From the IMG/VR virus record IMGVR_UViG_3300025030_000235, positions 1 to 40,411 of that record: 40,411 nt of DNA; one strand, 5' to 3'. This document shows positions 1-40,411 of the stretch, one piece after another. A program made the translations under genes and the position numbers. Every line of letters starts with the position of its first letter. Position 1 is the first letter of the stretch. A model generated the notes under the pieces. The model saw nothing but the letters and a program-made list of their open reading frames with translations, had not been told where the DNA came from and did not search any database. Source of the DNA: a virus.

Positions 1-522
1 ATGATCGCGGGGATTGGCAAGCAGACGCTCGACCAGGGGGTCGAGGTCGACGCCACTCCCACGGCCTTCACCGACGACGAGTTCCTCAAGCTCGATGCAC
101 AGATCAAGATCGACAACACGGTCTCCGACCACGTCGTCTCCGGAACCGTGCGCCTGGAGCGCGAGATCACGATCCGCGCGATCCCCGACACCAACGACTA
201 CGCGAAGCACATCATCCTCGGCAAGGAGAAGGCGAGCTGGAACCTCACCGGCCTATTCGACTCGACCTCCGAGGTGAGGGTGTTGGCGACGGGGCGGGCG
301 CAGCACTCGATCGAGCTGCTGTTCGGCCACCCGAGCAGTGCGAACCACTCGCTCTCACTCAAGAGCGAGAAGGCCCTGCTCTACCTCACCAACAACCCGT
401 CGGTGGGTCAGGGCAACGAGCGCGAGATCACGATCGAAGGCCAGGGGCACCCGAGGGGCGCGGCGAGCGCCTCGCAGATCCTCGCCGTCCTCAAGAACCC
501 CGACGCGGCGATCAGCTTCTGA
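1..522 (+). CDS. Probable tail tube (major tail) protein, possibly 5'-truncated
   Basis: This 173-residue protein has the mixed beta-strand composition expected of a siphovirus tail tube subunit and no signal peptide or membrane segment. It lies directly before the tail-assembly chaperone and the tape measure gene, which is where the major tail protein sits in lambda-like phages. The call rests mainly on that gene order. The reading frame is open from the first base of the window. The ATG at base 1 could be the true start or an internal methionine, because upstream sequence is not visible. The stop is TGA at 520-522. A head-tail joining or tail terminator protein is a less likely alternative. 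Confidence 0.5.
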   Translation: MIAGIGKQTLDQGVEVDATPTAFTDDEFLKLDAQIKIDNTVSDHVVSGTVRLEREITIRAIPDTNDYAKHIILGKEKASWNLTGLFDSTSEVRVLATGRAQHSIELLFGHPSSANHSLSLKSEKALLYLTNNPSVGQGNEREITIEGQGHPRGAASASQILAVLKNPDAAISF

Positions 523-534
523 TTGGGAGGCTAC

Positions 535-1062
535 ATGGAGGGACGCCCGCTTTTCCTTCGGACCATCGCAAGCCGTTTCGACGGCGTCTACCCGGTGCCG
601 GCGCCCGCGATCAACGAGGGCGCCGTGCTCTACCTCCGCCCGCTCACGATGACCAAGCTGCGCGAGATCGCGCTCCAGCATAAGCTGTGTAAGCGCTGTC
701 TGGGCTTCGGCGTCGTGAGCATCGGCGAGGGCGAGCACGCGCACGAGCAGCTCTGCCCGATATGCCGCGGCAACCACCCCAAGACGATGGGCGACTTCGG
801 GCCGCGCCACGACATCCTGCAGCACGCGCTCGCTCGCTGGGAGGGCGTGCTCGCCGAGGATCCGGTGACGGGCGAGATCGGGCCGCTCGAGCTGACGCCG
901 GAGGTGCGCGATTCGATCCCGCAGACGGACGGCTACGACGAGATCGTGCGGCTCGCCCGCGGCCTCGTGCAGCACGCGGACCAGGCAGAAAAAGGGGGCT
1001 CGAAACCTTCGCTCGCCGGCGATTCCGGTACGGCGCCGAGCGCCGAAGCGCCATCGAGCTGA
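535..1062 (+). CDS. Tail-assembly chaperone (gpG-like) with DnaJ-like Cys motifs
   Basis: This gene lies between the tail tube and tape measure genes, the usual place of the chaperone that coats the tape measure during tail assembly. The ATG at 535 is chosen because GGGAGG at 525-530 precedes it at good spacing. The 175-residue product has two Cys pairs, C52-x2-C55 followed by LGFG and C74-x2-C77 followed by RGNH. These resemble the CxxCxGxG repeats of DnaJ and suggest a bound zinc. The last third is acidic and then low complexity. An open downstream frame reached by a -1 shift suggests a longer second product. The chaperone role is inferred from position; the Cys motifs are seen directly. 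Confidence 0.6.
   Translation: MEGRPLFLRTIASRFDGVYPVPAPAINEGAVLYLRPLTMTKLREIALQHKLCKRCLGFGVVSIGEGEHAHEQLCPICRGNHPKTMGDFGPRHDILQHALARWEGVLAEDPVTGEIGPLELTPEVRDSIPQTDGYDEIVRLARGLVQHADQAEKGGSKPSLAGDSGTAPSAEAPSS
989..998 (+). promoter_or_regulatory. Candidate -1 ribosomal frameshift site
   Basis: The run AAAAAGGGGG occurs about 23 codons before the chaperone stop, read in frame as GAA AAA GGG GGC. Slipping back one base keeps AAA paired in the P site, although the A-site fit is imperfect, so this is not a canonical X XXY YYZ heptamer. The -1 frame stays open to 1292. Programmed frameshifting in this gene pair is a conserved feature of long-tailed phages (lambda G/GT). Confidence 0.45.
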
Positions 1063-1292
1063 GCCAATGGCAGGCGCAGGCATGGTTCGCGTGGCATCTA
1101 TGCGGCTCACAGCTCGCAGTCGCCCCCATGGGCGGCCTGCTGGGGCTGCGATATGAGGGGTGCGCCGTGATCCTCGCCGACTACGGGCTGCGCCACGAGG
1201 AGGTCTGGGAGGGGCTGCGCGTGATCGAGGCCGTGCGGGTCGAGGAAGCCGCGAAGAAGCGGGAGCACGACCATGGCCGGCGCCGTCGCTGA
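993..1292 (+). CDS. gpT-like extension of the tail chaperone, read by -1 frameshift
   Basis: This is the -1 frame continuation of the chaperone. It lacks a good start near its beginning: the first in-frame ATG is at 1128, inside the convincing coding part. The segment is rich in Trp, Leu and Ala and looks like real protein (LSQWQAQAWFAWHLCG and a basic C-terminus), unlike the low-complexity end of the zero-frame product. A fusion would be about 250 residues. Its stop at 1290-1292 overlaps the tape measure start at 1273, as in other GT/tape-measure junctions. In lambda the T domain of gpGT recruits the tail tube subunit. Confidence 0.5.
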   Translation, partial: RGLETFARRRFRYGAERRSAIELSQWQAQAWFAWHLCGSQLAVAPMGGLLGLRYEGCAVILADYGLRHEEVWEGLRVIEAVRVEEAAKKREHDHGRRRR

Positions 1293-4200
1293 TGTCCTGT
1301 TCAAGGCCGAGTTCGATGCTTCGGGCGCTATCATTGGCCTGAAGAAGGTTCAGTCCGAAGCCAGCGCGACGAAGCCGAAGACCGATTCCGCCGCCAGCTC
1401 GTTCAAGAATCTCGCCACGGCAGCAGCCGGCGCCGCGGTCATCGTGAAGCTCGGCGGCTTCCTCAAGGACTGCGCCAGTGCCGCCATGGAGAGCGAGCAG
1501 GCCACCGCGAAGCTGAACGCCGTGTACAAGGCGACGGGCGGCGTGGTCGGCATGAGCACGCAGCAGCTCGGTAAGCTCGCCTCTGAAATACAGGGCGCCA
1601 CCGGCGTATCCGACGAGATGGTGATGAGCGCCGAGGCGGTCCTCCTCACCTTCCGGTCGATCCAGGGCGAGGCGTTCCCGCGGACCATGAAGGCCGCAGC
1701 CGACCTCTCGGCTGTCTTCGGGCAGGACCTCAACGGGTCCGTGACGATGCTGGGCAAAGCGCTTGAGGACCCGATCAAGGGCATCACCAGCATGACGAGG
1801 GTTGGCGTCACCTTTTCAGAAGAGCAGAAGAAGGTGATCGCGAAGATGGTCGAGACGAATCACCTGGCCGACGCGCAGGCGGAGATCCTGCGCGTGGTTG
1901 AGCTCCAGGTCGGCGGCACGGCCGAGGCGATGGGCAAGACGCTCGCCGGGCAGCTCGGCATCCTGAACGAGACATGGGGCGACGCGAAGGAGGCGATCGG
2001 CGGGTTCGTCACGGGGGCCATCGCGGCGACGGGCATCGTGCCTGCGCTTACGTCGGTACTGCGCGGCATGACCGAAGGCCTCACCGAGATGGCCGGCAAG
2101 ACAGAGGTCGCGAACACCGCCCAGGAGTTGACCGCACACTCCCTCGAGTTGCTCATCCCGAAGCGGCAGGCGGAGATCGCCGCGCTCCAAGAGCAGATGC
2201 GGCACACCGATCACTCGTCGGACGCCTACGAGGCGCAGAAGAACAAGCTGATGTCGCTGATAGAGGAGCTGCACAGCTTCGAGCAGCAGCTCCCGCAGAC
2301 CACGGCGCAGGAGGATGCTGCCGCCGATGCGGCCAAGCGGGTCGGCGACGAGTCGGAGGGATCGAAGAAGAAGGTCGCCGAGCTGGGCGATCTGCTCGAT
2401 CAGTACTACGGCGAAGGCAAGACCTACTCAGCGACCGCCACGATCGCCGCGGACACAAGCGGCGCCTCGACCACGCTCATTGGCTTCCTGGAGTGGGTGA
2501 ACCAGCAATTCCCGCCCGGCGTCGCGCGGGAGATCGCGCTCGAGGCAGCCACAGCGCAGGCTGAGGGCGACCTCGCCGGATTCATGGAGCGCGTCGCGGA
2601 GATCCTGCCGCCGACGCTGCCCACGACCGTGGCTGTCGGCGCCGGCACTGCGCGCGAGGACGCGGCGGCAGTCGCCGCCGACATGAGGGCCGCGGTGCCA
2701 CTGAGCGTGCCAACGGCCGCGGACTTCGCGGCTGGGGTGGCACTCGCCGCAGCCGAGACCTACGCCGATGGCTTGACTGGCGCGGTTCCTGGCTCGGCGA
2801 CTACGACAGCGCTTTTCGCGCCCGGAAGCGCGCTCGGCGATGCTGCGGCATACGGCACCGGAGTAAGAGACGCGGTGCCGGGATCAGCGAGCACCACCGC
2901 ACTCTTCGCTCCCGGCAGCGCCATATCCGACGCGACACGCCTCGGTCGCGACCTCGCCGGGGCGGTCCCCGGTAGCGTCACCACCGAGGCCGCTTTTGTC
3001 CCCGGCACCACGGTTGCCGACGCGAGACGCCTCGGCAGTGACGTCCTCGGCGCTCTGCCGCCGAACGTGCCACTCAGCGCGCAGCTCATCAAGGGGAGCA
3101 CGGTAGCCGACGCCGGGAAGCTCGGCCGCGACGTCGCGGGCGCCATCCCCCCGGATGCTGCCACGGTGACAGCCAAGTTCGCGGACCTCGGCGCGCGCGC
3201 TGTCATCATCAACTTCTTGGGCAAGGTCGCCAAGGACTTCCCGCCCGACAAGGCCGCCGAGATCACCGCGCACTTCCGCGACGCGCAAGCCCGCGGCGAC
3301 GTGACCGGCTTCCTTGGCTACGTGAACACCGAGATCCCGGCGGAGAAGCGCCAGGAGCTGACCGCGGCGTTCGTCGACGTCCAGGCGCGACTCGATGCAC
3401 AGAAGCTTAAGACGGACATGCCGAGCCTCGTCGGTAAGAGCTACACGACGATCTTGCAGGCGAACCCCGACCCGGCGAGGACAAAGGCCAATGAGCTGGC
3501 GGCCGAGCTCGCGGCCGGCGCGGTGGCGATACCGCCGTGGCAGATCAGGCTCGAGGCTACGATTGAAGCCGACGAGGCGAAGGCACAGGCTGAGGCGGAA
3601 TTCAAGGCGTTCTTCGACTACAACATCGCCCCGCTGCTCGCCGACAGCATCACCCAAGGGATCGTCGACGGGCTCGCCGGCGAGGGAATCGACGAGGCCG
3701 TAAAGGCGCTCTTCGACGCACTCGGCAACCTTGGTCGCTCGATGCTGAAGACCTTCCTCGAAGGGATCATCAGCAGCAAGGACGTGCGGCAGTCGCTGAT
3801 CGACGCCGGCGTCCTGACATCGAATGGCAGGTTCAACGCCGCTGGCACGCTTTCGGCCGCCGGCGGGATGGTCTACCAGGCCGGGCAGCAGCGCGGGTCG
3901 CGGGGCATGGGCGCGCTCGGCGGGGCGATGTCCGGGGCCGGAATTGGGCTGATGTTTGGTACAGTCGGCGCGATCGTAGGCGCCATCATCGGAGGCATCG
4001 CCGGATACCTCACATCCGGTACTCGCACCGAAGGCTACAAGATCTGGATGCGCGAGCGCGAGGGGGAGACCGCCGGGATTCGCGCCGGGATGTGGTACGG
4101 CCCGACGGGCAAGCCCGAAGAGCAAGAGATGGCGCGCGAGATGCTGTCGAAGTACCACAAGGCGGCCGGCTTCTTCCGCGACGTCCTCGACATGCTCGAG

Positions 4201-6033
4201 GCGCCACTCGGCGATCTCCCCGCCATTGAGATCTCACTCGAAGCGCAGACCAAGGACTTCTCGACCTTCTGGCGCACCTTCCTCACCGGCACTCTGCCCC
4301 GAGCCGTGTTCCAGGAGTACAAGCCGGCACTGACCAGCGCCATGGAGGCGTTCGGCATCGAGACGGGCCGCATCAACCTGGAGCTCGCGAAGTTCAACAC
4401 GGCGCCCTTCGAGGAGGCAGCGCAGGCGCTCAAGGCGTGGATCGGTGCGATCGTCGCCGTGCGTGACACGATCGAGCTGACCGGGCTTTCCTTCGAGGAC
4501 TTCAAGGCGCGCGCGCTTGAGGGGCCGCTCGAGGCATGGCGGCGCGACAACGCCAAGGTGCAGGCCGATCTCCTGCGCTGGTCGGGGCAGCTCTCGCAGC
4601 TCGACACCGAAGAGCAGGTCGAGCAGGCCGGGAAGATGGTGCAGGCGATCAACGCGCAGATCGACGCGAACGCCAAGCTGCTGGCGACGCTCGACGATCT
4701 CCGCCAGAAATACGTCGTGCAGCCGCGCACCTTCGACCTGGCCGTGGGCGCCGGCGGATCCGACATGCTCGAGCGCGTCGACGCCGTGCTCTCGGCCGTG
4801 GTCACGGAGCTGGCGGACGCCGCGACCATCGAGCAGCTCGTTGCGGCTGCGGAAGGGGCGGACGCCGCGCGCCAGGCGCTCAAGGACCTCGCTGACGTCT
4901 ACGCCGAGGCGGTCGCCGACTTCACCACCGCCCGCGGCGAGCTTGACGCCCTGGTCGCCGCGATGACTCCAGTGCAGCCGCTCGCGCTGGAGGACGCGCT
5001 CGCTGGCGTCCAGGACCTCATGACCGGGATCGACCAGCTCGCGCCGGCGGACGCGGCGGCGCGGGTGCGCGAGGTCACCGCCCTGCTCTCCGAGCAGTAC
5101 GAAATGCAGAAGGCGAACCTCGAGCAGATCACCAACATCCAGGAATCGCTCGCCGCCTCCTGGGATAAGCTCTTCGGTAAGTGGGCAGAGGGGAAGCTGT
5201 CGCCCGAAGAGGTGATGGCGCAGCAGCAGGCGGCCCTCTCAGGGATCGTCGATCAGCTCGCTGCTGCCGCCTCTCCTGAAGAGATCGACCGGCTGGTGCG
5301 GCAGGCACAGGAGCTAGCCGGCACGCTCTGGGATAACCTCACGAGCCAAATCGAGGCGCTGGCCGGCGAGGGCGAGGATACGTCGGCGCTCCTGGCCCAG
5401 CGGGACGCTGTAGAAGCGCTGGCGCAGGAGATCCGCACCGCGTCGGAGGCGCAGCTCGAGACGTATCGCCAGCAGGTCGAGGCGGAGATCGAGCTCATCA
5501 AGGCGGCGGCGATCGCCGCGGCCGATATCCTCGACACGCGCGCGTCCCAATACGACGAGATCCTCAGTCAGGTGCAGGCCGCGGACGCCGCGATCGCCGA
5601 CGCACTCGAGGGAATCGGCACGCGCCTCGACTCGTGGGAAGCGGAGATCGCGGCATCGAACGAGCTGCTTGATCAGCGAGCCGACGAGCTGCTCGCGGCG
5701 CTGACCGCCGAGACCGGCGCCCGCCAGGACCTCATCCAGGAGATCGATCGAACCGAGGACACCTTCCACGACGCCGGCGATGCCACCGATGACGTGATCG
5801 ACGGGTACATCGATCTCAAGAACGCACTCGACGAGGCGCGCGGGGCGATCGACTACCTGCGCCAGCAGAGCACCTCGGCAGGCGACAGCCTGTCGGGCGC
5901 TGCCACGGCCGCAGGCGCGATGGCGACGAACACAGCGAGCGCCGCGACCGCCGCGAACGATGCAGCCGCCGCGCTGCGCAACGTTCGCGACAGCGACCCG
6001 ACCCGCGCCACGGGCCGGTGGGAGGAGCCGTGA
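1273..6033 (+). CDS. Tail tape measure protein
   Basis: This 1586-residue protein sets tail length and is ejected with the DNA. The first 250 residues match the common prophage tape-measure N-terminus, including a run of predicted helices and segments such as GVTFSEEQKKVIAKMV. Residues 474-623 hold five 30-residue repeats. Around residues 880-915 there is a Gly/Ala-rich hydrophobic stretch that could cross the host inner membrane. The C-terminal 500 residues are strongly helical and coiled-coil-like. I see no lysozyme or peptidase motif. The ATG at 1273 overlaps the frameshift product of the chaperone, and the stop overlaps the next gene. Confidence 0.92.
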   Translation: MAGAVADVLFKAEFDASGAIIGLKKVQSEASATKPKTDSAASSFKNLATAAAGAAVIVKLGGFLKDCASAAMESEQATAKLNAVYKATGGVVGMSTQQLGKLASEIQGATGVSDEMVMSAEAVLLTFRSIQGEAFPRTMKAAADLSAVFGQDLNGSVTMLGKALEDPIKGITSMTRVGVTFSEEQKKVIAKMVETNHLADAQAEILRVVELQVGGTAEAMGKTLAGQLGILNETWGDAKEAIGGFVTGAIAATGIVPALTSVLRGMTEGLTEMAGKTEVANTAQELTAHSLELLIPKRQAEIAALQEQMRHTDHSSDAYEAQKNKLMSLIEELHSFEQQLPQTTAQEDAAADAAKRVGDESEGSKKKVAELGDLLDQYYGEGKTYSATATIAADTSGASTTLIGFLEWVNQQFPPGVAREIALEAATAQAEGDLAGFMERVAEILPPTLPTTVAVGAGTAREDAAAVAADMRAAVPLSVPTAADFAAGVALAAAETYADGLTGAVPGSATTTALFAPGSALGDAAAYGTGVRDAVPGSASTTALFAPGSAISDATRLGRDLAGAVPGSVTTEAAFVPGTTVADARRLGSDVLGALPPNVPLSAQLIKGSTVADAGKLGRDVAGAIPPDAATVTAKFADLGARAVIINFLGKVAKDFPPDKAAEITAHFRDAQARGDVTGFLGYVNTEIPAEKRQELTAAFVDVQARLDAQKLKTDMPSLVGKSYTTILQANPDPARTKANELAAELAAGAVAIPPWQIRLEATIEADEAKAQAEAEFKAFFDYNIAPLLADSITQGIVDGLAGEGIDEAVKALFDALGNLGRSMLKTFLEGIISSKDVRQSLIDAGVLTSNGRFNAAGTLSAAGGMVYQAGQQRGSRGMGALGGAMSGAGIGLMFGTVGAIVGAIIGGIAGYLTSGTRTEGYKIWMREREGETAGIRAGMWYGPTGKPEEQEMAREMLSKYHKAAGFFRDVLDMLEAPLGDLPAIEISLEAQTKDFSTFWRTFLTGTLPRAVFQEYKPALTSAMEAFGIETGRINLELAKFNTAPFEEAAQALKAWIGAIVAVRDTIELTGLSFEDFKARALEGPLEAWRRDNAKVQADLLRWSGQLSQLDTEEQVEQAGKMVQAINAQIDANAKLLATLDDLRQKYVVQPRTFDLAVGAGGSDMLERVDAVLSAVVTELADAATIEQLVAAAEGADAARQALKDLADVYAEAVADFTTARGELDALVAAMTPVQPLALEDALAGVQDLMTGIDQLAPADAAARVREVTALLSEQYEMQKANLEQITNIQESLAASWDKLFGKWAEGKLSPEEVMAQQQAALSGIVDQLAAAASPEEIDRLVRQAQELAGTLWDNLTSQIEALAGEGEDTSALLAQRDAVEALAQEIRTASEAQLETYRQQVEAEIELIKAAAIAAADILDTRASQYDEILSQVQAADAAIADALEGIGTRLDSWEAEIAASNELLDQRADELLAALTAETGARQDLIQEIDRTEDTFHDAGDATDDVIDGYIDLKNALDEARGAIDYLRQQSTSAGDSLSGAATAAGAMATNTASAATAANDAAAALRNVRDSDPTRATGRWEEP
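2692..3141 (+). repeat. Five tandem 90-bp (30-residue) repeats inside the tape measure gene
   Basis: Units begin at 2692, 2782, 2872, 2962 and 3052, exactly 90 bp apart. Each encodes a 30-residue unit beginning A(V/L)P and containing a Gly-Ser or similar turn and a DA..LG segment. The first and fifth units are the most divergent, and a partial sixth starts at 3142. Two similar segments flank the array, one near 2473-2610 (FLEWVNQQFPP) and one near 3205-3345 (FLGKVAKDFPP). Confidence 0.85.
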
Positions 6034-6671
6034 GGACGATCGGCGCTACCGCTGCGGCCGCTCTCGCGCAGGGCTGGAAACGCGTCGGCTATGCCGTGAA
6101 GATCCGCTTGCGCGACGGCACGATTTGGGCGATCACCGACTTCCCGACGGGCGTGACGATCGACGGCCAGGCGTACAGTCGCGCGAACTTTCGCGTGACG
6201 GGTCTCCCGGCCGAGGCGAATCCGGCCCTCTGGAAGGCGTCTCTCCGACTGGGAGACGGCGCCGGAACCTATCGCGCGGCGATCCGCGACAACAGCATCC
6301 GCTACGCCGAGGTGTGGATCTACGCCCTGCTCTCGCCCGACCCTGCAACGGCCCCGGGCGCCGTGTTGCTCTTCAAGTTTAGGGTCGAGAAACCGAGCGT
6401 CAACGGGCCATCGGTCGACCTCCAGCTTGGGCCGCCGAAAGGGTTGTGGGAGATCCAAGGCCCACCCGTGTACTCGGCGACCTGCACGTACCCGCAGGAA
6501 CGCAACACGCCGCTATGCGACAAGGCGTTGATCTGCGGCGGGACGTGGGCCGAGTGCCAAAGCTTCGTGCGCACCGACCTCTTCAACGGTCGCCGGCGCC
6601 TGCCGCCTGTGGGGACCGTCATCCAGGTGCGCGAGGATGGCTCGCTGACCATCGGTGTGAGGGGGGAGTAG
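6030..6671 (+). CDS. Minor tail protein, gpL-like, with four-cysteine cluster
   Basis: The product is about 213 residues and starts at GTG 6030, overlapping the tape measure stop. Its N-terminal two-thirds are beta-rich (VKIRLRDGTIWAITDFPTGV), and the pattern resembles the tail-tip proteins of the lambda gpL / BR0599 type. The C-terminal third has four cysteines, in TCTYPQ, PLCDK, LICGG and AECQ. Lambda gpL holds a [4Fe-4S] cluster in a comparable C-terminal cysteine region, so a metal site is plausible here. In tail tips this protein joins the tube end to the central fibre complex. The family call is by pattern and position, not by search. Confidence 0.6.
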   Translation: MRTIGATAAAALAQGWKRVGYAVKIRLRDGTIWAITDFPTGVTIDGQAYSRANFRVTGLPAEANPALWKASLRLGDGAGTYRAAIRDNSIRYAEVWIYALLSPDPATAPGAVLLFKFRVEKPSVNGPSVDLQLGPPKGLWEIQGPPVYSATCTYPQERNTPLCDKALICGGTWAECQSFVRTDLFNGRRRLPPVGTVIQVREDGSLTIGVRGE

Positions 6672-6672
6672 C

Positions 6673-7755
6673 GTGGCGCTCTTCCCACCGAACATCTGGC
6701 CCGAGACGCCGCCGCGCGAGGGCGAGGATTGGGAGACGATCGTCCAGCCCGGCCCTGGTGGCATGGGCGACGTGCTCGAGGTCAACGACGCACCGGTTTT
6801 CCTGGGTCGTTATCGCTTCTACCTCGAGCGCGCCGACTTCCACGAGCTGCGGTCATTCCATCGGCAGCAACGCGGACCGGCTCTACCCTTCGACTTTTTC
6901 GCCTACACGATCATCGAGCACGAGCTGCTCGACTGCGGGACTGGCGACGGCTCGGATCTCGTCTTCCCGGCGCCGCTAACTGACCTCGACCGCACTCTAC
7001 AGGCGCCCGTCGTCACGGTCGGCGGCGCTTCCAAGGCCGAGGGCACCGATTACGAGATCATCGTCGAGCAGCGGGCCGCGAAGAGCGAGGACCTCTCGGA
7101 CGCCGGCGTGTGGGCGGCGGTCTCCGGCGCAGTGATCACGCGGACCGGCGGTCAAGCGGCCCCCTCCGGTCCTGCGACGGCCTGGCGAATCCAGACAAGC
7201 GGAGGGACGGACACCGCGAAGCTGCGGCAGCAGCTCCTTGCGCTCTCGCTCCTGAGCAAGCGGCACTTGGTCGCCGGATACATCAAGGTCGCCGCCGCGA
7301 CGCCAGCGGTGACGATCGCCGACGGGCTCGGAGCGACGCAGACGGTGCAGCCGGGCGCCGGGTGGACCGAAATTGAGCTGCAGTCGGATGGCGACGCAGT
7401 GACTCCGTGGCTGATGGAGTTCCGGGCGCCGGCCGCCGGCGACGCGCTCGACGTCGACCTCTGGCATCCGTGGGGCGCGATCGAAGACGTCTACTGGGGC
7501 CTCCCGAGGGGTGAGCCCAACCGCAGTGCGTGGCGCTACGGTCCGTCCGGCGCGTCGGCGATCGCCGTCGACTCGAAGCGCCGTCACCAGATCGTCTTCT
7601 ACGCGGGCAGCGTCCCCGGCGCCGGTGCCGCCGTGAAGCTCACTGCGGTGGGCCGTCGGCTGTACTACGTGCAGTGCCTGACCGAGAAGCTCGACTGGGC
7701 GATCGATGAGAACCTCATCATCACCGTGCCGCTCGAGGTCAAGGAGAGCACGTAG
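6673..7755 (+). CDS. Tail tip protein, DUF2460-like with an inserted beta domain
   Basis: This 360-residue protein starts at GTG 6673, two bases after the previous stop. The N-terminal part (FLGRYRFYLERADFHELRSF, then RGPALPFDFFAY) and the GTGDGSDLVF segment near residues 90-100 resemble the DUF2460/TIGR02217 tail proteins found between the tape measure and the tip hub. Residues about 160-265 look like an inserted beta-sandwich, perhaps carbohydrate-binding, with many Thr, Gly and Val residues and a WTEIELQSDGD edge. The C-terminus (VPLEVKEST) resumes the tail-protein fold. Its role is likely at the baseplate or tip. Confidence 0.5.
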   Translation: MALFPPNIWPETPPREGEDWETIVQPGPGGMGDVLEVNDAPVFLGRYRFYLERADFHELRSFHRQQRGPALPFDFFAYTIIEHELLDCGTGDGSDLVFPAPLTDLDRTLQAPVVTVGGASKAEGTDYEIIVEQRAAKSEDLSDAGVWAAVSGAVITRTGGQAAPSGPATAWRIQTSGGTDTAKLRQQLLALSLLSKRHLVAGYIKVAAATPAVTIADGLGATQTVQPGAGWTEIELQSDGDAVTPWLMEFRAPAAGDALDVDLWHPWGAIEDVYWGLPRGEPNRSAWRYGPSGASAIAVDSKRRHQIVFYAGSVPGAGAAVKLTAVGRRLYYVQCLTEKLDWAIDENLIITVPLEVKEST

Positions 7756-10700
7756 ATGGGCGCTCCGACTACCGTCTATGGCGACAAGATGGGCATGACC
7801 ACGCGGCCCCCAGGCTCGACGCCCACCAGCACCGGGTCGGCCGGTTCAGCGACCGGCGCCGCACATCGAATCGGCTACGGCCAGCACGTCGTGTTCGGCC
7901 TCTACTCGCTGGTGACCGTTTACCAGGGCGATCTCGTCGTGCTCTACGAAATCGAGCGTGGGCCGATCGAGGAGTACGTATCAATCGAGCTGGGTGGCGT
8001 GTCGATGCCGGTCGGTGGCGGCACAGTGTCGGGGATCACGCTCGAGGCACCGAAGAAGGGGGAGGCGGCGCAGGTGGTGTCCGCCCTGCTCTCGACGGTC
8101 TTCGCCGACCACGTCGAACGCTACCCGGCCCACGCCTATCTCGTTGCACGCTTCGAGGCCGACGCTGTCTCCGCGGGCTCAATCCCCGAGTGCCGATGCA
8201 TCGTCAAGGGCCGGAAGGACGTCTACGATCCGGACTCCGGGACCACGGGGTACACCGACACGCCAGCGTTGTGCACCGCGCACCTGGTCTCGATCCCCGA
8301 GGGTGGACAGCTTGGTAGCACCGGTGTCGTGTGGCCGAGCGTTGACGCGGTCGCCGACTGGCATGAGACGCTGGTCTCAGGCTCGACGCGCTACGCGATC
8401 TCCGCCCTTATCTCCGAGTCGACGCTGATTTCGCAGCACGTGCGCGCCATGCTCTCGCAGTCGTCGGCCTGGGAGTCGTGGTCGGTCGACGGGCTCTGGC
8501 GCATGGGATGCGAGAACGCCGGCGCTGCCGCGGTCGCGACTATCGCCGCCAACTGGCTGTACTGGCAGGATGGTCGACGGCTACCGAGCGAGTGGCGAAC
8601 GCTGGTCGACCAGCAGTTGACGCGGCTCATCGTCGAGTTCACGGACGCGAGTCGCGACTACGAGACTGGCGAGGTGGCGGCCGAGCTTGCGGGCGTCGCG
8701 GACGGGACGCAGCCCCTCATTCAAAAACGCTTCCCGGCGCCGTGGATCACGTCGAAGCCGGTTGCCGCACGGCTCGCCGCCGACCTCCTGGACGCGGCGC
8801 AAGCCAGCTACCGCGTCCAGATCCTCTGCAACAGCAAGGCGCTCGCCCTCGAGCAGGGCGATGTCGTGGCGACCAGCGGCGTGTTCGCGGTGCCCGATGG
8901 CACATGGACCGTTCTCTCCTCGCAGCCCTCCATCAAAGAGGGCATCATGGTCACGCTCGCACAGCGCCCCGGCAATAGCGTCTCGGCGCCGGCGAGCGAG
9001 ACCAAGGTCACGCCACCCGTCCCGAAGCCCGGCGACATCCCGCCGGCGCCAACCGGCCTCACGCTCGCGGTCCTCGAGAGCGCGGCCGCCGGGAAGGTCG
9101 TCTACACGATCGTCGCCTCGGTCGACCCACCGGCGAGCGTCATCGTCCGGAGCTTCCTGTTCCAGCTCTACGAGGGCGGCGGCTGGCGGACGGTCGCGAC
9201 GGCCGATGCCGCCGCCGATCGCGCTGTGCGCTTCTTGGCAGTCGGCCCCGGCGACAACAACGTACGGGTGTGGGCGATCTCGCACTCGGGGCAGTGGAGC
9301 GCGACAGCCGCGAGCGATACCGTGACGTGCGGCCCGGGAGTTGGGGCGTACCCGGCGCCAGTGCGGGGCGATAAGCTGCACAAAGTCAAGTTCGGGGCCT
9401 TCGCTTCCGCACCCGAAATCTATCCGGGCGGCGCCGACCCAGACCCGATCGGCGTCGGCGACTTCTTTCTCTACACATGGGCTCTCTCCGACCCTCCCGG
9501 CCTGATCTCTCATATCGAAGTCGAAACGTTGAATCGCAAGCTGACGTTCGTGCTCGACAAGTCGAACACTCAAGTGTGGATCGGCGCCGGCGCTACCGGC
9601 GAGGTTGGCGTACCCGAGATCATCAGCCCTGACGAAATCTCCGAGGTCTACTCGCTCGCGCACGACGGGACAAAGACGCCTTCGACCGGCACGTGGAACG
9701 TGCTCACGACGCAGTACGAAGGCACGCTTCCGGATGGCGTTTTCGCCGACTCATCGGCACCCGCGAACGGTGGGCTACTCCTCGAGGCGCAGTACGACAG
9801 CGGAAAGGGGAACTGGTTCATCCGGCCGGTCTCGATCTACCCACCGAATGATGGAGATTCGCCGGTCTTCGACGGCCCGACCTCGAGATGGCAACTGAAG
9901 AAAGTGGGTGGAAACGTGCGCATCCCGCTTTACGACTCGACCACCTGGGTCTTCGACCGGATCGACAGCTACATCCTCGAGAACAAATTCGAGGAGTTCA
10001 TGGGCTCGCAGCTCATGCGGCTGGGGATCGACCTCACGGAGTACTCGCAGATCCGCGTCGGGGTGCGGTGGGAGTACCTGCCGCGAGGCAAGTACGACAT
10101 CGCATGGAGCTCCGGTTCCACGAAGACGCGACACGCCATTTGCTACCCCTACCTGCTCAAGCACACCGGAACGACCACGCTCACGCGTGGCAACCTCGAC
10201 GGCTCGAGCACGACGACCTATACGCACGGGGCGAACATCACGGCGATCTACGGAGCCGGACCGTACTGCTTGCTCTTCGATGCCTCGGGCAACTGGTACG
10301 TGATCGACCCGGCGACGATGACGAGCCTCGGGCAGCTCACCGGGATCCCGACGAGCACCAACGCGACAGCGTGTGCCGTCAACTACCCCTATGCCGTGAT
10401 CGGCATCGTAATCGCCGACGGCACGAACCCCAACAAGGCGTACCTCGTCGACGTGCCGGCGGTCAGCGCGAGCAGCATCGGGACGCTGAGCACCACCGGC
10501 CTCGACAGCTTCCAAGCGGTTTCACGAGACGGCCAATGGATCGCGTCGTACCGCAACTCGGCCAACTACCTGCACCGCGTCGCGGGCTTCTCGGCGGCCG
10601 TCTACTCGACGCTCACGGTCCCGACCGGTATCTCGCTCTCGCAACGCTCCGCGAACAACGTCGGGTGGCTCGACGGGTCGTCGCTCATGCTTCCGGGTTA

Positions 10701-11286
10701 CGTGACCGCGAGTCCGTACGGTGCCCGCGTGGTCAAGGGACCGTACGCAACGCACGCCGTGAGTCTGGGATACCTGGAAGCCCTCGTTGAGCTCTTCCCG
10801 TTTGGGCCGCGGGCGTTGGGGCTCTTCGCGCTGCAGGCCGACATCGTGTCGGCCGCTGCACGCGGGCAATACGCGCTGATTCACGCGCGTGGGGGGGATG
10901 CCGACATTCAGCACGTCGGGATGGTTGTCCCGTCGACCACGGAGCGCACGCTCGGCCTGACCGTCTGGGATACGCGCGGGCTCGGCATCATGGTCGACCA
11001 GGCGAGCGGCAACGAGCTCGTGATCTTGTGCGAGGGGGCGAGCGGGCAGAAGGTCGGGCTCCAGTATAAGACGGCTGCGGGCGCCTGGTCGAATTTCGAC
11101 GGGAGCGGCGCCGGCGCGGTCGGTGCACCGTCGATCACCGACTACCAATCCGGAGTTGCGCTGTCGGCCTGGCAGGCGGTCCCGGCCGGCGCGCAGGCGG
11201 CCGTGACGGTGCGCCCGGTCTTTGAGGGCGGCGACAAGGCGACGAATGTGCACCTGCGCGAGCTGTGGATCGAGCTGAAAGAGTGA
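7756..11286 (+). CDS. Central tail tip / host-recognition protein (J-like)
   Basis: At 1176 residues this is the largest tip protein and probably contacts the host. Around residues 150-175, GRKDVYDPDSG followed by a Cys and an LV strand is typical of tail hub proteins. Residues about 355-400 (LEQGDVVATSG) also match hub proteins. Residues about 430-525 form an Fn3-like domain after PPAPTGLTLAV. Residues about 790-1000 hold repeated strands with WYVIDPATM, PNKAYLVDVP and QWIASYRNS, suggestive of a beta-propeller. The C-terminus is likely a receptor-binding beta domain. The gene abuts the previous stop and is followed by the lysis genes. Confidence 0.75.
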   Translation: MGAPTTVYGDKMGMTTRPPGSTPTSTGSAGSATGAAHRIGYGQHVVFGLYSLVTVYQGDLVVLYEIERGPIEEYVSIELGGVSMPVGGGTVSGITLEAPKKGEAAQVVSALLSTVFADHVERYPAHAYLVARFEADAVSAGSIPECRCIVKGRKDVYDPDSGTTGYTDTPALCTAHLVSIPEGGQLGSTGVVWPSVDAVADWHETLVSGSTRYAISALISESTLISQHVRAMLSQSSAWESWSVDGLWRMGCENAGAAAVATIAANWLYWQDGRRLPSEWRTLVDQQLTRLIVEFTDASRDYETGEVAAELAGVADGTQPLIQKRFPAPWITSKPVAARLAADLLDAAQASYRVQILCNSKALALEQGDVVATSGVFAVPDGTWTVLSSQPSIKEGIMVTLAQRPGNSVSAPASETKVTPPVPKPGDIPPAPTGLTLAVLESAAAGKVVYTIVASVDPPASVIVRSFLFQLYEGGGWRTVATADAAADRAVRFLAVGPGDNNVRVWAISHSGQWSATAASDTVTCGPGVGAYPAPVRGDKLHKVKFGAFASAPEIYPGGADPDPIGVGDFFLYTWALSDPPGLISHIEVETLNRKLTFVLDKSNTQVWIGAGATGEVGVPEIISPDEISEVYSLAHDGTKTPSTGTWNVLTTQYEGTLPDGVFADSSAPANGGLLLEAQYDSGKGNWFIRPVSIYPPNDGDSPVFDGPTSRWQLKKVGGNVRIPLYDSTTWVFDRIDSYILENKFEEFMGSQLMRLGIDLTEYSQIRVGVRWEYLPRGKYDIAWSSGSTKTRHAICYPYLLKHTGTTTLTRGNLDGSSTTTYTHGANITAIYGAGPYCLLFDASGNWYVIDPATMTSLGQLTGIPTSTNATACAVNYPYAVIGIVIADGTNPNKAYLVDVPAVSASSIGTLSTTGLDSFQAVSRDGQWIASYRNSANYLHRVAGFSAAVYSTLTVPTGISLSQRSANNVGWLDGSSLMLPGYVTASPYGARVVKGPYATHAVSLGYLEALVELFPFGPRALGLFALQADIVSAAARGQYALIHARGGDADIQHVGMVVPSTTERTLGLTVWDTRGLGIMVDQASGNELVILCEGASGQKVGLQYKTAAGAWSNFDGSGAGAVGAPSITDYQSGVALSAWQAVPAGAQAAVTVRPVFEGGDKATNVHLRELWIELKE

Positions 11287-11297
11287 GAGGGGGCGGG

Positions 11298-11660
11298 ATG
11301 GGTGAGGAGAGCGGGGCGGTGGGGAACCAGGGACGACGGCATGAGGATCCGCGACTCGAGAGGATGGAGCGCAAGCTCGACGAGCTCGACGCCAAGTTGG
11401 ATTCGCTCTGGCAGAACGGCCTCGTAAGATTGAGCGCAGCGCTCGCGGCGGTTTCGGAGCGCGTGGGCAAGCTAGAAACTCGGTGCGACGCCTTCCACCC
11501 GCCCGGCTCGATGGCGCGCAGCAGCAAGGCGCCGACCGCGAAGGAGCGGCGCGAACTCCCGCGCTGGGCGTATCTCGTCATCGGCGGTGCTCTGATGGCC
11601 GGGGGCGATGGTCTCAAGTGGCTCTTCGCAGCGGTCGCGAAAGCGCTGGGGGCGGGATGA
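11298..11660 (+). CDS. XhlA-like membrane protein, possible holin accessory
   Basis: The 120-residue product has an N-terminal helical, coiled-coil-like segment (RLERMERKLDELDAKLDSLW) and one C-terminal membrane segment (WAYLVIGGALMAGGDGL). This layout matches XhlA/hemolysin-type proteins and small phage membrane proteins next to endolysins. The ATG at 11298 follows a GAGAGGGGG run. Its stop overlaps the endolysin start (ATGA). A holin or holin-helper role is inferred from the fold and neighbourhood. Confidence 0.5.
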   Translation: MGEESGAVGNQGRRHEDPRLERMERKLDELDAKLDSLWQNGLVRLSAALAAVSERVGKLETRCDAFHPPGSMARSSKAPTAKERRELPRWAYLVIGGALMAGGDGLKWLFAAVAKALGAG

Positions 11661-12118
11661 GCTTCACCGAGCATTTCACCGAGCGTGACTTCGCGTGCAA
11701 GGACGGCTGCGGCTACGGCACGCATCCCGACGACGTCGTGACGGAGCTGCCGCAGCTCCTCGAGGCGGCGCGGCTCACGCTCGGGCGGCCGATCTACGTC
11801 ACCTCCGGGTGCCGGTGTGCGAAGCACAACGAGGCCGAGGGTGGCAAGCCGACATCGGCGCACACGCGCGGCGCTGCCGCCGACCTCCGGATCTCCGGCG
11901 GCCTCCAGCGGTGGGAAACGCTCGTCGCGCTGATCGTCGGCGCGCTGTGGATGATGGGGATGCTGCGCTCGCAGCCGTGGCTCGCGCTCGCGCGGCTGCG
12001 AACCGTGGTGCGCGGCCTGGGGGTGGGCCCGACGTTCGTACACGTCGACGTCGACGAGCAGCTCGCTGACGATGGCAAACGGCCGGCGGCGTGGGGGTAC
12101 GGCGCCGAGCAGCCGTAA
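11657..12118 (+). CDS. Endolysin, M15-family peptidase
   Basis: This 153-residue peptidase should cleave peptide bonds in cell-wall cross-links (D-Ala-D-Ala or L-Ala-D-Glu type) at lysis. The zinc-site pattern is visible: SAHTRGAAAD gives His69 and Asp76, and FVHVDVD gives His129 and Asp131. The Tyr/Thr-rich stretch before SGCRC is typical of Peptidase_M15_3. There is no signal peptide, so export would need the holin. It overlaps the preceding XhlA-like gene by four bases, which fits a shared lysis operon. Confidence 0.88.
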   Translation: MSFTEHFTERDFACKDGCGYGTHPDDVVTELPQLLEAARLTLGRPIYVTSGCRCAKHNEAEGGKPTSAHTRGAAADLRISGGLQRWETLVALIVGALWMMGMLRSQPWLALARLRTVVRGLGVGPTFVHVDVDEQLADDGKRPAAWGYGAEQP

Positions 12119-12125
12119 CGCGGAT

Positions 12126-12146
12126 CCCGGTCAACAGTTGACCGGG
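12126..12146. repeat. Perfect 9-bp hairpin after the endolysin gene
   Basis: CCCGGTCAA, loop CAG, then TTGACCGGG forms a perfect inverted repeat that starts 8 bases after the endolysin stop. No T-run follows, so it is not a standard intrinsic terminator. It ends two bases before the GGGAGG ribosome site of the next gene. It could be an operator, a processing site or a translational control element. Confidence 0.75.
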
Positions 12147-12161
12147 CGGGAGGGCGTGGGG

Positions 12162-12404
12162 ATGGGCGGGCGTGGTGGGGCGAGGGCGAGGCGGAGGCGG
12201 GCGCGGGAAGCCGAGCGGCCGGCGCACCTGGGGATCCCCGTGCGTTGCCCGGTCTGCTGCGCGATAGGCGATCTGTGCGGCCGGGAGCGGACTGGCAGGT
12301 GCGATCCGCGGGACGCAGGCCGGATCGCGGTCGAGCTGATCGGGCCGGCGGCGCTCCGCGGTGGCGCCGAGCGCGAGCGCCGGCGCGCGAGGAGGGCGGC
12401 ATGA
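12162..12404 (+). CDS. Small basic Cys protein, unknown function
   Basis: The 80-residue product starts at ATG 12162, with GGGAGG at 12148-12153. The N-terminus is Arg/Gly-rich and very basic, followed by CPVCC and two further cysteines, which suggests zinc binding. It overlaps the next gene (ATG 12401, TGA 12402-12404). I do not recognise a family. It lies inside the lysis region but has no membrane segment. Confidence 0.5.
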   Translation: MGGRGGARARRRRAREAERPAHLGIPVRCPVCCAIGDLCGRERTGRCDPRDAGRIAVELIGPAALRGGAERERRRARRAA

Positions 12405-13408
12405 GGCACGGTGAAATCCTCGCCATGCCGGACGCGCAACTCCGCGATCCAGCGCTACCCCAGCGCATCGAGGGCGGCAACATGGGCCGGCGGGTCTGGA
12501 CCTATTGGCAGGGGGTCTCTGGCCTTGTCACGCCGCGCGAGCCCGGCATGCTCGTGTACGGGGACGGTGGGGCGCTCGATCACGGCCCCGAGGAAATGTG
12601 GGCCATCCGGTACACGCCGAGCGGGGCCTACTGGGAGCGGTGGTGGGGCTGCGAGGGCGATGAGGGCGAGACCTACGCGCCGTCCCTCGTGCGCACTCCT
12701 GATTCCTGGCCGGAGGACAGGCGCTGGCTCATGGGCTATTCCGGCACTATGCGCTCCACCTCGGGGCAGCGGCGCCGGGTGTGGCTGGGCCTGGCGTGGA
12801 TCGCCGATCTGGCGTACGAGCAGTGGGACCGACGACTCGTCATCCCGTGGGGCGGGACTGGGCCGTCAGGAGGCGTGTGGTGCGTGGCGCTGGTCGTGCG
12901 CGACGGCGAGGTGATCGCGATCGGCCGCGACTCGACGTACCCCGTCGGCCAGATGCACCGCCGCTACCGGGTGCAGCCGGACCTCAGCTACGAGGATCTC
13001 GGGCCGATCGTCCTGGAGGGTGCAGCGCCGGCCGCCTGGTGCAACGATGGGATGGTGCTCGGAGATGGCCGGCTCGTCATGGTCGAGGGCGGCAACCCCG
13101 GCACGCACGCCACACAGCCGAGGCTCGTCGAGTACATCTCGGAGGGCGCCGACTGGTCGCTGGTCAAGCCGAGCGGGCGAACGTGGGCTCACCCGGACAG
13201 CACACTCCGCACGTTCGATGGGGGCTACCTCCGCGACGAGCTGGGGCATATATCACTCGAGGACGTGGTGTTTGCCAACTGGTCAGACGGACGGGGGCCG
13301 GGTAAGCGCGGGTCGTGGGGTGTGCAGTGGTGGGCCGGGGACGGGACGACGACGCAGGCCACGATCAGCCAACTGCGCACGCCGCCGCTGGCGGTGGAGG
13401 TAAGATGA
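12401..13408 (+). CDS. Unknown protein, beta-propeller-like, between endolysin and holin-like gene
   Basis: This 335-residue protein has no signal peptide and many Trp, Gly and Asp residues in recurring strand-turn patterns (MLVYGDGGALDHG, LVMVEGGNPGTH, GVQWWAGDG). That texture suggests a beta-propeller or sialidase-like fold, perhaps acting on glycans or in the tail. I cannot name a family. It starts at ATG 12401, overlapping the small Cys gene, and its stop overlaps the next start (ATGA at 13405). It could be a virion side protein carried in the lysis operon. Confidence 0.55.
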   Translation: MRHGEILAMPDAQLRDPALPQRIEGGNMGRRVWTYWQGVSGLVTPREPGMLVYGDGGALDHGPEEMWAIRYTPSGAYWERWWGCEGDEGETYAPSLVRTPDSWPEDRRWLMGYSGTMRSTSGQRRRVWLGLAWIADLAYEQWDRRLVIPWGGTGPSGGVWCVALVVRDGEVIAIGRDSTYPVGQMHRRYRVQPDLSYEDLGPIVLEGAAPAAWCNDGMVLGDGRLVMVEGGNPGTHATQPRLVEYISEGADWSLVKPSGRTWAHPDSTLRTFDGGYLRDELGHISLEDVVFANWSDGRGPGKRGSWGVQWWAGDGTTTQATISQLRTPPLAVEVR

Positions 13409-13635
13409 GAGAGCTACTCGGACAGCTATTTTCGTCGCGGTGGGGTTCGACGAAGTTCTGGCTGATCGTCGGCACGTATGCCACCTTCACCGTGCTCCTG
13501 TGGCACGGAAAGCTCGGCGGTGACAACTACATGCTGCTCGTCGGCGGCGAGATCGGCGCCTACCTGGGCGTCAACTTGCTCCAACACCGCACCTATGCCG
13601 CTGGCGCCGGCGCCGGCGAGGAGCCGAAAGCGTGA
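13405..13635 (+). CDS. Putative holin, two membrane segments
   Basis: The 76-residue product begins at ATG 13405, preceded by GGAGGTAAG. It has two membrane spans, WLIVGTYATFTVLLW and then YMLLVGGEIGAYLGVNLL, and a polar C-terminus. Size and topology fit a small phage holin, and the position next to spanin genes supports this. It overlaps the upstream gene by four bases. No sequence family was recognised, so the role is inferred. Confidence 0.6.
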   Translation: MRELLGQLFSSRWGSTKFWLIVGTYATFTVLLWHGKLGGDNYMLLVGGEIGAYLGVNLLQHRTYAAGAGAGEEPKA

Positions 13636-13643
13636 GGTGAAAC

Positions 13644-14129
13644 GTGGGAATCTTGAGCAATGTCAAAGCAATCGTCGTCGCGCTCGTCGTGGCCGGGCTC
13701 GTCGCCGGCGGCCTGGGGCTCGGCTGGCGACTCGACCACATGACGCAGGTCGCACGCCGCGAGGCCGCGGAGGCCCGACTCGAGGCGTGCATCACCGCGC
13801 GCGACCAATGCGCAGCGATGGTGCCGAGCTACCAGCGGACGATCGATGAGGTACGCACAGAGATCGAGGCGCGCAACATCGAGCTCGAGGCGGAACACGG
13901 GCGCCGCATAGCGCTCGATGCAGCGATCGCCGCATCCCGAGCGGCTGTCGCCCGCGCGCAGGGCGAGCGGGACGTCGCCCGGAGAGAGACGGCCGGACGC
14001 CCATACCCGACCGATCCGCTACAGGCGGCCGACGAGCTGCTGATGCGGGCGCTGGAGATCGTGGGCGCACCGCCCGAGGTGATCGAGCGGATGAAGACCC
14101 TTGTGGAGGCGCGCTATGCCGGAAGGTGA
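13644..14129 (+). CDS. i-spanin (Rz-like)
   Basis: The 161-residue product starts at GTG 13644 with GAGGTGA just upstream. An N-terminal membrane anchor (IVVALVVAGLVAGGLGLG) is followed by a long helical, coiled-coil periplasmic part. This is the layout of lambda Rz, which spans the periplasm and fuses the membranes at lysis with its outer-membrane partner. Its 3' end overlaps the proline-rich o-spanin candidate, as usual in Rz/Rz1 pairs. Presence of a spanin pair implies a Gram-negative host. Confidence 0.7.
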   Translation: MGILSNVKAIVVALVVAGLVAGGLGLGWRLDHMTQVARREAAEARLEACITARDQCAAMVPSYQRTIDEVRTEIEARNIELEAEHGRRIALDAAIAASRAAVARAQGERDVARRETAGRPYPTDPLQAADELLMRALEIVGAPPEVIERMKTLVEARYAGR

Positions 14130-14505
14130 CTACGAAGCCATCGAGAATTCGGGCTGTCTGCGCGCGGCCGGCGGCCGACTCGCGCTCTACCTCGCCGGCG
14201 CCGCCATCTTCGCGGCGCTCGTCTGGTGTGTAAGCTGCTCGCATGCGCGCCCGGCGCCCACGCCGACCCCAGTGCCGCCGGCTCCCGAGGTCATCAGGGT
14301 GCGAGTGCCGATCTACGACTCGTGTCCGCCGCCGGCGGATCTGCCGCGGCCCGACTACTGGCCGCTGGTCGTGGATGCGCTCTCGCAACCGACGCTCGAA
14401 CTCAAACTGCAGGTGCTCGAATACCTGATCCGGAGCGCAGTCGGCTACGGCGACGACCAGGCGCTTATCCTCGAGCCGTATCGGCGACCGCCGCCGGCGC
14501 CATGA
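14116..14505 (+). CDS. Putative o-spanin (Rz1-like)
   Basis: This 129-residue protein overlaps the i-spanin gene in another frame. A hydrophobic segment (LAGAAIFAALVWC) ends in VSC, a weak lipobox, and is followed by a Pro-rich stretch (ARPAPTPTPVPPAP) as in Rz1 proteins. About 20 residues precede the hydrophobic segment, which is longer than a usual signal peptide, so a later start or a plain membrane anchor is possible. Its role is to link the outer membrane to the i-spanin. Confidence 0.5.
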   Translation: MPEGDYEAIENSGCLRAAGGRLALYLAGAAIFAALVWCVSCSHARPAPTPTPVPPAPEVIRVRVPIYDSCPPPADLPRPDYWPLVVDALSQPTLELKLQVLEYLIRSAVGYGDDQALILEPYRRPPPAP

Positions 14506-14511
14506 GTCGGA

Positions 14512-14756
14512 TTTGCCCCGGCGTTTGCCCACGGCGAGATCGCGTCTCGGCGGTGTGGCGTAAGTGCGTGAGGGGGTTGGCGGCCCGTAGGGGAATCGAA
14601 CCCCTGCTTCCGGCGTGAGAGGCCAGCCGCGGGCGCTGTGCAAGTTTCGGCTGATCAGCTAACTAGCTTGAGGCTCCGGCGCTTGCGCTGTGCGCCGTCC
14701 CGCGACGGTCTCAACTGATGTGCCGATTTGTGCACCGCGTTTTGCCCCTGGGCAAA
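14512..14756. repeat. Four TTTGCCC heptamers around the att core (candidate arm sites)
   Basis: TTTGCCC occurs at 14512-14518 and 14524-14530 on one side of the tRNA fragment. On the other side it occurs at 14741-14747 with the inverse GGGCAAA at 14750-14756, forming TTTGCCC-CT-GGGCAAA. The latter pair lies inside the integrase coding region. Tyrosine integrases bind such short arm-type repeats flanking the crossover site. Confidence 0.45.
14578..14626 (-). other. attP core: 3' part of tRNA-Glu (CTC), including CCA
   Basis: Read on the minus strand, this 49-nt stretch gives an anticodon stem pairing, a CUC anticodon loop, a short variable region, a perfect 5-bp T-stem with TTCGATT loop, the 3' acceptor strand and CCA. 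The D-arm and 5' acceptor strand are absent on the far side, so it is not a complete tRNA gene. Such a tRNA 3' remnant next to an integrase is the classic att core that restores the host tRNA on integration. It lies 28 bases from the integrase stop. Confidence 0.75.
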
Positions 14757-15935
14757 CGCTTCGATCGCCGCCAGCGCCGGGTGCTGCCGGGCACGCTCGA
14801 GCTCGCGCTCGAGGCTCCCGACGACGGCGTGCGCGTAGTGGCGCTGGAGCATCGTCAGGCTCGTGCCCGTGACCTGCGCGACGACCTGAGCGGACACGCC
14901 GGCGACGAGCAGATGGGTGATGCGAGAGTGGCGGAGGGCGTGGAGCGGCGTGTCCCCGGCGAGCCGCTCCCCCGCCTCAAGGCGGTGGTTGGCGACGCGC
15001 AACAACCGGCGCCACACGTAGCGCCAGTTGTCGGCGCGCGTCCCGGTGCGCGGCGCGACCAGCACCGGGGAGTCCGGCTTCGGCCGCCGGGCGGCGTACG
15101 CCTCGCGCAGGTGCGCGGCGAGGACCGGGTCGAGCGGACACACGACGTTCCTGTGCCCCTTCGTCTCCGGGAAGACGATCAGCCCGCGCGCCAGCTCGAC
15201 GTTGCGCCAGAGCAGCGCGTCAATCGCCTCGGGGCGGCCGCCCGTGTAGTAGCCGAGCATCACCCGCGTAACGATCGGGAGGTACTGCCGCCGGCGATCC
15301 TCGCGCGGCAGCCGCTCCCAACGCTGCCAGACATGGCAGGCGGCGAGCACCGCGCCGACCTGGCGCTCGGACAGCGCCGGGGGCTGGCGGAGCGGCTCCG
15401 GGAGGTTCCTCAGTCGGCGCATGGGGTTCTCGCCGAGCAGCTCGCGCTCGACGGCGAGGTTCAGCGCAGCGCGGATGATGTTGACGTGGGCGTTGCAGCT
15501 CCGCGGCCCGAGCTGGCGCTGCTCGCGCAGCTCCGTCCGCCAGGCGGCGACACGGCCGGCGGTGAGCTCGACCGCCGGCGTCTCCGCGCCGAGCGTGTCA
15601 CGGATGGTCCTCGCCCGGTACGCCTCGTTCCCTTCCCACCGTGTCCCGCGTTCGCGGCAGTCCGCCGCGTAGGCGTCGAGGACCTGGGCGAGCGTCACGG
15701 GCGCGGCGTGGGCCTCCTCAACGCGCAGGATCTCCGCCTCGATCTCCCGGATGATCTCCGCCCGGCGCCAGGCCGCCCACTGCCGCGACCGCGCGAGATC
15801 CGCGGGGTACGGCGAGCGCTCGCGGGGCCAGTGCACACGGCCGATGCTGTCCGCGTACCGGAAGCGGAGGTCCCAGACGCCGCGGGCCTCGTCGCGGGTG
15901 AGGTAGGAAGGCGCGGTGCGAGGACGGCGCGGCAT
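14655..15935 (-). CDS. int: Tyrosine integrase
   Basis: The 426-residue protein integrates the phage at a host tRNA-Glu gene, by inference from the adjacent att core. Catalytic residues are visible: Arg234 (YTGGRPEA), Lys259 (PETKGH), His332 and Arg335 (HALRH) and the nucleophile Tyr367 (QRHYAHA). The usual second His is Thr358 in GTSL, as in many phage integrases. An N-terminal arm-binding region and a SAM-like core-binding region (about residues 80-180) precede the catalytic domain. ATG 15935 was chosen; an in-frame GTG at 15953 is possible. It is probably transcribed with the upstream minus-strand genes. Confidence 0.92.
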   Translation of the reverse strand: MPRRPRTAPSYLTRDEARGVWDLRFRYADSIGRVHWPRERSPYPADLARSRQWAAWRRAEIIREIEAEILRVEEAHAAPVTLAQVLDAYAADCRERGTRWEGNEAYRARTIRDTLGAETPAVELTAGRVAAWRTELREQRQLGPRSCNAHVNIIRAALNLAVERELLGENPMRRLRNLPEPLRQPPALSERQVGAVLAACHVWQRWERLPREDRRRQYLPIVTRVMLGYYTGGRPEAIDALLWRNVELARGLIVFPETKGHRNVVCPLDPVLAAHLREAYAARRPKPDSPVLVAPRTGTRADNWRYVWRRLLRVANHRLEAGERLAGDTPLHALRHSRITHLLVAGVSAQVVAQVTGTSLTMLQRHYAHAVVGSLERELERARQHPALAAIEAFAQGQNAVHKSAHQLRPSRDGAQRKRRSLKLVS

Positions 15936-16000
15936 GACCACTATGGTGGGCACAAACGGAGGCCGAGAACAAGTGCCGCGGCAGAATATCGGTCCACTTC

Positions 16001-16213
16001 TTATCGTGGAACGCGGCCCCGCAACGCTTCCGGTGCATTCCGGATCCTCGCCGCGAGGCGCTTGAGGCTGTCGCTTATGTTGCCGAGAACCTCGTAGAGC
16101 GCATCATCTTCTGGCCGAGGGCCGTGGATGAAGCGGCGCTGGTTAAGAACCGCGCCTGCGAACTCGTCGATCTCTCCTGCCACGTAGTCAAAGAGTTCAC
16201 CATCGTCTGGCAT
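16001..16213 (-). CDS. Small acidic protein, unknown, in repressor operon
   Basis: This 70-residue protein starts at ATG 16213 with GGGAG at good spacing. Its first half is acidic (MPDDGELFDYVAGEIDEF) and its second half basic and helical. It has no signal peptide or Cys pairs, and I do not recognise a family. It is the last gene of the minus-strand repressor operon before integrase, 12 bases downstream of the 80-residue gene, so it may be expressed in lysogens. Confidence 0.5.
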   Translation of the reverse strand: MPDDGELFDYVAGEIDEFAGAVLNQRRFIHGPRPEDDALYEVLGNISDSLKRLAARIRNAPEALRGRVPR

Positions 16214-16225
16214 CTGCTGCTCCCT

Positions 16226-16468
16226 TCATGTCGGGCACATTCGCCCGATCCACACCCACTCGACACCGAACTCCGCGGCTGCCGCGTCCGACGCCGGCCT
16301 CCGTTCCTCAAGCCGCACCGACACGCCTTCATAGGTGACCAGCACCCCGGACTGCGGCGGCTCCTCGAGGTGCGCGAACAGCATCATCGGGACGTCGACC
16401 AAGTGCGAGCCGTCGACGAGCACGAGCGCGTCGTAGGGACCGCTGCCGCACTCGTCGGAGATGTTCAT
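16226..16468 (-). CDS. Small unknown protein in repressor operon
   Basis: The 80-residue product starts at ATG 16468, overlapping the preceding gene by four bases. It has alternating strands (YDALVLVDGSHLVDVPMMLF, GVLVTYEGVSVRL) that suggest a small alpha/beta or beta domain, and no export signal. I do not recognise it. Its place between an exported protein and another small gene suggests they belong to one cassette. Confidence 0.5.
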   Translation of the reverse strand: MNISDECGSGPYDALVLVDGSHLVDVPMMLFAHLEEPPQSGVLVTYEGVSVRLEERRPASDAAAAEFGVEWVWIGRMCPT

Positions 16469-17271
16469 GGCGATGGCGCCGGGCTAGGTTCTGGTCCCTT
16501 GACCACACGCCCCACTTGGAAGACAAACGTGTACTCGACCTTCCGATCGCCAGCGACGATCGGAAGGAGCACCCGCATGGTCCCATCTGGGGCCAGCGCG
16601 GCGGCGACCTCGGCCTCGGTCTTTCCCTCCAGAATAAAGAGAGCAAGAAGCGGTCGGATCGTCCACTGGCCTGGGACGAAGCGCGAACCCTCGCTCCAGT
16701 GGATGTTGCTGGCGGGAATGACTGCGTCGCTGTGCTTCGTCCCCCGAGGCACGATCGTCGGGGGCAGCGATTTCCCGGTGTCCATGTACTTGACGCCGGT
16801 GTGTATCACGCGGTCGGCTGTACCTTCCAGACCCACGAAAGCCGCCTCATCCCACTGCAGCGCGAGCGTGGACTCGGCCAGATTCTCAACGATGAAGTGG
16901 AGCATCTTGGAGTCCGGCTTCCATGCGATGGCAATCAGCTCATCACCATAGTTGTCCGAGCCGGCGGCAACCCGTTGAAGGTCTCCCCCCACTGGCTGCT
17001 TTTCGACTGCAGCCAGGGAGAGCGTGTTCCACCCCTGCCAGTGTGGCTCCGGCGGCTTCTTGGGCTTCTTGGCTTCCGCGACCGAGACGAGAGCTGCAAG
17101 CCCCGCCGCCGCGATGATCATCCCGCAGCCCATCGCGCGGCCAGCCTTCCGCTGCCGACCGGATTTTGTCAGGGGAATCCCGATCTGTCGTGAGAGCTTC
17201 CCCTTCGCGGCCGAGAGGCCGATCGCACGCTTCCATGAAAACGAGAACCCGTAGGACCGCCCGCGACTCAT
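16465..17271 (-). CDS. Exported or membrane-anchored protein with basic N-terminal extension
   Basis: The 268-residue product has a strong ribosome site, AGGAGG just before ATG 17271. Residues 1-46 are basic (SFSWKRAIGLSAAKG then LTKSGRQRKAGR). Residues 47-68 form a hydrophobic segment ending AEA, like a signal peptide or anchor, with a possible internal start at Met47. The remainder is a beta-rich domain with VIHTGVKYMDTGK and PPTIVPRGTKHSD, a texture seen in secreted or lipoprotein domains; I cannot name the family. It overlaps the LTD gene by four bases. It may act on the cell surface of lysogens, for example in exclusion, but that is inference. Confidence 0.6.
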   Translation of the reverse strand: MSRGRSYGFSFSWKRAIGLSAAKGKLSRQIGIPLTKSGRQRKAGRAMGCGMIIAAAGLAALVSVAEAKKPKKPPEPHWQGWNTLSLAAVEKQPVGGDLQRVAAGSDNYGDELIAIAWKPDSKMLHFIVENLAESTLALQWDEAAFVGLEGTADRVIHTGVKYMDTGKSLPPTIVPRGTKHSDAVIPASNIHWSEGSRFVPGQWTIRPLLALFILEGKTEAEVAAALAPDGTMRVLLPIVAGDRKVEYTFVFQVGRVVKGPEPSPAPSP

Positions 17272-17918
17272 GGCGCCTCCTGATCTGCTTGCGGGAGTCT
17301 ACGCCGCAAGTGGCCGGTCGCGACCCCGTGGCGCCTGTTGCGCGGCACCGGCGGGCCGGCGGTGAAGTCGGCCGCGTTGTCTCCGGTGTCGGTGGCCCCG
17401 GCGCCGAGACGCAGCGCCGCCGCTGTGTTGTTGAGTGTCGGTGCTGCGTGTCCACCTTCTGCGCACGACGCCGCGCCGTACCCGACGAGGTCGGCGATCC
17501 CGCCGCCTGCCGGGCACGAACCGACGAGCTGCACGGCCGACGCCGCGAGCGCCACCCTGCCGGAGATCGCGTTGATAGGGATGTTGCCCTCGGCATCGGG
17601 CACCGGGAGCGCTGGGCCACCCGCGTCGCCGGCATGTTCCGCGATGAGGTAGTACGTCCCCGGGTGCATCGTGCCCGTGAGCGACGTCGACGCCCAGTCG
17701 CCGCTGGTGGGCGGCGCGTACTGCACGGTCCAGCCGTCGAGGTCCACAAGCTCGGGGCCGCGGTTGTAGAGCTCAATGAAGTCGCGGTCGAAGAGACCGC
17801 CGAGGTTGCCGCCGCCGCCGTAGACCTGCGAGATCACGACTTGAGCCTCACCAGTGGTTGCAAGGACGCCGGCGAGAGCAACCCACGCGGCGCAGCTTAT
17901 GATGCACCGTTCGCCCAC
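17268..17918 (-). CDS. Secreted lamin-tail-domain (LTD) protein
   Basis: The 216-residue product begins at GTG 17918 and has a signal peptide (AAWVALAGVLATTGEAQ, likely cleaved after A or Q). The mature start VVISQVYGGGGN, then DFIELYNRGPELVDLDGW, is the recognisable beginning of a lamin tail domain (Ig-like). Later parts include a TYYLIAE strand and a Cys-containing loop, also usual in bacterial LTD proteins. Such domains occur in extracellular proteins. It overlaps the repressor stop by 22 bases, so it is probably co-transcribed with the repressor and made in lysogens. The C-terminal tail is Arg-rich and may be non-domain sequence. Confidence 0.75.
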   Translation of the reverse strand: MGERCIISCAAWVALAGVLATTGEAQVVISQVYGGGGNLGGLFDRDFIELYNRGPELVDLDGWTVQYAPPTSGDWASTSLTGTMHPGTYYLIAEHAGDAGGPALPVPDAEGNIPINAISGRVALAASAVQLVGSCPAGGGIADLVGYGAASCAEGGHAAPTLNNTAAALRLGAGATDTGDNAADFTAGPPVPRNRRHGVATGHLRRRLPQADQEAP

Positions 17919-18613
17919 CAGACCACCCGTCCGACGAGGATCTCCTGCAACGGCCGCCCCTTAAGGTCGATCGCGAAGGGAAGGTGATGCGACTCCGGGT
18001 TGTCTGGCGTGCAGACGAGCTGATCTCCGCGCAGAGAAACGCGCTTCACGGTTACGCCCTCGGCGCCCGGGTCGCGCACCACGAAGATGCGCTTGTTCAT
18101 GGCCGCAGCCCACTTGTTGATCGGCCTCGTGTCGATCGCGATCAGTGCGCCCGGCTGGATCGTGTCGAGCATTGACTCCCCGAAGTGGCCGCCGGCGAGG
18201 TGAGCGAGGTAGAGCTTGTTGTGTGGCACCCCGATGCGATCGAACCATCCGGCGCGGAAGGCGTACCGCTCGCTCGAGAAGCGGTCGAAGGTGAGGAGCG
18301 GGACACCGGCCGCGAGCTTGTCGGCGAGACACGGCAGAGCGACGAAGTCGCTGCCTGCGACCGCCACGTCCTCAGGCTGAGGCGCCTCCGTCAGAGCGAG
18401 AAGGTAATCCGCTGGTAGCTTCAGCTCGCGGCAGATTCGCGCCAGCGTCCACCAATCGGGCTCGGTCTTGTCGCTCATCCACTGGGAGACTGCTGCTTCG
18501 GTGATCCCAAGCTTCTCCGCGAGCTTCCGCTGCGTCATACCCTCGCGACGAACCCACCTCGACAGCCTGTCCAGCACAACTTCTTTCCACGCTTCACGTT
18601 CCGGTGCTGTCAT
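17897..18613 (-). CDS. CI-like repressor (HTH plus S24 peptidase domain)
   Basis: The 238-residue product starts at ATG 18613. Residues about 12-70 are an XRE helix-turn-helix (MTQRKLAEKLGITEAAVSQW). Residues about 90-235 are a LexA/CI-type S24 domain with the catalytic Ser147 (FGESMLD) and Lys190 (VTVKRV). Ala102-Gly103 in KLAAGVP matches the usual self-cleavage site, so SOS-type induction through RecA is plausible. It is divergent from the Cro-like gene with operator-like repeats between them, and heads the minus-strand operon. Role: maintain lysogeny. Confidence 0.9.
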   Translation of the reverse strand: MTAPEREAWKEVVLDRLSRWVRREGMTQRKLAEKLGITEAAVSQWMSDKTEPDWWTLARICRELKLPADYLLALTEAPQPEDVAVAGSDFVALPCLADKLAAGVPLLTFDRFSSERYAFRAGWFDRIGVPHNKLYLAHLAGGHFGESMLDTIQPGALIAIDTRPINKWAAAMNKRIFVVRDPGAEGVTVKRVSLRGDQLVCTPDNPESHHLPFAIDLKGRPLQEILVGRVVWWANGAS

Positions 18614-18693
18614 TAAGCAAACCTTAATTCCGATAAGGGGGGCTTGACAATCACTAAAGCTAGCCGTACATTGCTTAAGAGGTGCTAAAGCCG
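18612..18693. promoter_or_regulatory. Divergent control region of repressor and Cro-like gene
   Basis: A rightward promoter is visible: TTGACA at 18644-18649, 17-bp spacer, TACATT at 18667-18672. Operator-like half-sites are spread across the region: ATTAAG-N5-CTTAAT at 18612-18628, CTAAAGC at 18654-18660, TGCTTAA at 18672-18678 and CTAAAGC at 18685-18691. The leftward repressor promoter is not clear. TTGTCA on the minus strand (18650-18645) is a weak -35 candidate. Confidence 0.65.
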
Positions 18694-18921
18694 ATGGATG
18701 AACTCCGAAAGTTCCTAGCACGACACGGGCTCTCGCAGACGGACCTTGCCGATGCGATCGGCGTAACGAACGCCTTCGTGTCCCTTCTGCTCGCCGGTAA
18801 GAGCGGGGCCTCGCTTTCGACAGCGAAGGACATACTCGGCTTCTGCCGACAGCGCGAGCCGTGGCTCACCTTCGAGCAGCTCTTCGGCGAGTCGGCGCTC
18901 CCACACGTGGCGAACGAGTAG
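18694..18921 (+). CDS. Cro-like HTH protein
   Basis: The 75-residue product is a small helix-turn-helix protein (LSQTDLADAIGVTNAFVSLL) transcribed away from the repressor, as expected of Cro, which turns off the repressor promoter for lytic growth. ATG 18694 is chosen; an in-frame GTG at 18682 is also possible. AAGAGG lies about 11 bases upstream. The rightward promoter with TTGACA sits just before it. Confidence 0.8.
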   Translation: MDELRKFLARHGLSQTDLADAIGVTNAFVSLLLAGKSGASLSTAKDILGFCRQREPWLTFEQLFGESALPHVANE

Positions 18922-18924
18922 CCA

Positions 18925-19200
18925 ATGGCACGCACCCCCGGCCCGTGGCGTGTGGCTGTGACCCTTCCGGGCGAGTGCAACCTCGGCGACGGCCTCTACA
19001 TCGTGGATGCCGCCGGCGACCCTGCGGCGTTTGCGTCGTCGGGCAATCGCGAGGATGCCCTCCTGATCGCCGCCGCCCCTGATCTCCTCGACGCCTGTCT
19101 CTCGGCGCTCGGGACGCTGCACGGTCGGAAGGAGACCATCTGTGTCGTCGTCAGCCTGGAGCTGAAAGCGGCGATCGCAAAAACCAGAGGGGAGGTGTAG
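18925..19200 (+). CDS. Small early phage protein, unknown
   Basis: This 91-residue protein carries NREDALLIAAAPDLLDACLSAL, close to the LIAAAPDLL signature of a very common short phage protein family of unknown function. It starts three bases after the Cro-like gene's stop. No domain with a known activity is visible. Confidence 0.6.
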   Translation: MARTPGPWRVAVTLPGECNLGDGLYIVDAAGDPAAFASSGNREDALLIAAAPDLLDACLSALGTLHGRKETICVVVSLELKAAIAKTRGEV

Positions 19201-19203
19201 CCA

Positions 19204-19413
19204 ATGGGCCGCACCTACTCCGCCCGCCGTCAGTCCGACATCCGCCACCGCCTGGACACCGCACTCCGCCAGATGCAGGAGCGCGCCGACGCGCCGACGC
19301 CGGCGGCGCCTGAGCCGCCGGGCGTCCGGGTCCTCGCCGGCGAGCTGGCCCCGCTCGACGGCCGCCACGCGATGGACGTGGCGGCGGCTGTGGCGGTCAG
19401 GGAGCGGCGGTGA
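19204..19413 (+). CDS. Small unknown early protein
   Basis: The 69-residue product starts at ATG 19204, with GGGGAGG just upstream. It is basic at the N-terminus (RTYSARRQSDIRHRL), then Pro/Ala-rich. I do not recognise it. Its TGA overlaps the start of the next gene, so it belongs to the early operon. Confidence 0.5.
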   Translation: MGRTYSARRQSDIRHRLDTALRQMQERADAPTPAAPEPPGVRVLAGELAPLDGRHAMDVAAAVAVRERR

Positions 19414-19973
19414 TGGCCGTGGCACGGATTGATTCTCGGCCCCGCTACCGCGGGGCACAAGTGCCACTGCCGCCCATGGCGGCCCTGACGCGCGACCAGA
19501 TCGCACAGCGCCGCGCCGAGCTCGAGGAGCACGCTCCTGAGGCGATTGATCTCGCCGCCCGGGTGCTCGCCCGGATGCACGAGGAGCTGTCCGGGAGTCT
19601 CTCGGCGCTCTCTGGCGATCGCACCCCACGGTACCGCCGCGGCCAGCTCGGCGGTGAGCACAGCCTGCCGCTCGAGGACCTGGTGCTCCTGGCGCTGCGG
19701 GCACCGGCGGCGGTGGCCACGGGACTCGGTGTGCTCCTGCAGGCGATCGACTATCGGCTCGAGCCGCTCGCCGGCGACGTCGCCGGCGTCGGCTCCGAAG
19801 GGGCGGACGTCGCGCGCTCGGCGGGCCGGCTCACCGCGGCTGTGATCGCTGCGGTGGAAGATGGCGAGCTTTCGGTCGAGGAGGCGGAGCGGCTCGACGC
19901 CGAGCTCGTCGAGCACAAGCGCGAGCTCGCGGAGCTCGAGGCAGCCGTCGAGAAAGCGAGGAGACCGCGGTGA
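19413..19973 (+). CDS. Possible CII-like regulator
   Basis: The 186-residue product begins at ATG 19413, on the heels of the previous stop. The middle section (EHSLPLEDLVLLALRAPAAV) and the helical C-terminus (GELSVEEAERLDAELV) resemble the C-terminal half of Phage_CP76/CII-type regulators, which act early in the lysis-lysogeny decision. The N-terminal helix-turn-helix is not clear. It stops where the next GTG starts. Weak call; it may simply be an unknown early protein. Confidence 0.35.
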   Translation: MAVARIDSRPRYRGAQVPLPPMAALTRDQIAQRRAELEEHAPEAIDLAARVLARMHEELSGSLSALSGDRTPRYRRGQLGGEHSLPLEDLVLLALRAPAAVATGLGVLLQAIDYRLEPLAGDVAGVGSEGADVARSAGRLTAAVIAAVEDGELSVEEAERLDAELVEHKRELAELEAAVEKARRPR

Positions 19974-20968
19974 GCGCCGAGACCGCCACCCTCGCGGCCG
20001 TGCTCCGGGTCGAGCAGCAGCTCGGGCGGCTCGAGCGCCAGCTCGACGCGGTGGTCGCCGCGCGCGACCCCTGGCCGGACAGGCTCACGACGTCGCAGGC
20101 CATGGTCTACGCGCGCTGCTCGCGGCGGACGCTGTATCGGTGGCTCGCGGAGGGCCGGTTGTCGGACCTCGGCTCACCGCGCCGGTGGCTCCGCGGGGAA
20201 CTCGACAGGTGTGCCGCCGGCGATCGGCCGGCTCTGGGCGCTGCCCTGCGGCGGCATCTCTCGTCGCCCGACGAGGGGATTGAGCCGCGTCGCCAGTGCC
20301 CTCTCCTACCCCCGCCCGCGGCTCCGGGTCCGAGCCGCCTAGCGCTATCCACCCCGGGCGCCGATCCCGCCCGCAACACGGTCGCGAGGACGGAGTGCGG
20401 CGCCGGGTCGGCGGCGCCGGAAGTACCGAATGTCATTGCGGGCGCGGCACCGGCACGGCCGCCCGCGGCCCGTTCGTCCATGCGCAGGGCGGCGCTTCCG
20501 CCCAACCGCGACGAGGGAGAGGAGGGCGAGCGTGAAGCGCGCGTGACCTGTACTTCTGTCGCGAGTGACACACCGATACCGCCGGGGGTGGCCCCGGACG
20601 AAGCGGGTGCGCCCGTCCGCCCGCGGGGGAGGACCTCACTGGTAGGCGGGCACCTTGTGGGCGCTGAACACGGCGTGACCGGAGGCGCCGTGGCCTCATC
20701 CGTGCGAGCGGGACGGCGGACGCGGCATCCGCGGTGCGAGCCCGCGGCGGCGAGAGCTGTCCGTACGCCTGCCAGTGCAACTCTGGCCAGCGCCCAACCC
20801 TTAACAGGAGGCCGCTATGTGCAGGCAGCGACGGCGGAGGACTCGCATCCCACAGTGCGACCGCTGCGACGGCCGCACACGGGAGCCGGGACGGTGTCAG
20901 GAATGCCGGAGCTGTCAACTGTGGGCGCTCGTGCTCCTCATGGAGCGGCGCCCGGAGAGGAGAGCTAG
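19970..20968 (+). CDS. HTH protein (MerR/AlpA-type) with dubious long C-terminal tail
   Basis: The first 100 or so residues hold a coiled-coil and a helix-turn-helix (LTTSQAMVYARCSRRTLYRWLAEG) of the HTH_17/excisionase kind, with GTG start at 19970. After about residue 105 the frame stays open for another 230 codons, but the translation is Pro/Ala/Arg-rich and low complexity, and it contains the ribosome site and most of another small gene at 20817. The tail may be an artefact of high G+C, and the gene may really end or be disrupted near 20280. Function of the HTH part: DNA-binding, perhaps directional or regulatory. Confidence 0.4.
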   Translation: MSAETATLAAVLRVEQQLGRLERQLDAVVAARDPWPDRLTTSQAMVYARCSRRTLYRWLAEGRLSDLGSPRRWLRGELDRCAAGDRPALGAALRRHLSSPDEGIEPRRQCPLLPPPAAPGPSRLALSTPGADPARNTVARTECGAGSAAPEVPNVIAGAAPARPPAARSSMRRAALPPNRDEGEEGEREARVTCTSVASDTPIPPGVAPDEAGAPVRPRGRTSLVGGHLVGAEHGVTGGAVASSVRAGRRTRHPRCEPAAARAVRTPASATLASAQPLTGGRYVQAATAEDSHPTVRPLRRPHTGAGTVSGMPELSTVGARAPHGAAPGEES

Positions 20969-20972
20969 GTGA
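20817..20972 (+). CDS. 51-residue Cys-rich zinc-finger-like protein
   Basis: This small gene has a good ribosome site, CAGGAGG six to twelve bases before ATG 20817. The product carries CDRC and CQEC-x2-C motifs in a very basic protein, so a zinc-binding DNA- or RNA-binding role is plausible. It overlaps the HTH gene's doubtful tail in another frame and its stop overlaps the start of the HNH gene (GTG 20969). I do not recognise a family. Confidence 0.5.
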   Translation: MCRQRRRRTRIPQCDRCDGRTREPGRCQECRSCQLWALVLLMERRPERRAR

Positions 20973-21457
20973 AGACGATCCCCCTCACCAGGGGCCTTGT
21001 CGCGATCGTCGACGACGAGGACTTTGATCGACTGAGGGTGTACAGGTGGCATGCCGCAGTCTCGCAGAAAAACCGAACCGCCTACGCAAGGCGCAACGAA
21101 GGGACTCGCAAGATCCATATGCATCGGGTGATTTTGCAAGCTCCCCCCTCAACCCTGGTCGATCACGTGAACAGCAACGGGCTTGACAACACCAGGGGCA
21201 ATCTTCGGCTCTGTACTCGCGCAGAGAACTGTCGTCACTGCCGGAAATCGGTGCGCCCAAAGTTGAGTAGGTTCAAAGGCATCACTTGGAACAAGGCTGC
21301 AGGTAAGTTCCAAGCCACGATCCGATTGAACCGCGTATCCCACTACCTGGGTCTCTTTACGAGCGAGTTGGCTGCAGCTCAAGCGTACGACGCTGCCGCA
21401 CGACAGCTCCACATGACGTTTGCTCTGACCAACTTCGGAGAGGGGGAAAGCAAGTGA
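20969..21457 (+). CDS. HNH homing endonuclease with AP2 domain
   Basis: The 162-residue protein starts at GTG 20969. The HNH core runs through HMHRVILQ, DHVNSNGLDN and NLRLCTRAEN, with the His and Asn residues in place. The C-terminal part (FKGITWNKAAGKFQ, YLGLFTSELAAAQAYD) is an AP2 DNA-binding domain, a frequent partner of phage HNH nucleases. Base composition is visibly lower in G+C than the neighbours, which suggests horizontal insertion. It probably nicks or cuts a related phage's DNA to spread itself. Confidence 0.9.
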   Translation: MKTIPLTRGLVAIVDDEDFDRLRVYRWHAAVSQKNRTAYARRNEGTRKIHMHRVILQAPPSTLVDHVNSNGLDNTRGNLRLCTRAENCRHCRKSVRPKLSRFKGITWNKAAGKFQATIRLNRVSHYLGLFTSELAAAQAYDAAARQLHMTFALTNFGEGESK

Positions 21458-21753
21458 ACAGCAAGAAAGCAATCGGCCGCGCGACGTTGGAGCGCCTCGC
21501 GGCCATCACGACAACCCTGCTGCGATACAGCATGGCGCCCTGGCAGCGCGCTGTCAAGGCGCTGCGCAGCTCGGTCGACATCGAGGCCATCAGCCGCTGC
21601 TCGCGGTGTCACCGCGATCTCGCCGGCGACTACCTGATCTGGCTCGAGCGCGTCTGGTGTATCGACTGCTTCGACCGAGCGCGCGGCGGAACGGTGGTCC
21701 GTTCGGAGCCGCTGCTCGACGTCCGGGCGAACGAGCTCGGGCTACGCAACTGA
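21454..21753 (+). CDS. Small zinc-ribbon-like protein
   Basis: The 99-residue product starts at GTG 21454, overlapping the HNH stop. Its C-terminal half has CSRC and CIDC pairs about 22 residues apart, with a Trp-Cys hydrophobic core between them. This suggests a zinc-ribbon or LIM-like fold. The N-terminal part is helical. No named family is recognised. Confidence 0.5.
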   Translation: MNSKKAIGRATLERLAAITTTLLRYSMAPWQRAVKALRSSVDIEAISRCSRCHRDLAGDYLIWLERVWCIDCFDRARGGTVVRSEPLLDVRANELGLRN

Positions 21754-21762
21754 GGAGGCCAA

Positions 21763-22902
21763 ATGTCCGCACAACCGAAGTCCGCTATCACACCGGCCGC
21801 CAGCGCGATCGCTGCGCCGGTCGGTCCGATCGCAACCGCTCTGCAGAGCGCCGGCGTGCTCGACGCCGTCACCCAGGGTAAGGCGCATCTCGTCTCGCCG
21901 ATCGTGGCGATCGATTCGCTCAGCGAGATGACCCGCATGTCGGTGCGCATGGTGCGCGTCGACAGGGCGCGCGAGACATACCCGATCACCGGTGGCAAAC
22001 TCGGCCTCCTGAAGGTCGCTCTCGACAAGATCGCGGGCGCCGCACAGGTCGACTGGGTGTACTCCGGCCAGGTCGACGACTGGAATGACCCCCACCACGT
22101 GAAGTACCACGCGATCGGCGTCGTCACGAACCCCGACGGCACCAAGCGCCGGTTGCCTGGGACGAAGGTGCTCGACCTGCGCAAGGTCGAGGGCCACATC
22201 GGCGAGGATGCCGCAGGGATGAGCGATCGCGAGTTGGCGATGGCGCGCAAGCACATCCACGCGCTCGCCGAGAGCAAGGCGAAAAACCGAGCGATCCGCT
22301 CGCTCGGCATCCCCCAGGCGATGACACCGGCGGACGCTGAGCTGCCGTGGGTGGTCGTGACGTTGGTCCCAAACTCGGACCATCCGGCGATCCGCGAGGC
22401 GATGGTGGCGAGCCTCGTGCCGACGCAGGCGCTCCTCTACGGCCACCGTGTACAGCCGCCAGCGCTCCCCAACCCCTCCGAGATCGAAGCCGGCGAGGAG
22501 CGGCCTGACGCCCTCGACGTCTCGGACATGGTGGAGGCCGCGGAGCCGCCAGCGGCCATCGCCGGCACGCCGGCCGATCCCGCGATCGCCGGACAGCGCG
22601 ACCTGCCGCTCGAGCCGCCGGTGGCGGCCACCGAGGCCGATCCCTGGGACACCCCGGCGCTCTGCCCGTTGCCGGTGAGCGAAGAGTTGCTCGCCCGCGT
22701 GCCCGTGGCCGACGAGCGACGGATGAAGTACCTGTGCGCCGTGAACAGGATCTACGCCGACCTGGTGGCCCGCCGCGGCGCGCAGGAGGCGCAGGCGATC
22801 GCCGCGAAGGTGGTGGCGGGATTCGACCCGTTCGGCGCGTCACTCGACGACGTGGCGCGCGTGGGCGCGGCGTTGCGGGCGGAGCTGGGGGGTGCCAAGT
22901 GA
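21763..22902 (+). CDS. Possible phage recombination or replication protein
   Basis: The 379-residue product starts at ATG 21763 after GAGG. The N-terminal half is ordered and includes ESKAKNRAIRSLGIPQ, a pattern seen in phage single-strand annealing or replication-linked proteins. A Pro/Ala-rich linker (about residues 240-300) and a C-terminal helical part follow. It is two genes upstream of the SbcD nuclease, which fits a recombination role as a ssDNA-binding or annealing partner. I cannot assign it to RecT, ERF or Rad52 with certainty. Confidence 0.4.
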   Translation: MSAQPKSAITPAASAIAAPVGPIATALQSAGVLDAVTQGKAHLVSPIVAIDSLSEMTRMSVRMVRVDRARETYPITGGKLGLLKVALDKIAGAAQVDWVYSGQVDDWNDPHHVKYHAIGVVTNPDGTKRRLPGTKVLDLRKVEGHIGEDAAGMSDRELAMARKHIHALAESKAKNRAIRSLGIPQAMTPADAELPWVVVTLVPNSDHPAIREAMVASLVPTQALLYGHRVQPPALPNPSEIEAGEERPDALDVSDMVEAAEPPAAIAGTPADPAIAGQRDLPLEPPVAATEADPWDTPALCPLPVSEELLARVPVADERRMKYLCAVNRIYADLVARRGAQEAQAIAAKVVAGFDPFGASLDDVARVGAALRAELGGAK

Positions 22903-23063
22903 GATACGTCATCTCCGGTTCCAAGACAATCAGCGCCGAGCAGGCTATCGGCGCCGAGTCGGCGGCGGCGGCTATCGCGGAATTCGAGCGAGTCAATGGC
23001 ATCCCCGCGGAGGACGGCGTCGTCACGCACATTGACGAGTGCCCAGTGGGGGGTGGGCAGTGA
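22899..23063 (+). CDS. Small unknown protein, 54 residues
   Basis: This short gene starts at GTG 22899, overlapping the previous stop, and ends overlapping the SbcD start. The product (MRYVISGSKTISAEQAIGAE start) looks like a small alpha/beta fold with one Cys. No function recognised. Confidence 0.45.
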   Translation: MRYVISGSKTISAEQAIGAESAAAAIAEFERVNGIPAEDGVVTHIDECPVGGGQ

Positions 23064-24241
23064 TCACCCTCCTCTGTATTGGGGATCTCCACCTGCGCTC
23101 CGGGCCGCATCTCGAGGACGTGCGCCGCTGCCTGGACTTCGCGGCTAAGCTCGCCGACGAGCGCCAGGTCCACGGCGTGCTTCTGGCCGGCGACATCTTC
23201 GAGGGGAAATCATCAGAGGAAGAGCGCGACATCTTTGGCGACGCCCTCGCTGACCTCTCTGTTGACGGCCACGGCCAGCCGCGCCACGTGCTGGTCGTGA
23301 AGGGGAACCATGACCGCCCGCTCGACCTGGAGGTCTACGCCGGCTACCCGCACGTCACGGTCATGGAGCGGCCGGGCATCGTGGCGCTCGGCCACTCGCG
23401 CAGCACGACGACGGTGGACGTGCTCTGCTGCCCATGGCCTGAGCGCGCCTTCTTGGCGGCGAACGGCTTCGCCGGCGAGCAGGCGGACCAAGCGGGGAGT
23501 GCTGCGCTCGCCGCGATGCTCCGGGCGATGGTGGCGACGCGCGAGCACCCGGAGCGCCCGCTCGTCGTGCTCGCGCATCTTCAGGTGCTCGGCGCGATCT
23601 CGAGCTCGGCGCAGCCTTTGGTAGGTCGCTCGATCGAGATCGCGCTCGGCGAGCTGCAGGACCTTGGCGCCGCCGCGATCGTGCTCGGTCACGTCCATCG
23701 ACCTCAGGAACTCGCGCCGAACATCCATTACATCGGGTCATTCACCTGCCACGATTTCGGCGAGCAGGGCGAGCAGAAGCGCGTCGGAATCCTGACGATC
23801 GACGACGCCGGTACCGCGAGTTGGGAGTGGGTGTCGGTGCCCTGTCGGAGGTGGCTCACGGTCGAGGCTGAGATCGGCGAGGACGGGCCCCCAGTCGAGG
23901 ACTGGCCGACAGTGACCACAGCAGCCGACGAGGAGGCCGTGATTGCCGGCGGCATGGAGGCGCTCGCGGCTGGGTCGTGCGTCCGCTACGTCTACCGCTG
24001 CGACGAGACCAACGAGTCGCTCTTCGATCACGCCACCATCACCCGCCGTTTCGCCGCCGCCCACACCCTGAAGATCGAGCCTCGCGTCGAGCGGGCCGCG
24101 CGCGTCCGCTCGGCCGAGGTGGCCGCAGCACGGACCGCGCTCCAGAAGCTCGAGGCGTGGGGTCAGGCGACCGGGACCGAGATCACGCCGGCGCTCGTCG
24201 AGAAGCTGCACGCCTTGGAAAGTGAGGTCGCAAATGTCTGA
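23060..24241 (+). CDS. sbcD: SbcD/Mre11-like nuclease
   Basis: The 393-residue protein carries the calcineurin-like phosphoesterase metal ligands: Asp9 and His11 (GDLHL), Asp45 (GDIFE), Asn83, His84 and Asp85 (GNHD), His173 (AHLQ) and His211/His213 (GHVHRP). It should process DNA ends with the SbcC ATPase encoded at 26251. In phages such pairs serve recombination and replication fork repair. GTG 23060 is chosen because it overlaps the preceding stop. The C-terminus would bind the SbcC coiled-coil base. Confidence 0.88.
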   Translation: MITLLCIGDLHLRSGPHLEDVRRCLDFAAKLADERQVHGVLLAGDIFEGKSSEEERDIFGDALADLSVDGHGQPRHVLVVKGNHDRPLDLEVYAGYPHVTVMERPGIVALGHSRSTTTVDVLCCPWPERAFLAANGFAGEQADQAGSAALAAMLRAMVATREHPERPLVVLAHLQVLGAISSSAQPLVGRSIEIALGELQDLGAAAIVLGHVHRPQELAPNIHYIGSFTCHDFGEQGEQKRVGILTIDDAGTASWEWVSVPCRRWLTVEAEIGEDGPPVEDWPTVTTAADEEAVIAGGMEALAAGSCVRYVYRCDETNESLFDHATITRRFAAAHTLKIEPRVERAARVRSAEVAAARTALQKLEAWGQATGTEITPALVEKLHALESEVANV

Positions 24242-24482
24242 TCCCACCACGCGCCAGGACGCCGAGCATCGTCTCGCCAACCTCGTCTCACGCTGGGTCG
24301 CCGCGCGCGACGACAAGGCCGCGGACATGAAGACTCACAACGACGGCATCAAAGGACTGGAGGAGGCGATCGAAACACTGAGCGCACAGATCGAGGGCGG
24401 CGGGTTCCAGGACAGTTTGCCATTCGGCGGCAATGTTGAGGCCGCCGGGGTGGCTATGCGAAAGGCGGCGCAACGTGACTGA
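24234..24482 (+). CDS. Small helical protein between sbcD and sbcC genes
   Basis: The 82-residue product starts at ATG 24234, preceded by GTGAGG, and overlaps the SbcD stop. It is predicted mainly helical (RLANLVSRWVAARDDKAADM) with a possible short coiled coil. I do not recognise it. Position suggests it may assist the SbcCD module. Confidence 0.5.
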   Translation: MSDPTTRQDAEHRLANLVSRWVAARDDKAADMKTHNDGIKGLEEAIETLSAQIEGGGFQDSLPFGGNVEAAGVAMRKAAQRD

Positions 24483-25410
24483 CCTCGCCTCCGCCGTCCA
24501 GATCACCACCGCGGAGACCATCCGCGATGTCGTCGAGGCCGCGGTCCGCGGCGAGCACGAACCGGCGATCCGCGAGGAGATCGAGCGCCGCGTGGCGGCC
24601 GTCACCGCCGCAATCGCCGGAGGGGTCGAGCCGCCGCCTCCGCCGAGGAAGCCACGCAGCGACAAGGGCACGCACAAGCCGCGCGCGACACTGATCCGAT
24701 CGGACGATCCGCCGGGCATGCTTCGCAGTCCCGACTCCAGGCGCGCCCAGCCGGCCGACGACGAGGCCGGGGAGTGGCCCGCGGAAGGTGGTGCCAGGGC
24801 GCCAACTCCGGCGGCTCCTGGGGCGGAATCGACGCCGGAGACGCCCGCCGGCGAGGCGGCCTCCCGCGCGAGCGAGATCTACCGCGACCTCGTCGACCTC
24901 GACCTAGCGCATCCCACCCCAGCTTCGCTGGCGGCGTTATCGGCCGCGGAACTCGAGGCCGCCGCGAGGGTGCTCGGCGCCTACCCAAAGACCGACGACC
25001 GGGCCTACATGCGCTACGGGATGATCGCGCGCGAGTTGGACCGGCGGGCGGCGATGGCCGCGCCCGCCCCCGCAGAGCCCGCGCCGTCCTACACGCCTCA
25101 CAAGCGCCGCGGTCGGAAAGCGGCGCCGGCGGCGCACGCCCCCGACGCCCGCGAGCCTGGCTACACGGCGTCAGAGCCGGACACCTCGTGCTCGATCGCC
25201 CGGTGTCTCTGCCAGCGGTACGTGAGCACGGCGAAGGGCATCTGCGGGCGGACCGGCTGCGGGCACGAGCAGGGATACCACAGCGGGCGACCGGCCGCGG
25301 CGACGCCGCTGCTGGCCGATCGCATCCCCGGCGAGGCCGGCGACACGAACCTCGCCGAGCAGGTCAACGTCGCCGAGGCCGACGTCGCCGACCCCGAGCT
25401 GGGGTTCTGA
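24475..25410 (+). CDS. Unknown protein with Pro/Ala linker and C-terminal Cys cluster
   Basis: The 311-residue product starts at GTG 24475, overlapping the previous gene. A helical N-terminus (residues about 1-55) is followed by a long charged Pro/Ala-rich region and then a C-terminal cluster (CSIARCLCQRYV, ICGRTGCGHEQGYH) that probably binds zinc. No known family. It lies upstream of the GIY-YIG insertion and may have been adjacent to sbcC before that insertion. Confidence 0.5.
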   Translation: MTDLASAVQITTAETIRDVVEAAVRGEHEPAIREEIERRVAAVTAAIAGGVEPPPPPRKPRSDKGTHKPRATLIRSDDPPGMLRSPDSRRAQPADDEAGEWPAEGGARAPTPAAPGAESTPETPAGEAASRASEIYRDLVDLDLAHPTPASLAALSAAELEAAARVLGAYPKTDDRAYMRYGMIARELDRRAAMAAPAPAEPAPSYTPHKRRGRKAAPAAHAPDAREPGYTASEPDTSCSIARCLCQRYVSTAKGICGRTGCGHEQGYHSGRPAAATPLLADRIPGEAGDTNLAEQVNVAEADVADPELGF

Positions 25411-25420
25411 GGAGGCGAGC

Positions 25421-26254
25421 ATGCAACTGCGGCTTGCTGCGTGCCTTTATGTCCTCAGTGATCCGTGTACGAACGAAATCCGGTATGTGGGCTGGACTTC
25501 AAAAAGACCCACGGACCGCCTAGCTGGTCACCTCGCTCAAGCGCGCTCCGGGAATCAGGACAACCACCGCTGCAAGTGGCTCCGATCGCTTCTCTCTAAT
25601 GGGCAGCACCCAGTAATGCGGGTAGCCGCCTGGATGGAGATTGCGGACGCTCCAATTGCGGAGATTCGATACATCGCCATCCTTCGCGCCGCCGGCACTC
25701 GCCTCGTCAACAGCACTGATGGCGGAGAGGGGACACTGGGGCGTTTCCATGGGGCAGAAACGCGCTCCAGGATCTCAGCAGCCCTCATTGGCAGGCGACT
25801 GTCACCGGAACACCGCGCGACAATTTCGCGCATCCAGGCCGGGAGAAAGAAACCACCAAGAACCGTAGAGTGGCGCAGGAAACAGTCCGTTGCCCAGAGC
25901 GGAAAACACCCTGCAGAGAAAACTCGGCTGAAGTTGTCGTTAGCAAGCAAGGGTAAGAAGCGGCGACCATTCACGGCTGAACATCGTCAGGCGATTTCTC
26001 GCGCCAGGAGAGGGAAGCCCCTGAGCGCTGCTGTTCATGATGCGGCGCGCCGAGTAAACCTCGGGAGCCATCAGACGCCGGAGCACCGCGCGAGGATTTC
26101 GGCAGCTACCAAGGGGCTGCCCAAAACCCCAGAACACCGGGCGAAGCTCGCGGTTGCCAATCGCGGAAAGAAGCTCACCCCTGAGCATCGCCAGAGAATC
26201 TCCGACGGACTTCGCGCCCACCGCGATCGTCGACAGGTGAAGGGGGTCGTATGA
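25421..26254 (+). CDS. GIY-YIG homing endonuclease with NUMOD3 repeats
   Basis: The 277-residue protein begins with a GIY-YIG-type nuclease fold (ACLYVLSDPCTNEIRYVGWT, PTDRLAGHLAQ). The C-terminal half holds several NUMOD3-type DNA-binding repeats (LSPEHRATIS, FTAEHRQAIS, TPEHRARIS, LTPEHRQRIS). This is a free-standing homing endonuclease. G+C is lower than in the neighbouring genes. Its stop overlaps the SbcC start by four bases. Confidence 0.92.
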   Translation: MQLRLAACLYVLSDPCTNEIRYVGWTSKRPTDRLAGHLAQARSGNQDNHRCKWLRSLLSNGQHPVMRVAAWMEIADAPIAEIRYIAILRAAGTRLVNSTDGGEGTLGRFHGAETRSRISAALIGRRLSPEHRATISRIQAGRKKPPRTVEWRRKQSVAQSGKHPAEKTRLKLSLASKGKKRRPFTAEHRQAISRARRGKPLSAAVHDAARRVNLGSHQTPEHRARISAATKGLPKTPEHRAKLAVANRGKKLTPEHRQRISDGLRAHRDRRQVKGVV

Positions 26255-28992
26255 GACTGAAGAAGCTAACCATCAAGGGAATCACGAGATTCTCGGCGCC
26301 GGTAACCGTAGATTTTGAGGCCCTTGGAAGCGGTCTGGTGGCGATCGCTGGAGACAATGGGGCCGGGAAAACTACGCTGCTCGAGGCTCCGTACGCAGCG
26401 CTCTACACTGAACTGCCAACGCGTCCGGGCGGCCTCTACGGCGTCGCCCACGGTCGCGACGCCAGGATCGAGGTCGAGCTGGAATCGGGTGGCCTGCCCT
26501 ACCGCGCGATGGTCGCGGTGGACGCCGTCGGGCAGCGGACCGAGGCGTATTTGCAGAACGGCGACGGCTCACCGATCACCGACGGAAAGGTCCGATCGTA
26601 CCTCGCGGAGACCGAGAGGCGCTTCGGGAGTGCCCGCCTTATGCTTGCAGCGGCGCTCTCGTCTCAGAACAAGCGCGGGTCTTTTCTCGACCTCAGTAAG
26701 GTCGATAGGAAGGCGCTGCTCGCCGATATTCTTGACACCGAGGGGCTCCAAGTCCTCTCCGAGTCCGCACGCGCGCGAGTGCGCGCCGGCGAGCTGGCGC
26801 TCGAGCGTGCCCGCGGGCAGCTCGCCGAGGCGGAGGCGGAGATCGCCCGGCTCGAGGCGGGGACGGTCGACGTCGATTCCGCGCGCGCCACCCGCGATCG
26901 GCTGGCCGCGGAGCTGGCCGAGCAGCAGGCGACCGTCGAGGACCTCCGCTCGCGCTACTCGACGGTGCAAGCCGCGCGCGCGGCGGCCGAGGAGGCGGTC
27001 AAGGGTCGGGCCCGGATCGCGACCGCGCTCGACGACGTGAGCGCCCGCCAGAAGACATTGCACGGGCAGCGCGAGGGGCTCGGCGCCGAGAAGGTGGCGC
27101 TCGAGGGCCGGATCGCGAAGGCGCGGGAGGCCGCGGAAGCGGACGCAGCGCGGGCGCCGGAGTACCGGGAGGCGGCCCTGGCGCTGACGGCGGCGCGATC
27201 CCGGCGCGACGATCAGCGCCAGTACCTCACCGCGGCCGATGCCGATGTATCTGCAGCGCGGCACAGCCTCACCACCCTGCGGGAGAGCCAGGCGGCCGCC
27301 GCCAGTATCCGCGCTCAACTCGACGCGGCCGTGGCGCGCCGTGAGGACGCGCAAGCTCTCGCTGGCCGCATCGGGGAGTACCGCGACGCCATTGCCGCGG
27401 TCGAGGCCCTGCGCGAGCGGCGAGCGGTGTACCAGGCGGACCTGGAGCGCGAAGCGCCGGCGGTCACGGCGGCGCGTGAAGCGCTGACCGCGAAGCAGCG
27501 CGAGGTCGCACCGATCGGGGCGGCGCGCGCCGGACTGGAGGCGGCGAAGGCGCAGGCGGAGCTGCTGGCGGCGGTGCCATGCACCGCCCATGGGCGATGG
27601 GCGCCGCTGATCGCCGGCGACCTACAGGAACTCCCCGACCTCCGCCACGCCGGCAACCCGGTTGCGTTGGGCGCGGAGTGCCCACTACTGGCCAGCGGGC
27701 GCACGTCCCGTGACCGGGTGCCCGAGTTCCAGGCGGCGGTCTCCGCGCTCGAGCTGGCAGAGGCCGAGGTCCCCGGGCTGGAGGCCGCGGTCACCAACGC
27801 CGAGGCCCGGGTCGAGGCGACGACGCGGGAAATCGCCATGTGCGCCGATGCGCTCGACGACGCGACGGCGATCGCCGCCGCTATTGCCGGCGCGCCGGAG
27901 GCCGCGGCGCGCGTCGAGCGCGAGCAGGCGGAGATCGGCCGGCTCTCCGATGAGGTGGCAGAGGTGGCGGGCGCCGAGAGCCTGATCCCTCCGGCGCAGG
28001 CAACTCTCGCGGCGGCCGAGGAGCTGCGCGCGGCGACCGCGGCAGTGCTCTTCGACGTCGAGGCCGAGATCGCCCGCCTCGAGCCGGTCGCCGCCCAGCT
28101 CCCCGTCGCCGAGGCGGCGGCGCAGCGTCTCACCGAGCTCGCCGCCGAGCTCGCGGCCGGCCTCGAGGCGCTCGACCGCCGGCGCGCGGAGATGGCCGAG
28201 GAGTCAGAGCGCCTCGCAGCCCGGCGGACCGCGCTCGAGGGGGAGCTGGCGGATTGCCCCGAGGTCGACGTCGCCGGTCTCGATCGCCAGCTCGCCGACC
28301 TCGGCGAGCGCGGGCGACAGGCGCGAGTTACCGTCGAGCAGTTGCAGCGCCGCGCCCAGGATGCCGCGGCGGAAGTGACACGCGCCGAGGAGGCGACCAA
28401 GCGGCTGGCCGAGCAGCGAGGCCGCGCGGACGCGAGCCGGGAGGCGATCGCCGTCTCGACGCGCGACCTGGGCGACTGGACGGTACTCGAGCGGGCGTTC
28501 GGGCGCGACGGCGCACAGGCGCTGCTGATCGACGCCGCAGGTCCCGAGTTGTCGTCGCTGACCAACGAGCTGCTGACGGCGACGTTCGGCTCTCGCTTCG
28601 AGGTGAAGTTCCTGACGCAAGCCCCGAAGGCGGACGGACGGGCCATGAAAGAGGTCATGGACCTGTCGATCATCGACCACGAGCGCGGCCGTGAGGGCGC
28701 CGTCGACTCGCTCTCGGGCGGGGAGAAAGTAGTGATCTCGGAGGCCGTGTCACTCGCCCTCGCGCTGTACGTGGGGAAGCACTCCGGCCGGCGTTACGAA
28801 ACGCTTTTCCGAGACGAAACGGCGTCCGCTCTCGACGAGCAGAACGCCGTGCGGTACATCACGATGTTGCGCAAGGCGAGGGATCTCGGCGGTTTTTCGC
28901 AGGTGATCTTCGTCGCCCACCAGAGCCAGACCTGGGCTATGGCTGACGCGGTGCTCTACCTCGCCGACGGGAACTGTGAGGTGCGGCAGTGA
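26251..28992 (+). CDS. sbcC: SbcC/Rad50-like SMC ATPase
   Basis: The 913-residue protein has Walker A at residues 34-42 (GDNGAGKTT), a long helical coiled-coil middle, an ABC signature LSGGEK near residue 820 and a Walker B-like LFRDETASALD near residue 852. It should pair with the SbcD nuclease. The usual zinc-hook CxxC is replaced by a split arrangement, C444-x2-H447 and C477-Pro, about 33 residues apart. Normal E. coli SbcC is about 1050 residues, so this is a compact phage form. It belongs to the early recombination module. Confidence 0.9.
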   Translation: MRLKKLTIKGITRFSAPVTVDFEALGSGLVAIAGDNGAGKTTLLEAPYAALYTELPTRPGGLYGVAHGRDARIEVELESGGLPYRAMVAVDAVGQRTEAYLQNGDGSPITDGKVRSYLAETERRFGSARLMLAAALSSQNKRGSFLDLSKVDRKALLADILDTEGLQVLSESARARVRAGELALERARGQLAEAEAEIARLEAGTVDVDSARATRDRLAAELAEQQATVEDLRSRYSTVQAARAAAEEAVKGRARIATALDDVSARQKTLHGQREGLGAEKVALEGRIAKAREAAEADAARAPEYREAALALTAARSRRDDQRQYLTAADADVSAARHSLTTLRESQAAAASIRAQLDAAVARREDAQALAGRIGEYRDAIAAVEALRERRAVYQADLEREAPAVTAAREALTAKQREVAPIGAARAGLEAAKAQAELLAAVPCTAHGRWAPLIAGDLQELPDLRHAGNPVALGAECPLLASGRTSRDRVPEFQAAVSALELAEAEVPGLEAAVTNAEARVEATTREIAMCADALDDATAIAAAIAGAPEAAARVEREQAEIGRLSDEVAEVAGAESLIPPAQATLAAAEELRAATAAVLFDVEAEIARLEPVAAQLPVAEAAAQRLTELAAELAAGLEALDRRRAEMAEESERLAARRTALEGELADCPEVDVAGLDRQLADLGERGRQARVTVEQLQRRAQDAAAEVTRAEEATKRLAEQRGRADASREAIAVSTRDLGDWTVLERAFGRDGAQALLIDAAGPELSSLTNELLTATFGSRFEVKFLTQAPKADGRAMKEVMDLSIIDHERGREGAVDSLSGGEKVVISEAVSLALALYVGKHSGRRYETLFRDETASALDEQNAVRYITMLRKARDLGGFSQVIFVAHQSQTWAMADAVLYLADGNCEVRQ

Positions 28993-29792
28993 CCCCCTGG
29001 AAAGACCGCCCCATCCTGATCCTCGACACGGAGACGACGGGAATCGACCCGGAGACCGCGCGCATCTGGGAGATCGCCACCCTCCAGGCCCGCCTCGGGT
29101 CCCGGCCCTCGGACGCGGGCACGATCGTCAACCCGGGTGTCGAGATCCCGGCCGAGGTCATCAAGCTCTGCGGCCTGACGCCAATGGACCTGGCTGAGGT
29201 CGTGGCCGCCCGGCCGTTCGCCGACATTGCGCCCGCTCTGCAATGTGGCTTCGAGCAGCAGGTGGTCGCCGGCTACAACCTGCTGGCCTACGACTGGCCT
29301 CTGCTCACCGCGGAGTTCGCGCGGTGTGGCCAGGTCCCGCCACGCCCGCAAGCGTTGCTCGACGCGTTGGTGATGATCCGCCGGCTGCGGTCGCTGCGCT
29401 TCCGGGCGCTGGGCGATGCGTTCCGCGCGCTCTGCCCGGATGCGGACATGGGGACGGCACACCGGGCGGCTGGCGACTGCCGCATGACGTGGGGGGTGCT
29501 CCAGGCACTCATGCCAGAGCTGCCTGACGACCTCGACGAGCTGGTCGAGCTGCAGGCGCAGTGGAAGGCGGAGCGCGACGCGGACTTCGCGCGCTACGGA
29601 TACTGGCTGTCCACCGACCCGCAATCCGGCGAGTTGGTGCTGGCCTGTGGCAAGCACTGTGGCCAGCGGCTCGGCCAGGTGGACCCCGGATATCTCGCCT
29701 GGGCGCTCGTGAAGTCGCCCACCTGGGACGCGCCGCTGCCCGCAGCGACCGCCGAAGCCTTCCGGTCGGAGATCAGGAGGCGCTCGTCATGA
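28989..29792 (+). CDS. DnaQ-like 3'-5' exonuclease with DUF3820-like C-terminus
   Basis: The 267-residue product starts at GTG 28989, overlapping the SbcC stop. The DEDD exonuclease motifs are visible: LDTETTG near residues 12-18, YNLLAYDWPLL near 96-106 and HRAAGDCRMT near 158-167. Residues about 205-240 (LVLACGKHCGQRLGQVDP) resemble the DUF3820 domain that trails some exonucleases. It probably trims DNA ends in replication or recombination. High confidence for the exonuclease, moderate for the C-terminal domain. Confidence 0.85.
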   Translation: MTPWKDRPILILDTETTGIDPETARIWEIATLQARLGSRPSDAGTIVNPGVEIPAEVIKLCGLTPMDLAEVVAARPFADIAPALQCGFEQQVVAGYNLLAYDWPLLTAEFARCGQVPPRPQALLDALVMIRRLRSLRFRALGDAFRALCPDADMGTAHRAAGDCRMTWGVLQALMPELPDDLDELVELQAQWKAERDADFARYGYWLSTDPQSGELVLACGKHCGQRLGQVDPGYLAWALVKSPTWDAPLPAATAEAFRSEIRRRSS

Positions 29793-29980
29793 GCAAGACG
29801 TACCTGATCGCAACGGCAAAGTTCGGCGACGTTCCAATCGACGCCGACTCGATCCGCGAGGCAAGGGCGCGAGCGAAGAAGCTCTTCCGCGCGCGACCCA
29901 GTGACGTGCGACTTGCCGTGAGTTATCGCCTCTGCGAACGCTGCGACTCGAAGCCGTGCACGTGTGAGGTCCGGCCATGA
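29789..29980 (+). CDS. Small Cys-pair protein
   Basis: The 63-residue product starts at ATG 29789 with AGGAGG nine bases upstream. Its C-terminus holds CERC and CTC clusters, which suggest zinc binding; the N-terminal half is an alpha/beta stretch with RARARAKKLF. It opens a run of seven short genes. Function unknown. Confidence 0.55.
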   Translation: MSKTYLIATAKFGDVPIDADSIREARARAKKLFRARPSDVRLAVSYRLCERCDSKPCTCEVRP

Positions 29981-30246
29981 GCCCCTGCATCCCGACCCGC
30001 AACCCGGACGGGACGGCGACGATCGCATGCACGCGCGGCGTCCCCGACGCGCAGGGCCGCGACGCTCTCGGCCACGTGTGGTGCACTCTGGCATCGGGCG
30101 ACGCCTACTGCTCGCTCTGTTTCGTGCGCCGCAAGCCGGGCTGGCCGCGTCTGGGCGCCGACCCGAGCGCCGTCCGTTACTCCGGCGACTGCGGGCAGAC
30201 GTGGCCGCTCACGGCGCCGCCGGCGTGCAAAGGGCAACACCCATGA
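29977..30246 (+). CDS. Small Cys-rich protein, unknown
   Basis: The 89-residue product starts at ATG 29977. It carries cysteines in SPCIPTRN, TIACTRG, VWCTLAS, YCSLC and DCGQ, so a small metal-binding protein is likely. Not recognised. Part of the small-gene string with coupled overlaps. Confidence 0.5.
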   Translation: MSPCIPTRNPDGTATIACTRGVPDAQGRDALGHVWCTLASGDAYCSLCFVRRKPGWPRLGADPSAVRYSGDCGQTWPLTAPPACKGQHP

Positions 30247-30437
30247 GCGACGACTACACGGACGTCCTCGTCACCGTCGTGCGCCTCTCCGAGCGCGCGG
30301 CGCTCCTCGAGGTCGACGGCGAGCAGGAATGGGTGCCGTTCTCGCTTCTCGGCGGCGGGCTCGCCGAGCGCCACGTGGGCCAGACGCTGACCGTGGAGAT
30401 TGCCGCGTGGAAGGCGGAAGAGATGGGGTGGGTATGA
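30243..30437 (+). CDS. Small beta-rich protein, unknown
   Basis: This 64-residue protein (DVLVTVVRLSERAALLEVDG, then VPFSLLG) reads as a compact beta fold and resembles short phage proteins of unknown function. It overlaps its neighbours at both ends. Alternative role: nucleic-acid binding. Confidence 0.5.
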   Translation: MSDDYTDVLVTVVRLSERAALLEVDGEQEWVPFSLLGGGLAERHVGQTLTVEIAAWKAEEMGWV

Positions 30438-30682
30438 GCTGCTCGACCTGCGGCTACACCGGGACGGGCGACGAACACAACGACCCCTCCGACTGCGTGA
30501 CCGTGCTCCTCGGCGCGCGCGCCTACCTCCTCAACGAGGTGAGAGCCGTACGGACACAGCGCGATCAGGCGTTCGCCGTGGTCCAGGCGATGGTCGAGGG
30601 CCTCGACGAGTTCAGCGCCATCACGAAGGCGGCGATGGCGGAGGCGCGACGCGGCGACGCACAGGAAGAGAGGACAGCATGA
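30434..30682 (+). CDS. Small Cys-pair protein, helical tail
   Basis: The 82-residue product starts with CSTCGYTGTGDEHND-C, a likely zinc site, and continues as a long helix (VRAVRTQRDQAFAVVQAMV). It overlaps the genes on both sides. Unknown function. Confidence 0.5.
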   Translation: MSCSTCGYTGTGDEHNDPSDCVTVLLGARAYLLNEVRAVRTQRDQAFAVVQAMVEGLDEFSAITKAAMAEARRGDAQEERTA

Positions 30683-31008
30683 AAACCGACGCCCGTCGTA
30701 AGCGCCAGCAGGGACGGCTCCGCCAGATCGCGAAGCACGTGCAGGTCGAGAAGGACCTACGCTCGGAGCTGGAGATCCTCCGCGTCCGCCGCGACGCGCA
30801 GCGCACCCAGATCACCGAGCTGTGGCGCGTGTTGGTCCACGAGTTCGGTTTGCCGCCGGGCGAGGGGCACGAGCCGGCGTGTGAGGTGGCGGCGCGGCTG
30901 CTGCGGCAGTACCGCACAGCCTCTCTTCGGCCGCCGGACTGGCCGGCGGAGCTTCGCGGCGATGAGAGCGAGATGCCGCCGGCGATGCTTGAGACGGAGG
31001 TAACGTGA
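30679..31008 (+). CDS. Small helical protein, unknown
   Basis: The 109-residue product starts at ATG 30679, overlapping the previous stop. It is rich in charged helical segments (QVEKDLRSELEILRVRRDAQ), so probably a coiled coil. Only one Cys. Not recognised. Confidence 0.5.
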   Translation: MKTDARRKRQQGRLRQIAKHVQVEKDLRSELEILRVRRDAQRTQITELWRVLVHEFGLPPGEGHEPACEVAARLLRQYRTASLRPPDWPAELRGDESEMPPAMLETEVT

Positions 31009-31217
31009 GCGCCACCTGCCGCTCCTGCAACGCCGAGATTCTGTGGTGCATCACGCCCGCCGGCCGGCGAATGCCGCTGAACGCGAAGGCCGTGACGTTC
31101 TTCGTGTTCGTTGGCGCCAAGGACGCGCAGGGCAACCCGATCGCCGAGACGCGGCAGGGCTACGTGAGCCACTTCGCCGACTGTCCGAACGCCGCGGCGC
31201 ACCGGAAGGCGCCATGA
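31005..31217 (+). CDS. Small zinc-ribbon phage protein
   Basis: The 70-residue product starts at GTG 31005. CRSCNAEILWCITPAGRRMP and later YVSHFADCPNA match a short phage protein family that is common beside replication genes, with a probable Cys4-like zinc site. Function of the family is unknown. Confidence 0.6.
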   Translation: MSATCRSCNAEILWCITPAGRRMPLNAKAVTFFVFVGAKDAQGNPIAETRQGYVSHFADCPNAAAHRKAP

Positions 31218-31426
31218 CGCCCGGCATCGTCGTCAACGCCACCTGTGAGCGGTGCGGCGACTCGCTCGTCTGCTCGGGGCTCACAACAGTCAACGGCCGG
31301 CACCTGGTCGTCATCCACGGGTGCCCGACGTGCACGAAGACGGCGAACGCGTCCGCTCACGACAGCACGCGGGGCGGTGACCTGGCCGGCGAGCGGCGGC
31401 CTGGGCAACTCCATGGAATGAGGTGA
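31214..31426 (+). CDS. Small protein with two Cys pairs
   Basis: The 70-residue product begins at ATG 31214. CERC near the N-terminus and CPTC in the middle suggest a single zinc ribbon. The C-terminus is polar and probably disordered. It overlaps its upstream neighbour and is followed directly by the initiator gene. Confidence 0.5.
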   Translation: MTPGIVVNATCERCGDSLVCSGLTTVNGRHLVVIHGCPTCTKTANASAHDSTRGGDLAGERRPGQLHGMR

Positions 31427-31428
31427 GG

Positions 31429-32340
31429 ATGCGCTACGGCGATGACCACCGGCCTATTCTCTGCAGGCTCGTCGACGATCCTGATTTCCAGGCGCTGAGT
31501 CCCGAGGCGCAGCGGGTGTGGTTCTTCCTCCGGGTGAGCCCAGAGTGCGGGCCGGTCGGCCTCTTCCGGTTCTACGCCTCGCTCCATTGCGAGCGCCTGA
31601 GGATGACCGAGCGCGCGTTTACCGCCGCACTCGCCGAGCTCGAGCGCGGACGGTGGGTAATCCAGGACGGTGGGTACATCCTCATCCGCAACGCCATGAA
31701 ATTCGAGCCGGGATTCTGCCCGGGGACCGACACCAAGCACCTAATTTCGCTTCACCGGGCGCTCGCGAACCTCTCCCACCTTTCGATTGCGCATCAACTT
31801 CTAGATTCGGCTGGACTTCCACATCCCAGAGAATGGCCTTCGAAGGCCCTACCAAGGCCCTCCGAAGGGCCTCAGGAGGCCCTCGGTACTCCTGCACCTG
31901 CACCTGCACCTGCACCTGCACCTGCACCTGCACCTGCACCTGCACCTGCACCTGCGCGCGCGACCTCTCGGAAGGGGCTCGCCTTCATCCCACCCGCCCC
32001 GGAGGAGGTACAGGCGTTCCTCGACTCACTCGCCGAACGGAGGTTCACGGGGCGAGACGTGGTCGACAACTACGCCTCGCAGGGCTGGATCAAGGCGAAC
32101 GGCCGCCCGGTCGTCGACTGGAAGGCCACGGTGCGCTCATCGTGGATCGCGCCACGAGACAAACGGGGAGAGCGGCAACCTGACCCGAACCGCTCGGGTC
32201 ACCAGACCACAAAGGACACCCGAAAACCCGACGGCTACCTGTACCGCCAGCAGCTCGGCGCGGGCGGTGAGGTGTTGAGCGAGCGCCGACGCGATGAGGT
32301 ACCGCGACTAGAGCCGGCAGTGAGTGGGGTGGCGCCATGA
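31429..32340 (+). CDS. Replication initiator-like protein (winged helix)
   Basis: The 303-residue product has an N-terminal winged-helix-like part (RPILCRLVDDPDFQALSPEA, then WFFLRVSPECGPVGLF) as in phage O/DnaD-type initiators. A Pro-Ala run encoded by a CCTGCA repeat separates this from a C-terminal part ending near RKPDGYLYRQQ, perhaps for loader binding. The gene is directly followed by a DnaC-type loader, the lambda O-P order. An iteron-like array lies inside it. ATG 31429 chosen; GTG 31423 is possible. The initiator role is inferred from context and layout. Confidence 0.65.
   Translation: MRYGDDHRPILCRLVDDPDFQALSPEAQRVWFFLRVSPECGPVGLFRFYASLHCERLRMTERAFTAALAELERGRWVIQDGGYILIRNAMKFEPGFCPGTDTKHLISLHRALANLSHLSIAHQLLDSAGLPHPREWPSKALPRPSEGPQEALGTPAPAPAPAPAPAPAPAPAPAPARATSRKGLAFIPPAPEEVQAFLDSLAERRFTGRDVVDNYASQGWIKANGRPVVDWKATVRSSWIAPRDKRGERQPDPNRSGHQTTKDTRKPDGYLYRQQLGAGGEVLSERRRDEVPRLEPAVSGVAP
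31832..31886. repeat. Five 11-bp iteron-like repeats, candidate replication origin
   Basis: The 8-mers AATGGCCT, AAGGCCCT, AAGGCCCT, AAGGGCCT and GAGGCCCT start at 31832, 31843, 31854, 31865 and 31876. Spacing is exactly 11 bp, about one helical turn and not a multiple of three, so it is a DNA-level repeat rather than a protein one. They lie inside the putative initiator gene, as lambda ori lies inside O. The segment upstream of them (about 31740-31830) is relatively AT-rich for this genome. Confidence 0.7.
31891..31955. repeat. CCTGCA hexamer tandem repeat
   Basis: Ten perfect CCTGCA units run from 31891 to 31950, with a partial unit after. They encode a Pro-Ala linker in the initiator protein. 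A perfect microsatellite like this is prone to slippage, in whole hexamers without a frame change. It starts 5 bases after the iterons. Confidence 0.95.
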
Positions 32341-33005
32341 GCGAGCCGGCGAGCCTCTACGTGATCGACCGAAATCCGGTCTGCCAGTGTGACGGCAGCG
32401 GTTGGTATCGGTCCGTCGATGCTATTGGTCGGGAGGTCTTTCGACCATGTACCGCATGCTCGCTCGCCGGGTGGGAAAGTCGCGTCGGCTCTAGGCGAGC
32501 CTCGCATTCGTGGCAGACGTGGGTCGAGCGACCCGAGTTGCGTGAGGCCGCCGCCGAACTGCGCGGCTGGTGGGGTGATCCGTGGTGCATCGCGATGCAC
32601 GCTGCGCCCGGCGCCGGGAACTACGGCACCGGGAAGACGCACGCGGCGATCGCCGTGGGGCGCGAGTGGGTGCTCGCCGGTCGGCTCCCCGTCGCCTACT
32701 ACCACGTGCCGGCGCTCATCCAGCGGTTTCGCGACGCGATCGGCGACGAGCACCTCGAGCCGCCACACGCCGCGGACCTTGACGGCATGGTGATCCTCGA
32801 CGACCTCGGGGCGGAGGCCGCCACGCCCTACGCCGCGGAGATCGCGGACCGGATCGTCGACCAACGCTACGGCGCCGGCCTCCCCACAGTCATCACCACG
32901 AACCTCAGCACCGAGCAGCTCGACCGCCGTTACCCGCGCGCCACCGACCGCATGCACGAAGGTCGCCTGGTCGAGTGGTCGGCAACCAGCTATAGGCGGA
33001 GGTGA
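32337..33005 (+). CDS. DnaC-type helicase loader, AAA+ ATPase
   Basis: The 222-residue protein has Walker A at residues 92-101 (GAGNYGTGKT) and Walker B at about 151-156 (MVILDD). The N-terminus has C16, C18, C38 and C41, a likely zinc site. It follows the initiator with a 4-base overlap, so it presumably loads the host replicative helicase at the phage origin. Typical DnaC-like proteins are 220-250 residues, so length is right. I also see the sensor-like ITTNLS segment near residue 186. Confidence 0.85.
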   Translation: MSEPASLYVIDRNPVCQCDGSGWYRSVDAIGREVFRPCTACSLAGWESRVGSRRASHSWQTWVERPELREAAAELRGWWGDPWCIAMHAAPGAGNYGTGKTHAAIAVGREWVLAGRLPVAYYHVPALIQRFRDAIGDEHLEPPHAADLDGMVILDDLGAEAATPYAAEIADRIVDQRYGAGLPTVITTNLSTEQLDRRYPRATDRMHEGRLVEWSATSYRRR

Positions 33006-33007
33006 CC

Positions 33008-33397
33008 ATGCAACCGCAATGTGATCAAGCCGGCACCGGCGCCGCACCCGGCATCGTCGCGTGGCTCCTCCAGGAGCTACGGTTCGCTCCCGAGCCCATC
33101 ACCCGCGACGTGCTGGCCGCGGCGCTCCGCGAGCATGCCGCCGGCTCGTTCGGCGTCCGGTGGTCGCCGTCGACGGCTTCCCGCCGGCTACGCGAGGCGA
33201 TCAATCAGGCAATCCGCGAGGGCTGGCCGATCGTCTCGGTGGATGGCGCTTTTCAGCTCGCACAGACCACCACGCAGCGGCATGCGGCGGCCGAGCGGCT
33301 GAGGAAGATGGCGGCCGAGATCATGACGCGAGCCGACAACCTGGAGTTCGCCAAGGTGCGCGGCGAACAGGTGGAGATGTTCGGGAGGGCCGTGTGA
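33008..33397 (+). CDS. Small winged-helix-like protein, unknown
   Basis: The 129-residue product starts at ATG 33008 after GGAGGTG (a GTG at 33002 is also in frame). Residues about 55-80 (SPSTASRRLREAINQAIREG) look like a helix-turn-helix with a following strand. Its position after the loader suggests a role in replication or regulation; unknown. Confidence 0.5.
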   Translation: MQPQCDQAGTGAAPGIVAWLLQELRFAPEPITRDVLAAALREHAAGSFGVRWSPSTASRRLREAINQAIREGWPIVSVDGAFQLAQTTTQRHAAAERLRKMAAEIMTRADNLEFAKVRGEQVEMFGRAV

Positions 33398-33588
33398 TCG
33401 ACACCCTCCTCACCACTGCCGCCTTCGGCTTACTCGCCGTCTGTCTCGGCGTTGGGCTTCGCGCCGGCTGGGAGATCGGCGGGATTCTCGTGATGTGGCT
33501 GCGCTATCCCCTACGCAGGATCAAGGCGCGCCAGGATTTCGAGCGACTCGCTGCGACCGTTCGCGAGCTCGCGGAGGGGAAATCGTGA
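33394..33588 (+). CDS. Small membrane protein, unknown
   Basis: The 64-residue product begins at GTG 33394. A hydrophobic segment (TTAAFGLLAVCLGVGL) and a second shorter one (IGGILVMWLRY) are followed by a basic helical tail, so it is probably an inner-membrane protein. Overlaps both neighbours. Not recognised. Confidence 0.5.
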   Translation: MIDTLLTTAAFGLLAVCLGVGLRAGWEIGGILVMWLRYPLRRIKARQDFERLAATVRELAEGKS

Positions 33589-33659
33589 TCGACGTCGAGC
33601 TGACGCTGCGGGGATCGAACGCGCCCGGCGTCGCGTGGCTCCGTCTGTGGCGGACCTGA
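33585..33659 (+). CDS. Tiny possible gene, 24 residues
   Basis: A GTG at 33585 overlaps the previous stop and opens a 24-codon frame ending at TGA 33657-33659, nine bases before the methyltransferase start. The tight GTGA overlap fits the style of this operon, but 24 residues is too short to judge. Reported as a possibility only. Confidence 0.25.
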   Translation: MIDVELTLRGSNAPGVAWLRLWRT

Positions 33660-33667
33660 GGGGCGCG

Positions 33668-34540
33668 ATGAGTGGGAGCTATGAGCGACCAGCGCTGCGA
33701 TACCACGGCGGAAAGTGGCGCCTGGCGCCGTGGATCATCGGCCACTTCCCGGAGCATCGGGTGTACGTGGAGCCGTTCGGCGGATCCGCCTCGGTGCTCT
33801 TCCGCAAACCTCGCAGCTACGGCGAGGTCTACAACGACCTGGACGAGGAGATCGTCAACGTCTTTCGCGTGGCGCAGGATCCCGCAGCTTGCGCCAGGCT
33901 GCAGGCGCTCCTCGAGGTGACGCCGTTTGCGAGGCTCGAGTTTGAGCTCGCTTACAAGGCGTCAACGGATCCAGTGGAGCGCGCCCGGCGCGCGATCATC
34001 AGGTCGTTTCAGGGATTCTCTTCGGCGAGCGTGTCGCGAGTACACAAAACCGAATTTCGCTCGAACGCGTCGCGTAACGGGACGTACCCGGCGATGGACT
34101 GGGCACGCTACCCCGGCGCTCTCGGGGCGTGGCTGGAGCGACTCCGCGGCGTGGTGATCGAGTGCAGGGATGGCCTCGAGGTCATCCGCCAGCACGACCG
34201 GGCTGATGCCTTGATCTACGCGGATCCACCGTACGTGCAGGCGACTCGGCGGGATCCGAGATGGAAGCGAAACTACCGGCACAACCTCGACGACGAGCAG
34301 CACGCGCAGCTCGCCGAGGTGCTGCGGGCCGCAGAGGGGTACGTGGTCCTGTCCGGCTACCGCAGCGCCCTCTACGACGATCTGTACGGGGGGTGGGTGC
34401 GAGTGGAGACCGACTCTTGCACCGATTGCCACCATCCCGGCCAGCGGAACATCCGCACAACGGAGTGCCTTTGGCTCTCGCCGCGCACAGCGGACGCAGC
34501 CGGTCGACTGTTCGGCGAGGTGATGGAGGTGGGGCGGTGA
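33668..34540 (+). CDS. DNA adenine methyltransferase (Dam, D12 class)
   Basis: The 290-residue protein has the adenine-methyltransferase order: an S-adenosyl-methionine motif VEPFGGSA at residues 34-41, and DPPY in YADPPYV near residues 181-186. The start RYHGGKWRLAPWI is typical of Dam/D12 enzymes. ATG 33668 follows GAGGGG. Phage Dam proteins protect DNA from host restriction or regulate packaging and gene expression. It overlaps the VRR-NUC gene at its stop, suggesting co-expression. Confidence 0.9.
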   Translation: MSGSYERPALRYHGGKWRLAPWIIGHFPEHRVYVEPFGGSASVLFRKPRSYGEVYNDLDEEIVNVFRVAQDPAACARLQALLEVTPFARLEFELAYKASTDPVERARRAIIRSFQGFSSASVSRVHKTEFRSNASRNGTYPAMDWARYPGALGAWLERLRGVVIECRDGLEVIRQHDRADALIYADPPYVQATRRDPRWKRNYRHNLDDEQHAQLAEVLRAAEGYVVLSGYRSALYDDLYGGWVRVETDSCTDCHHPGQRNIRTTECLWLSPRTADAAGRLFGEVMEVGR

Positions 34541-35040
34541 CCGTCCGCTGCCCATTGCCGGTCGACGGTACCCGGGACTACGCGGAGCGTGCGGCGGCGC
34601 CGAACCCGCCGCGATCCTCGGACGGGGAGGTGCGCCATGCGAGCGCCAGAAGCCGGTTGCACCCCGGAGCTGGCGCTCTACCGACCCCGCTCGAGGCCGA
34701 CGAGCAGCGGACGCTCGCTCAGTGGCTTGACATGCTCGGCGTTCTCTGGTGTGCCGTGCCCAATGGCGGCGCGCGGCGCAAGGTCGAGGCGAAGATCCTC
34801 GTCGGGCTCGGCGTCAAGGTCGGTGTGCCCGACATCCTGATCTTCGACCCGCCGCCGGCGCGGCCAGGCCGCTGTGGCGCCGCCATCGAGTTGAAGCGCA
34901 TCGGCGAGGCCCGCCCCGGTCCGGGACAGCAGGAGTGGCTCGATGCGCTCGAGCGCCGCGGGTGGGCGGCCGCGCTATGCGAGGGCGCGGCGATGGCGAT
35001 CCAGTGGCTCGAGGGGCTCGGCTACGGGAGGCGACGGTGA
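34537..35040 (+). CDS. VRR-NUC domain nuclease
   Basis: The 167-residue product starts at GTG 34537, overlapping the methyltransferase stop. The first 50 residues are low complexity. Residues about 53-155 carry the VRR-NUC pattern: EADEQRTLAQWL, then VGVPDILIFDP, AAIELKRIGE and GPGQQEWLDAL. VRR-NUC nucleases cut branched or flapped DNA and are common in phage replication regions. The true start may be further in. The stop is at 35038-35040. Confidence 0.75.
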   Translation: MTVRCPLPVDGTRDYAERAAAPNPPRSSDGEVRHASARSRLHPGAGALPTPLEADEQRTLAQWLDMLGVLWCAVPNGGARRKVEAKILVGLGVKVGVPDILIFDPPPARPGRCGAAIELKRIGEARPGPGQQEWLDALERRGWAAALCEGAAMAIQWLEGLGYGRRR

Positions 35041-35192
35041 GCGAGTGGATGGCGGCGATCGACACCTGGCCGTGGTGGAAGGTGGTGCTGCTCGGGCTGT
35101 CGCTGTCGGTCGGCGTGGGGCTGACGATCTACACGCTCGACCGCTTGTTCGGCGGCTACGATCCTCCGCCGACGCCGAAAGGCAACAGGTGA
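35037..35192 (+). CDS. Small membrane protein, unknown
   Basis: The 51-residue product starts at GTG 35037, overlapping the nuclease stop. It has one membrane span (WWKVVLLGLSLSVGVGLTIY) and a charged C-terminus. Not recognised; might be a small membrane protein of the late or early operon. Confidence 0.5.
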   Translation: MSEWMAAIDTWPWWKVVLLGLSLSVGVGLTIYTLDRLFGGYDPPPTPKGNR

Positions 35193-35328
35193 TCACGTCT
35201 CCCTCGACCCGAGCTGCGGCCGGCGGCCGTGGTCCGAGGGCCTGTTCTTTCTCGACGCACTGTACTTCCCAGCCCGCGGCCCGGCCCCGCGGGCACTCAA
35301 TACAGCGTGCGATCTCTGGAGGTGGTGG

Positions 35329-35520
35329 GTGGCCGAGCTGAACGTCGAGTGCAAGAAGTGTCGGGCGGACCTCGAGGCGGAGTGGCGGACGTCGAAAGTC
35401 GGCGACATCTACCTCGCCGTCGAGTCGTGCGGGCGGTGTCTTGACGCACGGGGTGGTACCGCGTACCAAACGGGCTACGACGACGGCAAAGTCGCCAGCC
35501 GCGACGAGGCGGAAGCGTGA
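35329..35520 (+). CDS. Zinc-finger-like small protein
   Basis: This 63-residue protein (CKKC and CGRC pairs) starts at GTG 35329 after a GGAGGTGG site. The same frame is open back to about 35122, and from 35191 the upstream translation reads like real protein (SEGLFFLDALYF), with no good start codon visible. A longer original protein, a rare start or a frameshift near 35190 is possible; a GTG at 35189 in another frame opens a less convincing 50-residue frame to 35341. Confidence 0.55.
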   Translation: MAELNVECKKCRADLEAEWRTSKVGDIYLAVESCGRCLDARGGTAYQTGYDDGKVASRDEAEA

Positions 35521-35840
35521 GTGGGCCGACGCTGGTCACGGCCGGCATCCTCAAGCCCGAAGTGATGCTGCGGCAGGCTCAGGCGCAGATCGACGAGCTA
35601 CGGCAGTATGTGGCGATGCTTGAGGCGCAGGTGCGGCAGCTCGACGTCCAGGTAAAGGACGCAACGCGCTCGTTCGCCACCCTCGTCGTGCAGTGCGGCG
35701 GTGAGGTGCTCATCGAGCGCGCCGAGTGGTCGAAGCCCTTCACGCTTCAGCGGCGCGAGGACCCGGTCACTCACGACCGGACCTGGATGGCCACTAGGCC
35801 GCCGATTGTCGTGCAGCCGGGCCCGGCGGGGACGCAGTAG
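35517..35840 (+). CDS. Helical/coiled-coil protein, unknown
   Basis: The 107-residue product starts at GTG 35517 and is coiled-coil-like in its first half (QAQAQIDELRQYVAMLEAQV). The second half is beta-like (SFATLVVQCGGEVLIERAEW). It lies directly before the small terminase gene, with its TAG overlapping that start. Not recognised. Confidence 0.5.
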   Translation: MSGPTLVTAGILKPEVMLRQAQAQIDELRQYVAMLEAQVRQLDVQVKDATRSFATLVVQCGGEVLIERAEWSKPFTLQRREDPVTHDRTWMATRPPIVVQPGPAGTQ

Positions 35841-36358
35841 TGCCTCCAGCCTGCACCATCTGCCGCCACAAGCGCCGCGCGCAGATCGAGGCGGCGCTTG
35901 TCGCCGGGGAGTCGTTGCGCCACATCGAGAAACGGTGGGGAGTTGGGTACTCGGCAGTCGCCAGGCACAAGCACCGGTGCGTCGCGCCGGTCGTCGCCGC
36001 AGCCGCAGCGGCCGTAGAAGAGGCTTATTCTGAACGACTTATCGACCAAGTGCGCGGCCTCCAAGCCAGGACGATCGCGCTCGTCGTTGAGGTAGAGGGT
36101 GTGCTCTCCCGGGCGAGGAAGCCCGCTGCGAAGCTCGGCGCGGTGGTCGTAGCCGCTAAGGTCGTCAAGGAGATCCGCGGGAACATGGAGCTGCTCGGCC
36201 GGCTCACCGGCGAGCTGGAGACCGGCAGCAAGGTGACGGTCAACCTCATCACGAACCCGCTCTGGCTCGAGTTGCGCAGGGCGATCTCCGACGCGCTCCG
36301 ACCCTACCATGAGGCCGATGAGGCTGTGGCCGCAGCGGTCAAGAGGCTCGGCGCGTGA
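35840..36358 (+). CDS. Small terminase subunit-like protein
   Basis: The 172-residue protein starts at GTG 35840. N-terminal CTICRHKRRAQIEAALVAGE and LRHIEKRWGVGYSAVARH are a zinc-like plus helix-turn-helix pattern typical of phage small terminases that recognise packaging sites. A helical oligomerisation part follows. It sits directly before the large terminase and overlaps it by four bases, which strongly supports the call. Confidence 0.7.
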   Translation: MPPACTICRHKRRAQIEAALVAGESLRHIEKRWGVGYSAVARHKHRCVAPVVAAAAAAVEEAYSERLIDQVRGLQARTIALVVEVEGVLSRARKPAAKLGAVVVAAKVVKEIRGNMELLGRLTGELETGSKVTVNLITNPLWLELRRAISDALRPYHEADEAVAAAVKRLGA

Positions 36359-37737
36359 ACGACCTCGCCCGGGACTTCACTGCCGCCCGCGAGGCGTCCC
36401 GCGAGCCGCTGCTCGACTTCATCCCGCGGCTCACACCACGCTGGCGCCGCCCCGATCACCTCGCACCGGTCGCACAGCTCTTTGAGCGTGCGGCGACCGG
36501 CGAGGAAGTGAGGGCGTGTGTATCTGTGCCGCCGCAATTTGGCAAGACCGAGGTGGTACTCCACTCGCTCGTCTGGCTGCTGCGTCGCCAGCCCGAGTGG
36601 ACCGTCTGCTACGCGAGCTACAACGCGACGCAGGCCAGGAGCAAGAGCCGAATCGCCCGCAACTACGCCCTCGCCGCCGGTCTCCACCTCGTCGAGGACG
36701 CGAACAACCTCGGCGAGTGGCGGATGCCATCGGGTGGAGGTCTCCTGGCGCGGGGCATTGGCGAGGGCCTGACCGGTCAGGGTGCCAACGTCGAGGTCGT
36801 CGACGACCCCCACAAGGACCGCGCCGAGGCCGAGAGCAGCTCCGCACGGGGCGCCGTCTGGGATTGGCACACCTCGACGCTCATGCCGCGGCTACATCCT
36901 GGCGGCTCGGTAGTCGTGGTGCATACTCGGTGGCACCCCGACGACTACATCGGCCGCCTCACCAGGCAACGGGATCATGGGGAGGTTCCCTGGGAGATCG
37001 TCAACCTGGCGGCGGTCCGGGAGGACGGCACATCGCTCGCCGAGTGGCTGCGGCCGCTCGCCTTCCTCAAGCGCAGACGGCTGGAGGTCGGAGAGTACGA
37101 CTGGGCATCGCTCTACGAGGGCCGTCCTCGCCCGCGTGGTGGGCGGGTGTTTCAGGACGTGCACTTCTACGCGGCGCCGCCGGCCACCAGCTTTCGCCTG
37201 GCGATCGGTGTGGACCTCGCCTACAGCGCCCGGATATCGGCCAACTACTCGGCCGCCATCCTCCTCGCGTGCATCGGCGATCCGACGACCGACGGCCTGG
37301 TGTTCGTGCTCGATGTCCGGCGGATGCAGGTGAAGGCCCCAGAGTTTGCAGTGGCGCTCGGTGGGGTGCGCACGGCCGCGCCATGGGCGCCGATGCGCTG
37401 GTACTGCTCGGGCACGGAGAAGGGCGGCGCGGACCTGGTCAACGCGCTGAACCCGCGACTCCGCCTTGAGGCCATGCCGACGACCGCCGACAAGTTCGTC
37501 CGCGCGCAGCCGGTCGCCGCAGCCTGGAACGCCGGCCGCGTGCTCGTGCCGCGGGATGCGCCGTGGCTCGACCCATTCATCGCGGAGATCGTCGCGTTCA
37601 CGGGCGTCAACGATCCGCTCGACGACCAGGTGGACGCTCTGGCCGCGGCATTCGATGCCCTGGGCACCATGCCAGCACCTGTCACGCACGCCTCGAGCGG
37701 TGCCCGGACCTGGGGTAAGAGGGGGAGCGACCTATGA
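36355..37737 (+). CDS. Large terminase subunit
   Basis: The 460-residue protein starts at GTG 36355. The ATPase half has a Walker A variant at residues 59-65 (PPQFGKT) and Walker B-like VEVVDDPHKD near residue 145. The nuclease half has IGVDLAYS near residue 285 and the DDQVDALA motif near residue 423. It packages DNA into the capsid and cuts it. Length is normal. It is followed by several small genes and then the portal. Confidence 0.92.
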   Translation: MNDLARDFTAAREASREPLLDFIPRLTPRWRRPDHLAPVAQLFERAATGEEVRACVSVPPQFGKTEVVLHSLVWLLRRQPEWTVCYASYNATQARSKSRIARNYALAAGLHLVEDANNLGEWRMPSGGGLLARGIGEGLTGQGANVEVVDDPHKDRAEAESSSARGAVWDWHTSTLMPRLHPGGSVVVVHTRWHPDDYIGRLTRQRDHGEVPWEIVNLAAVREDGTSLAEWLRPLAFLKRRRLEVGEYDWASLYEGRPRPRGGRVFQDVHFYAAPPATSFRLAIGVDLAYSARISANYSAAILLACIGDPTTDGLVFVLDVRRMQVKAPEFAVALGGVRTAAPWAPMRWYCSGTEKGGADLVNALNPRLRLEAMPTTADKFVRAQPVAAAWNAGRVLVPRDAPWLDPFIAEIVAFTGVNDPLDDQVDALAAAFDALGTMPAPVTHASSGARTWGKRGSDL

Positions 37738-37820
37738 TGTTCCTTGCCGACCCACGGCCCGACTACTGGGAGTACGGGCAGCTCGGTGTCGCGCTGTCCG
37801 TGGCGCCAGGGAGCGCCTGA
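37734..37820 (+). CDS. Tiny possible protein, 28 residues
   Basis: A 28-residue frame begins at ATG 37734, overlapping the terminase stop. The product (MMFLADPRPDYWEYGQLG start) has aromatic residues typical of real protein. It ends two bases before the next gene. Short, so uncertain. Confidence 0.35.
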   Translation: MMFLADPRPDYWEYGQLGVALSVAPGSA

Positions 37821-37821
37821 C

Positions 37822-38040
37822 GTGTTCTGCCCCATCTGCCACCACCGCATGGCCTGCACCGACAGCCGGGCGTCCGGCGACTTCCGCGGCCGTGAGTACC
37901 GCTGCCCGGACCACGGCTCGTTCGTGAGCGGTGAGCGGATACTCAACGACCAGGTGCGCGGGCATCGGTGGTTGCGAAAGATCGCGCAGGCGCGGCGGAA
38001 GAAGCGGGCGGCGAAGGGCGAGCCGGTGGGGGTTGGGTGA
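37822..38040 (+). CDS. Small zinc-finger protein
   Basis: The 72-residue product begins at GTG 37822 after GGGAG. CPIC-x5-C and CPDHG give a zinc-ribbon-like pattern, as in Ogr/Delta and other phage zinc proteins, and the C-terminus is very basic. It could be a transcription or DNA-binding factor for late genes; not proven. Confidence 0.5.
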   Translation: MFCPICHHRMACTDSRASGDFRGREYRCPDHGSFVSGERILNDQVRGHRWLRKIAQARRKKRAAKGEPVGVG

Positions 38041-38216
38041 GGCGCGAGGTCTACGATAGCACGGGCATGCACCTACTGCGGACGGAGGATGCCGAGCCCG
38101 TCTGCGGCCAGGACTTCTGCGACACGTGCGGTGAGTGCCTCGCCTGCTACGGCGCCGATCCGTGCTACGGCTACGGAGAGCACCGCTGGGCCGTCTACGA
38201 TGCTAAGCGGGCTTAG
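38037..38216 (+). CDS. Cys-rich small protein
   Basis: The 59-residue product starts at GTG 38037. It has six Cys in VCGQDFCDTCGECLACYG and PCYGYG, an unusually dense cluster that suggests metal or Fe-S binding. It overlaps the preceding gene. Not recognised. Confidence 0.5.
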   Translation: MRREVYDSTGMHLLRTEDAEPVCGQDFCDTCGECLACYGADPCYGYGEHRWAVYDAKRA

Positions 38217-38228
38217 AATGAGGGGGCG

Positions 38229-38396
38229 ATGAGACACCAGACGGCATGGGGGGCGCTTTTGGAAGCGAGCGCAGCGCTACACGAGTTCGTCTCGGAGTTC
38301 GGGCACTTCGTCATCCACCTGTTCTTGGGGCCGTTAAGGCCTTCGCCGCCGCGCGGAAGGAAAACGACGAACTCGAAGCGAGCGGCACTGCGATGA
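38229..38396 (+). CDS. Small unknown protein, 55 residues
   Basis: The gene has a good site (GAGGGGGCG just before ATG 38229) and overlaps the next start (ATGA at 38393). Residues about 10-35 are hydrophobic-amphipathic (ALHEFVSEFGHFVIHLFLG), then basic. It may be membrane-associated. Function unknown. Confidence 0.5.
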   Translation: MRHQTAWGALLEASAALHEFVSEFGHFVIHLFLGPLRPSPPRGRKTTNSKRAALR

Positions 38397-38989
38397 GCGA
38401 CGATCTCCGAGGCCGCATGGAGGCCGTCTACCGCGAGGTCTCTGCGGCCCAACTCGGGCGCACGCCCACGCCCGACGAGATCAAGGCGGCAGCCGGGCTG
38501 GCGAACCTGGCCACCGACCTCTCGGCCGCCAGCGCGATGAGTGTTGAGGCGGCTATGCACGTCGTCTGCGGGTGGGTGAAGCAGCTCGCCGACATCGACC
38601 CGATGACCTTTCGCCAACTCGTTCTCGGCCCGCCGCCGCACCGGAGCATCGCGGAGGGCGAAGCGCTCGAGGTGACGGCGGCGCCGGCCACGCCTCATCC
38701 TGGTGACTACGTGCTCGCCACGAAGTGGGGGGATGGGGACCCCGGGGACCCGTGGGCCGTTGGCTACTACGACCATGAGCAGGACGGGCGGCATCATGTT
38801 GTGGACGGTAGAGGTAATCAGTTCCGGGCTAACGGTTTCCGCAGTGTTCACCGCATTCGCAAGGACGTTGGTGAGTGGCTGGTGAAGTCCGCGACGGCGC
38901 TGGAGGCAGCGCCCGCCGGCACCGTCAACCTCTGGACGATGTTGACGCCTGCTGCCTTCGATGTCGACGAGCAGCGCATGGAGCCGTGA
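38393..38989 (+). CDS. Common phage protein of unknown function
   Basis: The 198-residue product begins at ATG 38393. DYVLATKWGDGDPGDPWAVG followed by strands to RIRKDVGEWL is a pattern I have seen in phage proteins near terminase and portal genes. The first half is helical. Role unknown; perhaps regulatory or structural. Confidence 0.5.
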   Translation: MSDDLRGRMEAVYREVSAAQLGRTPTPDEIKAAAGLANLATDLSAASAMSVEAAMHVVCGWVKQLADIDPMTFRQLVLGPPPHRSIAEGEALEVTAAPATPHPGDYVLATKWGDGDPGDPWAVGYYDHEQDGRHHVVDGRGNQFRANGFRSVHRIRKDVGEWLVKSATALEAAPAGTVNLWTMLTPAAFDVDEQRMEP

Positions 38990-39060
38990 CCAGTGCCGCG
39001 GATCGGGCGGGCGCGGCGGCGGAAGAGGAGGCCAGCGCCGGAAGCGGCGGGAGGGTGAGC

Positions 39061-39231
39061 ATGGCAGACCACGAGGGTGAGACGGCGAAAGCCGCAGAGG
39101 CGCTCGCCTCGCTGGCTGCGACGGTGCGTCAGCTTGGTGGGCGGCTGCCGGAATGCGCGGACTGGGGCGACGTGGATTTCGACGATAGTTGGGTGGGCGC
39201 GATCGAACAGGCGCTCGCCGGCCGCGGCTGA
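39061..39231 (+). CDS. Small acidic protein, unknown
   Basis: The 56-residue product starts at ATG 39061, with GGGAGGGTG about six bases before. A longer start at GTG 38986, overlapping the previous stop, would give 81 residues. Composition is acidic and Ala-rich. No family recognised. Confidence 0.45.
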   Translation: MADHEGETAKAAEALASLAATVRQLGGRLPECADWGDVDFDDSWVGAIEQALAGRG

Positions 39232-39265
39232 CTGACGCCCAACATCTAGGGCGCGCCTTGACACA

Positions 39266-39303
39266 GCGCGCTCCCGCTCCCCATCCTGAAGACGGGAGCG
39301 TGC
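39266..39303. other. Hairpin in gap before the portal gene
   Basis: CGCTCCCG at 39269-39276 pairs with CGGGAGCG at 39293-39300, with three more pairs (one G-U) outside. The 16-base loop is long, and no T-run follows, so it is a weak terminator at best. TTGACA at 39258-39263 lies just upstream without a good -10. The gap between genes is about 110 bases. Confidence 0.4.
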
Positions 39304-39340
39304 GCGTGGTCAGTGGGGCGGCGGGTGTGAGGGTCGGCCA

Positions 39341-40411
39341 GTGAGCGCGATCGTGCCGGTCGAGAGCCGGTCGCTTATTTCCCGCGTCCAGCAGCATGAC
39401 CGGCTCCGCTCCTACCTCACCGGCATCACCCCCGAGTACGCCACCAGCCTCGTGCGCGGCGCCTCCTACTCGGCCCGCGGTCAGACGAAGTTGTTCGAGA
39501 CGATCCTTGCCCGTGACCCGATCGCCGGCACCGCGGCCGACAAGCGCACCGGTAACCTGCTCTCGGCAGCGTGGACCTTTGCAGCGGTCGACGAACCGAC
39601 CGAGCGCGCAGCGGCGCCGCTCCTCGCGGCCCTCCCACCGGCGGGCTTCCAGCGCGCGATCCAGTGGCTCGGCCAGGCGCCGCTCTACGGCTACGCGGTC
39701 GCCGAGATCGAGTGGGCGCCCGACAGCTCCGTCGCGCGCCTCATCCCGATCCCCTACGATGCGCTCGACACCACGATGGGGCAGCTCGTGCTCTACCTCG
39801 ACGGCCACGCAACGCCGATCGTCGAGGTGCAGGGCTCCACGCAGACCGCGTTCTTCGGCCAGCCGGACCCCGAGGTCCGTCGCCGGCTCATCGTAGTGAC
39901 GGCCGACGAGCACGACCCGGCCTCTGCCGCGATCCTCCGCCGCGTAGTCGGGCCCTGGCTGGTGTCGAGTTTCCTCATCCGCGACTGGGCGCGATACCTC
40001 GAGCGGTTCGGGAACCCGCTAGTCACCGGGAAGTACCCGCGCGGCGCGCCGCCCAACGACACTGGCCAGGCCGCGCAGGACTCGCTCCTCGAAGCACTGG
40101 AGGCGCTGCACGCCAACGCCCGCGCCGCATTCCCGGACGATATTGTGGTGGAGCTGCTGGCTGATGCGCGGGCCGACGCGTCGGGCGCCTTCGACAAGCT
40201 GCTCGACCGTTGCGAGCGCCGGATCGTCCGCACGATCCTCGGCCAGGACACGACGACAATGGCCGGCGAGTACGGATCGCGGGCGTCCGACGAGGTGCGT
40301 GAGCGGGTCGAGGACTCGATCGCCGAGCGCGACGCCGGGATGGTGCAGGAGGCGCTGAACGAGCAGCTCGTCAAGCCGCTCGAGGCGGTGAAGACCAAGG
40401 GCCGACGGGCG
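39341..40411 (+). CDS. Portal protein, DUF935 (Mu gp29-like), 3' end cut off
   Basis: The frame is open from GTG 39341 to the end of the window (357 residues, no stop), so the gene continues beyond the window. LLSAAWTFAAVD, LYGYAVAEIEWAP, LERFGNPLVTGKYP and TILGQDTTTMAGEYG are typical of DUF935/gp29 portals of Mu-like phages. The portal is the dodecameric ring through which DNA enters and leaves the head. GAGGG lies 7 bases before the start. It follows the terminase region, which fits the late gene order. Confidence 0.88.
   Translation, partial: MSAIVPVESRSLISRVQQHDRLRSYLTGITPEYATSLVRGASYSARGQTKLFETILARDPIAGTAADKRTGNLLSAAWTFAAVDEPTERAAAPLLAALPPAGFQRAIQWLGQAPLYGYAVAEIEWAPDSSVARLIPIPYDALDTTMGQLVLYLDGHATPIVEVQGSTQTAFFGQPDPEVRRRLIVVTADEHDPASAAILRRVVGPWLVSSFLIRDWARYLERFGNPLVTGKYPRGAPPNDTGQAAQDSLLEALEALHANARAAFPDDIVVELLADARADASGAFDKLLDRCERRIVRTILGQDTTTMAGEYGSRASDEVRERVEDSIAERDAGMVQEALNEQLVKPLEAVKTKGRRA

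Follow-up and report, generated by a model that had tools for sequence, protein, structure and literature searches.

A repressor-linked cassette of a temperate phage with a free lamin tail domain and an anchored fusion protein, a candidate for lysogenic conversion

Between the repressor and the integrase of a temperate tailed phage lie four genes that form a further candidate for a repressor-linked conversion cassette, with an unusual content. We tentatively read them as a prophage-expressed "moron" (conversion) set that is carried on the CI transcript and hinders superinfecting phage, with two predicted exported proteins that probably alter the surface of the lysogen. The prophage genes that alter a living lysogen are those expressed along with the repressor, and most of them have no assigned role. 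The cassette offers two handles: a lamin tail domain (LTD) that a phage uses by itself, and an exported domain, as yet unclassified, that is present in phages and plasmids of several phyla. If either exported protein were to give phage resistance, it would represent a new class of exclusion proteins, and one that is widely searchable.

Four genes in the lysogeny module

The stretch of DNA analysed here (the window) is an IMG/VR virus record of 40,411 nt with 68.6% GC. A sister record, IMGVR_UViG_3300025154_000159, is about 99.9% identical to the window and circularly permuted, beginning with window 9242-40411, continuing with 9.2 kb that the window lacks and ending with window 1-5662; because of this near-identity and permutation, we regard the two as a real temperate tailed phage of ~49 kb that has been seen twice. 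Over 14400-18700 the two contigs are 100% identical, and a substitution test on the cassette was therefore impossible. Elsewhere in the window, a gene pair at 23060-24241 and 26251-28992 resembles, by eye, an SbcD and SbcC type nuclease and ATPase.

The presumed operon begins with a CI-like repressor of 238 aa (17897..18613, minus strand) that has HTH and S24 peptidase domains (PF01381, 9.3e-9; PF00717, 1.5e-7; phrog_4 transcriptional repressor, 1.1e-24). On the same strand follow gene 1 (P0001; 17268..17918, 216 aa, GTG start), which overlaps the repressor gene by 22 bases; gene 2 (P0002; 16465..17271, 268 aa), with an AGGAGG ribosome-binding site before its ATG and a 4-base ATGA overlap with gene 1; gene 3 (P0003; 16226..16468, 80 aa), encoding an acidic protein (net -9) and overlapping gene 2 by 4 bases; and gene 4 (P0004; 16001..16213, 70 aa), which has GGGAG before its ATG and is separated from gene 3 by a gap of 12 bases. 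All of these borders and overlaps had been given exactly in an earlier note on this DNA, whose span of 16001-18613 had the geometry right but took in the repressor; the cassette proper is 16001-17918.

At 68.6% GC, chance ORFs of at least 70 aa occur about 3 times per kb per strand, so that the length of an ORF is poor evidence by itself. Homologues that match in the same frame establish genes 1 and 2 as real. By codon usage, the given frame was the best of six for each of genes 1 to 4 (0.27, 0.19, 0.35 and 0.20 bits per codon, respectively; mean of the other genes, 0.36). For genes 3 and 4, the evidence of reality is this codon usage together with the overlap or close spacing, to which gene 4 adds its RBS-like GGGAG; gene 4 is the least certain of the four, its frame being only marginally the best (0.20 bits per codon vs 0.18 for one antisense frame). 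Both are orphans, without a family in Pfam, PHROGs, NCBIfam or PADLOC and without relatives in phages, plasmids or IMG/VR apart from the sister contig. A match of gene 3 to a Klebsiella phage (E 0.3) was ignored.

Downstream, a tyrosine integrase gene (14655..15953, minus strand; PF00589, 2.3e-10; phrog_1 integrase, 3.4e-33) starts 47 bases beyond gene 4 and is followed by the 3' part of a tRNA-Glu(CTC) gene (14587..14619, minus strand), which is unique in the window and is the probable attP core; the cassette thus sits between the repressor and the integrase/attP. Copies of this core with 2 mismatches in two bacterial genomes fall in tRNA-Glu(ctc) genes called by ARAGORN. A host search of 297 Acidobacteriota genomes returned no exact match to the core, and no close relative of the integrase was found in Acidobacteriota genomes. 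On the other side of the repressor gene, the cI-cro operator region (18613..18689) contains three operator-like TTAAG-N5-CTTAA-like palindromes (18613-18627, 18633-18647 and 18675-18689) and, by the promoter scan, one sigma-70-like promoter, TTGACA-17-TACATT at 18644-18672, which is directed towards cro. All 3 matches to the palindrome motif in 40 kb, at up to 2 mismatches, lie within this gap, a point in favour of co-transcription with the repressor from a test that is partly circular, the motif having been read from there.

The earlier note had singled out a terminator between the repressor and the cassette as evidence against its reading; a scan of 14400-19000 gave no terminator-like site, where chance would have given 2.2, and no unusual fold was seen in the gap preceding the integrase. 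The scan of the same region also gave no minus-strand promoter match, using a sigma-70-like consensus that may not be the host's. The cassette genes are co-oriented and contiguous with the repressor, with no terminator between and no gap between CI and gene 1, and the cro and lytic genes lie on the opposite strand. The most economical reading, and the simplest, is that a single transcript runs from the cI promoter to the end of gene 4 and may go on into the integrase. Since CI carries an S24 domain, it may be cleaved upon DNA damage. Co-transcription, expression in the lysogen and location of the products at the envelope are what we infer from this arrangement and from the proteins themselves, and our view of the host's cell-envelope type is a guess.

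The two predicted exported proteins

The earlier note had attributed signal or anchor segments to two of the genes, and the hydrophobic segments CIISCAAWVALAGVLAT (mean hydropathy 2.13) and CGMIIAAAGLAALVSVA (2.27) are indeed real. It had also called the gene set undescribed, which holds for the set as far as searched: apart from this phage and the near-identical sister contig, nothing with the same four genes turned up. The description does not extend to the parts, as gene 1 encodes a recognizable LTD protein and relatives exist for each half of gene 2.

Gene 1 encodes a signal peptide followed by a stand-alone LTD (PF00932, 4.1e-12), with a score of 46.9 bits that exceeds the curated cut-off of 34.3. 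Its nearest relatives, at 39-49% identity, are the LTDs of longer secreted proteins in genomes of Acidobacteriota, Actinomycetota and Bacillota; where complete, these are ~800-1850 aa long, and several have a DNase-type EEP domain after the LTD (recognized by eye). With ExeM of Shewanella oneidensis and similar LTD-EEP nucleases (PMC6085458), gene 1 shares the signal peptide and the N-terminal LTD, with up to 49% identity to proteins of this type from bacterial genomes, but it lacks their OB/YcgR-like and EEP catalytic domains: there was no EEP match in Pfam, and the protein ends at residue 216, just past the domain boundary, whereas complete relatives run on for at least 580 aa. Judged by its sequence, gene 1 corresponds to the N-terminus of an ExeM-like extracellular nuclease without the catalytic part. 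LTD proteins occurred in 34 of 99 Acidobacteriota genomes, where nearly all LTD matches lay in open frames of at least 400 aa and 5 of ~85 in frames of less than 300 aa, so that free-standing frames as short as gene 1 are rare there. A match of gene 1 to an unannotated scaffold (MT839447, E 4e-3) was not relied on.

Structurally, the AlphaFold model of gene 1 had a mean pLDDT of 79.6, mostly 85-94 over residues 31-130, and the top 12 PDB matches in Foldseek were all lamin Ig domains (human lamins, A/C and B1), the best with E 1.6e-4, probability 1.00 and a TM by target of about 0.6. The model therefore predicts a complete LTD with the lamin Ig-type beta-sandwich fold. To our knowledge, no anti-phage role has been described for an LTD.

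Gene 2 encodes a basic module (residues 1-47, net +12), a transmembrane or signal-anchor segment (~48-65) and a beta-rich domain (~107-261) that matched no Pfam family. The N-terminal module (17131..17271, minus strand; GxSFSWKRAxGxS...GIPLTxSGRQRKxG) belongs to a small phage transmembrane family, with 51-60% identity in alignment A9. Gene 2 thus reads as a small phage transmembrane protein fused to a predicted exported domain, and no other protein joining both parts was found. Three further leads on this protein were set aside: a resemblance to the anti-sigma factor CnrY (E 0.11-0.12, below the cut-off and confined to the anchor region), an Ig fold for the beta-rich domain (antibody matches at E 0.8, profile against PDB sequences) and an AlphaFold model built from two sequences (pLDDT 33.9).

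Proposed role and alternatives

Functionally, superinfection exclusion is our leading guess for the benefit of the cassette, favoured because of the analogy to Ltp in gene position and protein location. The ltp gene of the temperate S. thermophilus phage TP-J34 is a prophage-expressed exclusion gene in the lysogeny module, and its product lies outside the cytoplasmic membrane (PMC3952083), as is predicted for gene 2. The two proteins differ in that Ltp is a lipoprotein, whereas gene 2 has no lipobox on a reading of its sequence, its Cys (C49) opening the hydrophobic segment instead of following it, and is held by a signal-anchor whose cytoplasmic tail has a net charge of +12; nor did genes 1-4 match the Ltp repeat domain in Pfam at E up to 1. 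SieA of phage P22 (PMC10883804) has the same proposed site of action, the inner membrane of the lysogen, but family scans gave no sequence relation to the cassette.

Mechanistically, the four genes would ride on the CI repressor transcript in the lysogen, between repressor and integrase. The gene 1 product would be secreted as a free lamin tail domain, the gene 2 product would be anchored in the inner membrane with its basic tail inside and its beta-rich domain outside, and the products of genes 3 and 4 would remain cytoplasmic. Both exported proteins would act at the envelope, where, much as Ltp or SieA do, they would most likely hinder the entry of superinfecting phage DNA or the step at its receptor. 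On sequence grounds, the cassette is not assigned to Ltp, SieA or any defence system, since no known exclusion family matched: genes 1-4 had no PADLOC-DB match at E up to 1 and no known exclusion or defence family in Pfam, PHROGs or NCBIfam. A defence or toxin-antitoxin module was likewise rejected, the LTD being the only match above the cut-off in PADLOC, Pfam, PHROGs and NCBIfam. The interpretation of the earlier note, lysogenic conversion or superinfection exclusion, is partly supported by these results.

Conversion may also take a form apart from exclusion, with the LTD and the anchored domain changing the surface or the handling of eDNA (adhesion, biofilm, or competition with a host LTD nuclease), which we hold to be somewhat unlikely and, as a guess at the benefit, nearly as good as superinfection exclusion. 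It draws on the kinship of gene 1 with the LTD of ExeM-like extracellular nucleases and on how common LTD proteins are in Acidobacteriota. Shewanella ExeM reaches full nuclease activity with the help of its LTD but can largely do without the domain (PMC6085458), and the roles proposed for LTDs are membrane targeting of proteins (PMC6085458) or DNA binding (PMC4486849). Against a surface or eDNA function, no relative of the set was found in cellular genomes.

We consider it distinctly unlikely that the cassette is decaying or neutral cargo without a selected function, gene 1 being a piece of a captured host nuclease gene. In favour of decay, the catalytic part present in the relatives of gene 1 is missing from it, genes 3 and 4 have no known kin, and only one phage is known to carry the set; against it, every frame is intact and has a phage-like codon usage, the predicted fold of gene 1 is complete, and gene 1 stops just after the domain boundary with the RBS and ATGA coupling of the next gene in place. 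Least probable, and in our view very doubtful, is that the genes are transcribed chiefly after induction, from a different promoter, in a lytic or integration-linked role such as lysis timing or integrase control: the cassette adjoins the integrase with no terminator between, and lysis is a conceivable role for a small, basic-tailed membrane protein, but the strand is opposite to that of cro and the lytic genes, no minus-strand promoter matched the consensus, which may not be the host's, and there was no holin or spanin match in Pfam or PHROGs.

Relatives of the two halves of gene 2

A search of 50,697 phage records gave a single relative of gene 2, gp14 of the Bacteroides phage BS-TP2 (XPO95281.1; E 3e-16, tblastn), whose C-terminal exported domain is about 30% identical to that of gene 2. 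Its gene lies 20 bases behind an S24 repressor gene on the same strand of this unrelated phage, which counts in favour of the conversion reading; we estimate that a single homologue would fall into that position by chance with a frequency of ~1% (86 annotated features). The signal peptide of BS-TP2 gp14 is, unlike that of gene 2, of the ordinary N-terminal type, and the N-terminal halves of the two proteins differ; the BS-TP2 locus, unlike the cassette, has no LTD gene and no orphans alongside. Otherwise, the domain is seen on mobile elements, within exported proteins or lipoproteins: plasmids of Stanieria, Salinibacter (annotated as a lipoprotein) and Marinitoga, and a Mu-like phage contig (L034, 36% identity). 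A profile of the domain matched 4 of 297 Acidobacteriota genomes (E down to 8e-27) and 0 of 149 from Actinomycetota. Because the L034 copy is not beside a repressor and Acidobacteriota chromosomes carry the domain, it is not specific to lysogeny.

We see a smaller chance, worth stating as a conjecture, that the gene 2 domain marks an unnamed family of conversion proteins of temperate phages and plasmids from several phyla, repeatedly placed behind repressors, and that its fusion here and pairing with a free LTD make up a new two-part envelope exclusion system.

As for the other half, residues 1-65 of gene 2 match a family of small proteins of ~50-70 aa that have the basic stretch GIPLTxSGRQRKxG and, in most members, a hydrophobic C-terminal segment. 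These occur as stand-alone ORFs in phage contigs and, without annotation, on a Criblamydia plasmid; of the 297 Acidobacteriota genomes, 7 also have members (E to 2.6e-21). The loci of this family are window 17131-17271, L006 134-252, L024 4935-5150, L025 and L026 4980-5147, and L041-L046; at least one member, that in L042, lies near a terminase-like gene, by eye. Separately, the Marinitoga plasmid that encodes the gene 2 domain is pMARPI01 (L021 3845-4396), and a 2025 paper deals with phage-plasmid interactions in the Marinitoga host of this plasmid (PMC11921389).
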